This document shows positions 1-54,483 of a stretch of DNA of 54,483 nt, piece after piece. How positions within the stretch are numbered: the stretch's first letter is position 1; each line of letters starts with the position of its first letter. The notes beneath the pieces are model-generated. The model did no database searches and was not told the origin of the DNA. It saw nothing but the letters and a program-made list of their open reading frames with translations. The stretch spans positions 1 to 54,483 of the forward strand of contig JAFGFM010000095.1 in NCBI GenBank assembly GCA_016931115.1. The letters are read 5' to 3'. This stretch comes from Deltaproteobacteria bacterium (lineage in GTDB: Bacteria; Desulfobacterota; DSM-4660; Desulfatiglandales; HGW-15). The position numbers and the translations under genes are program-made.

Positions 1-93
1 AGGTGGTGGAATGAAATTGGCCAGACATTGGACGCAAAGCCGAACAAAAGCATCTACAAGGACATGCTACTATATCGCCGAATCAGGCTTTAG
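1..93 (+). CDS. C-terminal end of an unrecognised protein (5' end outside window)
   Basis: The frame starting at base 1 is open for 30 codons and ends at TAG (91-93). The peptide ends in KDMLLYRRIRL and contains a WWNEIG stretch, which reads like an ordinary protein C-terminus, but I do not recognise the family. It stops about 70 bases before the attC-like core at 162-168, the position expected for the last gene of an upstream integron-type cassette. Because only the tail is visible, coding status rests on the open frame and plausible composition alone. Confidence 0.4.
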   Translation, partial: RWWNEIGQTLDAKPNKSIYKDMLLYRRIRL

Positions 94-94
94 A

Positions 95-169
95 GGTTCG
101 CGGAATCTATTAAACTAAATAATCTTTAAAGGTAGGCACCGCATGGCCCCTTAATGCAGGCGTTAATAA
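95..169. other. Possible integron attC-like site (3' half)
   Basis: Between the upstream stop codon and the next gene, the sequence CCCCTTA..GCAGGCGTTA (148-165) resembles the 3' end of Vibrio-type attC repeats (CCCCTTAGGCGGGCGTTA). It ends in a core-like GTTAATA at 162-168, and the next ATG follows only 11 bases later, as is usual for cassettes. A matching 5' core is only weakly visible (TATTAAAC near 108). No integrase gene lies in the window, so this is a resemblance and not a proven site. Confidence 0.3.
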
Positions 170-178
170 GGGATTACA

Positions 179-646
179 ATGGATACAATAATTAAGAAAA
201 AAGAAACATTTTCGGTTCTAGGAGTACAGTCCCAAATAAATCAAGGCTCAGAGACATCTGAGCTTTTCGCTGGAATTTGGAAACTGTTCGAGTCATATCG
301 TGAAATCATAGAATCTTTATCAATTGATAATAAATACTTCGGAATACAATTTCCTACCGACAAGGGAGAGGTTACAGAATATATGGCTGGAATGATGGTT
401 GAGGAAGACTCTGTTGTGCCTGAGGGATTAGCGAAACGCGTGGTGCCGAGTGGTGAATACGCAGCCTTTGTATGTCCTGTTGAGGAGATTGGAAAATATT
501 ACCAATACATTTTCACAAAATGGCTACCGTCAGCATCAGTATTGTTTAATCCAAGGAATCCAGTATTTGAGGAATATCCAGAAAAATATTCCACTGGACC
601 TGTATGTATCCATATTCCGATAACGAAGTATGTAAAAGTTGATTAG
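179..646 (+). CDS. GyrI-like / AraC effector-binding domain protein
   Basis: This stand-alone 155-residue protein is the size of a GyrI-like small-molecule-binding domain (the AraC effector-binding fold). The family pattern is visible: an N-terminal strand (KKETFSVLGVQ), a central helix with GIWKLFESY, the sensor strand EYMAGMMV, the VPSGEYAAF turn, and a C-terminal IHIPITKY strand. No DNA-binding helix-turn-helix is present, so it probably acts as a ligand-binding or sequestering protein and not as a transcription factor. Known relatives bind hydrophobic or cationic compounds; Cass2 from a Vibrio integron cassette is an example. The ATG follows an AAGGGA ribosome site. The gene sits between an attC-like 3' end and an 8-bp inverted repeat, with almost no spare sequence, which suggests a mobile cassette. 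The ligand cannot be read from sequence. Confidence 0.85.
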   Translation: MDTIIKKKETFSVLGVQSQINQGSETSELFAGIWKLFESYREIIESLSIDNKYFGIQFPTDKGEVTEYMAGMMVEEDSVVPEGLAKRVVPSGEYAAFVCPVEEIGKYYQYIFTKWLPSASVLFNPRNPVFEEYPEKYSTGPVCIHIPITKYVKVD

Positions 647-653
647 AAGCGGA

Positions 654-794
654 GGCTAACCTTTAAATAACAAGACCGCTGGGGTTTGGGGGTTGGGTAA
701 ATAGTAATAATGGGAAAATTGAATATAAATAATCCTCACTATCCTAAAAGCATGACTGAACTACTTGAATTAAAGTGGAAAACCGGGGTTAGCC
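654..794. repeat. attC-like inverted repeat bounding the GyrI-like gene
   Basis: GGCTAACC at 654-661, 7 bases after the stop codon, is a perfect inverted repeat of GGTTAGCC at 787-794. The outer cores of integron attC sites (RYYYAAC and GTTRRRY) are related in this way. Here the bases deviating from consensus are compensated on the other arm. The span of 141 bp is at the long end for attC sites. Inner L-box symmetry is not evident, so assignment is tentative. Confidence 0.35.
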
Positions 795-912
795 CTTGAC
801 ATTGGACATTTATCAAACCATACAGAGTTGACAGAAGCATGATTTACAAATAATCCTTTTCAATCCATCAGGTAATAAATATAGTTGTGAAAACAGTAAC
901 AGGAGAACCCCT

Positions 913-2517
913 TTGAAACTGATAATTAATGATTTACTGATTCCTGTTGAAAATGATGGAACTGATGCATATGTAACTGCCATTTCACAGAGGCTAACGA
1001 TTGATGTAGCAAATATATCTATATTTAAATTTCTCAGTAAATCACTTGATCTGAGTAATAAGGAACAGTTCTATTACAAACTGTCACTGGTAGTAACCGT
1101 TCATGACAGTTTCAACAACAGACAAAACATCCCCTTGTACCAGGAGCCGGTAATTAAAAATAGAATAATGATAAAAACCGGGGTTAGACCAATAATAGTG
1201 GGTTTTGGCCCGGCCGGTATGTTTGCAGCCATTGAGTTGATAGATTGCGGGATTAAACCCATAATATTTGAAAGAGGAAAAAAGATAGAAGAACGCTCCA
1301 CTGATATTAATAAATTCATGGTAGATAAAGAGCTAAACACTGAATCAAATATACAGTTCGGTGAAGGTGGAGCAGGTGCATACTCGGACGGAAAGCTCTT
1401 TTCAAGGCGAAATAATAACACAAGTTATGTAAACCGGGTCTTGAAGATATTTATCCGATTTGGCGCACCTCAAGAGATAGAGTACATGAGTAAGCCACAT
1501 CTTGGCACGGATGTATTGTGCAGGATCGTAAAGAACATAAGGCGATATATTTTTGAGAGAGGCGGTGAGATTTATTACAACTCAAAAATGACAGACCTTT
1601 TAATATCCGATGGCAATGCAACAGGTATTGTAATAAATAATGAAAAGGAATATTTTTCTTCGCGAATGTATATCGCCCTTGGGCACTCTGCCCGCGACAC
1701 TTTTGAGATGATGCATAAAAAAGGTGTTGCCATGCAGCAGCGCCCGATCTCTGTTGGGGTAAGGATAGAGCACCCTGCAGAGACTATCAACCTTATGAGG
1801 TATGGTGACAAATATTTTGAGTATAACCGGCTGGGGGCAGCCACATATTCGCTGAATTATACCAATCGAAAAAATGGGAGGGGGGTTTATACATTCTGCA
1901 TGTGCCCTGGCGGTGAGGTTGTTAATGCCTCATCTGATCAGGGCATGATGGTTCTTAACGGCATGAGTTACTCACACAGGTCTTCAGCCTTTTCAAATGC
2001 AGCCCTGGTTGTAACATGTAATACGAATGATTATAAATCTATCAGCCCCCTGGCCGGTATAGAGTTCCAAAGGGATATCGAGCAAAAGGCATTTAATGCC
2101 GGGGGCGGTGAATGGCAGGTTCCGGCGCAGAATCTGATGGGGTTTTTAGGTGTAAAACACTCTGCTATTTTAAATGTTACCTCCTGCCGGACAGGGGTTC
2201 TCCCTTCTGACCTTAAAGATATTCTGCCTGAGTTTGTGGTTACTGAATTAGCGGCTGCGTTTAATAAATGGAAAGAGGAGGTACCATTGTTTGTTTCAGA
2301 TCAGGCGATATTGCTGGCCCCTGAAACAAGGACATCATCTCCTGTAAGGATCATACGTAACGAAAATTATGAGTCCATAAACATAAAAAATATATTCCCA
2401 ATAGGCGAAGGCTCTGGTTACACTGGCGGAATAACGAGTTCTGCTGCCGATGCAATTAAGGCTGTTGATTCATGGGCATGTGGTAAATCAGTGAAAGAAA
2501 CTCATGATGCTTCATAA
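913..2517 (+). CDS. FAD-dependent NAD(P)/FAD oxidoreductase, COG2509 type
   Basis: This 534-residue flavoprotein belongs to the uncharacterised FAD-dependent dehydrogenase family often annotated COG2509. An N-terminal region of about 90 residues precedes a Rossmann dinucleotide-binding motif, GFGPAGMFAA, near residue 97, followed by the ERG ribose-binding acid region. The conserved FGEGGAGAYSDGKL segment, the HLGTD segment and a C-terminal GEGSGYTGGITSSAADA FAD-contact motif are all present. The start is TTG at 913: it has AGGAG at 901-905 with 8-base spacing, and no upstream ATG fits better. A weak TTGACA at 828-833 could be its promoter. It is monocistronic, facing the hybrid kinase at 2562. 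The electron acceptor and substrate are unknown; family members are cytosolic. Confidence 0.9.
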   Translation: MKLIINDLLIPVENDGTDAYVTAISQRLTIDVANISIFKFLSKSLDLSNKEQFYYKLSLVVTVHDSFNNRQNIPLYQEPVIKNRIMIKTGVRPIIVGFGPAGMFAAIELIDCGIKPIIFERGKKIEERSTDINKFMVDKELNTESNIQFGEGGAGAYSDGKLFSRRNNNTSYVNRVLKIFIRFGAPQEIEYMSKPHLGTDVLCRIVKNIRRYIFERGGEIYYNSKMTDLLISDGNATGIVINNEKEYFSSRMYIALGHSARDTFEMMHKKGVAMQQRPISVGVRIEHPAETINLMRYGDKYFEYNRLGAATYSLNYTNRKNGRGVYTFCMCPGGEVVNASSDQGMMVLNGMSYSHRSSAFSNAALVVTCNTNDYKSISPLAGIEFQRDIEQKAFNAGGGEWQVPAQNLMGFLGVKHSAILNVTSCRTGVLPSDLKDILPEFVVTELAAAFNKWKEEVPLFVSDQAILLAPETRTSSPVRIIRNENYESINIKNIFPIGEGSGYTGGITSSAADAIKAVDSWACGKSVKETHDAS

Positions 2518-2561
2518 TATTAGGCGTGATATCTTTTTTACAAATTTCCAGTAATATATTT

Positions 2562-4877
2562 TTAGACCCTGTCAAGTTCGGCCCTTACTGCCTTTGCAAG
2601 CGTAATTAGTGTGTAGGGTTTTTTGATATAGGCCCCTGCCCCCAGTGACATGGTACTTTTAACCCTGATGGTTTCAGCAAATCCACTTGCAATAATGGCC
2701 TTCTGCTTAGGGTTTATCTTTAATATCCTTTTGTATGTCTCAAGACCATCAATGCCGGGCTGCATAATCATGTCCAGAACAATCAGGTCTGCCTTATGAT
2801 CACTGATAAACTCAATCGCCTCTTCACCGCTTGTAACAGAAGATACAGAATAGCCCAGCTGCTCAAGCATTTCATAGGCTATATCTATCTGTGACTTAAC
2901 ATCATCAACTATCAGCACACTCTCTCCCCTGCCGTAAAAAGGTGTTAACCCCTCTTCCTTTTCTTTCAGGTCTATTTCCGCCCGTGTAACAGGAAAGAAC
3001 AGTGTAAACTCTGTACCCCTGTTTACAGCACTTTTTACATCTATATATCCATTGTGATCCTTTACAGTGCCCCAGACCACCGTCATGCCCAGGCCTGTCC
3101 CGCTTTTTCCCATACTCTTTTTTGTAAAAAAGGGTTCAAATATCCTGCCTATATCATTGGGTGATATGCCTGTGCCATTGTCACATACCCGCATAACAGC
3201 ATAGTCACCCTGAGCAACATCATCATACCCCCTTAAAGGTTGATCAAGATACCTGTTTTCAGTGGAAATTATTATGTCTCCACCATCGGGCAAGGCTTCT
3301 GCCGCATTTGAAACAAGGTTCATCACTGTCTTTAGCAGGTGGATTGGTGATCCCTTGATATTTAGCAGCCCCTCTTCCAGTCTAGTTCTGATCTTTACAG
3401 AGTTATGATAGGAAATGAGCTTTTCAAATTCAAGGCTTCCCAGATACTCGTTTATAATATCATTCAGATTAACTGTCTTATCTACTATTACATTTCTTCT
3501 TGTAAGAGTAAGAAGGTCCTGAACAATTGCCGCCGCCTTTTTACCTGAATCCTGCATGGTGATGACAGGTTTCCTGAAGGGGCTGTCTTGAGGAAGCTGC
3601 ATCAACAGGAGGTCCGGATACCCTACAATGCCTGAGAGTATGTTATTGAGATCATGGGCAACCCCTCCGGCAAGTGTGCCGAGCGCCTCCATTTTCTGGG
3701 CGCGCTGGAGCTGTGCCTCCATCTCCCTCTGTTTTCGTTCCTCATTAATCTTATCGGTAAGATCAATGGCTATTCCAATTATACCGATTTTATTAACATC
3801 CTTTTTAACTATATCAGCATGAGACAGTACAGGAAAGGTTGAACCATCCTTTCTAAGCGCGGTGTACTCATTACCTGTTTTCATAATTCCCTGAATATTT
3901 TTTTGAAAATTTTCACGCATTTTTTCTCTGTCAGAAGGGATAATCAACTGATAAAGATTTATTCCTTTTTCAAGGTCGGAGGCCTCATATCCAAAGGCCC
4001 TGATTGCATTTCTGTTTGCAAAGGTAATATTACCTGCCTCATCCGTCTCAAAGACTATCTGGGGTAAAGAATTGGCAAGTTCTCTGTATTTCTGTTCACT
4101 TCTTTTTAAGGCATTTACAGCCTCCTTGCGCTCTTCAATCTCCCTTAAAAGCTGTTTGTTGGCATTTATCAGTTCAGCAGTACGCCTTTCTACTATGCTT
4201 TCTATCTCACTGTTTCTCTGGATTAGCTTCTCTTCCGCAGCCTTTCTGACACCTACCTCTTTTTCCAGAGTTGCAATCAGCCCGACATTTTCATATTTCA
4301 GGGATATAGCCTCTATCAGCTCCCTGTTGAGTTTTTTTGCCGTTACAAACATGACCACCCAGAACAGGAATATCATAACCCCCATGGCAAAATGAACACT
4401 GTCGCCATAGAGAAAAAATACAATTCCAACAGGAAGAGAAGCAGGAATTGTAAAACAGTAAAATGCAGCCATTACAGAGGAAAAGAGCCCGACTGTGCCG
4501 GCTACCATACCTCCAAGCATTAATACTATGAAAACCTGATGGGCTATAGAAGATGCAGGAAGAAGGTAAACCCCTGCAGAGCCCCAGATTGCGCCAGAGA
4601 CGGTGAGGGCCACCAGAAAGATTTTCAGATGCTGGTTTACATTATCAGGGGTTATTGCGGTTTTATGCATCCTGTATTGACCAAATATACGTATAACATT
4701 GATCATGAGAACCGCTGATAACCATATGACAAGCCTGATAAAAGGTGTTGAACCAATCAGTAACAGAACAAGAATAAGAGAGTTCATAACAGTAACTGCA
4801 ATTGCCATGGGTGTCTGATGCAGTACCCTCTTTGCCCTGTCAAGCTTGTATTTATCAAATGTATTTGAAATATCCAT
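2562..4877 (-). CDS. Membrane PAS hybrid sensor histidine kinase with C-terminal receiver
   Basis: From the ATG at 4877 the protein has 771 residues. An N-terminal block of hydrophobic segments (about residues 20-190) forms a membrane sensor, followed by a coiled coil (about 200-260), a PAS domain (about 265-385), a HisKA domain with the phosphoacceptor in GGVAHDLNNILSG, and an HATPase_c domain with the N box (LVSNAAEAL), DNGTGI, FEPFFTKK and GTGLGM motifs. A REC domain ends the protein, with the phosphorylatable aspartate in LIVLDMIMQPGIDG. The HDLNN-type H box is typical of NtrB-like and PAS hybrid kinases of Desulfobacterota. The open frame extends 31 codons upstream to 4970, but that stretch is poor in charged residues and reads less naturally. 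No output regulator is adjacent, so its partner is unknown. Confidence 0.92.
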   Translation of the reverse strand: MDISNTFDKYKLDRAKRVLHQTPMAIAVTVMNSLILVLLLIGSTPFIRLVIWLSAVLMINVIRIFGQYRMHKTAITPDNVNQHLKIFLVALTVSGAIWGSAGVYLLPASSIAHQVFIVLMLGGMVAGTVGLFSSVMAAFYCFTIPASLPVGIVFFLYGDSVHFAMGVMIFLFWVVMFVTAKKLNRELIEAISLKYENVGLIATLEKEVGVRKAAEEKLIQRNSEIESIVERRTAELINANKQLLREIEERKEAVNALKRSEQKYRELANSLPQIVFETDEAGNITFANRNAIRAFGYEASDLEKGINLYQLIIPSDREKMRENFQKNIQGIMKTGNEYTALRKDGSTFPVLSHADIVKKDVNKIGIIGIAIDLTDKINEERKQREMEAQLQRAQKMEALGTLAGGVAHDLNNILSGIVGYPDLLLMQLPQDSPFRKPVITMQDSGKKAAAIVQDLLTLTRRNVIVDKTVNLNDIINEYLGSLEFEKLISYHNSVKIRTRLEEGLLNIKGSPIHLLKTVMNLVSNAAEALPDGGDIIISTENRYLDQPLRGYDDVAQGDYAVMRVCDNGTGISPNDIGRIFEPFFTKKSMGKSGTGLGMTVVWGTVKDHNGYIDVKSAVNRGTEFTLFFPVTRAEIDLKEKEEGLTPFYGRGESVLIVDDVKSQIDIAYEMLEQLGYSVSSVTSGEEAIEFISDHKADLIVLDMIMQPGIDGLETYKRILKINPKQKAIIASGFAETIRVKSTMSLGAGAYIKKPYTLITLAKAVRAELDRV

Positions 4878-5094
4878 ATATGGCCTGTCAGAAAAAATAT
4901 ACCAAAACACATAATATTTAATGCAATAACTTTGCCATAAGTGGCTACAAAACAGGGTTTTTATACACACCCACGCCCTATTTATGCCTTGCTTTTTCTT
5001 AGAAAAAATTGATATTACATAGTCTGTTTTTGTCTTAGGGCTTTTATAATCTGATTATACAGTGTAATGAATAATTTTACATAAAGAGATAGAT

Positions 5095-6003
5095 ATGAAT
5101 AAACCTCAAAATTCTGGCAATTATATAGCTTTACTGCTCCTGTTCATATTTAATCTTATATCCAGGATAATTCCCTTAAAATTATGGCTCTTCTTCGGTA
5201 AAATTTTTGGCCTTTTTTTCTACCTTGTTGATCCGAACCATAGAAAAATAGTATTGATAAACTTAAGGTTTGCTTATGGTAAAGAAAAGAATGAAAAAGA
5301 GTTGAAGGCTATTGCCATATCTAACTTTATGCACTACGGCATGATGGGGTTTGAATGGATACACATGATGCGGTTAACAAGAAAGGGCATGGATAAATTA
5401 AAGTCACGGATTCGCGTGGAGGGTGAAGAGCACCTGATCGCCGCAAGAAAAAAGAACCCTTCTGTTATCATATTAAGTGCCCATTTTGGAAACTGGGAAT
5501 ATGCCCACCTCTATTTTGCTGATACCTTTAACAGGCTTAATTTTATTGTCAGAATGATTGATAACCCTTTAATTGAGAAGGAGAGGGTTTTCAATAATGA
5601 AAATTTTGGTGTGGGTATACTGTACAAGGAAAACGGACTCAGACCGGCCATTAAAAAGCTTAAGAATGGTGAGGATCTTGTCATCTTTTCAGACAGGAAG
5701 GCTAACCTTCGAGAAGGGATACCCTGCCATTTTTTCAATCAGAAGGCATCAACTATCCCGCTTATATTCAGCCTTGCAAGCAAATATCATATCCCTGTTG
5801 TTCCCATGTTTATTTACCGCACAAAGGATGTAACAAAACACCGGCTTGTCTTCTTCCCTGAAATGAACATAGAAGGGCTTGATATGACTCAGGCCACACA
5901 GCTCCAGAATGATACCATTGAAAAGGCAATCAGGGAGCAGCCTGAACTATGGCTGTGGATTCACAGGAAATGGAAATGCTATCATGAGGAGATTTATTCC
6001 TGA
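5095..6003 (+). CDS. Lysophospholipid acyltransferase, lipid A biosynthesis (LpxL/HtrB family)
   Basis: This 302-residue member of the LpxL/LpxM lauroyl/myristoyl acyltransferase family transfers secondary acyl chains to lipid A precursors at the inner membrane. An N-terminal hydrophobic anchor (about residues 10-45) precedes the catalytic HX4E motif, seen as HFGNWE near residue 129. The later SDRKANLREGIPCHFF and PLIFSLASKYHIPVVPMF segments match the acceptor-binding part of the family. The length is normal. The ATG at 5095 follows a weak AAAGAGAT site, with a TATAAT element at 5045-5050 upstream. The gene ends against a perfect palindrome shared with the convergent aminotransferase. Which acyl chain it adds cannot be read from sequence. 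Confidence 0.92.
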   Translation: MNKPQNSGNYIALLLLFIFNLISRIIPLKLWLFFGKIFGLFFYLVDPNHRKIVLINLRFAYGKEKNEKELKAIAISNFMHYGMMGFEWIHMMRLTRKGMDKLKSRIRVEGEEHLIAARKKNPSVIILSAHFGNWEYAHLYFADTFNRLNFIVRMIDNPLIEKERVFNNENFGVGILYKENGLRPAIKKLKNGEDLVIFSDRKANLREGIPCHFFNQKASTIPLIFSLASKYHIPVVPMFIYRTKDVTKHRLVFFPEMNIEGLDMTQATQLQNDTIEKAIREQPELWLWIHRKWKCYHEEIYS

Positions 6004-6026
6004 ATTTTGCGCCAGATATTTATTAC

Positions 6027-6055
6027 GTAGAGACGGGTTTAAAACCCGTCTCTAC
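6027..6055. terminator. Perfect palindrome, likely bidirectional terminator or REP-like element
   Basis: GTAGAGACGGGTTT (6027-6040) and AAACCCGTCTCTAC (6042-6055) form a perfect 14-bp stem around a single base. It lies between convergent genes at 6003 and 6083. It lacks a strong T-run, and such GTAGAGACG palindromes are often dispersed repeats, so it may be both a transcription stop and a mobile palindromic unit. Confidence 0.6.
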
Positions 6056-6082
6056 AAAAGAATTACAGGTCGTCACATGATT

Positions 6083-7294
6083 TTAATCCTCACCATATAG
6101 GGGAACCGCTGCATCAATAACCTTTTCAAGTATATTGAACCCCTCATCCAATTCCTCTTTTGTAATATTAAGTGCCGGTAATAGCCTGATGCATTTACCC
6201 TGGATCATATTCAGTATCAATCCCTGTGAAAGGCAACCGGTCATTATATCAGCAGATATTTTTTCATCAGCTATTTCGAGTAAAAGCAGAAGGCCCTGCC
6301 CTCTTACCTCTTTTATTATCTCCGGATATTTATCCTTAAGTACCCATGATTTATCAATTGCATATTCACCTATTCTTTCAACATGCTCCCCGACCCTGTT
6401 TTCAATAAGATATTCTATTACCGCACATGATACGGCACACCCGAGGGGGTTTCCGCAGAATGTCCCGCCATGATCGCCAGGCTCAAGCAGTCGGTTCACC
6501 TCCTCTGTAATGGCAAAGGCGCCAAATGGAAAACCTCCTGCAATACCCTTTGCCATAGTCATGATGTCAGGGTGGATTCCACCAGTGCATGATACAAATG
6601 CCGGACCGGTTCTATAAAAACCTGTCTGTATCTCATCAATGATCAGGAGAGAGCCGTTTGCTTTACACATGGCCTGAACTTCTTTAATGTAATTTTGAGA
6701 GGGGATATTTACACCTCCTTCACCCTGTATCGGTTCCAGTATTACCGCAGCAATATCTTTATTCATAAACCTTTCCATATCAGGCAGGCTGCCAAAATTA
6801 ACAAACAGGTAGTTTGGCATAAGAGGTTTAAATTTATCCCTGTGTTTTGCCTGACCTGTTGCTGATGCAGTGCCTATAGTCCTTCCATGAAAACTCTGAA
6901 AAGTTGAGATTATATCCAATCTTCCTGTTGCCTTTCTTGCAAGTTTTATTGCCGCATCATTGGCCTCTGCACCGCTGTTTACAAAAAACAGACGGGTCAA
7001 TCCAGAGGGAAGTATCCCCTTCAGCAGTTTTAAAAGCCTTGCCCTTACAGGTGAATATGTCAGACCTGAATTTGGATTCTGTATGATCTTTTTCCCCTGT
7101 TCTGTAAGGGCCTTTACAATTACCTCATTACTATGCCCGATGGAGGTAACACCCCAACCTGCAGTAAAATCCAGATACCTTTTCCCTTTTTCATCCCATA
7201 CATATACCCCGCTGCCATATTCAATGGATACAGGTATTTTCTTGAAAAACCCTGGCATATGTTCTTCTTCAATATCTATTGTTTCAGTCATCAT
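6083..7294 (-). CDS. Class III PLP aminotransferase, ArgD-like (acetylornithine aminotransferase type)
   Basis: This 403-residue fold-type I PLP enzyme belongs to the class III aminotransferases. The motifs are clear: YLDFTAGWGVTSIGHS near the N-terminus, VNSGAEANDAAIKLAR for phosphate binding, IIDEIQTGFYRTG with the cofactor aspartate, the Schiff-base lysine in MAKGIAGGFPFGA, and GGTFCGNPLGCA. Length and motif order fit acetylornithine / succinyl-DAP aminotransferases, so a role in arginine or lysine synthesis is the best guess; the true substrate is uncertain. The start follows AGGAGAG. Upstream lie a sigma70 promoter (7540-7568), a 31-codon leader ORF and an intrinsic terminator whose T-run ends about 25 bases before the start codon. 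Expression is therefore probably controlled by transcription attenuation. Confidence 0.9.
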   Translation of the reverse strand: MMTETIDIEEEHMPGFFKKIPVSIEYGSGVYVWDEKGKRYLDFTAGWGVTSIGHSNEVIVKALTEQGKKIIQNPNSGLTYSPVRARLLKLLKGILPSGLTRLFFVNSGAEANDAAIKLARKATGRLDIISTFQSFHGRTIGTASATGQAKHRDKFKPLMPNYLFVNFGSLPDMERFMNKDIAAVILEPIQGEGGVNIPSQNYIKEVQAMCKANGSLLIIDEIQTGFYRTGPAFVSCTGGIHPDIMTMAKGIAGGFPFGAFAITEEVNRLLEPGDHGGTFCGNPLGCAVSCAVIEYLIENRVGEHVERIGEYAIDKSWVLKDKYPEIIKEVRGQGLLLLLEIADEKISADIMTGCLSQGLILNMIQGKCIRLLPALNITKEELDEGFNILEKVIDAAVPLYGED

Positions 7295-7318
7295 TTCATT
7301 CTCTCCTTTTGTTTTTAA

Positions 7319-7356
7319 TAAAAAAAAAGCCCCGATACCTTTTAGGGTACCGGGGC
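7319..7356 (-). terminator. Intrinsic terminator in the aminotransferase leader (attenuator candidate)
   Basis: On the minus strand GCCCCGGTACC (7356-7346), a 6-base loop and GGTATCGGGGC (7339-7329) form an 11-bp stem with one G-U pair, followed directly by about nine U. It lies downstream of a promoter and a short ORF and just upstream of the aminotransferase start. The sequence CAGGCCC overlapping its 5' arm (7359-7353) can instead pair with GGGCCTG (7426-7420) inside the leader ORF. It could also simply end read-through from the response regulator operon at 7601. Confidence 0.88.
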
Positions 7357-7382
7357 CTGATTATCTCTGTTTATATGGTTTT

Positions 7383-7478
7383 TTATTTAAAAACACTACC
7401 AGAAGAACAGCAGATACACCAGGCCCATGGGGCCGCGCGCCTGTATGCTCTGCTTGTCATGGTAGTGTAAGATGCCAT
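7383..7478 (-). CDS. 31-codon leader peptide upstream of the aminotransferase
   Basis: ATG at 7478 is preceded by AAGGAAAAT, a good ribosome site, and the frame runs 31 codons to TAA (7385-7383). The peptide carries Arg10, a tandem Arg13-Arg14, then Pro17-Trp-Ala-Trp20 and a Cys-Ile-Cys-Cys cluster (21-24). Almost the whole ORF folds on itself. ACACTACCA near its start pairs with TGGTAGTGT near its end (9 bp), AGCAGA pairs with TCTGCT, and ATACAGGC pairs with GCCTG-TGTAT. An intrinsic terminator follows and the ArgD-like gene comes next. This is the arrangement of a ribosome-mediated attenuator. I know of no matching described leader; coding status is inferred from the ribosome site, promoter and context. 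Confidence 0.6.
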   Translation of the reverse strand: MASYTTMTSRAYRRAAPWAWCICCSSGSVFK

Positions 7479-7539
7479 ATTTTCCTTGAATTCCTTAATA
7501 ATTACTTTAACAACTCGTCCTAATATCTTTAAGCAATGC

Positions 7540-7568
7540 ATATTAGATTCAAAATCTGTAAGTGTCAA
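7540..7568 (-). promoter_or_regulatory. Sigma70-type promoter for the aminotransferase leader
   Basis: On the minus strand TTGACA (7568-7563) and TAATAT (7545-7540) are separated by exactly 17 bases. The -35 is perfect and the -10 is near-consensus. Transcription would begin near 7533, about 55 bases before the leader ATG and about 240 before the aminotransferase. Confidence 0.82.
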
Positions 7569-7600
7569 CAGTTCTAAATGGAAATAAAGACAATTAAAAA

Positions 7601-8518
7601 TTACTGCGCATCACATTGTTCTGCATAGCATATGGCGTTTCTTGTGTTCTTAGCCCTGTAAAGGGCATTATCTGCCTCAGACAGGATCTCATCAATACCC
7701 TTTTTCCCATCAGCCTTTGTTACACCTATGCTAACAGTAACAGTTAAATCACCTGATCTTGTCCCTATTTTTGTATCAGCTATAACCCTGTGCAGCCTGG
7801 TAAAACATGTCATCTTGTTTATATTGATTTCTGATGAAGGCAATATAATCAAAAATTCCTCTCCTCCATACCTGCCAATAAAGTCATAATCTCTCAGGTT
7901 TGAGTCCATGATCCGGGCAAAACCCTGAAGAATTTCATCACCTGTCTGGTGGCCATATCTGTCATTTATCAACTTGAAATGATCGAGATCACACATGCCT
8001 ATGTGGAGTATGTTACCGTTTCTCTGGACCCTGGAAAGCTCTTTTGCGAGCATTTCAAGAATAGCCTTCCTGTTATAAAGTCCTGTAAGGGAGTCATGCA
8101 TGGCCTCATATATAAGCGAATGTTTGGCCTTTTCCAGCTCCGACTGTATCTCCACCATTCGTTTCCCAACATTGATTCGTGCCTGAAGCTCTTCATTGTC
8201 ATAGGGCTTTACAATATAATCATTTGCTCCTGCATTAAGCCCTTCAACTATATATTTTTTTTCACTCTTTGCTGTAAGCATAATTATATAGATCGAATCA
8301 TTAGCCTGATCTTTTCTAAGTATCCTGCATACATCTATGCCGGATAGAACCGGCATGCTCCAGTCAAGAAGGGCGAGCTTGGGCCCATCAGGCTGTGACA
8401 GAATATCCATTGCCTGCTGCCCGTCAACCGCACATACTACTTCATAACCCCATTTGGCAAGTATTGCCCCCAGGATTGTCCTTGATGTCAAGTCATCTTC
8501 TGCTACTAATACTTTCAT
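7601..8518 (-). CDS. Response regulator diguanylate cyclase (REC-GGDEF)
   Basis: This 305-residue PleD/WspR-like protein makes the second messenger c-di-GMP when activated. The REC domain (about residues 1-120) has the acidic pocket AEDD and the phosphoacceptor Asp52 in LLDWSMP, with the conserved lysine in VKPYDNEE. The GGDEF domain (about 140-300) carries an intact active-site GGEEF motif, preceded at the correct distance by an RxxD inhibitory site (RDYD), so product inhibition is expected. Its ATG overlaps the stop of the large CHASE hybrid kinase by 4 bases, so the two are translationally coupled and form a cognate phosphorelay pair. No EAL domain is present. It is cytosolic. Confidence 0.94.
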
Positions 8519-11500
8519 GAATTCTCTTTTCCCACCTCAAGTCTAAATTTATCAAATTCATTTTCAAGCCTTGTCATGAGTGTTTTAAGGTTATCCAGTT
8601 TTTCTGACTCACCGGCCTTTTCCATGTCACTCGCGATCTTCTGTAAAGAAGGGCTCGCAATATTTGCTGATGCGCCTTTTATCTTGTGTGATAGTATCCC
8701 TGCAGAGGCATGATCCCCTTCCTCTATTTTTATTTTAAGATCAGCCATCTGGGCTGGAATATCCTTTAAAAAACCTTGCAGAACTATATCGGCAAGTTCT
8801 TTATCTCCCATTAATCTTTCAAGAAGAATTTCATACTCAAATAGACTCAGTTCAGGGGCTTCATTTTTGTCAGTAAAATTGTCATTGGAAAATTCCTCCA
8901 CGACCCCCTTGTTCAGAAGCCACCTTTCAAGCTTATCCCTGAGAATCAGCGGATCGATTGGTTTACTTAGATAATCATTCATGCCTGCATTCAGGCATTT
9001 TTCACGGTCACCCTTAAGGGCATTTGCAGTAAGTGCAATTATTGGGATCTGGGGATTTTTCACCCCATCCTCGTTTTTCCTGATCCTTCTAGTGGTCTCA
9101 TAACCATCCATATCAGGCATCTGGCAATCCATAAGGACAATATGGTAATTGTTTTTCTTTAAAGCATTGATGGCTTCAGCGCCGTTTATCACAGTATCCA
9201 CCCTGTACCCCAGCTTGTTCAGTATGGCCGCTGCAACTGCCTGATTGGTAATCGAGTCATCAGCAAGCAGGACCCTGAAATGGTGCTTTCTTTCATGTTG
9301 AGCAGGACTACCATCTTTTACGGGTTGAGATGAAATAGCCTTACCAGGGTTGAATGTTACTTTCTGACTGAGCGCCATTGATATTGAGTCAAAAAGCTGG
9401 CTCTGGCGTACAGGCTTTAAAAGGCATGCAGAAAAACCCGCATTTTTTAGTTTTTCATTTTCACCAAGATGCCCTGAAGAGGACATCAGTATCAGGGCAA
9501 TATCGGCTGATTCCTTATCTCCCTTTATTTTTCTTGCCAGCTCCTCTCCATCCATTTCAGGCATCTGCATATCAAGTATAGCGGCATCAATAGTAACCCC
9601 TTCTGATGTAAACCTGCGGATTATATCAAGGGCGCTTGACCCGTCCGGGGCCTCAAGTGTATGGGCGCCCCAGGAGTTTAAGAGTGTGCTCAAAATCAGA
9701 CGGTTTGTTATATGATCATCAACTATCAGTATCCTTTTGTTTTTGAGGTCAACCTGGTAATTGATATTCTGAGTATCAATATTATCATTTATTCCAAAGT
9801 TTAATGTGAATCTGAATGTGGATCCAAGTCCCTCCTCACTTTCAACACCTATCTTCCCTCCCATCAGTTCAACAAGCTGCTTTGATATGGCAAGACCAAG
9901 TCCTGTTCCACCATATTTTCTTGTTGTAGAGCCGTCTATCTGGGTAAAGGCGGAAAACAATATGCCTATCCTTGAACGGGGAATGCCTATACCAGTGTCT
10001 GAAATACTGAAATTCAGGGATGCTCTATTATCCCGCTTATCCGCAATGGTAACCTGAACCGATACCTCACCCTGGTGTGTAAATTTGACTGCATTTCCCA
10101 TCAGGTTAACAAGTATCTGCCTCAGTCGCCCCGGATCACCCTTAAGGAAAAGGGGCACCTCCGGTGATATAAACGATGTAAGCTCAAGCCCCTTTTCCTG
10201 CGCCTTGAGAGAGATCATCTCCACTGTATCTTCCATGAGCGCACGCAGATCAAAATCTATGATCTCTATCTCAAGCATACCCGCCTCTATCTTTGAAAAA
10301 TCAAGGATATCATCTATAAGAGAGAGGAGAGAATTACCGCTTGACTCTATTACATTCACATATTTTATTTGTTCACCCTTAAGTTCTGTCTGCATCAGAA
10401 GCCCGGTCATGCCGATTATGCCGTTCATAGGGGTCCTGATCTCATGACTCATATTTGCAAGGAATTGACTCTTGGCGCTGTTAGCTATCTCAGCCTTTAC
10501 TACCATCTCATTTGAATAGAGGATGGCCTTTTCAAGCTCACGGTTGGTTTCCATAAGCTGTTTCTGGTATTCCTCAAGGTCTATTGTCCTCTCCTTAACC
10601 TCCTGTTCGATAACAGACCTTTTTTTAATCTGGAGATAAAAGAGATAGAAAAGCATACTGCCTATTAAAAGGGTTATAAAACCTGCAACAGCTGGCTGGT
10701 ATGTAAGGTATCTTTCAATCAGCCCCTTATGGGAGACCGAAACCACTGCCCACTCCCTTCCGCCAAGCCTGAAGATATAGCATCTCCTTAAAAGACCTTT
10801 TTCTGATCTATTCAACTCCTTTTGAGCTATCAGTGAACTTAGATCGGTTTTTTCAACAGGTGCATCACCCCTGTTTGGCTGGTTTACTGACATGATCAAT
10901 GATGCTGCCCCTGCTCCATCCGTGATATCATAAAAATGAGATGAGATTCCTGTAAAACCAAGATGGCTGAATGCATCCTCAATCATCCCCCTGAAATTTA
11001 TCACCCCGAACAGAAAACCTGTCAGCCCCTCTTCATGTCCGGATGATATGAATGGTGCGGCATTTTTATCATATACAGGTGTAATCAGGAGGAGTTTTTC
11101 CCTGGACTCAGCCTGACCGGTCATATCATAATGGCTGATGGTCACCACCTTACCTGTTGAAGATGATTGACCCATAGCAGTATAAACCTTTTCATTTGTG
11201 GAGAGGTCATAACCGATTATCTCTTCATTGCCAGAGTAGGGCTCAGCATAATATACAGGAAAGTATTCATCCTTTTCCTTGGCCGGATACATCATGTTAT
11301 CCTGACCGCGGTACAGAAACTGGTAATTTTCAACACCATCCATGCGGGCCTTTTGTTCAAATGCAAGTCTCTCAATGCCTTTAACTTTGGGGACCCATTC
11401 AAGGGTATCTAAAAAGGGGTAGGCCTTCAGGAGATCTGCTGCAAAGCCTTCAAATTCATCCCTGGTAATGGAATCAGATGAATTATAAAAGGAGTTTAAT

Positions 11501-11703
11501 AAACCTATTATAGAAATGGCATGAGAACCTGCCAGCTCAAAATACCTGAATCCCCTGTCTGTTGTATTAATAAAATATTCCCTCTGGAGAAGATGCTCTT
11601 TTTCTCTTATTATCATAAAGGTTATAGCCGAAAGGAACAGGCTTATGAGGAGGACAAATACAGGTATCCCCTTTATCTCTTTTATCTGTTCTGATAAATT
11701 CAC
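8515..11703 (-). CDS. CHASE-domain hybrid histidine kinase with two receivers and HPt
   Basis: This 1062-residue phosphorelay kinase has an N-terminal membrane helix (about residues 14-32), a periplasmic CHASE sensor (about 60-290, with the [11 protein letters not shown] segment), a second membrane helix (about 335-355) and a coiled linker. A HisKA domain with the phospho-His near residue 418 ([15 protein letters not shown]) and an HATPase domain ([15 protein letters not shown]) follow. Two REC domains come next, with [10 protein letters not shown] and [10 protein letters not shown], then a C-terminal HPt domain with [11 protein letters not shown]. The start is GTG at 11703, supported by GGGGAG 7 bases upstream. 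Its stop overlaps the REC-GGDEF gene, so the likely output is c-di-GMP synthesis. The sensed ligand is unknown; CHASE domains bind small molecules such as adenine derivatives or peptides. Confidence 0.94.
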
Positions 11704-11804
11704 AGCCTGCTCCCCGACAATAACATTAATCTGTTTGCCTTTTCTGCCAGTATCACCTTTTTCACCATTGACTCCATTTCATCCCTTATATTGAGATCAA
11801 ACAT
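11700..11804 (-). CDS. Small ORF overlapping the start of the CHASE kinase
   Basis: An ATG at 11804 opens a 34-codon frame ending in TGA at 11702-11700, inside the GTGA that contains the kinase start codon. The peptide is amphipathic ([15 protein letters not shown], then a GSRL end) and carries the GGGGAG that serves as the kinase ribosome site. It has no good ribosome site of its own, only an overlapping 14-codon ORF that starts at an ATG preceded by AAGGA. It may be a coupled leader ORF or the decayed tail of a lost gene. I do not recognise a family. Confidence 0.3.
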
Positions 11805-12164
11805 TCAGATAAAAGCAATATACATGCCATTAACTCATCCTTGTTTGTTCATACTGAAAATGGGCAAATAAAGAACAATAAAATAAAGGGCATTTGGTAA
11901 AATGTGGTTTAAAAGCCTGTAAATATTTACAAAACTGGTAAAACAGCACAATAATCATCTCTCTTTTACCATATTCAGAGTAAGGAGACAGATTCACAAA
12001 ACCATAAAAGATTTTATATTAGTCAATATATTGACATAATCGGATAAGAGATGCTGCCCCTATTATCTGGGTTAAAAAGCGATAGATTGCCAAGGAACAG
12101 GTTGACAAATTTCAATATAAATTTTAGATCATGCCTGATCCCGATAAAAAAATGGAGAGTTAAT
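11805..12164. other. Intergenic region between divergent signalling genes
   Basis: This 360-base AT-rich spacer separates the minus-strand kinase operon and a plus-strand response regulator. The only readable element is a TTGACA (12102-12107) with a TAGATC 17 bases later (12125-12130), a fair promoter for the gene at 12165. No further gene or strong hairpin is seen. Confidence 0.5.
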
Positions 12165-12545
12165 ATGACAGGCAAATACATACTGGTAATTGATGATGAT
12201 CCGGACATGGTTGAAACGATAACCCTGATGCTTGAAAGCAAGGGTTGCACAGTAGGAAAGGCCTATGATGGTATAGAAGGTGAAGAGTCCATAAAAACAA
12301 AAAGACCTGATCTGATTATTCTGGATGTAATGATGCCCAGGAAGGATGGATATACCCTTTGCGCTGAGCTTAAGGCAAGTGCCAGTACAATGGAAATCCC
12401 TGTTATTCTACTTACTGCTGTTAGCGAGCATGTGCCTGGCACAAGATATTCCCATGCGGATGGTATGAACACAGAGGCAGATGAATACATACCTAAGCCC
12501 ATTGATACTGAGGGGCTCTGGAAAGCGGTTTCTTCTTTAATATAA
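12165..12545 (+). CDS. Single-domain response regulator (REC only)
   Basis: From the ATG at 12165, with GGAGAG 6 bases upstream, the protein has 126 residues and is a bare CheY-like receiver. It shows the acidic pocket DDDPD (residues 10-14), phosphoacceptor Asp54 in IILDVMMPRKDGY, the switch threonine in LLTAVSE and the lysine in YIPKPID. An earlier ATG at 12051 in the same frame would add 38 residues unlike a REC domain and is rejected. With no output domain it probably works in a multi-step phosphorelay, or modulates a partner protein, with one of the hybrid kinases nearby. Confidence 0.92.
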   Translation: MTGKYILVIDDDPDMVETITLMLESKGCTVGKAYDGIEGEESIKTKRPDLIILDVMMPRKDGYTLCAELKASASTMEIPVILLTAVSEHVPGTRYSHADGMNTEADEYIPKPIDTEGLWKAVSSLI

Positions 12546-12694
12546 GGTAATATTCCAGAATATTTTTCTCTAAGCTTTACATTAGAATTAAAAAACCGCT
12601 ATTTTTTCAGGGCTATTGAAGGGATCACGAAGGGCTTTAGTGTACCGGTGATCCTAAGAAGCAGTTTATTCAGGTTTTTTAAAATTAACGTCTC

Positions 12695-12728
12695 TTGACA
12701 TATCTATCAATTTACATAAAATATGTAA
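12695..12728 (+). promoter_or_regulatory. Promoter and palindromic operator of the toxin-antitoxin pair
   Basis: TTGACA at 12695-12700 and TAAAAT at 12717-12722 (16-base spacer) form a promoter 34 bases before the antitoxin ATG. A perfect 7+3+7 palindrome, TTACATA-AAA-TATGTAA (12712-12728), covers the -10. Phd-type antitoxins repress their own operons by binding such palindromes, so this is the likely operator. Confidence 0.65.
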
Positions 12729-12755
12729 TATACATAAACTGATTAATGAGAAAAA

Positions 12756-13037
12756 ATGGAAAAAATAATATCTTCAACAGAGATTGTGAGAGATTTTTCA
12801 ACCATATTAAATAAGGTGAAATTTTCCGGGGAGCATTATGTTATCAAAAGGAACGGTAAATCAGTTGCACGCATAATACCCGCAGATGAGAAAAAACTAT
12901 CTAATCAATTATATAATCTCAATAAAATTCTCAATAAACTCCCCAAATTAGGTGATGAACTGGATTCTTTTTCTGATGACTTGCTATCCATTAGTAATGA
13001 TCAACCAGAAATCTCGGATGATTTAAATTGGGCATAA
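12756..13037 (+). CDS. Phd/YefM-family antitoxin
   Basis: This 93-residue antitoxin has an N-terminal Phd/YefM DNA-binding fold (residues 1-48), with the typical opening ISSTEIVRDFSTILNKV and a YVIKRNGKSVARIIP strand-turn-strand. The C-terminal half is strongly acidic (ELDSFSDDLLSISND) and should wrap around and neutralise the toxin. It overlaps the toxin start by 10 bases, and a palindrome over the promoter suggests autorepression. The pairing of a Phd-type antitoxin with a PIN-domain toxin is common. Confidence 0.9.
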   Translation: MEKIISSTEIVRDFSTILNKVKFSGEHYVIKRNGKSVARIIPADEKKLSNQLYNLNKILNKLPKLGDELDSFSDDLLSISNDQPEISDDLNWA

Positions 13038-13432
13038 TCCTTGATAGAAGCATACTCATAGAACATGAAAGAGGCTTACTGGATATAACAAGTTTTATCG
13101 CAGGCAGGGAGAATGAGGAATTTGCAATGAGTGTCATTTCAGTAGCAGAACTGCTACATGGCGTTCACAGAGCTGATTCTGAAGCACGACGAATAAAAAG
13201 AAATTTGTTTGTTGAGCAGGTGATTGATACATTTCCAGTCTTTCCTTTTGATTTGGAAACATCAAGAATGTATGCAAAATTATGGGCTGAATTGCTCAGT
13301 AATGGAATAAAAATCGGCGCTCATGATCTTATGATAGGCGCTACAGCAATATCAAAAGGTTTTTCTGTCGCGACATTTAACAAGAGACATTTTGATAAAA
13401 TCAAAGGTTTAAGGCTGGAGCTTCTCCAATAG
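13028..13432 (+). CDS. VapC-type PIN-domain ribonuclease toxin
   Basis: This 134-residue PIN-domain protein shows the acidic metal-binding residues expected for VapC toxins: Asp6 (ILDRS), Glu41 (SVAELLHG), Asp100 (IGAHDLMIGATA), and Asp123 after the NKRHF motif. VapC toxins cleave structured RNAs, usually initiator tRNA or the sarcin-ricin loop, and are held inactive by the antitoxin. Translation starts at TTG 13028, inside the end of the antitoxin gene, so synthesis is coupled. The length is normal and all key residues are present, so it is probably active. It is convergent with aroB. Confidence 0.93.
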   Translation: MGIILDRSILIEHERGLLDITSFIAGRENEEFAMSVISVAELLHGVHRADSEARRIKRNLFVEQVIDTFPVFPFDLETSRMYAKLWAELLSNGIKIGAHDLMIGATAISKGFSVATFNKRHFDKIKGLRLELLQ

Positions 13433-13496
13433 CAATAAACATACATGGCTGATAACCCTTTTAGGATAAAGTAATCTATAAAGCCAGGAAACAGAT

Positions 13497-14525
13497 TCAT
13501 ACATTATGTGTAAAATATTCCTCAAGCTCTTTTATTAAAATGTTCTCTATTACTGCATTTCCTATTCCATGCAGGAGGACAAAATGTATGCTACCACCCT
13601 CCCTTTTTTTATCCCTTCTCATTGCATCAAGGATCTTTTCTTTATTCGCCGTAAGTAAAAAAGGAAGCCCCAGATTTTTAATCAGTGCAATAATCCTCTC
13701 CTTGTCAGAGTGAGTCAGGATACCCCTGCTTTCTGAAAGGCCTGCTGCTGCTGCCATTCCAATGCTTACGGCCCTGCCGTGGCTTACACCTGTAACCTTT
13801 TCCACAGCATGACCAAATGTATGGCCGAAATTAAGAATCCTTCTTTCCCCCTTTTCCTTTTCATCCCTGTTGACGACATCAGATTTTATTTTTATCGAAT
13901 CATATACGATGCGTTCAATCACATCACTTTCAAGTTTAAGAATCGCCTTATGATTATTCTCAAGGTATTCAAACAGGTTTTTATCCGCTATTGCCCCATG
14001 CTTGATTATCTCGGCACACCCGTTCAGTATCTCCTCTTCAGGGAGGGTTTTGAGCATATCAGGGTCACATATTACAAAATCGGGCTGATTAAAAACCCCA
14101 ACTATATTTTTATATCCCCTGAAATTGACACCATTCTTTCCACCAACGCTTGCATCCACCTGTGATAGCAGTGTTGTGGATATAAACCCGAAGGGCACAC
14201 CCCTCATGTATATGGATGCCACAAACCCTGTAATATCGCAGATAATACCACCGCCTATACCGAGTAAAAACAGGCCCCTGTCTGCCTCCATCTCGATAAG
14301 TTCATTAATGATAAAGCTCACTGTATCGAGGCTTTTCATATTTTCATTGGTATCTATCTTTATGGTCTTATATTCCGGAAAGGTATCTCGATAGAGATTA
14401 TAAACATTGCTGTCAGCTACTATTACTGTATTGGATGAGGTCAGGTATTTATTTACATTTTTATAACTCTCACCCACAAGGAGCCTTGATACCTTTGAAC
14501 TGCCTTTTATTTCAAGTGCATGCAT
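13497..14525 (-). CDS. aroB: 3-dehydroquinate synthase
   Basis: This 342-residue enzyme converts DAHP to 3-dehydroquinate, the second step of the shikimate pathway to aromatic amino acids, using NAD and a divalent metal. Diagnostic motifs are GIGGGIICDITGFVASIYMRG, STTLLSQVDASVGGKNGVN, and the metal-binding histidines in LNFGHTFGHAVE and SHGRAVSIGM. It is slightly shorter than E. coli AroB (362 residues) but complete. It is the downstream gene of a probable two-gene unit with the DUF2284 gene 20 bases upstream. It is cytosolic. Confidence 0.96.
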   Translation of the reverse strand: MHALEIKGSSKVSRLLVGESYKNVNKYLTSSNTVIVADSNVYNLYRDTFPEYKTIKIDTNENMKSLDTVSFIINELIEMEADRGLFLLGIGGGIICDITGFVASIYMRGVPFGFISTTLLSQVDASVGGKNGVNFRGYKNIVGVFNQPDFVICDPDMLKTLPEEEILNGCAEIIKHGAIADKNLFEYLENNHKAILKLESDVIERIVYDSIKIKSDVVNRDEKEKGERRILNFGHTFGHAVEKVTGVSHGRAVSIGMAAAAGLSESRGILTHSDKERIIALIKNLGLPFLLTANKEKILDAMRRDKKREGGSIHFVLLHGIGNAVIENILIKELEEYFTHNV

Positions 14526-14545
14526 TGATTATCCTTTCCGATGTT

Positions 14546-15082
14546 TTATTCAACCAGCACACAGCCCACATAGGTGAGCGTGCCAGGCCCATAATAGTAT
14601 GGAATATTGTTCGCTGTACATACGTCACTTACAACAATGCCGAAGGCCTCCATAGAAGAGATCATCTTCTCAGGAAAACGGCAGGGGTTTTCAGGGTATG
14701 AACACTCCCCGCATATTATACAGGCACCTGTACCAATAACCAATGCATCAGGATGGCTTTTTTTAATCTCTTCGTTGAATTTTATCAGGGATTTCCGGTG
14801 AACCTTTTCAAGCTCCATCATTGCCTCAAAATCAAAGGAATCCTCAAGCGCCCCTTTTGTCTGGAGGATCAGGCCATGTTTATATTTTCTGATAATATTC
14901 TCACAGGCATCAAGCTCCCCGCATGCAGGTGGGCATGACCAGTTTTTTCCATAGGCATGACATTTATTCTCTGCGCATGAATCACGCACCTCTTTACGAA
15001 CCCTGATAGTATCCGTATCAAGTTTTCCGACGTGGGTAAATCCACAGGAAAGGGCAAGGGCCTCTATCTCTTTGTAATCCAT
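14546..15082 (-). CDS. DUF2284 predicted metal-binding protein
   Basis: This 178-residue cysteine-rich protein belongs to the DUF2284 family. The cysteines sit in the family pattern: CHAYGKNWSCPPACGEL near residue 45 and a second cluster, ACIICGECSYPENPCRFPEKM near residue 118, suggesting a metal or Fe-S site. The family is common in anaerobes and has no established function. The ATG at 15082 opens the frame naturally. It lies 20 bases upstream of aroB on the same strand and is likely cotranscribed, although no functional link is known. Confidence 0.88.
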   Translation of the reverse strand: MDYKEIEALALSCGFTHVGKLDTDTIRVRKEVRDSCAENKCHAYGKNWSCPPACGELDACENIIRKYKHGLILQTKGALEDSFDFEAMMELEKVHRKSLIKFNEEIKKSHPDALVIGTGACIICGECSYPENPCRFPEKMISSMEAFGIVVSDVCTANNIPYYYGPGTLTYVGCVLVE

Positions 15083-15293
15083 TATTAAAACTCCAGATAT
15101 TTCTAAATTTGTTAGTATATGGTTAAAGCAAATTCATGTTCAAGTCAAACCGTAAATAAAATCACATGGATTAATCGAATAAAAGGCGGGATAATCCATA
15201 TTTTTATTGATATTTGCCTGATGAAAATTTATTTTAAAACCAATCTGCTAATTACTGGCTTCGCTCAAGCAGTAAGGTGATATGAAATTCAGT

Positions 15294-16352
15294 TTATTTA
15301 TGAATAATAGATACTGTTTCAGAAAGGACCTCATCCAGGCTTTTATTATTTATATCAATGACCCGATCATTTTTACCGAGAGGTCCATAGGCTTCTGGAG
15401 ATGTTTTATTAAACAGGGCAATAATATCAGTTTTTGCTGCTGATGCGAGATGCATAGGACCTGTGTCTGCACATATAAAAAAATCCAGGGCAGCCATAAA
15501 AGATGCCAGTTCCCTTAAATTTACAAATGAAATGGATAAAACATCGTCACTGACAGCCTTACCCCCGGGGGCTATTATATCAACAAATATATAGCCATGC
15601 CCTGTTTCCAATAACTTATTGATATATTCCAGCCAAAAACTATCAGCAATTTTCTTCTCATATCGCGCATTACGAAAAATCCCGATTATTTTCATGCCAT
15701 TGATATTATCCTGACCAATAAGCTGCGTTAATATCTCTTTTCCTCTGGCTTTCTCATCATCAAACAGTGAAATATCAAGATATGGCTCATAGGTTAATCT
15801 TTCCCCATCAAAGGCATCCATCAGGGCTAAAGGCAGCAATGCGGCATGTTTTATGTCAGGAAAATCAACAACAATGTTTGCAAAATTAATAACATCTTTT
15901 ACTTTAAAACTTAATTTATACCTTGATTTAATAGAAGCCTGTAAAATGTTACTGCTGCCTGAACTTTTTGCAGGAGAGATAGTAAGATCATACCCGTTTT
16001 TATTCAATTCTTTTATTAAAGTAATTAACCTGAAGGGGTTTTTTATCAGCCGGGAATTTACACAATATATCTTATTAACATTAGCCATTCGCCCGATTAA
16101 TTCACTAAAATCAGCCCCTAATAACAGATCTATTTGCGCATGGGGTATTTTTTTCTCTAAAGCCTTAATAAGTGGAGTCAAAAAAAGGATATTACCAATA
16201 CGATGGTTGAGCCTGATTAAAAGTATCCTTTTTATCCCATTTGCATCTATCCTGTCATATTCTATTTTTGTATTTATGATCCTGCATAAAAAGGCATTTA
16301 GAGACTTAGATATAGAACGTCTGATTCTTGAATGCCATGGTCTTTTAGCCAT
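15294..16352 (-). CDS. Glycosyltransferase family 9 (heptosyltransferase-like)
   Basis: This 352-residue GT9 protein resembles ADP-heptose:LPS heptosyltransferases, which extend the inner core on the cytoplasmic face of the inner membrane. The family signatures are RILLIRLNHRIGNILFLTPL near residue 45 (the LGD region is replaced by IGN) and the C-terminal nucleotide-sugar site ICADTGPMHLASAAKT near residue 290. A basic N-terminus (HSRIRRS) may help membrane association. The start is supported by GGAGA upstream of ATG 16352. It is divergent from the glycosyltransferase at 16642, with a long dyad between them. Acceptor and sugar are not determinable. Confidence 0.9.
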   Translation of the reverse strand: MAKRPWHSRIRRSISKSLNAFLCRIINTKIEYDRIDANGIKRILLIRLNHRIGNILFLTPLIKALEKKIPHAQIDLLLGADFSELIGRMANVNKIYCVNSRLIKNPFRLITLIKELNKNGYDLTISPAKSSGSSNILQASIKSRYKLSFKVKDVINFANIVVDFPDIKHAALLPLALMDAFDGERLTYEPYLDISLFDDEKARGKEILTQLIGQDNINGMKIIGIFRNARYEKKIADSFWLEYINKLLETGHGYIFVDIIAPGGKAVSDDVLSISFVNLRELASFMAALDFFICADTGPMHLASAAKTDIIALFNKTSPEAYGPLGKNDRVIDINNKSLDEVLSETVSIIHK

Positions 16353-16401
16353 AAAAATTTCTCCAGCAGATATTATTCCTTTAACAGCTCCGGCAAATTA
16401 G

Positions 16402-16455
16402 ACCTCCTGTAAGGCAAAGAAAATTGCCATTCCCAATTCAATTTTCACAGGAGGT
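16402..16455. repeat. Long dyad in divergent LPS-locus intergenic region
   Basis: ACCTCCTGT (16402-16410) is a perfect inverted repeat of ACAGGAGGT (16447-16455). Inside it GAAAATT (16419-16425) pairs with AATTTTC (16440-16446). It lies between divergent glycosyltransferase genes and could be a regulator site or a hairpin. There is no T-run, so it is not an intrinsic terminator. Confidence 0.45.
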
Positions 16456-16641
16456 TTAAGACAGAGGCCAATGAAATTATCAGAATTAAAAACCTTCGTC
16501 AAATACAGGATACTGTTCCCATCGATAACCTTTGTTTTTTTTAAAAAGATAATATACTATTTTTTTAAATGATAAGCCGTTACCCTGACTACGTTAACGC
16601 CTGATCAAAAAATTAGTAACAAAGGAGATATAAGAAAATAT

Positions 16642-17565
16642 ATGAAATTATTGTTCTTCACAACATCCGGAGAAGACTATCTTCAAGATCAAGTGCTTAT
16701 TGGACTCAGAGAAATATATGGTGCAAATGTGATCGATTATCCCAAGAAGGGAGAGATATACGAAAATTTTGAGAAACCAAATAAAGAGATGTATGGATGC
16801 GGTTTTACCATATGGAAAATAATGCCTGATATTTATATAGATCGGCAAAACATCATTGAAAGGGTAAAAGAAAATGAATTTGATATAATAATATTTGGCA
16901 GTATCAGGCGACAGAAGATGTTTTTTACTAAATTCCATCTTTCAAATATTTTCAATCGAATTCATACAAAGATCTGTTTTCTTGACGGGCAGGATAACAG
17001 CAAACTTTTTATCCCGGCATTTTTTTACGGCAAATATTTCAAACGTGAATTAATGAATAGATTTGGGCTCCCATTTATCAGACAGATTAATTTTTCAATA
17101 CCGGATAAAAAAATCAGGCAGCAAACAGTTCAAAAAAAGATTAAATTCGCCAGGCATGTTCAATGTGACGAGGCATATAAAATAAAAGAAATTAGGGAAC
17201 ATTGTCAGCCACGCTACGCCTTTACAAATGAGGAATCTTACTATGATGATATTGCCAGCGCTGAATACGCAATAACCATGAAAAAAGGAGGGTGGGAATG
17301 CATGAGGCACTATGAGATTGCAGCAAACGGAACAGTGCCTTGTTTTTACAAGCTGGATCAGAAGCCAAGATTATGTGCCCCGCACGGCCTTGTCAACATG
17401 AAAAATGTTGTAGCATTTAACACTGCCAATGAACTTGAGGAGAAAATTAATCATATAAAATTGCACAACTTATACCCTGAACTACAGAGAAATGCTATTG
17501 AATGGGCAAAAAATAACAGCTGCAAACAGGTAGCTAAAAGAATAGTCGATCAAGTTCAGGCTTAA
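16642..17565 (+). CDS. Probable glycosyltransferase of LPS/surface glycan locus
   Basis: This 307-residue protein is not assignable to a named family with confidence. Its N-terminus (MKLLFFTTSGEDYLQDQVLIGL) looks like the first Rossmann strand of a GT-B glycosyltransferase. The C-terminal half has SAEYAITMKKGGWECMRHYEIAANGTVPCFY, like the region where GT-B enzymes bind the nucleotide sugar and where a glycine-rich E-x7-E motif is usual. This is followed by a short helical end typical of spore-coat or GT1-like transferases (ANELEEKINHIK). There is no signal peptide or membrane helix. AAAGGAG lies 14 bases before the ATG, a long spacing. It starts the plus-strand part of the locus. Confidence 0.7.
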   Translation: MKLLFFTTSGEDYLQDQVLIGLREIYGANVIDYPKKGEIYENFEKPNKEMYGCGFTIWKIMPDIYIDRQNIIERVKENEFDIIIFGSIRRQKMFFTKFHLSNIFNRIHTKICFLDGQDNSKLFIPAFFYGKYFKRELMNRFGLPFIRQINFSIPDKKIRQQTVQKKIKFARHVQCDEAYKIKEIREHCQPRYAFTNEESYYDDIASAEYAITMKKGGWECMRHYEIAANGTVPCFYKLDQKPRLCAPHGLVNMKNVVAFNTANELEEKINHIKLHNLYPELQRNAIEWAKNNSCKQVAKRIVDQVQA

Positions 17566-17611
17566 AATTTCCTGTTACCGGACACCCTGGTTCCTCAATG
17601 CCAGTGATTGG

Positions 17612-17875
17612 TTAGTTCATAGTGTTTTTTGCCACAGATATGAATGACCAATTGGGTACAACTTCTTCTGTTTTAATGATTTCATAACCGCCTATAAGTT
17701 CAAGAAAGCTATTATAACTTTCAGGGGTAAAAACATGTTTATATATCGAATCCAGTTTGATTGTATTTAGTTTTCTTTCGTCAGGCAGAATAGTTGCCAG
17801 GATACCGCCTTTTTTAAGAACCCTGGACCATTCTTTAAGTGTTTTTACTGTATCCACATAGTTTTCAAGGTTATT
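17612..17875 (-). pseudogene. SAM-dependent methyltransferase remnant (C-terminal part)
   Basis: The frame from 17875 to 17612 encodes LENYVDTVKTLKEWSRVLKK followed by GG, then IYKHVFTPESY and a short C-terminus. This is the typical post-motif segment of class I (UbiE/type 11) methyltransferases, corresponding to the usual HLEN...RVLKPGG region. The SAM-binding N-terminal half (glycine-rich motif I) is missing. An in-frame TAA sits immediately upstream at 17878-17876, and the sequence beyond is AT-rich without coding character. A GTG at 17857 gives an 81-codon frame, but without SAM-binding residues it cannot be a working methyltransferase. It is probably a relic of an older version of the glycan locus. 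Confidence 0.65.
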
Positions 17876-18037
17876 TTAAATTACTGATAGCTAAAATGTT
17901 GCTGTATTAAACATTTCAGCCATAGCCTATCCGATATGATTAATTATTTTGATTTTCCGGAAAACATATGGTAGCTACAACCTGTATTTTTAAATTTTGT
18001 TTTTCACCCAATAAACAGCTTTTCATATGAAGACTTT

Positions 18038-18814
18038 TTGTTAAAAATAGATCACTGCCCTGTCGTCAAGTTATTTGTGAATAATAAAATGAAATATTTT
18101 AACTATAAAGAATACAGAGTACTTTCAACCATAGATGAAGATACAGCTGTATTTTTTTTAAACAGCATATTTTCAAAAAGCTATCAGACAATTTCAGAGT
18201 ATAATAATGATAGAAACTCTTTTGTATCTCAGATAAAGATAAAGGATTTTGATAATATTATATTTAAAATTCCACGAAATAGAAACTCAAGACTGGGGGA
18301 GAGGTTTCTGACACTTTTCAGGGGAAGTGACTCTTTCAGGATTATTAAGAGTTTAAATAAAATAAATGAGTTGGGATTAAATGCCCCAGGCCCCATCCTT
18401 GCTGTTCAAAAAAGAAAATTTGGCATGGTGGTAGATAGTTTTTATGCTTATAAGTTTGTAGAAGGCAGAGAAGCCACAGATGATAATCTGCCAGAGGTCT
18501 TAAAATCCCTGCAAATCCTGTATAGCAAGGGATATATAAGGAGCGACCCAAAACTTACGAATTTTTTAAATAAAGATGATCAAGTCTACTTTATAGATTT
18601 CAGGCTTAAAAGGCCTGCTGTTTTTAAAAAACTATTTATAATGATAAATCTGTGCAAATTTTTACAGGCTGAGCAAAAAACGATAGGTCTAATAGATGAT
18701 AAACTTAAAAATTCTATTTTGTTTAAAACCGCTTTTTTTCTAAATGATATAAAAAGTACTTATAAAAAAACAAGAAGAAATATAAAATCAAAATTTATTA
18801 ACACTAAAGGTTAA
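18038..18814 (+). CDS. LPS core heptose kinase-like protein (RfaY/WaaY type)
   Basis: This 258-residue (from TTG 18038) or 241-residue (from ATG 18089) protein resembles the small LPS core kinases RfaY/WaaP, which have a degenerate protein-kinase fold. The N-lobe has IIFKIPRNRNSRLGERF with the ATP-contacting lysine. The catalytic loop reads SDPKLTNFL (family consensus GDPHKGNF) and the metal motif reads YFIDFRLKRP (usual DFG/IDL). Neither start has a good ribosome site, so the N-terminus is uncertain. It ends 5 bases before the GT9 gene and is likely cotranscribed with it. Core phosphorylation stabilises the outer membrane through divalent cation bridges. The exact acceptor heptose is unknown. 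Confidence 0.8.
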   Translation: MLKIDHCPVVKLFVNNKMKYFNYKEYRVLSTIDEDTAVFFLNSIFSKSYQTISEYNNDRNSFVSQIKIKDFDNIIFKIPRNRNSRLGERFLTLFRGSDSFRIIKSLNKINELGLNAPGPILAVQKRKFGMVVDSFYAYKFVEGREATDDNLPEVLKSLQILYSKGYIRSDPKLTNFLNKDDQVYFIDFRLKRPAVFKKLFIMINLCKFLQAEQKTIGLIDDKLKNSILFKTAFFLNDIKSTYKKTRRNIKSKFINTKG

Positions 18815-18819
18815 GTTAG

Positions 18820-19878
18820 ATGTCTTCCACAGTAAATTCTATCTGCATTGTCAGGTTATCAGCGTTAGGGGATGTAACCCATATGCTGCCGGTGATCCAT
18901 ACCCTTAAGACCCATTCGCCTGAAATCAAGATCACCTGGGTGATAGGAAAGGTGGAACATCAGCTTTTAGCTCCTCTGCCAGGGGTTGAGTTCATTATTT
19001 TCAACAAGAAAAATGGTATTAAAGAATATCATAAAATAAGAAAACAATTGAATAACCGCTCATTTGATGTGCTGCTTCTTATGCAGCTCTCCCTGCGTGC
19101 AAACCTTTTAAGCTGGGTCATAAGGGCAAAACGAAAGATCGGGTATGATAAAATCCGCGCCAAATACTTTCATGGCCTGTTTATAAAGGAACGGATTGCT
19201 GCAACACCAAAGCAGCATGTTTTAGACAGTTTCATGAGTTTTCTTGATAAGCTGGGTATCAGCAAAAAGGAATACAAATGGCACCTGCCCCCTGTTCCAG
19301 GGGCACAGGACCTTGCTCAGCAGAACATAAATCCTGAAAAGCCATGCCTGATCATTAGCCCCTGTTCGAGTCATGAACTCCGTAACTGGCATGCAAAAGG
19401 ATACGCTGCTGTTGCTGATCACGCGGTTAAACAGCATGGCATGCAGGTAATCATCTGTGGCGGCCCATCACCTGCTGAACACCGGATGGCTGATGAGATC
19501 ATCCGCCTGTGCAGGGTGGCAATACCCATCAACCTGGTAGGCAGGGACACATTTGCGAAATTTATTGAACTGTTGCGGCGGGCAACAGTCCTGATTACAC
19601 CTGATTCAGGCCCCATGCACATGGCCGCTATAACAGACACGCCTGTGATAGGTCTTCACGCAGCATCCAATCCACTCCGTTCAGGCCCTTACAAGAGTCT
19701 TGAGTGGTGCGTGAACATGTATGACCAGGCATCACAAAAGTACCTGGGGAAGCCAGCGGATGATATCCGATGGGGAACCAAGATAGAAAGGCAGGGGGTC
19801 ATGGACCTGGTCGAGATCGACCATGTCACAGACAAACTGGATAGACTAATGATTAAAATAAAAGCAAAGGAGTTATAA
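18820..19878 (+). CDS. Glycosyltransferase family 9 (heptosyltransferase I/WaaC-like)
   Basis: This 352-residue GT9 enzyme has the classic opening SICIVRLSALGDVTHMLPVI (residues 7-26), including the LGD signature, and the C-terminal donor site TPDSGPMHMAAITDTPVIGLH near residue 263. These features match WaaC/RfaF-type heptosyltransferases that add L-glycero-D-manno-heptose to Kdo2-lipid A. Length is normal and motifs are intact. It lies 5 bases after the kinase-like gene and 3 bases before the DUF6165 gene, in a tight operon. It is the more canonical of the two GT9 proteins in the locus. It is a peripheral inner-membrane enzyme on the cytoplasmic side. Confidence 0.93.
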   Translation: MSSTVNSICIVRLSALGDVTHMLPVIHTLKTHSPEIKITWVIGKVEHQLLAPLPGVEFIIFNKKNGIKEYHKIRKQLNNRSFDVLLLMQLSLRANLLSWVIRAKRKIGYDKIRAKYFHGLFIKERIAATPKQHVLDSFMSFLDKLGISKKEYKWHLPPVPGAQDLAQQNINPEKPCLIISPCSSHELRNWHAKGYAAVADHAVKQHGMQVIICGGPSPAEHRMADEIIRLCRVAIPINLVGRDTFAKFIELLRRATVLITPDSGPMHMAAITDTPVIGLHAASNPLRSGPYKSLEWCVNMYDQASQKYLGKPADDIRWGTKIERQGVMDLVEIDHVTDKLDRLMIKIKAKEL

Positions 19879-19881
19879 TAT

Positions 19882-20283
19882 ATGTCCCAGATAAATGTAC
19901 CGATTTCTCCGGGTGAGCTGATAGACAAGGTCACTATCCTTGAAATCAAAATAGAACGAATGGATGATCCTAAAAAGGTTGCCAACGTAAAGACAGAACT
20001 AGATCTGCTTGAAAAGGTATGGCAACAGTCCGGTTACAGCGAAGAAAAAATGGTCAGTGAAAAACGAGCTGAACTAAAATCAATAAATGAAAAACTCTGG
20101 GTTATCGAGGATGGCCTTCGCCTTAAAGAGTCCAGGTCAGAATTTGACAAGGAATTTATAGAACTCGCCCGATCTGTATATTTTACTAATGATCACCGGG
20201 CAAGGGTTAAAAAAGAGATCAATATCGGGGTAGGTTCAGACCTGGTTGAAGAAAAATCATACCAGGATTACGGACGTAAATAA
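19882..20283 (+). CDS. DUF6165 family protein
   Basis: This 133-residue protein has the conserved opening INVPISPGELIDKVTILEIK and the conserved ending NDHRARVKKEINIGVGSDLV then EEKSY, the pattern of the DUF6165 family. The middle is a charged helical region, so a coiled-coil dimer is plausible. The family has no known activity but recurs beside glycosyltransferases in LPS and glycan loci, as here. The AAAGGAG site 8 bases before the ATG and the 3-base gap to the GT9 gene show cotranslation in the operon. It has no signal peptide and is cytosolic. Confidence 0.85.
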   Translation: MSQINVPISPGELIDKVTILEIKIERMDDPKKVANVKTELDLLEKVWQQSGYSEEKMVSEKRAELKSINEKLWVIEDGLRLKESRSEFDKEFIELARSVYFTNDHRARVKKEINIGVGSDLVEEKSYQDYGRK

Positions 20284-20324
20284 ACTTAACCGGGTCTTAT
20301 AAAGTAAGTGACCATTTATCAAAT

Positions 20325-21209
20325 ATGAATAAATATATCTTTCCAATTTACAGAACCCTTGTTCCAAAAATCTTAAGGACTATAATCCTGAAAAAGACTC
20401 TGAGGAAAAATATTCTGAGATATTTTTCCTCTTTGCCTTCCGGCCAGATTGATCAGGAACAGAAAGAGGTAATTGAATTTCTTGAAGCCAATCCTGTCAG
20501 GATCTTTCCCTACCATTTCTATGACAACTACTCAGAAGATAGTGTCGAGGTATTTAAGGATGGGGAGAGGAAATTGCATTATGTGATACAGGATGGAAAG
20601 AGACTATATTTCAAGAAACGCTGGGGTGTAAAAAGGATAAAAAGGGCTTACTCAACCCTTGCAATGGAGCAGGATATAGAAAGTCCGCACAGATATCTTA
20701 CCTGCTCATTTACAGCCGGCAAGGATGATGTTATTGCTGATATCGGTTCAGCTGAAGGTAATTTCTCTTTATCGGTTATTGAAGAGGTAAAAAAAATTTA
20801 CCTCTTTGAGCACAACAGGGAATGGAGCGATGCCCTCAAGGCCACATTTGCGCCATGGGCTGATAAGGTTGAGATAATAAACAAATATGTATCTGATCAT
20901 GATGATGAATCACACATCCGTTTTGATACCTTTTTTAAAAGTCACAGTGATGTAAATTTTTTAAAAATAGATGTTGATGGAGCTGAATCGAATGTACTTA
21001 CTGGCTGCGACACTGTTTTAAGGGATGGAAGGCCATTTAAAATTGCATTATGTACGTACCATAAAAACCACGATGAAGAAGAGTTTACAAGGCTTCTCAA
21101 AGGTTATGGATTCAATGTTAACGCGTCTCATGGGTATATGATTCATTATTACGATAAAAAGATACAACCTCCTTACCTGAGAAGAGGATTGATAAGGGCG
21201 GTGAGGTAG
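20325..21209 (+). CDS. FkbM-family SAM-dependent methyltransferase
   Basis: This 294-residue protein has SAM motif I, VIADIGSAEGNFSLSVIEEV, near residue 138, and FLKIDVDGAESNVLTG near residue 210, the hallmark of FkbM methyltransferases. FkbM enzymes O-methylate hydroxyls of secondary metabolites or sugars, so modification of an LPS or surface-glycan sugar is the likely job in this locus. The basic, hydrophobic N-terminus (YRTLVPKILRTIILKKTLRK) may associate with the membrane. It is preceded by a 41-base gap after DUF6165 and is probably in the same transcript. Confidence 0.9.
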   Translation: MNKYIFPIYRTLVPKILRTIILKKTLRKNILRYFSSLPSGQIDQEQKEVIEFLEANPVRIFPYHFYDNYSEDSVEVFKDGERKLHYVIQDGKRLYFKKRWGVKRIKRAYSTLAMEQDIESPHRYLTCSFTAGKDDVIADIGSAEGNFSLSVIEEVKKIYLFEHNREWSDALKATFAPWADKVEIINKYVSDHDDESHIRFDTFFKSHSDVNFLKIDVDGAESNVLTGCDTVLRDGRPFKIALCTYHKNHDEEEFTRLLKGYGFNVNASHGYMIHYYDKKIQPPYLRRGLIRAVR

Positions 21210-21261
21210 TCTCTTTTTTTTATTCGGAAATTATGCCAAGTATATTTATTAGGGATTTATT

Positions 21262-21936
21262 ATGTTTGAAGGTTTGACACTCGCTGATATTTCTAAAAGG
21301 CAATGTGGGATATTAAGAAAACCAACAGGCACAAGGCCTGTTATCTGGCGGATTGAAGAAAATGGTGTAAAGGCAATTGTAAAGGATTTCAGTTTAAACA
21401 GTTTCTGGTTCAGGAATATTGCAGGTCGCTTTCTTATATGGCGTGAAAAGAAGGCATATAAAAAACTTGAGGGATTTCCAGGGGTGCCTGCTCTCTTCGG
21501 TTCAATAGGAGGAGTAGCCCTGATTATAGAAGAGATACAGGGGACTGACCTCGGTAGTATTGAGGTTTCAAAAAAACTTGATAAAAATTTTTTCAGAGAT
21601 CTGAAACAACTTATTGATAGACTCCATGATCGAGGTATTGTCCACTGTGATCTGAAGAGGGCTCCAAATATTATGATCGGAAATGATGGAAACCCATACA
21701 TTATAGACTGGGCCGCATCAATATCAAGATCAGAATTTGGATTTTTCCCCTTGAATTTAATCTATAAAAGATTCATTCAGGATGACCTCAATGCTGTTAT
21801 AAAAATCAAGTTAAAATGGCGGCCTGAAAGTGTCAGCCCTGAAGAAATGCTTCAATATGCTGAAAGAAGCAGGGTAGAGAGGATAATCAGGGCGATCAGG
21901 GACTGTCTCAGGAATTTTTTAAAAAAAATTGCCTGA
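21262..21936 (+). CDS. Small protein-kinase-fold LPS kinase-like protein
   Basis: This 224-residue kinase-like protein has a catalytic loop, IVHCDLKRAPNIMI, around residue 123, where HCD-x4-N supplies the catalytic Asp and the metal-binding Asn, followed by YIIDWAAS in place of DFG. An N-lobe lysine lies in VKAIVKDF and a glutamate in IIEEIQG. This is the minimal RIO/Bud32-like layout of Kdo and heptose kinases (KdkA/WaaP group, InaA-related). AGGGA precedes the ATG. It is the second of three kinase-like genes here, all differing in sequence. The substrate is probably an inner-core sugar, but a protein or small-molecule substrate cannot be excluded. Confidence 0.8.
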   Translation: MFEGLTLADISKRQCGILRKPTGTRPVIWRIEENGVKAIVKDFSLNSFWFRNIAGRFLIWREKKAYKKLEGFPGVPALFGSIGGVALIIEEIQGTDLGSIEVSKKLDKNFFRDLKQLIDRLHDRGIVHCDLKRAPNIMIGNDGNPYIIDWAASISRSEFGFFPLNLIYKRFIQDDLNAVIKIKLKWRPESVSPEEMLQYAERSRVERIIRAIRDCLRNFLKKIA

Positions 21937-21958
21937 ATAATTCTAATCAGCCAGAGGT

Positions 21959-22996
21959 TTACAGTTTCCCCTGCTGGTTATCTTTATAACAAATTGAACG
22001 CGGACTGATCCAGGTTTTTACCCGCAGGGCATTAGCATAGTAACGACATAAATTAACCAAAAGCAAACGCTGAACCTTTGCCTTTTTACTGGTAAAAACA
22101 AGGCAGAAAAGCAATGCCAGAATTGTGTTTTTAATGAACGCCCTGCAGACCAGAAACACCTCTATGGCAGTGCGGCTCAATCCCTGTTTATGGATACTGA
22201 TATACAGGTGGCTGGAGATATAAACTTCTGATTTGGTTAAAGCTGATATGCCTGTATTTATGCGGGAACTGCCGCCATGATTATGTATGAAACTGGCTTG
22301 CTGCAACATGACAATTTTTCCCCCCATTTTTGCAGCCCGTTTACATATATCTATATCTTCACTGTACATCCAGAAACGCTCATCCCAGCCTTTCAGATGA
22401 AGATATGCCTCTCTCCTCATAAAAATTACAGACCCTGAGACCCAATCCGGAAAAACTACAGCCTTTTCTTTTGCAAATTCCCTTTTTAGTCGGCTTCTGT
22501 TAATAAACCGGTACAGGGTTTTACCTGTCCCTGTTAATGTGATCCACTTGGGGAAAAATCGTTCAACCCTCTCTATCCTGCCTTTTGGTGTTATTTGTAG
22601 TGCTGATAATATCGAGTTTGGAGGGTAATCCTTAATCGTTGAGAGTAAAAGTTCGATACTTCCAGGGCGCACGATTGTATCAGGATTAATAAAAAGGAAA
22701 TATTCACCTCTGCCTGCCCTTGCCCCGGTATTACATCCATGAGCATAACCATAGTTTCCGGTATTCAGTATAAAGCGGGTGGTTGGAAAGGCAGTGGCGT
22801 AGGATTCAAACTTACCATCGTTTGAGCAGTTGTCTACAACAATGATATCCAGATTGATATTTGATGTATTCACGCATTGCAGAGATCTTAAGCAATCAGC
22901 CAGCTTTTCCCAGCTACGATAATTGACTATGATTACCGATATTATGTCGAATCGTTCATTATGACCGGTTATATTTTCAGTATCAACACTGAGCAT
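21959..22996 (-). CDS. Glycosyltransferase family 2 (rhamnosyltransferase-like)
   Basis: This 345-residue GT2 enzyme has the N-terminal nucleotide-sugar fold: VIIVNYRSWEKLADCLRSL, IIVVDNCSNDG, and the metal-binding segment LFINPDTIVRPGSIELL in place of a strict DxD. It also has the acceptor-side motif MYSEDIDICKRAAKMGGKI, where the ED pair is the probable catalytic base. Sequence style matches WbbL/RfbF-like rhamnosyltransferases. A hydrophobic segment near the C-terminus (NTILALLFCLVFTS) suggests membrane association. It is transcribed against the operon on its left and divergent from the kinase-like gene on its right. Confidence 0.9.
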   Translation of the reverse strand: MLSVDTENITGHNERFDIISVIIVNYRSWEKLADCLRSLQCVNTSNINLDIIVVDNCSNDGKFESYATAFPTTRFILNTGNYGYAHGCNTGARAGRGEYFLFINPDTIVRPGSIELLLSTIKDYPPNSILSALQITPKGRIERVERFFPKWITLTGTGKTLYRFINRSRLKREFAKEKAVVFPDWVSGSVIFMRREAYLHLKGWDERFWMYSEDIDICKRAAKMGGKIVMLQQASFIHNHGGSSRINTGISALTKSEVYISSHLYISIHKQGLSRTAIEVFLVCRAFIKNTILALLFCLVFTSKKAKVQRLLLVNLCRYYANALRVKTWISPRSICYKDNQQGKL

Positions 22997-23209
22997 AATT
23001 GCATAAACTCCTGTAAAATGTCTTTATCCTCTGGGGCATAATGACGTATGCGAATTAAAAGATCAAGAGGCTTGAAAATCCCGGAATATTTAAAGCAATA
23101 AATTTGACCAAATCCGGTTTGTGTGATAGCTGACACCCATGAATATATTATTAATAGGTTCTAAAACCAAATATGTGGAAAATCAATTTGAGCAAATGAA
23201 TGCATAATT

Positions 23210-23896
23210 ATGATCCCTATAATTACACAGAAATATAAATCATATTCCTTTGGATCATTATCCGTGTTGAATCATTCTCAGCTTGAAACACTGATCAAAA
23301 TATTTGATGAGCCCAATGATAAAACAGATGCAGTTCTCGGAGGAAGAGGTTCCATAAAAAGGTTAGATCTGGATGGGTTTGGGCCGGTTATTATTAAATA
23401 TAATACCCGTGGAGGTCTTATAAGGTTATTTATTGAAAGAACATATGTAAGGACAGGCAAGCCCTGTAACCGGATAGAGTTTGAACAACTGATTAATGCA
23501 TCCAAGCTCGGGGTAAATGTCCCGGAACCGGTAGCATTTGCAACAAAGGGCTCTCTTTTTTACAGGGGGTGGCTTGTCATAAAAGAGATAAAAAACAGTG
23601 AAACCCTTGCCTCGGTCAGCTTAAAAGATGAAGACAGGACCGATCAACTCCTGAATGAAATTACAAGGCAAATTAGCATTCTGATAGATTCAGGTTTATA
23701 TCATGTGGATCTCCATCCCGGGAATATTCTTGTTAACGATAACAATGAGATATTCATTATAGATTTTCATAAGGCACGTGTGTTCAATGCTGGCAAAGAA
23801 ATACTAAAGGATAAATATTTCACCCGCTGGAAAAGGGCAATAAAAAAGCACAGGCTACCTGAAACACTTAATGAGGTATTTAGTAAAGGATTATAG
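23210..23896 (+). CDS. Lipopolysaccharide kinase InaA/KdkA-like protein
   Basis: This 228-residue protein of the LPS kinase (InaA/WaaP/KdkA) group has a glycine-rich N-lobe (VLGGRGSIKRLDLDGFGPVIIK) with the ATP lysine in VIIKY, a hinge WLVIKEIKNSETL, the catalytic loop YHVDLHPGNILV, and the metal motif IFIIDFHKARV. This is the most canonical of the three kinases in the window and closest to 3-deoxy-manno-octulosonate (Kdo) kinases, which phosphorylate Kdo in bacteria with a single Kdo. The upstream ribosome site is weak. It is followed by 263 bases without a gene. Confidence 0.88.
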   Translation: MIPIITQKYKSYSFGSLSVLNHSQLETLIKIFDEPNDKTDAVLGGRGSIKRLDLDGFGPVIIKYNTRGGLIRLFIERTYVRTGKPCNRIEFEQLINASKLGVNVPEPVAFATKGSLFYRGWLVIKEIKNSETLASVSLKDEDRTDQLLNEITRQISILIDSGLYHVDLHPGNILVNDNNEIFIIDFHKARVFNAGKEILKDKYFTRWKRAIKKHRLPETLNEVFSKGL

Positions 23897-24159
23897 AAAT
23901 CTTTTTATTAGTGTCAAACAGCGTAAGGGAATTTTCAGATGAGAACTTATTTCTTAATGAGCTGAATTCGTGAAAATTCTTAGTACAAACTCCTTTATAA
24001 TTTATCAAGATCATTATCTTTTCCGCCGCATAGGGCGCACGACGTTGTTCAAAAAAACCGATGATAGTTTTAATTAAGCAACTTCTCAACCTTCTAAACC
24101 TTCAACCGCCCCGGGATTACAGCATTACAGAGTTTTTTTAGTTTATTCTGGACACCCCT

Positions 24160-24882
24160 CTATTGCCCATTATTTTTTGCATAATGCACAAATCTCTTCA
24201 TAATGCTTGAGGCTTGAGGGGTTTCTTTCACTGTCTCCATTATTTCATCAATATTATGACCTGTTGTCATGAGTTCATCTGCCTGGTTTATTATGTATGC
24301 CTTCATGATATCTGTACTGTATTCAGGGTGGAACTGCACACCCCATGCAGAGGCCCCTATCCTTATGGCATGGTAAGGTTCAAAATCATTTGAAGCAAGA
24401 ATGGTTGATACGGCTGGAATCATGAGGGCTGATTGTGCATGTGTTACATGAACAGGAATAGATGCAGGCATATCTATTAAAAGTGGGTCCTTAGCACATT
24501 CAGAAGAGAGCTTTACCTCTACTGTGCCTATCTCCTTACCCTTTGGATGAAAACCGACCTTTCCTCCCATTGCCTCGGCAAGGAGCTGATGTCCATAACA
24601 AATACCCATGAAAGGGATTTCATGCCTGACGAGCCCGGGTATCCATTCCAGTAAAAGGTCACTCCAGGGAAGATGATCTGTAACCATATCATGTGACCCG
24701 GTAATAACAACGCCCCTGCATTCATTGTATTCAGGGAGAGGCTCTATGTTTTGGATATCTATTATAACAGCTTCACCCTGACTGATACCCATTGATTTTA
24801 TTGTCCAGAGATCAAAATCGCCATGTTCCTCTTTCAATGTGGGAAATGTTGTTCCTGCCTTGATAATATAAATACTTTTCAT
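24160..24882 (-). CDS. Class I glutamine amidotransferase domain protein (GMP synthase-like)
   Basis: This 240-residue stand-alone GATase1 protein has the nucleophile elbow MGICYGHQLLAEAMGG with Cys95, and the His-Glu pair in WGVQFHPEYS near residue 187, so the triad is complete. It resembles the YfeJ / gamma-glutamyl hydrolase-like GATases that are not fused to a synthetase, and it could release ammonia from glutamine for a partner enzyme or act on gamma-glutamyl compounds. No obvious partner gene is adjacent: it stands alone between the LPS locus and the restriction operon. It is cytosolic. The physiological substrate is unknown. Confidence 0.9.
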   Translation of the reverse strand: MKSIYIIKAGTTFPTLKEEHGDFDLWTIKSMGISQGEAVIIDIQNIEPLPEYNECRGVVITGSHDMVTDHLPWSDLLLEWIPGLVRHEIPFMGICYGHQLLAEAMGGKVGFHPKGKEIGTVEVKLSSECAKDPLLIDMPASIPVHVTHAQSALMIPAVSTILASNDFEPYHAIRIGASAWGVQFHPEYSTDIMKAYIINQADELMTTGHNIDEIMETVKETPQASSIMKRFVHYAKNNGQ

Positions 24883-25034
24883 CTGTTTTTAAAACCTGTT
24901 AATGCTGCTTATGTGGGGGTAAGCGGGAAAATCCATAAATATTACGATATCTCAGTTCTCCAAAAAAATATTTTCAATTTCTTTACACTGTATAAGCTTT
25001 TTTGTTAAATGTGTGGGTGACACCGTTGGTTTAT

Positions 25035-25895
25035 TTACTTAAAACAACATTTTTTGTACTTCTTCCCACTTCCGCAGGGACATGGATCATTCCTGCCTAC
25101 CTTTGGAAGTTGGCTCTCCTGCTTTGGAATGTAATGTTTTTTCTTGTTATATGCGTATATAGCCTTAAGTCTTAAATGTCTTTTTTTGAGCTTACTGTAG
25201 ATACCCTGTTCCTGTTGTTCTATAGCAGTTTTTAACGTTTTCAAATCAAAGTCAGCAGAAGAGGATTCAACTATTTCCCACTTTTCCTTCTTATAATTCA
25301 CTGAAATAACGCACAATTCCTTTTCATTTTTCCCTTGCTCATCTACAGCAATTATATTCAGATAACTATCTGTGCATGAACAGTTCGGCTTCAGGCAATA
25401 CTGATCGAAAATAATGCATGACATCCCATTGATTGTAACTTGCAGCGTGTCCCCATAGGGTAAAGCATCGTTATAGGCAAACATCAGATTTTTTTCTTCA
25501 ACTTCATCATATACAAAATTTATATCTATACCATCTGGAGGGCTTTCCTCGGTTATTTTGTGTTTATAACCAGAATAAATCTGGTAAAGAAGAAAAAAAT
25601 CGTCTTCCTCCATTTGGTCAATAAAACGTCTGGCTAGCTCCAAATCCTTTTGCCGACATTTGTTTTTATTGTCCTCCCCTAATGATTCATTATAAAGATC
25701 AATATCAAAACTGAAAACCTCAGCTTCCCCCGCATAGTCCTTATCCTGCACAGGAACAAGGTCCAGTGTCACTATGCCGCATGTGCAGGTAGGATTACTG
25801 CAGAATGATACTGAGCATTCGTATGTCTCCTCCATATCATTATTCTGAAGGGTGGCTGATAATTTATTTACCTTTTTCTCTCGTGTTAAAACCAT
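25035..25895 (-). CDS. SEC-C motif protein at the end of the type I RM operon
   Basis: This 286-residue protein has a C-terminal SEC-C zinc motif, [18 protein letters not shown], at the very end. The N-terminal part contains more cysteine pairs ([21 protein letters not shown]), suggesting duplicated metal sites in a beta-rich domain (residues 20-220). I do not recognise that domain. Its ATG directly follows the hsdR stop codon (TAA-ATG), with GGAG inside the end of hsdR, so it is translated with the restriction operon. SEC-C motifs mediate protein or nucleic-acid contacts in many defence-associated proteins, so an accessory role in restriction or anti-phage response is possible but unproven. 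Confidence 0.8.
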
Positions 25896-28800
25896 TTATT
25901 TACTCCATTCATTTGAAAGTATCTCTGCCTGTTTCATAACCAGATCTATTGCCTCGGCAGCTTTATCCGGTGGGTATTTCCAGCGCTGTAAGGTACGTCG
26001 AACCAATATTTTTAACCGGGCGCGAACACTGTCGCGTACCTGCCAATCCACAGTTGTAGACCTGCGCAGCTTTTCCGTGATCTCAACAGCTATCCTTTTC
26101 AGGATTTCATTTCCCAGTTCCCTTACCGCACTTTCATTATTTGCAAGCGCATCATAAAAAGCCACCTCATCTGCTGTAAGGCCCAGATCGGCCTCACGTT
26201 CAATCTCTTTTTTAAAATCTTTAGCCATCTGAATCAGCTCTTCTATAACCTGGGCAGTTTCTATGGCGCGGTTGTTATATTTCCTGAGTGTTTCCAGAAG
26301 TCGTTCCAAAAATTTCATTTCACGTACAATATTTGTGCGTGTTTTCGATTTTATGTCATCTTTGAGTAGTTTTTCCAGCAACTCAACAGCAAGATTTTTT
26401 TGCGGCATCCTTCGCACATCTTCAAGAAATTCATCCGACAGCAAACCAACATTCGGCTTATCCAGACCGCACAGGGCAAAAATATCCGCAACTCCTTCCG
26501 CAATAACAGCATTGTCAATAATCTGTTTTAAGGCGGAGTTCTTTTCTTCCTGTGCAATTTTTCGATCAACAGTTGTAAATTTTTCCAGGGCAGCCTTTAT
26601 GGCAGAGTAAAAGGCAATTTCCTTTCTCAAATCTTTAGCCGCATCAAGTGTGCTGCAAAGGGCATATGCCTTATTAACAGTCAGCAGCAAATCAAAAAAG
26701 CGCTTTTTACCTTCTTCCAGGCCCAGCAGATAATTAGCAGCAGGCACCAGCAGTTTCTGTGCCTCAGTTTCCAGTGAAGATATTTCCAGGCCTTCGGATT
26801 GTGGTGTTTTGGCAAACATACCTCTTATTGCATCAATCTTTTCAAGCATGATGACAAAGGCCTCTTCAGCGCGAAGTGTGGGTTGTCCCTTGCCGTTTGA
26901 ATCAGTGTATTCTTTAAGGGCCTGTTTCAATTCATTTGCAATGCCTATGTAATCAACAACCAGGCCTCCGGGTTTGTTTTTAAACACACGGTTTACCCGA
27001 GCAATAGCCTGCATAAGGTTATGGCCGTGCATGGGTTTATCTATGTACATGGTATGACAGCATGGCACATCAAACCCGGTTAGCCACATGTCACGGACTA
27101 TTACTATCTGTAAAGGGTCATTAATATCTTTAAAACGCTTTTCCAGCCGCTTTTTCACCTGTCTGTTGTAGATGTGTGGCTGAAGCAGGGGTTTGTCAGA
27201 AGCAGAGCCTGTCATAATAACTTTTATGGAACCCTTTTCCGGGTCAGGATCGTGCCATTCAGGTCTTAAGGCTACAATCTCATTGTATAAATTCACGCAT
27301 ATATTCCGGCTCATTGCGACAATCATGGCCTTGCCGTCTATAATCCTGGTACGTTCTTCAAAATGCCTTATCAGGTCTTCGGCAACCTCCTTAAGCCTGG
27401 GGGCAGATCCTACCAGACTTTCAAGTCTGCTCCATTCACTTTTGGCCTTTTCCTTTGCATCAAGGTCTTCTTCATCTTCAATTATTTCATCAAACTGTTT
27501 TGAAAGTTCGTCTATTTCTTCATGGTTTATATCAAGTTTAGCAAGGCGCGACTCATAATAGATAGGAACAGTGGCCCCGTCATCTACCGCATCCTGAATA
27601 TCATATATAGACACATAACCGCCGAATACTGCGCGTGTATCCCTGTCTTCCAGCGAAACCGGAGTCCCTGTAAACCCAATAAATGAGGCAAAGGGGATTG
27701 CATCCCTCATATGCTTTGCATACCCGTATTTGTAGAGGCCTCCATCAACCAGCACCGCCTTTAAACCATACTGGCTGCGGTGGGCCTCATCAGATATTAC
27801 AACTATATTATGCCTAGCGTTTAATACGGGGTGTCTTGTTTCACTTTCAAGCAGGGCAAATTTTTGCACAGTCGTAAAGATAATGCCGCCAGATTCCCGC
27901 TCAGATAAATACTGCCGCAACTCATCCCGGCTTTCTGCCCGCACCGGTGTCTGCTTGATCAACTCCACAGCATTGCAGAATGTCTCATAAAGCTGGCCAT
28001 CCAAGTCATTCCTGTCTGTAACAACTACGATGGTCGGGTTATGCATTTCAGGCTGCTGAAGCAATTTCCCTGCATAGCAACACATTGAAATGCTTTTGCC
28101 TGACCCTTGAGTATGCCACACAACGCCTGCCTTTTTACTACCCGGAATAACCTCATTGCCATAGTTTGCACGAGGGTCTCCCGCACTGGAACCTCCCGGT
28201 ATCCTGGCAGCAATAACTGTTGCCTTTACAGCCTCCCTCACAGCATGAAACTGGTGGTATCCGGCAATCTTCTTGATTATCTGTTCGCCGTCAGACTCAA
28301 ACAGTATAAAATACCTGATGTAATCCAGAAAGAGTTCACGGTTAAAAAAACCCTTTACCAGGGTTTCAAGCTCCCAATCTAAGACAGGTTTATCGTCCTG
28401 GTCCCTGATTGTGCGCCACGGCATATACCGCTCTTCATTTGAAGTGAGTGACCCTACCCGTGCAGTAAAGCCGTCACTTACAATCAATGCCTCATTTGTG
28501 ATAAACAGGTCCGGTATTTCGGATTTATATGTCTGCAACTGATTGAATGCGTCCCAGATATTAACATTTTCATCATCAGGGCTCTTTAGCTCAATAACCG
28601 CAAACGGAATGCCATTAATAAAACAGACAACATCAGGCCGCCGCGGCATTTTCGTGCCAGTAACTGTAAATTGATTAATGGCATAAAAACTGTTTCTGCT
28701 GGTTTTACTCAAATCAATAAGAAAAGCACGATCCTTTTCTGTGTTATCATCTTTTTTATATTCCACAGGAACGCCATCAATCAAAAATCGGTGGAAAACA

Positions 28801-29051
28801 CGGTTGTTGGTGGCCAGATCAAGAGTTTCGGGTTTGGTAAGCCTGGATAATACCTGTTCAAAGCAGCTTTCAGGCAGGTGCGGGTTGATTTTATTAAACG
28901 CTTTTCGTAACTCATCAACAAGAATCACCTGGCTGTAATCAGTACGCATTGGGTTTGTGCCATCAGGAGCAATATCCGGTCCATATAAAGTATCCCAACC
29001 GATGTCACGGAACCATTCAAGACACTGTATTTCCAGTTCGTTTTCGTTCAC
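25896..29051 (-). CDS. hsdR: Type I restriction endonuclease subunit R (HsdR)
   Basis: This 1051-residue translocase-nuclease subunit cleaves unmodified DNA after ATP-driven translocation. The N-terminal PD-(D/E)xK nuclease is visible near residues 136-155 (RRPDVVCFINGIPFAVIELK). The SF2 helicase core follows, with Walker A VVWHTQGSGKSISM (about residue 313), the DEAH box VVISDEAHRSQYG (about 410), motif III IGFTGTP and motif VI QAIARVNRVFKNKPGG (about 680). A C-terminal helical region (about 800-1051) contacts the methylase. The start is GTG 29051, overlapping the stop of a 25-codon ORF as GTGA, with GAGGGTAGG as ribosome site. It is full length with no damage visible, so it is probably functional. 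Confidence 0.96.
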   Translation of the reverse strand: MNENELEIQCLEWFRDIGWDTLYGPDIAPDGTNPMRTDYSQVILVDELRKAFNKINPHLPESCFEQVLSRLTKPETLDLATNNRVFHRFLIDGVPVEYKKDDNTEKDRAFLIDLSKTSRNSFYAINQFTVTGTKMPRRPDVVCFINGIPFAVIELKSPDDENVNIWDAFNQLQTYKSEIPDLFITNEALIVSDGFTARVGSLTSNEERYMPWRTIRDQDDKPVLDWELETLVKGFFNRELFLDYIRYFILFESDGEQIIKKIAGYHQFHAVREAVKATVIAARIPGGSSAGDPRANYGNEVIPGSKKAGVVWHTQGSGKSISMCCYAGKLLQQPEMHNPTIVVVTDRNDLDGQLYETFCNAVELIKQTPVRAESRDELRQYLSERESGGIIFTTVQKFALLESETRHPVLNARHNIVVISDEAHRSQYGLKAVLVDGGLYKYGYAKHMRDAIPFASFIGFTGTPVSLEDRDTRAVFGGYVSIYDIQDAVDDGATVPIYYESRLAKLDINHEEIDELSKQFDEIIEDEEDLDAKEKAKSEWSRLESLVGSAPRLKEVAEDLIRHFEERTRIIDGKAMIVAMSRNICVNLYNEIVALRPEWHDPDPEKGSIKVIMTGSASDKPLLQPHIYNRQVKKRLEKRFKDINDPLQIVIVRDMWLTGFDVPCCHTMYIDKPMHGHNLMQAIARVNRVFKNKPGGLVVDYIGIANELKQALKEYTDSNGKGQPTLRAEEAFVIMLEKIDAIRGMFAKTPQSEGLEISSLETEAQKLLVPAANYLLGLEEGKKRFFDLLLTVNKAYALCSTLDAAKDLRKEIAFYSAIKAALEKFTTVDRKIAQEEKNSALKQIIDNAVIAEGVADIFALCGLDKPNVGLLSDEFLEDVRRMPQKNLAVELLEKLLKDDIKSKTRTNIVREMKFLERLLETLRKYNNRAIETAQVIEELIQMAKDFKKEIEREADLGLTADEVAFYDALANNESAVRELGNEILKRIAVEITEKLRRSTTVDWQVRDSVRARLKILVRRTLQRWKYPPDKAAEAIDLVMKQAEILSNEWSK

Positions 29052-29125
29052 AACCTACCCTCATCTTTAAGTGTTTCCAGTGTGTGTTCTATAATATGTT
29101 CATGTGCTTTTTCACGATAGCTCAT
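29048..29125 (-). CDS. 25-codon micro-ORF coupled to both hsdS and hsdR
   Basis: An ATG at 29125 overlaps the hsdS stop as ATGA, and the ORF's own TGA (29050-29048) overlaps the hsdR GTG as GTGA. The 25 codons exactly fill the hsdS-hsdR gap and encode a charged, helix-prone peptide with four histidines (MSYREKAHEHIIEHTLETLK at the start). Its last codons contain the hsdR ribosome site GAGGGTAGG. Such chained overlaps are normal for real coupled genes and are unlikely in neutral spacer. It may be a small subunit of the complex, or only a device to pass ribosomes from hsdS to hsdR. I do not recognise a family. Confidence 0.55.
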   Translation of the reverse strand: MSYREKAHEHIIEHTLETLKDEGRL

Positions 29126-30531
29126 TCAGCTACCTCCAGAAGAGTACTAACATCAATTTCTCCTGAGAGAAGTTTGGGGAGAAGAGTGTCCCTAATATTT
29201 TCTAATTTTAAATTTTCTTCATCAATTAGCCATCTTTTCTTCATTATTTTCTTTAAATATTTGTCTGTAAATACTTCTATAATAGATAAATTATTGGGGA
29301 CTACTAATTTGACTTTTGATAAAACATCAAACGTTATTTGTGGAAAAGTCCCTGATCTTGATTCTGCTATTACTTGTAAATAATTTATTACAGATTGTTG
29401 TGTTACAATGTAATAAAGATACTCGCTAGCAATATTAGCTGAACTTCTTAACACCATCAGTTTTGTAGATACTACATAGTTGTTTGCATCGAAATAAACA
29501 AATGCATAGCGTCTATTATGGGGTCTTATTTCGCTATACAGAATATCACCCTTTTTTATTGATTTTTTAGCTTGCCCAGGTAATTTTTCTATTGCAGTTT
29601 TTTTTGCATGTAAAAATTTTCCATTTTGAATATCACCTGTATTTAGGAAAATCACTTCAGTAACTGTTTTTAATGGGTATGTTTTAGACACAGTATCTAA
29701 ATAGTCTCCAACATTTTTAATCTCCCACCCATGTGGAATTTGCCCCAACTCACTATTCTGCATGACAGATGGAAACAAGGCCGCGCTCTTTTCCAGTTCG
29801 GAATATGCTTCCGGGTTTTCGTCCTTTAAAGCATCTAACGCCATTTCATCTTTCCCGGAAATAACTGACATTGCTGAGCGCTCTGCTTCTTCTTTTGTCC
29901 CGCCGGATTCGAGCACTGCAATTTTAGCCTTGACTGGATCAAAATCCACAAACCAACTTTTAAATATTGCCTGGGCTATTTGTTCGAGAGTTTGGTTGAT
30001 CTGGGTGTTGAGTTCGATTTTGTCATCAATCTTTCCTAGGATGTTTGCTATCTTATCTTGTTTACTCTTAGCACAGTTTGGGACTAATACTTGTGCTAAA
30101 TCTGATCCTCTTATACCAGCTGCACCGGCTCCTTGCTCAATTATTGCATCAATTGTTAACTTACCTTTTCTACTCGCAAAATAGTAATAGAAAAAAAGTG
30201 GGTTAGAAATATCCTTTCTTAATCGACATCTTATTAGATGTGATTCAAAGCAAACAACTTCATTATCGTCGATAAAAATAGAACATTTACCAGCTCCTTC
30301 CCTTACCAATGATTGTCTTGCAAATAAAAGGTCTCCTTTCTCAACTAAATAATTTTCTCGTTCTTTCTCATTTAGCGGAACTCGGTCCATCTGAATATTG
30401 TTAATTCTAGGAAATGCAAATAGTTCCCCCATATTAATCATTTTAAAACCTTTACCTCGAACTTTTTTGGGTTTAGTTAAACCATTACGTAAAGGTATAT
30501 CGAAGAATTGTTCAAAGGATTTATATTCCAT
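29122..30531 (-). CDS. hsdS: Type I restriction specificity subunit S (HsdS)
   Basis: From ATG 30531 this 469-residue subunit holds the two target recognition domains that decide the methylated and restricted DNA sequence. TRD1 (about residues 1-165) ends in the conserved coiled-coil spacer, QDKIANILGKIDDKIELNTQ then INQTLEQIAQAIFKSWFVDF. TRD2 (about 240-420) ends in the second, shorter repeat ending LEVAE. The recurring WFVDFDPVKAK motif is typical. A frame extension upstream to 30546 adds five unlikely residues. Two different TRDs imply a bipartite asymmetric target, which cannot be read from the protein. It is coupled through a micro-ORF to hsdR. Confidence 0.94.
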   Translation of the reverse strand: MEYKSFEQFFDIPLRNGLTKPKKVRGKGFKMINMGELFAFPRINNIQMDRVPLNEKERENYLVEKGDLLFARQSLVREGAGKCSIFIDDNEVVCFESHLIRCRLRKDISNPLFFYYYFASRKGKLTIDAIIEQGAGAAGIRGSDLAQVLVPNCAKSKQDKIANILGKIDDKIELNTQINQTLEQIAQAIFKSWFVDFDPVKAKIAVLESGGTKEEAERSAMSVISGKDEMALDALKDENPEAYSELEKSAALFPSVMQNSELGQIPHGWEIKNVGDYLDTVSKTYPLKTVTEVIFLNTGDIQNGKFLHAKKTAIEKLPGQAKKSIKKGDILYSEIRPHNRRYAFVYFDANNYVVSTKLMVLRSSANIASEYLYYIVTQQSVINYLQVIAESRSGTFPQITFDVLSKVKLVVPNNLSIIEVFTDKYLKKIMKKRWLIDEENLKLENIRDTLLPKLLSGEIDVSTLLEVAE

Positions 30532-30794
30532 AACCAAATACCACAAGATACTTCATTATTTTCATCCCAGGGTTGTCTGTACAATCATACATTTATTCAA
30601 TTTCACATTCCCATAAATTCACAATCAAGGTCTTTTTTTGTTATTACTTTCCTCATAAAGAGCAATACTCTTTTTCAGTCTTTGTTATAGTTTGCTCTAT
30701 GTCATCGTCTAAAGCATTCAACGACTCCAATGCCCCTGTCTCCCCCAATTATACTTTGACTTATCAACCTTTTTCTTCCTTTGGCGCATTTTTA
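30532..30794 (-). other. Degenerate stretch between the DUF1016 remnant and hsdS
   Basis: On the minus strand this region holds only short frames: a run of about 30 codons ending EKEYCSL, a 17-codon ORF starting at an overlapping ATGA, and a 23-codon ORF that runs into the hsdS start. None has a recognisable domain. It looks like decayed coding sequence, perhaps from a small gene once lying between hsdM and hsdS. Confidence 0.35.
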
Positions 30795-31281
30795 CTATTC
30801 ACAACTTTTCGCTTTTATTACTGTAACTTTCCTCCCTCGCCCCTTTTCAGTCCTAACAGGCAGTTCCCTTTTTCGTTTCATAAGGACAGCCTGAGTTCGT
30901 TCAATCTCAGATGCCAATTCCTTCTCGTCTGGCAGACTCGAATTTTTCAGACATCGTCTGAAAAATTCGATCGGAAGGCCAAAGCAGATAAAATTTTTTC
31001 ATTTGACTCAGATTAACAGCTCCAAAGCCGCGTCCAAATTTTGCTGTCAGGTCTGTTGAAAGTCGTTTTAAAAGCGCCTTGCCGTAATCTGCTCTGGCGC
31101 TTCCGGCCTGTTCAGATACGACGATTCGTCTCCCTATAAGCCAATAAGCAGCGGTCATGACACAATTCACCGAACGGGCTGCAGACCTTCTGGCTTCATC
31201 AATAACATGGGATATGTCCCCATATATCAATTCATATTGGGCATCCCGGCTTTTATCGTGCATTTCGAACTTATCTGTCAT
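30795..31281 (-). pseudogene. DUF1016 (YhcG-like PD-(D/E)xK nuclease) gene with internal deletion
   Basis: From ATG 31281 the frame gives the N-terminal winged-helix domain of the DUF1016/YhcG family: VNCVMTAAYWLIGRRIV, then ADYGKALLKRLSTDLTAKFG and NLSQMKKFYLLWP. Coding in that frame ends at a stop at 30907. A second frame entering near 30935 gives LPDEKELASEIERTQAVL, the expected C-terminal end of the same family, and runs to TAG 30797-30795. The whole catalytic middle (about 150-200 residues with the PD-ExK motif) is missing, and the two ends meet at a perfect 14-bp inverted repeat (30938-30970). The gene is therefore broken. DUF1016 genes often sit inside type I RM operons, as here. Confidence 0.75.
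30938..30970. repeat. Perfect inverted repeat at the DUF1016 deletion junction
   Basis: TCGAATTTTTCAGA (30938-30951) and TCTGAAAAATTCGA (30957-30970) form a perfect 14-bp stem with a 5-base loop. It sits where the N- and C-terminal coding remnants of the DUF1016 gene join, so the deletion may have occurred through palindrome slippage or excision. Confidence 0.75.
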
Positions 31282-31295
31282 TTGTTTATCTCTCA

Positions 31296-31324
31296 AAATT
31301 AGCTACCCCTCGGGTAGCTAATTT
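31296..31324. repeat. Perfect hairpin between hsdM and the DUF1016 remnant
   Basis: AAATTAGCTACCC (31296-31308), loop CTC, GGGTAGCTAATTT (31312-31324): a perfect 13-bp stem. Read on the minus strand, the 3' arm ends AATTT followed by TGAGAG, so the U-run is poor. It may act as a partial terminator or mRNA-stability hairpin setting hsdM levels above the downstream genes. Confidence 0.7.
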
Positions 31325-31396
31325 AATTCATCCTGACTATTTGTTTTATCTCCCCGCTTCCATGCCTGTTTGTATTCTATATTCTGATTCTCAAGC

Positions 31397-33223
31397 TCAG
31401 ATTTCATACCCCAACCCCGCAAGGTTTTTCTTTATTTCTATCTCAAGCCTGCCAGACTCCTCAAACTGCCCTTTCAACTTACCTGTTAACCGCTGCATCT
31501 TTTCTGAAAAGGGTTCACTGTCTTCTTCCTGTTCTGCTGCGCCCACATACCTGCCTGGTGTAAGCACAAAATCATGCTTTTCTATTTCATCAATGGTTGC
31601 CGAATAACAGAACCCTTTTATATCCTCATAATTGTTATTCTGCTGCCAGGCATGAAAGGCGTTTTTGATTTTTGCAATATCGTCATCAGTAAAATCACGA
31701 AGCACCCTGTCTTTCATGTAACCCATATTACGGGCATCTATAAAAAGGAATTTCCCCCTGCGATCAACCTTTTCTTTGTCCAGAGATAGCCCGTTCTGTT
31801 TGTCTTTGGTTAAAAACCAGATACAGGCAGGGATCTGGGTATTTGTAAAGAGCTGGCCGGGTAATGCCACCATGCACTCCACAACATCAGCCTTTACAAG
31901 ATTCTTTCTTATCTCACCCTCATTGTTTGTATTGGAACTCATGGAGCCGTTTGCAAGCAAAAGTGCCATGGAGCCTGTATCATTAAGATGATAAAGCATG
32001 TGCTGTATCCACGCAAAATTGGCGTTTCCCTGGGGAGGAGTGCCGTATTTCCATCTTACATCATTTTCAAGTTTGGCGTGCCACCAGTCTTTAATATTGA
32101 ATGGAGGATTTGCCATTACGTAATCGGCCCGCAGATCAGGATGCTGATCGTCCAGAAAGCTATCGGCATTTTTCTTTCCGAAATTAAAATCAATCCCCCT
32201 GATAGCCATGTTCATTGCAGCCAGTTTCCAGGTTGTGGGGTTGCTCTCCTGGCCATACACGGAGATATGTTTTTTCTGTTCGGATGCATTGTAGTGCTTT
32301 TCACCTTCATGAGCTCCGATGAACTTATCATTGGAAACAAAGAACCCTCCTGCCCCCATTGCAGGGTCATAGACCCGGCCTTTATATGGCTGCAACATCT
32401 CAATAATGAGGGCAACAATACTCTTTGGCGTGTAATACTGTCCGCCCTGCTTTCCTTCTGCAAGGGCAAACTGCCCGAGAAAGTATTCATAGACATGGCC
32501 AAGTATATCCTTGCTGTGCAGGTTAAGCTTTTTACCATTGTATTCAGGGTTGCTGAAGCTGGTGTCAGAAAACTTATTTATGAGTTCAGTCAGATTTAGG
32601 TTTTCCACCTCATAGCGGCTGATTCGTGGCAAAATACCCTTTAATTTGGGGTTTGCAGGTTTGTCATCTATTTTATATGTCTCAATGGATTCCAGGGCAT
32701 TGTCTATGAGCCAGGATATTGAAGTGAGTTTTCGCGATGTAATAGGGTCTTTCTTCTCGGTATCGGTTTCTTTTTTTTCATATTCCTTTCTTATTTTTTC
32801 TGCTTCTTCATGTGTTATCTCATTTCCTTTATGCTCAAGCCATAACTCTGTACCTATGGGTAAAGCCGAAGTATCTTTAATATAATTCCAGCGCGCTCTT
32901 TTAGGTACCCAGAACACATTCTTTTCCTGATAATATTCATGTAATTCCAGTTCTTCATTGATGGCATTTTGATACTCTTCATCGCTTTCGTAGTCTTCAC
33001 GTGGCATGTAGTAAATATTATCTTCACTGCTACCCTCTTTAAAAAGCCGGCGGAGCTCATTCTGCCTCTCTTCAAAGGCATCTGATACATACTTCAAAAA
33101 GATGATGCCCAAAACCACGTGTTTGTAATTGGCCGCATCAAGGTTGTTCCTGAGCCTGTCTGCCGCCTTCCAGAGTTTGTCGTCAAGTTCTTTAAGGAAT
33201 TGCTGTTCTGCGTTTTTTGACAT
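31397..33223 (-). CDS. hsdM: Type I restriction-modification methyltransferase subunit M (HsdM)
   Basis: This 608-residue N6-adenine methyltransferase has an N-terminal helical HsdM_N domain (about residues 10-210, starting ELDDKLWKAADRLRNNLDAA), the switch segment GQYYTPKSIVALIIEML, SAM motif I VYDPAMGAGGFFVS (Ala replaces the more usual Thr), and catalytic motif IV YVMANPPFNIKDWW. The C-terminal tail (FVLTPGRYVGAAE) pairs with HsdS. It is the first gene of the operon, upstream of the DUF1016 remnant, hsdS, micro-ORF, hsdR and the SEC-C gene, all on one strand. All motifs are intact, so host DNA should be methylated at adenines. Confidence 0.96.
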   Translation of the reverse strand: MSKNAEQQFLKELDDKLWKAADRLRNNLDAANYKHVVLGIIFLKYVSDAFEERQNELRRLFKEGSSEDNIYYMPREDYESDEEYQNAINEELELHEYYQEKNVFWVPKRARWNYIKDTSALPIGTELWLEHKGNEITHEEAEKIRKEYEKKETDTEKKDPITSRKLTSISWLIDNALESIETYKIDDKPANPKLKGILPRISRYEVENLNLTELINKFSDTSFSNPEYNGKKLNLHSKDILGHVYEYFLGQFALAEGKQGGQYYTPKSIVALIIEMLQPYKGRVYDPAMGAGGFFVSNDKFIGAHEGEKHYNASEQKKHISVYGQESNPTTWKLAAMNMAIRGIDFNFGKKNADSFLDDQHPDLRADYVMANPPFNIKDWWHAKLENDVRWKYGTPPQGNANFAWIQHMLYHLNDTGSMALLLANGSMSSNTNNEGEIRKNLVKADVVECMVALPGQLFTNTQIPACIWFLTKDKQNGLSLDKEKVDRRGKFLFIDARNMGYMKDRVLRDFTDDDIAKIKNAFHAWQQNNNYEDIKGFCYSATIDEIEKHDFVLTPGRYVGAAEQEEDSEPFSEKMQRLTGKLKGQFEESGRLEIEIKKNLAGLGYEI

Positions 33224-33925
33224 GTGTCTATATCCTATTATTTGAAAAGAAGTCTTGTTTCTTTATACTCTTACTATTCAGGATTTATAGTATTTTATAT
33301 AACACCTTTTATAAATTTGGTTTTATTTCAAACCCATTCAGCGAAAATGCCAGCAGTGGCAAAATCGCTAAATATCATAATAAAAAGTCAATATCATGGC
33401 TTTTTGTGTTTTATTAGGTCAGGCTTTTTGATTTGTATTAGCAGGAAAATTAACAATGATCAATGGACAATTATCAGTTATCAATTATAAAAACAGGCTG
33501 CCGTCGTCGCTTAGGCTATGCCGGGCCAGGGAAGCATTTTAGGATAAAGGCTGCCAGGAAAAGCAGGAAAGCTGGAAGCTCAAGGCTCAAAGGTAAAAGG
33601 AAAGCTGAAAGCGCAAAGTAAAAAGGGCGGGCTCATTCATGTTCAACTCCAGTAACCACTTTTCACCCTCCCCCAGTCCCTCCCACCCGGCCTATGCTAA
33701 AGCTATGGTCTGGCAAGAAAGTGGAGGGGAGTTATAAAGCATGGCAACCTGGCAGGTCGTGTTTTAACCCGGCATCTTTTAATTAATGGCTATACATATT
33801 TTTTAGATTATATAAGCCATTATATAAAATAACGATTGGAATATTGCTGGGCTGCTTTGCTTAACCCATCCTGCTTTTTAATTTGAATATATGAATCACG
33901 ATGGAATATATATCCTTTGATCAGA
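33224..33925. other. 700-bp intergenic region with two degenerate heptamer tracts and a long inverted repeat
   Basis: No gene is visible. It holds (a) a heptamer-like tract of ATCAAT/TTATCAG words at about 33452-33490; (b) a second tract of AAGCTC/AAGGCTC words at about 33566-33625, of the same type as the larger array at 49524; and (c) an interrupted inverted repeat in which AACTCC..CCACTTT (33645-33662) pairs with AAAGTGG..GGAGTT (33718-33733). It separates the hsdM start from a two-component system and likely contains the hsdM promoter. Confidence 0.55.
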
Positions 33926-34327
33926 TCAGGCCTTTGTATCTGCATTCTTTCTTTTTACTTCAACCGCTTCCTTTATCTTTTGTGCAGCAAGCTCAGGGTC
34001 AACAGGTTTGGGCATCCACCCCTGTATACCCAGACTCTCAAGTGTTGCCACAAGGGCCGGTTGATTATCAATGGCGCTCATTATAATCACAGGGGTATCC
34101 TTGTCTGTTTCTCTTAAATTACTCAGAAAAGCCTGACCATGCATCTTTGGCATGATAAGATCAAGTAGTATGAAATCGGGAGTGCAATATTTTAATATAT
34201 CTGTAGCATGTTTACCATTATCAGCACATATTACCTCAAAGCCTTTTCTTTTTAACAGACTGGCAAGTATCCCCCTAGATGTAACCTCATCTTCAATAAT
34301 AAGAACCCAAATCTTTTCCTTTGTCAT
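33926..34327 (-). CDS. Single-domain response regulator (REC only)
   Basis: From the ATG at 34327, with GGAG 7 bases upstream, this is a 133-residue receiver. It has the acidic pocket IEDE (residues 11-14), phosphoacceptor Asp56 in FILLDLIMPKMHG, and the lysine in WMPKPVDPE. The C-terminus is a short basic helix (EAVEVKRKN) without an output domain. It lies 42 bases downstream of the giant hybrid kinase on the same strand, so it is the likely terminal phosphate acceptor of that relay via the kinase HPt domain. An ATG 6 codons upstream has no better ribosome site. Confidence 0.92.
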   Translation of the reverse strand: MTKEKIWVLIIEDEVTSRGILASLLKRKGFEVICADNGKHATDILKYCTPDFILLDLIMPKMHGQAFLSNLRETDKDTPVIIMSAIDNQPALVATLESLGIQGWMPKPVDPELAAQKIKEAVEVKRKNADTKA

Positions 34328-34369
34328 TATATACTCCGCTATCAATTATCCTGTTTTTTTTATTTAATG

Positions 34370-37300
34370 TTACCTATTTTCCATGATCTTTTTCAAAAGT
34401 ACAAACTGTTTTTTTATTTCAGGAAAAAGAGATATGAGCCTGTCTAATTCACCAGCTTTCCCGGCCTTTTCCATTTCATAGGCAATGCCTCTTAAAGAGG
34501 TGCCCTCCATACTCGCGGCAGCGCCCTTAATCCTGTGTGCCTGTAAACCCGCCTCTTCAGTTTCACCACGATCAATCAGCCTCTTAAGTTTTCTGATCTG
34601 TTTTGGTAAATCCTCCAGGAACCCCTCGATGATTGTTTCAGCCAGTGTGTCGTCAAACCCCAGCCGTGCCATCAGGGCCTGTTTATCAAATACAGGATCA
34701 GGTTCAGCCTCCCTTATCTCAACAGGCGCATCATTTATAACACTGTATTTTATCAGCCATTTATTCAGCAAGGATGACATAGAATCCATCCTTATGGGCT
34801 TGGTAATATAATCATCCATACCGGCGCCAAGACATATTTCACGATCGCCTGTCATGGCATGGGCGGTCATTGCTATGACAGGGATATTGTGGTTGATTAC
34901 ACCTGAGTCAGGATTACGTATTATACCGGTCGCCTCATATCCATCCATCTCAGGCATCTGGCAATCCATAAGCACCAGATCATAGTGGGCTTTTTTAAGG
35001 GCATTAATCGCCTCTTTTCCATTGGAAACTATATCCAGTGAATACCCGAGTTTTTCAAGAATACCCTTTGCCACCTTTTGATTGGTAATATCATCCTCAG
35101 CTAAAAGTATTTTTGCCAGCCGCTTTCTTTCATCAGAAATAGTAACATCCTGTTGCTGCTCTTTAACCTGCCCTGTTTTATTTTGCCCGTATAGGCCTGA
35201 TACTGTGCAGAGGCAATTGAATAACTGCATCTTTTTGACAGGCTTATTCAGATGGGCGGCAAAACCTGATTTATCCATCGCGATCGTATCATGACGCAGA
35301 TTCAAAGAGGAGAGCATAATAAGTATTGTCTCATTAAACTCCTGTTTCTCCCTGATTTTTTGTGCCAGCTCCTCCCCGTTCATTTCAGGCATCTGCATGT
35401 CTATTATTGCTATATCATAGGGCTCTTTTTCTGCTGCTGCCATGTTAAGTTCTTCCAAGGCCTTAAATCCATCAGGTGCCTCACTGAAACGACACCCCCA
35501 TGCATTCAGATATCCCCTTAAAATCTGGCGGCTTGTGCTGTTATCGTCAACAATAAGTATACGTTTTCTACTTATGTCTCCCTGAACCACCCGCTTTTCA
35601 TCAATTTGTCCCTGCTGTTTTTTTAAACCTACATTAAACCAGAATGTGGCGCCCTTGCCTGGCACACTTTCCACACCGATTTCCCCCTCCATCATTTTTA
35701 CCAGCTGTCTGGAGATAGTAAGACCAAGGCCTGTCCCGCCATATTTTCGGGTTGTAGAACCATCTGCCTGGGAAAATGATTCAAATATCCTGTCCTGTTT
35801 ATAATCAGGTATCCCTATGCCTGTATCTTTGACCCTGAAGCTCACAAAGGCATCCTCATCAGTTTCCTTTTCCAGAGAGATCTCGATTGAGACCTCGCCC
35901 TCTAATGTAAATTTTATGGCATTACCCACAAGATTCACAAGTATCTGACGTAACCTTACAGGGTCACCCTTTAAAAACAGAGGAACATCAGGATGAATAA
36001 AAGAGAGATACTCAAGGCCCTTTCCCTGTGCCTTTAAGGCCATAAGATCATTGACTTCATCGGTTACAGTCCTCAGATTGAAATCAATGGTTTCAAGATC
36101 CAGTCTGCCTGCCTCTATTTTAGAATAATCAAGGATATCATTAATTATAGTAAGAAGTGCATTTCCGCTCGTCTGTATTATTTTCAGGTACTCATTTTGT
36201 TCCTCGGTCAGGCTGGTGCTTAAGAGGAGCTCTATCATACCTATCACACCGTTCATAGGTGTGCGTATTTCATGGCTCATGTTTGCGAGGAATTCACTCT
36301 TGGCAACATTAGCCTGTTTTGCCTCATTCGCCATCTCTTCTGCCTGGTCTGTTGCCCTTGCAAGCAGCTCGTTTGTCTCAACAAGTGCCTCCTCCACCTC
36401 CTTGATGGGGGTAATATCCATGTGAGTGCCAAACATCATAAGCGGTTTTCCATCACTGGTCCGGGTCATGACCCTGCCGCGTACCTGAATCCAGACCCAG
36501 TGGCCATCTTTATGCTGCATCCTGTATTCGTTATCATAGAAAGGGGATTCACCATTAAAATGTGCTTCAATAATCTCTCCTGATCTTTTTCGGTCATCAG
36601 GATGAATCAGCTTTACCATGGTCTGATAATCAAGATTAGCAAGTTCATCAATGGAGTAGCCAATAATATCAGCAGCCATTTTGTTTATTCTGATCTCACC
36701 GCTCTGGACATTCCATTCCCATATCCCAGCATGAGTGCCCTCAATTACATTTGCAAGGCGCTCCTTTTCTTTCTCCAGATTAGAGGTTCGCTCTATAACC
36801 AGTTTCTCAAGTGATTTTCTTCGACGCACAAACAGGTTTATTATAATAACAAGGGCACATGTGATAATTGCCCCCACCATTAATGCAATCTGCCCCCTCC
36901 GGGTTGGATGAAGTCTGATGAATTCAGGTGATGCATGCGCCGTTATGGTAAAGACACGTCCGAAGGCAAAGAACGGGCGCATGAACTCAATACCTGCGCT
37001 TTCAAAAGGTCTGGCATTATTAACCCCTGCTACTTGAATGGAACTTCCATCCGGATAAAGCATGGAAAAATCAAGGAGTACAGATGCATCAGAAGATACA
37101 TATTTTAAAAAGGAGCCCATCCTGAGAGCAGCCACTGCATATCCGCTAACCTGCCCCGAAATTTTACGATTAAACACAGGGCGAAAAACCAGTATCCCCT
37201 TTTGAGTTTCATTTTCCTGGACAATGGTGAGAGGGTCGGTTGCGGTGACAAACCCTGTTAAAGCGGCCTCTTCCAATGCCTTACTGCATAAGGCCTCTGA

Positions 37301-38461
37301 ACCCAGATCAAAACCCAGGGTATCTTCATTACCTTTGAGGGGCATTATATTAACAACAGGAAAATACTCATTCCGCCCACTTACAGGCACCTTGTTACAA
37401 TTCTCATCTCTCTGCCAGATGAGGAAATCTTTTGGTCCTGATGCCTCTATTTTTTTCTCAAAACCGGCCTTATTTGTATCAGCCACAACAGGAATCCATT
37501 CCCAGGCCTGAACCCATTTTTTTTCAAGCAAGTATTCCGCGTAATTTTTAAAATCACTGTCATTAATATGGTCGATGCCTGAACAGAATCGTGCAAGACC
37601 TTCTATCTGAATTTTCTCAAGATCACACATCTTCTCGGCTATTGCACCTGTCTTGATTGATGCCAGCTGTTTAAATGCATTTCTATGGTCAAGACCTTCC
37701 TGCTCACTGAGTATATAGTAGGATAAAAGGGTCAGAATGATCCCTGTAGCCGCAACAAACATGGTTTCAATATGGGACATCCAGCGGGCAGTATTATCAG
37801 CTCTGCCCCTGTGCCATAATAATCTTGCACCAATAAAAATAACTGCAATCATGGACAGGGTAAAAAATACCGGAATCAAAGCTGACCTGAACAGTATCCG
37901 GTTCCAGTCAACGGCATCAATATCCATACCCAGCACAGCTACAAGCCTCTCTGATTCCGGGTCTATCAAAGGAACAAGGGCGGATATCCATCTCCCCCAC
38001 CGGTCTGTAACAGGTCCTGAAATAACAGCTTTTTTATGATTAAAGGCTATCAAGTCCTCTTCTGAGGCCTCATTAAATATCTGCCCCGGTGGAGATTCAT
38101 CAGGTGAACCAACAGGTTCATTGTCTGCAAAGAAAAATACCTTACCATCAGGCAACTGACCCATAAGATAGACAAAACGATATCGTGAATCAGTTCCTTT
38201 TATTGCTGCGAGTTGTGCCTTCAGCCTTTGATAATAAGGTTTTTCTATATCGGCTCCTGTACCGGTAAGAGATTTTATACTGGAAATATCAAATGCCTGA
38301 GAAATGAGTATGGCCCGGTCTAACTGATCATTGCGATTTTCTCTATCTGTCCAGGAGATGACCTGAAAGACAAGGGTTGCACCTGACAGGGCGACAATCA
38401 CCATTACAGCTATCAGCCTGAACCAGTTCCAAGGTCCATTTTTTTGATCTTTTACATCCAT
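34370..38461 (-). CDS. CHASE/PAS hybrid histidine kinase with two receivers and HPt
   Basis: From ATG 38461 this 1363-residue kinase has a membrane helix (about 14-35), a first extracytoplasmic sensor (about 45-195), helices near 200-250, a second extracytoplasmic CHASE-like domain (about 265-510, with WVQAWEWIPVV) and another helix (about 525-545). A PAS domain with PAC motif (about 575-695) precedes a HisKA with the phospho-His in [15 protein letters not shown] (about 730) and an HATPase. Two REC domains (IDMQMPEMNG, MDCQMPEMDG) and an HPt domain (LQAHRIKGAAASMEG) follow. A TTG at 38485 is an alternative start; neither has a strong ribosome site. It parallels the kinase at 8515 domain by domain but adds a second sensor and a PAS. 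Output is probably through the REC gene downstream. Confidence 0.94.
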   Translation of the reverse strand: MDVKDQKNGPWNWFRLIAVMVIVALSGATLVFQVISWTDRENRNDQLDRAILISQAFDISSIKSLTGTGADIEKPYYQRLKAQLAAIKGTDSRYRFVYLMGQLPDGKVFFFADNEPVGSPDESPPGQIFNEASEEDLIAFNHKKAVISGPVTDRWGRWISALVPLIDPESERLVAVLGMDIDAVDWNRILFRSALIPVFFTLSMIAVIFIGARLLWHRGRADNTARWMSHIETMFVAATGIILTLLSYYILSEQEGLDHRNAFKQLASIKTGAIAEKMCDLEKIQIEGLARFCSGIDHINDSDFKNYAEYLLEKKWVQAWEWIPVVADTNKAGFEKKIEASGPKDFLIWQRDENCNKVPVSGRNEYFPVVNIMPLKGNEDTLGFDLGSEALCSKALEEAALTGFVTATDPLTIVQENETQKGILVFRPVFNRKISGQVSGYAVAALRMGSFLKYVSSDASVLLDFSMLYPDGSSIQVAGVNNARPFESAGIEFMRPFFAFGRVFTITAHASPEFIRLHPTRRGQIALMVGAIITCALVIIINLFVRRRKSLEKLVIERTSNLEKEKERLANVIEGTHAGIWEWNVQSGEIRINKMAADIIGYSIDELANLDYQTMVKLIHPDDRKRSGEIIEAHFNGESPFYDNEYRMQHKDGHWVWIQVRGRVMTRTSDGKPLMMFGTHMDITPIKEVEEALVETNELLARATDQAEEMANEAKQANVAKSEFLANMSHEIRTPMNGVIGMIELLLSTSLTEEQNEYLKIIQTSGNALLTIINDILDYSKIEAGRLDLETIDFNLRTVTDEVNDLMALKAQGKGLEYLSFIHPDVPLFLKGDPVRLRQILVNLVGNAIKFTLEGEVSIEISLEKETDEDAFVSFRVKDTGIGIPDYKQDRIFESFSQADGSTTRKYGGTGLGLTISRQLVKMMEGEIGVESVPGKGATFWFNVGLKKQQGQIDEKRVVQGDISRKRILIVDDNSTSRQILRGYLNAWGCRFSEAPDGFKALEELNMAAAEKEPYDIAIIDMQMPEMNGEELAQKIREKQEFNETILIMLSSLNLRHDTIAMDKSGFAAHLNKPVKKMQLFNCLCTVSGLYGQNKTGQVKEQQQDVTISDERKRLAKILLAEDDITNQKVAKGILEKLGYSLDIVSNGKEAINALKKAHYDLVLMDCQMPEMDGYEATGIIRNPDSGVINHNIPVIAMTAHAMTGDREICLGAGMDDYITKPIRMDSMSSLLNKWLIKYSVINDAPVEIREAEPDPVFDKQALMARLGFDDTLAETIIEGFLEDLPKQIRKLKRLIDRGETEEAGLQAHRIKGAAASMEGTSLRGIAYEMEKAGKAGELDRLISLFPEIKKQFVLLKKIMENR

Positions 38462-38732
38462 AAAAAGGACATCACACCTTTTCAAGTTATTATAACCAAG
38501 AATGATTCTATTTCATGCATAAAACATATTTTAGATCTGCAATTACAGTGCCACTTTAAAAATTATAAATCAGACGTGATAACAAAGCGTTACAGATAAC
38601 AGATAAATATGAAACAGGCGCAGAGACAAAAAGACCAAACCAAAGCCAAAATTTTGACTGATAATTTGATGTGGAAAACAGCCTGTTTTTAGGTTGCTTT
38701 TATCAAAGGATATAGAATATATTTGCTAAAAA

Positions 38733-38787
38733 TCAGGGGATGGAGTCCCCCTATTAACCGCTCGGGCCGGGCTGATGACTCCTGCTG
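38733..38787 (+). promoter_or_regulatory. Fluoride riboswitch (crcB motif)
   Basis: The sequence fits the crcB RNA consensus: GGGGATGG at 38736-38743, the closing arm GTCCCCC (38745-38751), the conserved ATTAACCGCT (38752-38761), and the 3' element CTGATGACTCCTGC (38772-38785). The stem GGGG/CCCC encloses the conserved AUGG loop bases that pseudoknot with the downstream part. It is placed about 90 bases before crcB, the usual partner. Fluoride, held by magnesium ions, should turn expression on. Recognition is by eye, without a covariance search. Confidence 0.93.
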
Positions 38788-38813
38788 GCTGAGATGCATG
38801 GCAGGGGATTTAT

Positions 38814-38837
38814 AAAAACGCCTGGAAGCGGTTTTTT
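38814..38837 (+). terminator. Terminator-like expression platform of the fluoride riboswitch
   Basis: AAAAACGC (38814-38821) and GCG-G-TTTTT (38828-38836) form a stem with one bulged G ahead of a T-run. AGCGGTT here is also complementary to AACCGCT inside the aptamer (38755-38761), offering an alternative pairing between the ligand-free and bound states. It lies about 37 bases before the crcB start codon. Confidence 0.6.
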
Positions 38838-38874
38838 ATTTCCATAAAATACAGAGAGTTTTTTAGAGATGTAA

Positions 38875-39252
38875 ATGTTTAAAAATCTAATAATCATTAT
38901 GTTGGGAGGCAGTCTTGGGGCAATAAGCCGATACCTGATAGGGCTGATGGCTGCCAAGACATGGGGAGTGAACTTCCCATGGGGCACACTTATTGTGAAC
39001 ATGGCCGGGTGTTTTTTAATAGGGCTGATTTTTGCCCTTGCAGAGAGTGTCCGCCTGCTGACCCCGAGCGTTCGTCTTTTTCTTATTACCGGTTTTTTAG
39101 GGGCTTTAACCACATTTTCATCTTTTTCACTGGAAACAACAAATGCTGTCCGCGCCGGCCTTACACTTCAACCCATTATGAATATCATGATAAATAATCT
39201 GGGCGGTTTTGGGTTAACCTTTCTTGGTTATTGGCTGGGAAGCCTTAAATAA
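38875..39252 (+). CDS. crcB: Fluoride ion channel CrcB/Fluc
   Basis: This 125-residue, four-helix protein of the Fluc family exports fluoride as a dual-topology dimer in the inner membrane. The signatures are GGSLGAISRYLIGLM near the N-terminus, WGTLIVNMAGCFLIGL with the pore asparagine, GFLGALTTFSSFSLET with the phenylalanine box and central sodium-site residues, and a final GGFGLTFLGYWLG helix. It follows a fluoride riboswitch and is immediately followed by a DUF190-CBS gene. A single crcB gene implies a homodimer. The ribosome site is weak (AGAGAT). Confidence 0.97.
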   Translation: MFKNLIIIMLGGSLGAISRYLIGLMAAKTWGVNFPWGTLIVNMAGCFLIGLIFALAESVRLLTPSVRLFLITGFLGALTTFSSFSLETTNAVRAGLTLQPIMNIMINNLGGFGLTFLGYWLGSLK

Positions 39253-39263
39253 TGGAGGAAATA

Positions 39264-40550
39264 ATGGTCAACTACAAGGCAATTGAAATCTTTACCAGCG
39301 AGGAGGCGCGTTACCTGAAAAAGCCTTTATCAGACGCGGTTATGCAGTATATCAAGGAGCTCAAGATTGCTGCCCGATGTATTATCACACGGGGAGTAGC
39401 GGGTTGTTATGAAAATGGTGAGTTGACAACCACACGGCTTGAAATACTATCATTCAATCTGCCTGTTCGGATTTATATAATCCTTCCAGAAGCGGAAACC
39501 GACCGCGTATTAAACGGGCTCAATGAAATGGTCACAGATGGAATTATAGCCCTGCATGATCTGAGCGTTATCAGTCACAGGACATGTAAGTCATTTTTTC
39601 CCAGACAATTATTAGTCCGTGATGTTATGACAAATAACCCCAAGTACATTACTGCCAATACAACATTGAGCGATACGACACGCCTGCTGCTTTCCTGTCT
39701 CTTCACCGGGCTGCCTGTAATCGATGACCAAAAAAGGCCAATAGGCATGGTCACACAGGGGGACCTTATCTACAAAGGCGGGCTCCCCTTGCGTCTGGGG
39801 CTGTTAAAGGAATCAGACAATGATAGTCGGGAATCCTTGATCAATCAACTGGGCTCACGATATGTCTCAGAAGTCATGACTACCCCGGTAATCACAATCT
39901 CAGAGAATAAAAAACTGGCTGATGCTGTAGAATTGATGGAAGAGAAGGGGGTAAAACGGCTGCCAGTGACTGATGCTCAAGGCTCACTTGCTGGCATGCT
40001 GTCACGGATCGATATTTTTCGTACTGTTATGCGTGAGGCACCTGACTGGAATGCCTTTAAGGCCCAGAAAATCGAGGTGAAGCATCTGAAACAGGTTAAG
40101 GATATCCTTCGCAGGGATACCCAGACCGTTTTTCCCGAAACAACCCTGGATGAGGTTATCCGAATTATAGACCGCAACGATATCCAGAGGGTGGCGGTAA
40201 TTGATGGTAATGAAAAACTTGTGGGGCTGATCTCTGACCGTGATTTATTAAGGTATTTCAGACCGGATCGAGAAAAGGTCTGGCATCTTTTTACCAAAAT
40301 AAAACGCCCTTTTAAATCGGATGCAGATAGGCAAGAGACCCTGCAACAGAGATTGATAAAAATCACTGCTGAAGCGGTCATGACAACAACTCTTATCACT
40401 GTTGATGAGGAGATGCTGATCGAAGACGCCATCAGGCTGATGGTTGAAAAGGGGTTAAAACGATTGCCAGTTGTGAATGCAGAAGGCCGGTTTAAGGGTA
40501 TGATCAGCCGGGATTCGCTGCTGCGCACCGGTTTTTGTAATCTCAATTAA
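39264..40550 (+). CDS. DUF190 domain protein fused to four CBS domains
   Basis: The start is ATG 39264, with GGAGGAAATA directly upstream; an ATG at 39252 would overlap the crcB stop. The 428-residue product has an N-terminal DUF190 domain (about 1-100: YKAIEIFTSEEARYLKKPL, RGVAGCYENGEL, RLEILSFNLPVRI), then four CBS modules. These begin near VRDVMTNNP, VSEVMTTPV, VKDILRRDT and AEAVMTTTL, i.e. two Bateman pairs that typically bind adenine nucleotides. DUF190 is PII-like and often paired with crcB, but normally stands alone at about 110 residues. The fusion suggests nucleotide-responsive control of fluoride export or a related energy-state signal. It is cytosolic and in the riboswitch operon. 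Confidence 0.9.
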   Translation: MVNYKAIEIFTSEEARYLKKPLSDAVMQYIKELKIAARCIITRGVAGCYENGELTTTRLEILSFNLPVRIYIILPEAETDRVLNGLNEMVTDGIIALHDLSVISHRTCKSFFPRQLLVRDVMTNNPKYITANTTLSDTTRLLLSCLFTGLPVIDDQKRPIGMVTQGDLIYKGGLPLRLGLLKESDNDSRESLINQLGSRYVSEVMTTPVITISENKKLADAVELMEEKGVKRLPVTDAQGSLAGMLSRIDIFRTVMREAPDWNAFKAQKIEVKHLKQVKDILRRDTQTVFPETTLDEVIRIIDRNDIQRVAVIDGNEKLVGLISDRDLLRYFRPDREKVWHLFTKIKRPFKSDADRQETLQQRLIKITAEAVMTTTLITVDEEMLIEDAIRLMVEKGLKRLPVVNAEGRFKGMISRDSLLRTGFCNLN

Positions 40551-40695
40551 AGATCAATCTCCATTTTGGCCCCTGTTATGAGAAAGGCGCGATTAGGGAT
40601 GAGGAACTTGAGCAAAATATTGACTTCAAAACCCCTTATACCCATTATTGAGACTGATCTTTTTAGACGGGTACAGGTCAAAATATATGTAACAT

Positions 40696-40730
40696 AAAAA
40701 AAGGCCATACTTTATGTATGGCCTTTTTTA
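40696..40730. terminator. Bidirectional intrinsic terminator
   Basis: AAAAAAGGCCATAC, loop TTTAT and GTATGGCCTTTTTT form a perfect stem with A- and T-runs on both sides. It serves both the crcB-DUF190 operon and the convergent transporter gene. Confidence 0.93.
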
Positions 40731-40774
40731 TGTTTAAACCTGAATCGATATTAAGCGATCAGGGCTTTTAAATG

Positions 40775-42442
40775 TTACTGGAAAAGAACAATTGCCTTCA
40801 TTACAGTATTGTAAAAACCATATACCAGAGGAATTACAACAGCAATCCATGCGAGTGCAACTTTTAATCTGTGGCTGCCGGCGCCTATCTCTGCAATTTC
40901 ATAGCTCTTTCCAGAGCTTATCTTTTCTGTTGATTTCTGCGCAACAAGCTTAACCTTATCCAGCTCTTCCTGTGTCATGTGATGCTTGGGATTAACAGGA
41001 CGAACAAGCAGGTTACAGATAAGCCCTATAATAAGAAGGCATGCAAGGATATAAAGTGTTACGTTATAGGCCTGATATGTGGGAACACCCCTGGCAAGCT
41101 GGTATTCACGTATGTAGGTTACCAGCACTGGGCCTAAGATACCAGCAGTTGACCATGCAGTAAGAAGACGACCATGAATAGCGCCTACCATCTGGGTGCC
41201 AAAGATATCAGCCAGATATGCTGGGATAGTGGCAAATCCGCCACCATACATGGAGACGCATATACAGAAAGAAGTAACAAATATGGCAAGGACACCCATT
41301 CTGCCGAAAGAGGGAGAGAGAGAGTATAATGCTATTCCGAGTATGAAAAAGATGGCAAAGGTTACTTTACGCCCTATAACATCTGAGAATGAGGCCCAGA
41401 TAAAACGGCCTGAGATATTGAAAACTGAGAGTAAACCTGCAAACCCGGCAGCAATCGCTGCAATCTGTACCTTCTGGGCTGCATCCAGTTCATTAAAGTG
41501 CAGGTTGAGACCAAGCAGCTTCCCACCAAAAACCTCCTGCAGAAGTGGAGATGCCATTCCAATAATACCAATGCCTGCTGATACATTCAGGGTTAGCACT
41601 GTCCACAAAAACCAGAACTGTGGTGTTTTCCATGCCACACTCACATGAACATGGTTTTTTGTAATCATGGCGTTATTTGTGGCCGCAGCAGAGGGTTTCC
41701 AGCCTTTTGGTGTCCACCCTGTTGGAGGTACCCTGTATGCCATTGCACCTAAAATCATATATATGAAATAGACAACAGCTAATGTCAGGAATGTCTCCCA
41801 CACACCAACTGTAGTTGCATTTCCTGCTGCATCAAGAGACCTGGCGGCATAAAAAGTCATAAGTTTATCAGCAAGAGGGGCGCCTATCATTGCGCCTCCG
41901 CCAAAGCCCATGATTGCCATTCCGGTTGCCATTCCGCGTTTATCCGGGAACCATTTGATCAGCGTGGAGACAGGTGAGATATACCCGAGACCGAGGCCAA
42001 TACCGCCTATAACACCTGAACCTATCCAGAGCATCCATACCTGGTGAAGTTTTACACCGATTGCAGAAATAACAAGACCACCGCACCAGCAAAAAGCTGA
42101 AGCAATACCAGCCTTGCGCGGGCCGGCAGTTTCAAGCCATTGGCCCCATATTGCAGCGGAAATCCCCAGGAATACGAAAAACAGTGTGTACATTATGCTG
42201 ACCATGGATACGGGCCAGTCATATGATGATGAAAAGACCCTGGCAATATAACTCATGTCTGCCGGGGCAGCTACCGGGGCAGTAATACCTAGTGCCTGTG
42301 AGAGAGGTAACCAGAATACGGAAAACCCATATGCCATTCCTATGCACAAATGGATGGCCAGTGCCGCAGGAGGCACCATCCAGCGGTTGAAACCAGGACC
42401 CGCTACGGTGTGCTCCTTTTTTAAGAATTCATAATTAAACAT
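40775..42442 (-). CDS. OFA-family major facilitator (oxalate/formate antiporter-like)
   Basis: This 555-residue, 12-helix MFS transporter belongs to the OFA group. Its N-terminal helix carries the family-typical LAIHLCIGMAYGFSVFWLPL. Helices 4-5 include GGIGLGLGYISPVSTLIKWFPDKRG and MATGMAIMGFGGGAMIGAPLA, the classic OFA signature, and helices 10-11 include ISGRFIWASFSDVIGRK. An extra hydrophobic C-terminal helix (VALAWIAVVIPLVYGFYNTV) is attached beyond the 12-helix core by a long cytosolic linker. AAGGAAGG precedes the ATG. OFA proteins move monocarboxylates or dicarboxylates such as oxalate, formate or lactate. In this setting, uptake of a small organic acid is likely, but the substrate is unknown. 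Confidence 0.92.
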   Translation of the reverse strand: MFNYEFLKKEHTVAGPGFNRWMVPPAALAIHLCIGMAYGFSVFWLPLSQALGITAPVAAPADMSYIARVFSSSYDWPVSMVSIMYTLFFVFLGISAAIWGQWLETAGPRKAGIASAFCWCGGLVISAIGVKLHQVWMLWIGSGVIGGIGLGLGYISPVSTLIKWFPDKRGMATGMAIMGFGGGAMIGAPLADKLMTFYAARSLDAAGNATTVGVWETFLTLAVVYFIYMILGAMAYRVPPTGWTPKGWKPSAAATNNAMITKNHVHVSVAWKTPQFWFLWTVLTLNVSAGIGIIGMASPLLQEVFGGKLLGLNLHFNELDAAQKVQIAAIAAGFAGLLSVFNISGRFIWASFSDVIGRKVTFAIFFILGIALYSLSPSFGRMGVLAIFVTSFCICVSMYGGGFATIPAYLADIFGTQMVGAIHGRLLTAWSTAGILGPVLVTYIREYQLARGVPTYQAYNVTLYILACLLIIGLICNLLVRPVNPKHHMTQEELDKVKLVAQKSTEKISSGKSYEIAEIGAGSHRLKVALAWIAVVIPLVYGFYNTVMKAIVLFQ

Positions 42443-42673
42443 GATGACCTTCCTTTATATATAAAAAAATCTCTAAACTACATCTGTAGCAGTAGAAAAT
42501 TATCACCAACAATTGGCAATAATTTCCTTTTTGAGGCCAGAACTATAGGAAGTTCGGCCTTTTATGTCAACATAAAATTTCCTTTTGCTTTGTGGGAGAT
42601 TAATCATCCATGAAAAGGAAACAGTGCCTGATCTATATGAAATAAGGATATTTTATGGTTGTATGACTATATC

Positions 42674-43438
42674 TTATTTTTTTAAAACAGACCTTCGCCA
42701 GAAAAGCATTATCACTGCCGCAAACAAAATTATGAGGGCAACCAGCTGCGTCATAGTAAGGGTATCGTTAAACACAGAACCACGCGAATCACCCCTGAAT
42801 TGTTCAATAAAGAGCCTTGCTGTGCTGTGCAAAATGAGGAACCACAAAAAGACCTGCCCCTCATATTTTCTTTTTGAGTTTATTATCATCAAAACAGCAA
42901 ATATGATCATACCGCTCAAAAAGGAATATAGCTGCGTGGGATGAAGCGGGATATTTGGTATTGCTATGGTCTTTGGGTCTGTAAAGGTAACAGCCCAGGG
43001 GAGGTCACATGATCTGCCATAGCAGCACCCTGCAAAGAAACAGCCAATCCTCCCGATCCCTTCACCAATGGATGCTGCGGGCGACCAGAGGTCACATATT
43101 GTCCATAGATTATAATTGTATTTTCTTGCATAGATCAGGACAACAATAATTACTGCAACAAGCCCGCCTGAAAAGACAAGCCCCCCTTCCCAGATTTTAA
43201 AAATATTCAGGGGATTTGCAATGTAATCAGGTAAATTAATAATAATATAGAGAAGCCTGGAACCAATCAGCCCGCTTAGAATAACAATAAACCCCATATC
43301 AAGGATTCTATTTGAATCAAGACCTTTTGATTTCCCAAGCCTTATAGCGGTAGCAAGACCAGCCAGGCAGCCCAGGGCAACAAAAAGCCCGTAGGTTCTT
43401 AAAGTAAGGGGGCCAATACTAAATAGTTCAGGGTGCAT
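42674..43438 (-). CDS. lgt: Prolipoprotein diacylglyceryl transferase
   Basis: This 254-residue, seven-helix inner-membrane enzyme attaches diacylglycerol to the lipobox cysteine of prolipoproteins. The Lgt signature GRIGCFFAGCCYGRSCDLPW is near residue 130, and the HPTQLYSFL motif with the essential His-Pro-x-Gln lies near 160. RLFIEQFRGD near the C-terminus is also typical. Its ATG overlaps the ileS stop by one base (TAATG), so it is translated from the ileS mRNA. The window encodes at least one probable substrate, the DUF3568 lipoprotein at 46450. Confidence 0.96.
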   Translation of the reverse strand: MHPELFSIGPLTLRTYGLFVALGCLAGLATAIRLGKSKGLDSNRILDMGFIVILSGLIGSRLLYIIINLPDYIANPLNIFKIWEGGLVFSGGLVAVIIVVLIYARKYNYNLWTICDLWSPAASIGEGIGRIGCFFAGCCYGRSCDLPWAVTFTDPKTIAIPNIPLHPTQLYSFLSGMIIFAVLMIINSKRKYEGQVFLWFLILHSTARLFIEQFRGDSRGSVFNDTLTMTQLVALIILFAAVIMLFWRRSVLKK

Positions 43439-46236
43439 TATATTAACCCCATCTGTTTCAGGGCATCATAGCATCTTTCACAGATACATGGGTGATCAGG
43501 ATATTTACCCACAGAAGGGTCATGTACCCAGCATCTCTCACATTTCACATCTGATGATGGCTCAACCTTGACCGTGAGCCCCTGGATCTCATCACTTGTA
43601 TAACACCCTTCACCCCCTGGATTTCCGCTCTTTACTGAAGATACAATAAATATGGATGAAAGGTCATTCATGTAGGGCACAAGAAAATCTTTGTATTCAT
43701 CAGGAAGATCAAGTGTAACAGTGGCATCAAGTGAATGACCGATTAGTTTGTCTTTTCTCGCGATTTCAAGTGCCTTTGTCACCTCTTTCCTGAGCCTGAT
43801 TATCTTTTCCCACCGTTCGTTCAGGGCCTTGTCCCTGTATTCCTCCTTCACAGGGATAAGCTGGCTTGTATGCACGCTTGTAAAGCTATCAGACCTGCGT
43901 ATGTACTGCCATATCTCATCAGCGGTAAATGAGAGTATAGGGGCCATAAGCCTTACCATCACATCCAGTATCTCCTGCATGGCTGTCTGCGCAGACCTGC
44001 GGGCGATAGAACCTGGAGGAGAGACATAGAGCCTGTCCTTTATGATATCCAGGTAAAAGGATGAGAGATCCAGCACACAGAAATTATGGAGGGTGTGATA
44101 GATGATATGAAACTCAAAGGATTCATAACCTTTAAGTATACGTTCATTCATATCCTGAAGCTTATGAAGCGCCCATCTGTCTATCTCAAACATCTCAGCA
44201 TAGGGCACCCTCTCCTTTTCAGGATCAAACCCGTCAAGATTACCCAGTAGGAACCGGCAGGTATTCCTGATACGCCTGTATGCCTCTGTAAGACGCGTCA
44301 TGATCTCTTCTGAAACCCTGATATTATCCCTGTAATCTTCCCCGGCCACCCAAAGCCTAATTATCTCAGCACCGTATTTCTTTATCAGCGTCTCAGGGGC
44401 AATAACATTTCCGGCAGATTTATGCATGGCCTTGCCTTTGCCATCCACAACAAATCCGTGTGTAAGCACACTCTTATATGGGGCTACACCCCTTGTGCCA
44501 ACTGAGCATAAAAGAGAACTGTGGAACCACCCCCTGTGCTGATCAGACCCTTCAAGATAAAGATCTGAAGGGGTTGAAAGATACTCCCTCTGTTCCATAA
44601 CCGCAGCATAGCTTACGCCTGAGTCAAACCAGACATCAAGGATGTCTTTCTCCTTTTTGAAATTCTTACTGCCACAACCAGGGCAGCAGGTGCCTTCAGG
44701 GACAAGCCTTTCTTCGGTTTCAGAAAACCATATGTCTGCACCGTGTTTTTCAACAAGGCCCACAATATGATCAATTATCTCCTTTGAGATAACAATCTTT
44801 CCACAATCTTTACAGAAGAGCACTGTAATGGGCACACCCCACGCTCGCTGCCTTGATATACACCAGTCAGGCCGCTTTGCTATCATGAGGGATATGCGCT
44901 CCTCTCCCCATGTGGGTATCCATGCCACCTTTTTTATCTCGGTAAGGGCCGTTTTCCTCAGGTCATTCTTTTCCATGGATATGAACCACTGTTCAGTAGC
45001 CCTGAAGATAATCGGTTTTTTACAACGCCAGCAATGGGGATATTCATGTGTTATTGTCTTTTCCTTTATAAGCGCCCCCACGCTGTTAAGTTTTTCTTTT
45101 ACATCATTATTTGCAGAAAAGACCTCTTTACCTGCAAAAAAACCCACATCGGGGGTAAAATGGCCTGTGGCATCAACCGGTGAATATATTTCAAGACCGT
45201 ATCTCAGCCCTGTTTCATAGTCCTCACGCCCGTGACCGGGGGCAGTATGGACGCACCCTGTGCCTGCATCCAGTGTGACATAATCGGCAAGTACAACCAG
45301 TGAATCACGGTCATACAGGGGGTGTTTCGCCTTCATGTTTTCAAAAGCTGTCGGTTTAAATTTTTCAAGTACGCAGTATTTTTCAAAACCAAACAGGGTC
45401 ATGCAGTCTGTTAACAACCCTTCAGCGAGTATAAAAACCTCGCCATTTTCTATCTCAGCAGCAACATAATCCAGCTCAGGGTTAAGTGCTATGGCAAGGT
45501 TGGCAGGGATTGTCCAGGGGGTTGTTGTCCATATGACAAAAAACACCTTCTTCCCTTTTAATGAGGGCAGAACTGAAGAGATGTCTGATACCAGGGGGAA
45601 TTTAACATAGATCGAAGAAGACTTGTCGTCTTCATATTCCACCTCTGCCTCGGCAAGGGCTGTGTGGCATGAGTTGCACCAGTAGACCGGCTTTTTACTC
45701 CGGTTGAGCCCCCCATTAATGGCAAATCTTCCGAACTCCCTCACTATAGCGGCTTCATATGAATAATTCATTGTGAGGTAAGGGTTATCCCATTCCCCGG
45801 TCACACCAAGGCGTTCAAACTCTTCCCTCTGAATATTCACATATTTTAAGGCATATTCTCTGCAGAACTTCCTGATATCCACCTGGGACATCTCCCTCTT
45901 TTTACTGCCCAGCTCCTTGTCCACCATATGCTCAATTGGAAGACCGTGACAATCCCATCCGGGTACATATGGTGCATCAAATCCTGACATCTGCTTTGAC
46001 TTGATAATGATGTCTTTAAGTATCTTGTTAAGGGCATGGCCCATATGGATATTTCCATTTGCATAGGGCGGGCCGTCATGAAGCATGTATTTCTTTCTCT
46101 CTTTTGACTCGCGCCTTATAATATTATAAAGCCCCTCAGATTTCCATCGGCTGATTATTTCCGGCTCCTTTGTGACAAGGTTTGCCTTCATGGGAAAATC
46201 GGTATTGGGCAAATTCAAAGTTGTCTTGTAGTCCAT
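43438..46236 (-). CDS. ileS: Isoleucyl-tRNA synthetase
   Basis: This 932-residue class I synthetase charges tRNA-Ile. It has the HIGH-type motif GNIHMGHALNK near residue 60, the editing CP1 domain (about 190-380) with the TTPWTIPANLA and HTAPGHG segments, and WFDSGVS. The KMSKS-equivalent loop reads GKAMHKSAGN, a variant in which His replaces the middle Ser. The C-terminal zinc module has two CxxC pairs (CERC, CERC) near 895-925, typical of bacterial IleS. GGAGGAGA precedes the ATG. A TTGACT-TAATCA promoter lies upstream. Length and motifs are complete. Confidence 0.97.
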   Translation of the reverse strand: MDYKTTLNLPNTDFPMKANLVTKEPEIISRWKSEGLYNIIRRESKERKKYMLHDGPPYANGNIHMGHALNKILKDIIIKSKQMSGFDAPYVPGWDCHGLPIEHMVDKELGSKKREMSQVDIRKFCREYALKYVNIQREEFERLGVTGEWDNPYLTMNYSYEAAIVREFGRFAINGGLNRSKKPVYWCNSCHTALAEAEVEYEDDKSSSIYVKFPLVSDISSVLPSLKGKKVFFVIWTTTPWTIPANLAIALNPELDYVAAEIENGEVFILAEGLLTDCMTLFGFEKYCVLEKFKPTAFENMKAKHPLYDRDSLVVLADYVTLDAGTGCVHTAPGHGREDYETGLRYGLEIYSPVDATGHFTPDVGFFAGKEVFSANNDVKEKLNSVGALIKEKTITHEYPHCWRCKKPIIFRATEQWFISMEKNDLRKTALTEIKKVAWIPTWGEERISLMIAKRPDWCISRQRAWGVPITVLFCKDCGKIVISKEIIDHIVGLVEKHGADIWFSETEERLVPEGTCCPGCGSKNFKKEKDILDVWFDSGVSYAAVMEQREYLSTPSDLYLEGSDQHRGWFHSSLLCSVGTRGVAPYKSVLTHGFVVDGKGKAMHKSAGNVIAPETLIKKYGAEIIRLWVAGEDYRDNIRVSEEIMTRLTEAYRRIRNTCRFLLGNLDGFDPEKERVPYAEMFEIDRWALHKLQDMNERILKGYESFEFHIIYHTLHNFCVLDLSSFYLDIIKDRLYVSPPGSIARRSAQTAMQEILDVMVRLMAPILSFTADEIWQYIRRSDSFTSVHTSQLIPVKEEYRDKALNERWEKIIRLRKEVTKALEIARKDKLIGHSLDATVTLDLPDEYKDFLVPYMNDLSSIFIVSSVKSGNPGGEGCYTSDEIQGLTVKVEPSSDVKCERCWVHDPSVGKYPDHPCICERCYDALKQMGLI

Positions 46237-46269
46237 TTAAACATCTCCTCCGTGAACAAATATTGACCT

Positions 46270-46298
46270 TGATTACCAAAAGAGATAATCCAAGTCAA
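46270..46298 (-). promoter_or_regulatory. Promoter of the ileS-lgt operon
   Basis: On the minus strand TTGACT (46298-46293) and TAATCA (46275-46270) are spaced by 17 bases, with the ileS ATG 34 bases downstream. No T-box specifier or terminator is present in this short leader. Confidence 0.55.
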
Positions 46299-46449
46299 AC
46301 CAATATGTTAAATAATCACATTATTATGTCTCATATCGAAAATTATAATAGAAATATTGACATCGAATTATATAACTATTATCTATATTGAAGATTACCG
46401 ACTTTATGAATCTTTATGAATCCCTCTACACAAAAAAGGAGAAAATATA

Positions 46450-46845
46450 ATGTATAAAAAATTGTGTATACTTGCAGTTATGGTTTCCATTGCGCTGACT
46501 TCCTGTGCCCCTGCGGCCTTTATTGGCGGGGCGGCTTTAGGGTTGGGCGGATACAAATATTATGATGGCAAACTTGTAGTTATCTACCCTGTCTCACTGG
46601 AAAAGACCTTTGATGCATCCATTTCGGCCATGGAAAATCTTGAATACCAGATATATGAAAGACAGAGAAAACTCACATCAGGGAAAATAGTAACTACAGG
46701 TTCAATAAAGGATCAGATCAAGCTTCACTTCAAGTATAATTCAATAGAAGAGACTGAGGTGACCATACGCGTTGGTCTCATGGGTGATGAGTCTGTAAGC
46801 AACAAGATTAAAGATAAGATCAGCGAGAATCTGTTCAATAAATAA
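46450..46845 (+). CDS. DUF3568 lipoprotein
   Basis: This 131-residue protein has a 19-residue signal peptide (MYKKLCILAVMVSIALTSC) ending in the lipobox LTSC, so it should be lipidated and anchored in a membrane. After a glycine-rich stretch (FIGGAALGLGGYKYYDGKL) comes the DUF3568 fold: VSLEKTFDASISAMENLEY, then KIVTTGSIKDQ and EVTIRVGLMGDE. The family is common in Desulfobacterota and of unknown role. GGAGAAAATATA precedes the ATG. Confidence 0.9.
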   Translation: MYKKLCILAVMVSIALTSCAPAAFIGGAALGLGGYKYYDGKLVVIYPVSLEKTFDASISAMENLEYQIYERQRKLTSGKIVTTGSIKDQIKLHFKYNSIEETEVTIRVGLMGDESVSNKIKDKISENLFNK

Positions 46846-46854
46846 CAAGGTGTA

Positions 46855-46995
46855 TCAGGTGTAAGAGAGTCCAGGCAGCTCTACCCTGAACACCTTTTTA
46901 ATACCGGGCATGCTCCCATGTGTAGCAAGATAACGCTCTACAAGGGCCATGTCCTATGCATCTATTTCATCAATAAAATAGCCTTTAATATCTCC
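46855..46995 (-). pseudogene. Gene fragment with in-frame TAG
   Basis: On the minus strand GGA at 46995 opens a readable frame, GDIKGYFIDEIDA, interrupted by TAG, then DMALVERYLATHGSMPGI and KKVFRVELPGLSYT to TGA at 46857-46855. Composition is protein-like and continuous across the TAG. A TAA lies immediately upstream. It could be the tail of a lost gene, or a 31-codon ORF from the internal ATG. I do not recognise the family. Confidence 0.35.
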
Positions 46996-47115
46996 TTACC
47001 CCTTTTTTACCCTCTTTCAGGTAAACTTCGGAAAGGTATTAAAACATTGATATTTAAGGCGCCTTGATTTAAATTAATATAAATTACTAATTAAAAATTT
47101 TAAAAAAATAAAGCA

Positions 47116-48135
47116 ATGCCCGATAAGAACTTGCAAATATTAATGGAAAACCCCTTTCCCAAATCCACTTCTGTAGCAGACAGGATTAGACTGCTCATGA
47201 ATGTTGTGGGCCAGAATGATGTCTTAGCAATCATAATTAACGCTGATCCTGATGCAATGGCAAGCGCCATGGCCCTTAAAAGGATATTCTGGAGAAAGGC
47301 GCGTAAAATAAATATCTATCATACCAATATCATCAAGAGGGATGACAACCTTGCCATGATAAACCTGCTGAAACTTGATCAGAGGCATATCAGAAAGATG
47401 AACCAGGAGGAGGTTACAAAATTTGCACTGGTAGACTCCCAGCCTTCACATGGTGAGCTGTTAGGTAAATATGAGTATGATATTATTATTGATCACCACC
47501 CGTTTATAGAGCAGTCAAAGGCCATGTTTATGGATATAAAAGAGGAATATGGCGCCACCTCAACCATACTTACAGAATATCTCCGGGCAGCTGGTATAAA
47601 GCCGTCACCAAGACTTGCAACAGCACTTTTTTACGGGATAAAGACTGACACAGACAATTTCGTAAGGGAATCAGCACTGAATGATATTAATGCATTCAGG
47701 TATCTATATCAGTTTATCAATACCAATAATATAAAAAAGATCGAGTCATCTGAAATCACCAGAAAGACCCTGGAGAGTTATAAAAAGGCAATGGGTAGCT
47801 ATATTTTTTTTAAAGACAGGGTTTTCATACCAATGGGCGTTGTGGATAACCCTGACACCCTTGTGCTGATAGCAGATTTTTTTATAAAGATGGCAGATGT
47901 GACATGGTCAGTGGCAGCAGGGATAAGCGGGAAAAAGCTTATTATTATATTCAGAAATGCCGGGTTCAGGTATGATGCAGGCAAGCTGGTAAACAGGCTT
48001 TTTGGGGAATATGGATCAGCTGGAGGGCACAAGAGCGCTGCCAGGGCAGAGATCCCTCTTGCCAATATAGAAAAAGAGGTGCCTGACGGGGTTGATTTTA
48101 CCCCGTTTATTACCGCAAAACTCAGGAGCATATAA
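47116..48135 (+). CDS. DHH/DHHA1 family phosphoesterase (NrnA-like)
   Basis: This 339-residue DHH-superfamily protein has motif I VLAIIINADPDAMASAMAL (the DHDGDA position reads NADPDA), motif II FALVDSQP, motif III YDIIIDHHPF and a C-terminal DHHA1 domain with the GSAGGHKSAARAEIPL loop. Relatives hydrolyse short oligoribonucleotides, pAp or cyclic dinucleotides. The length is close to NrnA/GdpP-core proteins, without PAS or membrane parts. It lies 21 bases upstream of mgtE and is likely cotranscribed. Substitution of the usual His in motif I to Asn may alter metal binding, but the rest of the metal site is intact. It is cytosolic. Confidence 0.9.
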   Translation: MPDKNLQILMENPFPKSTSVADRIRLLMNVVGQNDVLAIIINADPDAMASAMALKRIFWRKARKINIYHTNIIKRDDNLAMINLLKLDQRHIRKMNQEEVTKFALVDSQPSHGELLGKYEYDIIIDHHPFIEQSKAMFMDIKEEYGATSTILTEYLRAAGIKPSPRLATALFYGIKTDTDNFVRESALNDINAFRYLYQFINTNNIKKIESSEITRKTLESYKKAMGSYIFFKDRVFIPMGVVDNPDTLVLIADFFIKMADVTWSVAAGISGKKLIIIFRNAGFRYDAGKLVNRLFGEYGSAGGHKSAARAEIPLANIEKEVPDGVDFTPFITAKLRSI

Positions 48136-48156
48136 GAGAGGAGCAGGTAGAATAGA

Positions 48157-49512
48157 ATGCAGTCAAAAATAATTGATGAAAAACTGATAAATGAAGTGAA
48201 AAGCTACATCAGTGATAAAAACAGCAAGTATCTTTCAAGACTCATAGATAATATGCGCCCTGCTGACCTTGCAGACCTCATTGAACACCTGAAACGGGAA
48301 GAGAGGATTTACCTCTTTGAAATGCTTGAGCCTGAAGGGGCAGGAGAGGTGCTCATCGAGATAGAGGCCCCAATACAGGAAAGTATTATTCATGACCTGG
48401 ACAACAAGGCCATTACTGATATTGTGCAGGAACTTGATTCTGATGATGCGGCAGACCTTGTGGGTGACCTGCCTGCTGAAAGGGCAAAGGACATTATAGA
48501 GACCCTTGATGAGACAGTGTCTGATGACCTTGAAAAACTTTTGCCCTATGATGAAGAGAGCGCTGGCGGCATTATGGCGCTTGAGTATGTTGCAGTTAAA
48601 GACCATTGTACCATCAGGGAGGCAATAGAAATAATTAAGGCCAAAAGAGAGGAGGTGGAAAACCTTTATTATCTCTGGGTGGTGGATGATTTCGGAAAAC
48701 TGGTTGGAGTTGTCTCAATGAAGGACCTGATCCTGGAACCATCTGAAAGATTGATACGTGAAATAATGAATACTGAGGTCATATCGGTTGATGTAAACCG
48801 TGACCAGGAAGAGGTAGCACAGCTCGTTAAAAAATATGACCTTGTAGCCATACCGGTAGTTGACGAATATAACAGGCTTGTAGGACGTATTACCCATGAT
48901 GATATTATTGATGTCCTTGAAGAGGAGGCAGATGAAGATATATCCCTTATGGCTGGTGTCATGCATCAGGAGATTACCGAGGACTCATATATAAAGATCT
49001 CAAAGGCAAGGCTTCCCTGGTTGATTGCAGGGCTTTTCGGAGGGCTGCTTGCAGCAGCTGTAATCAACCGGTTTGAACATTCAATAGAAAAGCTGATAGC
49101 GCTCGCCTTCTTTTTCCCTGTTATCATGGCAATGGGAGGGAATACCGGCACTCAGGCATCTACAGTAGCTGTCAGAGGGCTTGCAACAGGCGATATAAGC
49201 ATGGTGAATGTCTGGAAAAGGTTATGGGTCGAGATGAAGGTGGCAATGGCAAATGGCCTGATATGCGGGGTATTGCTGGGCATCGTGGTATATTTCTGGG
49301 TCGGTAATATTGGCCTTGGCCTTGTGATTGCCGTTTCACTCATGATAATAATAATGATATCAGGCTTTATTGGTGCAGCAGTTCCCCTGGTGCTCAAAAG
49401 GATAAATATAGATCCTGCACTCGCAACAGGCCCCTTTGTAACTACATCCAATGATATCCTGAGCCTGCTTATTTACCTTGGCCTTGTGACAGTTTTCCTG
49501 AAGCTCACCTGA
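48157..49512 (+). CDS. mgtE: Magnesium transporter MgtE
   Basis: This 451-residue channel has the cytosolic N domain (about 1-130, with repeats such as RPADLADLIEHL and SDDAADLVGDLPAERA), a pair of CBS domains (about 135-255, VKDHCTIREAIEIIK to DDIIDVLEEEADEDI), a plug helix, and five membrane helices (about 285-450). The helices include the pore motif FFFPVIMAMGGNTGTQAS and ATGPFVTTSNDILSLLIY. The N and CBS domains sense Mg2+ and close the channel. It is complete. It follows the DHH gene and ends just before a heptamer repeat array. Confidence 0.95.
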   Translation: MQSKIIDEKLINEVKSYISDKNSKYLSRLIDNMRPADLADLIEHLKREERIYLFEMLEPEGAGEVLIEIEAPIQESIIHDLDNKAITDIVQELDSDDAADLVGDLPAERAKDIIETLDETVSDDLEKLLPYDEESAGGIMALEYVAVKDHCTIREAIEIIKAKREEVENLYYLWVVDDFGKLVGVVSMKDLILEPSERLIREIMNTEVISVDVNRDQEEVAQLVKKYDLVAIPVVDEYNRLVGRITHDDIIDVLEEEADEDISLMAGVMHQEITEDSYIKISKARLPWLIAGLFGGLLAAAVINRFEHSIEKLIALAFFFPVIMAMGGNTGTQASTVAVRGLATGDISMVNVWKRLWVEMKVAMANGLICGVLLGIVVYFWVGNIGLGLVIAVSLMIIIMISGFIGAAVPLVLKRINIDPALATGPFVTTSNDILSLLIYLGLVTVFLKLT

Positions 49513-49523
49513 AATAACGTGTC

Positions 49524-49687
49524 TGAAGGCTGAAGGCTGAAGGCTGAAAGCTCAAGGCTCAAAGCTCAAGGCTCAAAGCTCTAAGCTCTAAGCTCAAGGC
49601 TGAAAGCTCAAGGCTGAAAGCTCAAAGCTCAAGGCTCAAGGCTCAAAGCTCAAGGCTCAAGGCTGAAAGCTCAAGGCTCAAGGCTAA
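49524..49687. repeat. Array of degenerate 7-bp repeats
   Basis: About 23 head-to-tail heptamers of the form AAGGCTC / AAAGCTC / AAGGCTG fill the gap between the convergent mgtE and cyclase genes. No spacers are present, so it is not CRISPR. The same words appear in a shorter tract at about 33566-33625. It is likely formed by slippage and could vary in length between strains. Confidence 0.92.
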
Positions 49688-49700
49688 ATGAATATAACTA

Positions 49701-52364
49701 CTACTTAGAACTGTTTTTCTGTGATGTAAGGCTGGAAAGGATTATGCCTGTAATACCACCAAGGATAATGAGCACTTTCTGGTAATGCCATATACCGCTT
49801 GTTGATAGATTAAGGTCCGGTACAATGAAGTTCAGGTAATGAATCATTATAGGCAAAATCAGGAGTGATATAATAAGGTTGGCAGACTGGAATACCAGGT
49901 TTTTCTTACAAAACTTAACAAGAAAACCTAAAAACTGGGCAAAAGCATCCATTCTCCTCAGTTTATTTTCCAGCGCAATCAGCTCTCCGGAATAGCCTTT
50001 CAGCTTATCGAGTGTATCATGGAATTCCCTTGCAGCCTGATGCTTCATTTTTTCATGCACAATCCCCATATTGTATTCCATGCTCCTCAACCTGCTTTCC
50101 ACCGGCCTGACCATAAAATCATAGGGAAGTATATCGAGAAATTTTTTACACCTCTGCATCAACAGGTCTATTTCTTCCTCTATTTTTGATAATTTGATCT
50201 CACGGCCTTTAACAATCCTGTTGCCCAGGTTTAAAATCTCCTCTTCATAGTGGATCACATCAAGATACCCGAAAAAGCTGTTTGTACTCATAAGCTGGGC
50301 TATCTTGGCGATATGAGTATTTGCCTCTATTATTTCTTCAGCCTCTTTACCTATGATTTTTTCAAGACCTGTCAGTTCATCCTTTGCTATAGGCATCAGT
50401 TTTTCAGCCTTTTCCTTTGCCTCTATAAGAATATAATCAAGGCTGGAGGCAATTTCTCTCTGATAATTTGCGAGTTCAGGGTCTATCAGTGCATAGATAT
50501 AATAGTCCCTGTTTTTCCTGATTAGTTTTATCAGTTGTTCAACAGCAGAATTTATGTTGCCGCTATGGAACTTTGCAAGGATCTCAAAATATGTAGCCTC
50601 TGTACAATGAGGAGAAAGTTTCAGTATCTTTCTTAATGACTCCCTGGCCTTATTGTATTCCCTTGAGAGGTTGGATATCCTGTACATGAGAAAATGGACA
50701 AATATCTTTTCAGGGGTCCTGACAGCTGACTCAAGCGCCTTTTTCAGTATAAGTGCGGCATTCTTAAGCTGATTGTTTTCGATATACAGGAGACCTGCAA
50801 TGCAGTAGAGCTTGTAGTCACTGCTTTTTTTCTTTATCTCACTTTCTATAATGGTTTCAACCTGGTTGTGATTTGATACCCTGAGACAGTCGAAACCTAA
50901 CCAGAGCAGCCCTCCCCTGTCATTTTCTTCCTGGTTGACCTTTATCCGGTTCCAGTTATCTTCCTTTGTATTCCATATGGTCCTTAACAGCCTCAGCTGA
51001 AAGACGCTCTTGAGTTCATAAAAGGCATTATGGGCCATATATATGGGGTCATTTTTATTCATCGACTCAATATTGTTTAGAATGGCTGGATTTGCCTGCA
51101 GGTAATTTAAAAACAGGCTGTTAATGCTGTTCAGAGGCATATAACCCAGTTTCTCAATATATCCTGTCATTTCTGTTATCATTTTTGAGGGACAGGTTTT
51201 AGTTTCATGAGACTGACTCCCGCAATAAAAACAAGGGGGAAAATCGCCATTTACAAGCGCCTGCTGGTATCTGAACATTGTTGCGCCGTCCTGACTCTCT
51301 TTGTCCTGGGATAAAACCAGGAAAGAGCCATTAGACCCTTTTCCGCTGTTCAGGCTAATATTTTTAATACCTTCCTTGATCATCATCTGAAAGGCATTCT
51401 CGGTTGTATATATTTCCCCTGGCTCAAGCTGGTTAAGATTAACCTTGATATTGTTCATAGATATCTTGCCGGCAATTATATAGGCGCCATTATCCAGGAT
51501 GACCTGTAACGGGAGGCACATGTTTACCTCGTCACCCATATTGGTCTGAAGATAGCCAGTAATATGTCTTGCTATCTCATATGCGAGCGATGTCTTTTTT
51601 ACAATAAGGCTTATTGAACGATCACTGTTGATCTGCTCCTTTTCAATAGTGACAACCGACCAGAACCTGCTCTTTTCAGCAATAAGCTTGTTCCAGAGAT
51701 TATCAAAGCGTCGGCTTCCCAGGTTAAAGATCGGCCTTAAGTGAAGAACCGTCTTCTTTGTCGGATCAAGCGATATACTGCTGTCCCATATAACCTTGAA
51801 GAGCTTCAGATCCCTTATTGCACTAGTGGTCTTTGGCATTTCAAAGCTTTCAAATCTCACAAGAGGGATATTTTTTATTGTGGAATGGAGTTCCCTTGAA
51901 ACAAGTATCTCATCCCCGGATGCAAGAGGCAGAAATTTAGCAGCCATATTCACGACATCACCAAAGATGTCCCCCTCATCGATGATCCCGTCTCCATAGT
52001 GCACACAGAGCCTTATGTGTATCTCGCCCTTTTCCTTTTTTTCATTATTATATGTCTGGAATTTCTGCTGTATCTTTATGGCTGACTTAAGCGCATCTTC
52101 AGGATTTAAGAAATAGGCCATAACAGAATCACCAAGCATCTTGACTACCTTGCCGCCAAAGTCATTTACAGCAGGGGATGCAAGATCCTGATGGATTTTA
52201 AGCATCTTTCTACCCTCTATGTCGCCGTTTTTCTTAAAGTATTCCGATGATCCCACTATATCGGTAAAAAGCACGGCCATCTTCTTGATGGCATCTTTTG
52301 AATAGTCTGTCTTTGGTTTCTGGGGGATATTTAAACTATTCTCCTGTTTTGCACCTGTCAGCAT
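49701..52364 (-). CDS. Class III adenylate/guanylate cyclase with zinc knuckle, helical repeats and membrane anchor
   Basis: This 887-residue protein begins with a class III cyclase catalytic domain (about residues 28-190). It has VLFTDIVGSSEYF with the metal-binding Asp, KVVKMLGDSVMAYF with the second Asp, and GDIFGDVVNMAAKF near the transition-state Asn. It continues with a DUF-like middle region (about 220-370), a CX2CX4HX4C zinc knuckle at about residues 378-391 (CFYCGSQSHETKTC), helical TPR-like repeats (about 480-640), a coiled region (about 660-830) and two hydrophobic segments at the C-terminus (about 835-885). AAGGAACAG precedes the ATG. It probably makes cAMP or cGMP in response to protein contacts. 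The zinc knuckle is unusual for this family. Confidence 0.88.
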   Translation of the reverse strand: MLTGAKQENSLNIPQKPKTDYSKDAIKKMAVLFTDIVGSSEYFKKNGDIEGRKMLKIHQDLASPAVNDFGGKVVKMLGDSVMAYFLNPEDALKSAIKIQQKFQTYNNEKKEKGEIHIRLCVHYGDGIIDEGDIFGDVVNMAAKFLPLASGDEILVSRELHSTIKNIPLVRFESFEMPKTTSAIRDLKLFKVIWDSSISLDPTKKTVLHLRPIFNLGSRRFDNLWNKLIAEKSRFWSVVTIEKEQINSDRSISLIVKKTSLAYEIARHITGYLQTNMGDEVNMCLPLQVILDNGAYIIAGKISMNNIKVNLNQLEPGEIYTTENAFQMMIKEGIKNISLNSGKGSNGSFLVLSQDKESQDGATMFRYQQALVNGDFPPCFYCGSQSHETKTCPSKMITEMTGYIEKLGYMPLNSINSLFLNYLQANPAILNNIESMNKNDPIYMAHNAFYELKSVFQLRLLRTIWNTKEDNWNRIKVNQEENDRGGLLWLGFDCLRVSNHNQVETIIESEIKKKSSDYKLYCIAGLLYIENNQLKNAALILKKALESAVRTPEKIFVHFLMYRISNLSREYNKARESLRKILKLSPHCTEATYFEILAKFHSGNINSAVEQLIKLIRKNRDYYIYALIDPELANYQREIASSLDYILIEAKEKAEKLMPIAKDELTGLEKIIGKEAEEIIEANTHIAKIAQLMSTNSFFGYLDVIHYEEEILNLGNRIVKGREIKLSKIEEEIDLLMQRCKKFLDILPYDFMVRPVESRLRSMEYNMGIVHEKMKHQAAREFHDTLDKLKGYSGELIALENKLRRMDAFAQFLGFLVKFCKKNLVFQSANLIISLLILPIMIHYLNFIVPDLNLSTSGIWHYQKVLIILGGITGIILSSLTSQKNSSK

Positions 52365-52538
52365 CTGGCTGTTCCTTTACGCCTTTCGATATATTTGCGG
52401 TTATAGTCAGCTGTACAGCATTAATTTTTCAATACGCACGGCTTCCCAATTTATGATCGTCACCAGGCATATAAAACTTTATTAATTATTTATTGAGTTT
52501 GTTAAAAAATTCCTGATTTAGTCTGCCCGATAAAAATG

Positions 52539-52567
52539 AAAAAGCACCTTTTCAGGTGCTTTTTTTT
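52539..52567. terminator. Intrinsic terminator downstream of tRNA-Ala
   Basis: AAAAGCACCT, loop TTTC, AGGTGCTTTT forms a stem with A-run and T-run on opposite sides. On the minus strand it ends the tRNA-Ala transcript. Confidence 0.9.
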
Positions 52568-52576
52568 GGTTTGATT

Positions 52577-52652
<76 letters not shown>

Positions 52653-52665
52653 GGAAGAGTTTGGG

Positions 52666-52729
52666 ATATTAGCAATACAACAATATCATGTCAATAAGAT
52701 ATTGACATGATATGAATATCCATTATAAT
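52666..52729. promoter_or_regulatory. Divergent promoters of the two tRNA genes, with 13-bp dyad
   Basis: Minus strand: TTGACA (52694-52689), 17 bases, TAATAT (52671-52666) for tRNA-Ala. Plus strand: TTGACA (52702-52707), 16 bases, TATAAT (52724-52729) for tRNA-Leu. The two -35 boxes lie inside a perfect inverted repeat, ATATCATGTCAAT (52683-52695) / ATTGACATGATAT (52701-52713), so both promoters share a symmetrical control region. Confidence 0.9.
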
Positions 52730-52743
52730 CCCTCCACATTCAA

Positions 52744-52831
52744 GCCGGAGTGGTGAAACTGGTAGACGCGCTGGACTCAAAATCCAGTGGGCTTTGCGCC
52801 CGTGTCGGTTCGATTCCGACCTTCGGCACCA
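52744..52831 (+). tRNA. tRNA-Leu, anticodon CAA
   Basis: This 88-nt class II tRNA has acceptor GCCGGAG / CTTCGGC, anticodon arm CTGGA-CTCAAAA-TCCAG with CAA, and a long variable arm (TGGGCTTTGCGCCCG). The T loop is GGTTCGATTCC and CCA is encoded. It reads UUG codons. The promoter begins 42 bases upstream. Confidence 0.97.
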
Positions 52832-52843
52832 GTGAGATTATTT

Positions 52844-52875
52844 AAGCCTCAATCTAAACTGATTAGGGCTTTTTT
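52844..52875 (+). terminator. Intrinsic terminator of tRNA-Leu
   Basis: AAGCC-tc-AATC, loop, GATT-ag-GGCTT followed by TTTTT forms an interrupted stem with a T-run just after the tRNA. Confidence 0.75.
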
Positions 52876-52876
52876 G

Positions 52877-53364
52877 TTTTATGTTGGTTGTGGGTAGTTA
52901 TGGAATATCGTGACTATTTATAGTAAATTTGTTATATATCATAATATGGGGTCCGTTTAATTTTGATTAATAAAGACTAATTGGCACTGGTATCATTTGA
53001 TATTGTGTACTAAGAAAATGCTATGGCTTTTGTGATGTCTCGGCTTTAAACCCACTTAAAATGTTGAATATATTTTTTTACGTTTGTATTCATAATTCTC
53101 TCCTTACATTGTTTGTGATTAAATATAAGAAAGCCCCAATAAAAAACCAATATACAAAATTATATTTGACCATCTATCACAAAAGATAAAAAAAAGTTAC
53201 CAAAATGGATTAATTGTATCTACGATATCAGCTATCCAGGGCTGTATTTATCTACAAAATAATACATGATGATCTAATCAGCCATTATATTTAATTACAT
53301 GACTATATTGGTTATTTTTTACATTTTTTTAACACTTTAATTACATTTTTTTACTTTTTTGTTA
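52877..53364. other. AT-rich intergenic region without recognised features
   Basis: This 490-base stretch lies between the tRNA-Leu terminator and the promoter of the TonB receptor leader. It is very AT-rich, with no open frame of protein character and no strong hairpin. I see nothing to annotate. Confidence 0.6.
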
Positions 53365-53393
53365 TTGACACAATCAGTATATTCTTTTAACAT
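53365..53393 (+). promoter_or_regulatory. Sigma70-type promoter of the TonB receptor leader
   Basis: TTGACA (53365-53370), exactly 17 bases, TAACAT (53388-53393). Transcription would start near 53400, exactly at the first base of the structured RNA, giving a 5' leader of about 600 bases before the receptor ATG. Confidence 0.8.
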
Positions 53394-53397
53394 CACA

Positions 53398-53489
53398 GAT
53401 GCCAAAGCTTAGACGAAAGTCTAAGACCCTACAAGGCCGGATATGCCTCTTTGAATTCCTCCCAGAATTCCTCCGGGCTATCCGGCCTT
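53398..53489 (+). ncRNA. Structured 5' leader RNA, riboswitch candidate (GEMM-like)
   Basis: Two strong helices follow the promoter. Hairpin 1 is CTTAGAC-GAAA-GTCTAAG (53408-53425), a perfect 7-bp stem with a GNRA tetraloop, preceded by GCCAAAG. Hairpin 2 has an 11-bp perfect stem, AAGGCCGGATA (53433-53443) / TATCCGGCCTT (53479-53489), extended by GCC/GGC, with a large terminal loop holding two copies of GAATTCCTCC (53453-53462, 53465-53474). A GAAA-capped stem beside a longer helix recalls c-di-GMP-I (GEMM) riboswitches. However, the diagnostic GACGCAAAGCC joiner reads GACCCTACAAGGCC here, so identity is open. The CCTCC words could pair with a ribosome site. Confidence 0.6.
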
Positions 53490-53995
53490 TCCAAATAAAA
53501 AGCATTCAGTTCATTATTATCGATTAAATTAATATTATGTTCATATTTTAGAAAATATTCATCGAATTGATATCTAAAAATATATTCCATGAATATTTTG
53601 TTCAATTACTAAAAAATACCTTGATTTTAATTTTGGTTCAATTTAGAGTTAATTCAATGCTTGAAATAATATGTGGGGCTTTGGCATATATTTATAAGCT
53701 ATGATTTACAGATTTATGGTTTTTGTTTTACGGATTTTCTCTCCAGATCGTAGTTGAGATTTTTCTGTGACTACCAGTTTTTCAGCAAATCATTGCTTTC
53801 CAAATTTAAGAAAAGGCGATCAGTATTTCCTAAAGGATTTTACTTTCGCACTGGGAGAGGTGGGCCAACTTATTGGCTAACTTGTAGTTTTTTTACAAAA
53901 GATGGGCCTTTCAGGTGAAGGCAATATTTTCAGGGGACTTTTGAAAATAAAATATTCACCTTTTTTACTTTTAATTTTTATTTTGGAGGATTTAA
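53490..53995 (+). other. Remainder of the long 5' leader of the TonB receptor
   Basis: About 500 AT-rich bases lie between the structured RNA and the receptor start. The only noticeable elements are a short GCCAA-CTTA-TTGGC hairpin (53865-53878) followed 10 bases later by a T-run (53889-53894), which could be a weak terminator, and the strong GGAGGA site (53985-53990). No protein-like frame is seen. Confidence 0.5.
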
Positions 53996-54483
53996 ATGAG
54001 CAGTAGAATTGGTTTATGTTGTAAAAACTGGTATCTTAGTTGCTTTATGCTGTTGGCGTTATTTATCTTCAGCATGGCAACCCCAATCTTTGCAGCAGAT
54101 GAAGAGGAGTTCATGCTGGAAGAGATCACTGTAACTGCTGAAAAGAGGGAAGCAGAATTACAGAAGGTGCCTATTGACATCACTGTACTTAGACCTGAAG
54201 AGATGGACCGTTCGGGTGTGTATTCAATCTATGACCTTAAAAAGGTGATTCCTGATCTTGATACCGCTACACAGACGGGTAACCAGGTAATGGTCAGTAT
54301 CCGTGGCGTTGGTGGCGCAGCAGATACATTATGGAACCCGATACATGAAACAACAACCGCTATGCACATTGATGGTATTCAGCTTACCAGAGCAAATGGT
54401 TTTGACAATATGTTCTTTGATCTCCAGAGGGTTGAGGTGCTTAAAGGCCCCCAGGGTACCCTTTATGGCCGTGGATCAACCGC
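53996..54483 (+). CDS. TonB-dependent outer membrane receptor (5' part, runs off window)
   Basis: The first 162 codons are visible. A signal peptide (about residues 1-33, hydrophobic core FMLLALFIFSMATPIFA) is followed by a TonB-box-like segment EEITVTAEKREAELQKVP and the plug domain: VYSIYDLKKVIPDL, VMVSIRGVGG, MHIDGIQLTRANG and LQRVEVLKGPQGTLYGRGST. The plug pattern is that of receptors often labelled iron-complex or small-molecule receptors. The beta-barrel lies beyond the window end. The ATG at 53996 has a perfect GGAGGA 6 bases upstream. It is probably controlled through the long structured leader starting near 53400. Its ligand cannot be inferred from the plug. Confidence 0.93.
   Translation, partial: MSSRIGLCCKNWYLSCFMLLALFIFSMATPIFAADEEEFMLEEITVTAEKREAELQKVPIDITVLRPEEMDRSGVYSIYDLKKVIPDLDTATQTGNQVMVSIRGVGGAADTLWNPIHETTTAMHIDGIQLTRANGFDNMFFDLQRVEVLKGPQGTLYGRGST

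Follow-up and report, generated by a model that had tools for sequence, protein, structure and literature searches.

The receptor gene and its leader

The window (the whole stretch of DNA that was analysed, 54,483 nucleotides long) carries near its end the beginning of a gene for a TonB-dependent receptor. As the original prediction had it, this gene has a long leader: the reading frame opening at ATG 53996 encodes a TonB Plug domain, and about 600 bases of leader precede it, ending at the Shine-Dalgarno sequence GGAGGA (53985-53990). The gene continues on contig G000:C1 of the genome, where its product matches residues 213-840 of the congener's receptor at 90% identity. This congener, the sole other species in the genus, conserves the promoter and the hairpin pair along with most of the leader and the receptor gene. 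TonB receptors are importers of scarce nutrients. Among solved structures, the Plug domain is nearest to the pesticin, colicin I and siderophore receptors, and the receptor scores closer to siderophore and pesticin receptors than to BtuB. Given this resemblance, iron- or siderophore-related signals would be natural candidates for an input to the leader. The features of the locus, observed or predicted, are the following.

53318-53355, + strand: 13-bp direct repeat TTACATTTTTTTA, two copies at one step of ~22 bp (sequence; kept in the congener)
53365-53393, + strand: sigma-70-type promoter TTGACA-17-TAACAT, predicted start about 53398-53401
53399-53407, + strand: P1a, 5' strand AUGCCAAAG, predicted to pair with 53679-53687
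53408-53425, + strand: P2 hairpin, 7 bp, GAAA tetraloop (fold and congener comparison)
53427-53433, + strand: P1b, 5' strand CCCUACA (ACCCUACA in the congener's pairing), predicted to pair with 53672-53678
53433-53489, + strand: P3 hairpin (fold, congener alignment, compensatory changes)
53492-53597, + strand: variable spacer within P1, 57.5% identical, 19 gap columns
53672-53687, + strand: P1 3' strand UGUGGGG-CUUUGGCAU, predicted to close domain A (folds, consensus; 96.3% identity)
53696-53798, + strand: domain B, more conserved than any other part; predicted AAGC-AUGAUUU / AAAUCAU-GCUU helix with stems inside
53853-53862, + strand: putative anti-terminator 5' strand GGGAGAGGUG, pairing with CACCUUUUUU (53957-53966)
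53906-53922, + strand: hairpin GCCUUUCAGGUGAAGGC, a predicted alternative fold that overlaps the 5' arm of the terminator
53913-53966, + strand: terminator-like hairpin AGGUGAA...UUCACCU with U-tract (z -4.2 and -4.7)
53985-53990, + strand: Shine-Dalgarno sequence GGAGGA (sequence)
53996-54481, + strand: TonB-dependent receptor, N-terminal part with Plug (domain match; continues on another contig)

The promoter boxes (TTGACA 53365-53370, a 17-nt spacer, TAACAT 53388-53393) match the consensus at 10 of 12 positions and are kept in the congener. The score is unremarkable when taken alone, several similar chance matches being expected in AT-rich DNA. Transcription should start at about 53399, the first base of the two-hairpin RNA, as would be expected from the earlier claim of a consensus promoter firing at the first base of a structured element, for which the promoter sequence was confirmed. 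Directly upstream, the direct repeat TTACATTTTTTTA is a possible operator. A mobile element bounded by ATGCCAAAGC terminal repeats was considered and discarded: it is single copy and a hairpin lies inside one arm.

Predicted structure of the leader

P2, the first hairpin, is a perfect 7-bp stem (CTTAGAC-GAAA-GTCTAAG, with GAAA at 53415-53418). P3, the second, rises from a perfect 11-bp helix of AAGGCCGGATA and TATCCGGCCTT (53433-53443 with 53479-53489), above which follow a U bulge, GCCU/GGGC, GAAUUC/GAAUUC and an apical loop CUCCCA, and it carries GAATTCCTCC twice (53453-53462 and 53465-53474). The layout first described, a GAAA-capped perfect hairpin followed by an 11-bp perfect helix with two GAATTCCTCC copies, is thus present in the sequence, and P2 and P3 together have a predicted minimum free energy of -40.0 kcal/mol, compared to -19.6 ± 3.1 in dinucleotide shuffles (z -6.65; 0 of 200). 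In the alignment with the congener, hairpin 1 and both joiners are invariant. In P3, UA/AU becomes CG/UA via four base changes, so that two pairs are changed on both sides and none is broken. These compensatory changes are suggestive of structure; two such pairs, from two sequences, are not significant in a pair shuffle control (112 of 500), and most leader pairs are invariant between the two sequences.

According to folds that rest on two sequences, the structural unit is larger than the two hairpins of the original prediction. The joiners AUGCCAAAG and CCCUACA are predicted to pair with UGUGGGG-CUUUGGCAU, about 240-290 bases downstream, in a 16-17-bp helix (P1) that encloses P3 and from whose 5' strand P2 branches. 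The same P1 was obtained from independent folds of both species' leaders and from the two-sequence consensus, the sole difference being a U-G pair in the window versus U-A in the congener, which also gains one extra A-U pair. When the 3' part was shuffled and the 5' part kept fixed, the joiner pairing was matched in 3 of 300 trials for the window and 0 of 300 for the congener. Since the joiners are paired in both independent folds, and beyond what shuffles give, what looked like the joiners of an aptamer are probably the strands of a long-range helix. Domain A as a whole (53399-53687) folds with z of -6.4 and -9.9 in the two species, and domain B with z of -2.5 and -1.5, modest values that are marginal over shuffles. 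Reading motifs in window-sized pieces meets its limit here, where a GEMM-like two-hairpin element would be part of a larger long-range fold.

Just 5' of the ribosome-binding site, the arm UUCACCUUUUUU is common to a terminator-like hairpin (AGGUGAA 53913-53919 and UUCACCU 53955-53961, then a U-run) and to an anti-terminator, and the two are predicted to be mutually exclusive in both species. Forced into the terminator or the anti-terminator, the RNA has energies of -36.0 and -37.3 kcal/mol in the window and of -34.2 and -34.2 kcal/mol in the congener, which makes the two states near-isoenergetic. Both complements of the shared arm co-occur in only 5 of 5000 and 13 of 5000 shuffles (0.1-0.3%). 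The basal stem of the terminator is AU-rich, with three G-C pairs out of seven, and would be weak as an intrinsic terminator. Nothing was found that connects domain A to the output switch; a kissing interaction of the P3 apical loop CUCCCA with UGGGAG (53852-53857) in the anti-terminator was rejected, a match of this kind occurring in 10.7% of shuffles and thus not above chance. The CCTCC copies had been proposed to mask the distant GGAGGA. They can indeed pair with it, but this masking has no specific support because any anti-Shine-Dalgarno string would match, and on the predicted folds terminator-based attenuation ahead of the ribosome-binding site is the better-supported output.

Conservation and distribution

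Homology with the congener starts at 53218 and extends through the receptor gene, whereas the genes further upstream are unlike (CNNM/CBS in the congener where the window has a cyclase gene and tRNAs), which argues that the leader belongs to the receptor gene. The stretch between mgtE and the cyclase gene (about 49528-49675) belongs to a dispersed repeat family with many partial matches across the congener genome. Identity between the two species is 93.6% in element A, 96.3% in the P1 3' strand, 96.3% in domain B, 87.3% in domain C and 57.5% in the spacer. For comparison, 4-fold sites are 77.9% identical in the receptor gene and 64-72% identical in seven other genes. Against this background the leader domains appear to be under constraint and the spacer does not, with the qualification that high conservation is also seen in some intergenic stretches elsewhere in the two genomes (91.6% and 88.5%). 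One of them, at 42443-42673 between the MFS and lgt genes, is 91.6% identical between the species, above the 4-fold sites, and may hold another conserved noncoding element.

Beyond the locus itself, the element was found in the congener alone among 148 related genomes (90% identity over 143 nt), and neither BLAST nor a pattern search gave further copies in its own genome. A covariance model of the element (R1), run on 85 genomes of the order and class and 395 of the phylum, returned only the two congeneric loci convincingly; two weak matches (E 0.017 and 0.033) have coding-like surroundings and look like chance. For the remainder of the leader, the 85 genomes of the order and class held no convincing match outside the genus, and no copy of the element was seen at the paralogous TonB receptor loci examined in both genomes. 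A pattern search of 84,980 species genomes and viral contigs gave five matches, all in unrelated coding-like surroundings and without the P3 helix, and the element was not found in plasmids and phages. Diverged relatives may have escaped both searches, since the pattern tolerates no change in the joiners and R1 derives from two sequences. As for the receptor, 297 phylum genomes held no relative outside the genus at E <= 1e-60, and a protein search of the genome-contig collection returned no relative.

Searches against known RNA families

At gathering thresholds, Rfam 15 (4227 models) left the leader locus unmatched; its hits elsewhere in the window were two tRNAs and a fluoride riboswitch. The latter (38727-38791, 53.9 bits) is an ordinary one that precedes the genes for CrcB (38875-39252) and a DUF190/CBS protein. 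A permissive scan of 141 nt produced no match to c-di-GMP-I or c-di-GMP-II at E <= 10 and five weak matches (miRNA, sRNA, CRISPR repeat, serC leader), far under their gathering scores, and the whole 631-nt leader matched no family at E <= 5, cobalamin included. Together with the folding z-score of the two hairpins, this supports the suggestion that the receptor's leader contains a structured RNA of no described class. As a positive control, the c-di-GMP-I model (RF01051) was run on both genomes. Seven loci of this genome and four of the congener's pass the cut-off; the leader locus is absent from this genome-wide scan even at E <= 1. The seven loci include L108, L109, L112 and L113.

Discussion

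We regard the leader as best read as a genus-restricted, single-copy orphan cis-regulatory RNA of a known general kind. It is the leader of one gene and is conserved with that gene, as is general for attenuating leaders. That its ~600 nt regulate the TonB-dependent receptor in cis by attenuation, under the control of domains A and B, is a proposal to which we give roughly even weight for and against. Transcription would begin at about 53399 and would yield domain A as a closed module (53399-53687), with P1 interrupted on its 5' strand by P2 and enclosing P3 and the variable spacer; the conserved middle domain B would come next, followed by the two-state domain C as output. In the first state, pairing of AGGUGAA with UUCACCU ahead of the U-tract would end transcription just before the ribosome-binding site. 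In the second, GGGAGAGGUG would capture CACCUUUUUU and the receptor gene would be transcribed. As sensors of a signal, perhaps a small molecule, an ion, a protein or an RNA, domains A and B would most likely bias the choice between these two states. The sequence, its conservation, the fold statistics and the two compensatory pairs are observed, while termination itself, the sensor role of the two domains and the direction of control are inferred. If what the leader senses were the compound taken up by the receptor, or a shortage of it, the RNA would offer a clue to the substrate of a receptor that is otherwise uncharacterised. RNA control of TonB receptors beyond the vitamin B12 riboswitches appears to be little described, and searches of an open-access library gave no match.

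Alternatively, the leader could set the stability or translation of the mRNA, with P1 sequestering the 5' end as a protective stem and the CCUCC loops binding the Shine-Dalgarno sequence, a protein or a small RNA. P1 does start at the predicted first base, and the two CCUCC copies of P3 can pair with GGAGGA 53985-53990; however, CCUCC pairs with any Shine-Dalgarno sequence, and this explanation accounts neither for domain B nor for the conserved terminator and anti-terminator with their shared arm, so that we hold it to be possible but on the unlikely side. Similarly unlikely, in our view, is a new genus-restricted riboswitch class, in which P1 and P2 would form a long-range three-way-junction aptamer with P3 as a CCUCC-loop arm, sensing the receptor substrate or the need for it and attenuating the receptor.

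Another option is that domain A, or its P2-P3 part alone, constitutes an independent small RNA, while the receptor uses a promoter further downstream. Anti-Shine-Dalgarno loops such as those present here are typical of base-pairing small RNAs, a consensus promoter of its own lies exactly at the 5' end, and the sequence directly after P3 is unconserved. Yet the 3' flank of P3 is UUUCC alone, with no terminator; the 3' half of P1, which lies another 180 nt along, is conserved; and the leader in its entirety accompanies the receptor gene, neither a second copy nor another genomic setting having been found. This makes a separate small RNA doubtful. Very improbable is a leader peptide or small leaderless protein from the 42-codon frame opened by ATG 53399 (MPKLRRKSKTLQGRICLFEFLPEFLRAIRPF...): the frame is open in both species and its ATG is at or adjoining the predicted first base, but three of the four codons that differ specify another amino acid (I to T, F to N, I to V), and of the six base changes four keep P3 paired. 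There is no Shine-Dalgarno sequence, and the frames diverge past P3. A 41-codon frame at 53793-53918, which a 3-nt indel leaves open in both species, shows mostly non-synonymous changes, has no Shine-Dalgarno sequence and is probably a coincidence.

The divergent GEMM (c-di-GMP-I or cGAMP) riboswitch of the original prediction we consider barely credible, despite the CCAAAG before the first hairpin, which recalls GCAAA, since the control search found the seven canonical members of the genome and not the leader. The diguanylate cyclase cited in its favour is present (a response regulator-GGDEF gene at 7601-8518), so that c-di-GMP signalling exists, but at 45 kb from the leader it has no bearing on the input. 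The c-di-GMP-I joiner between P2 and P3, GACGCAAAGCC, is conserved and single-stranded and holds the A47 equivalent. It is seen in L109 and L110, whereas the leader has ACCCUACAAGG there, predicted to be paired; likewise, these canonical loci show GGGACGCAAAGCC where the leader RNA has AGACCCUACAAGG. A GNRA tetraloop, as in c-di-GMP-I, is found on P2. By eye, no 11-nt tetraloop receptor was seen in P3, and the changing P3 pairs sit at that height.

The likeness to c-di-GMP-I (GEMM-I, RF01051) is one of layout: two adjacent hairpins, the first GAAA-capped and the second longer, at the start of the leader of a membrane-protein gene. The leader differs from it in the lack of a covariance-model match and of GACGCAAAGCC, in having its joiners in a predicted 16-17-bp long-range helix, and in a P3 apex where CCUCC is repeated and the stem is GAAUUC/GAAUUC. 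Members of this class, too, can have a long expression platform that includes a terminator, as in GEMM Bc1 (PMC11218506).

The cobalamin riboswitch also regulates an outer-membrane TonB/BtuB receptor from its leader. The type of target is the same, while the present leader matches no cobalamin model at E <= 5. Finally, although its ~600 nt, its position outside all Rfam 15 families and its restriction to one genus set it apart from transcription-attenuating riboswitches and leaders, it resembles them in its predicted general plan, a structured 5' domain and then, directly ahead of the ribosome-binding site, a terminator and an anti-terminator that exclude each other.
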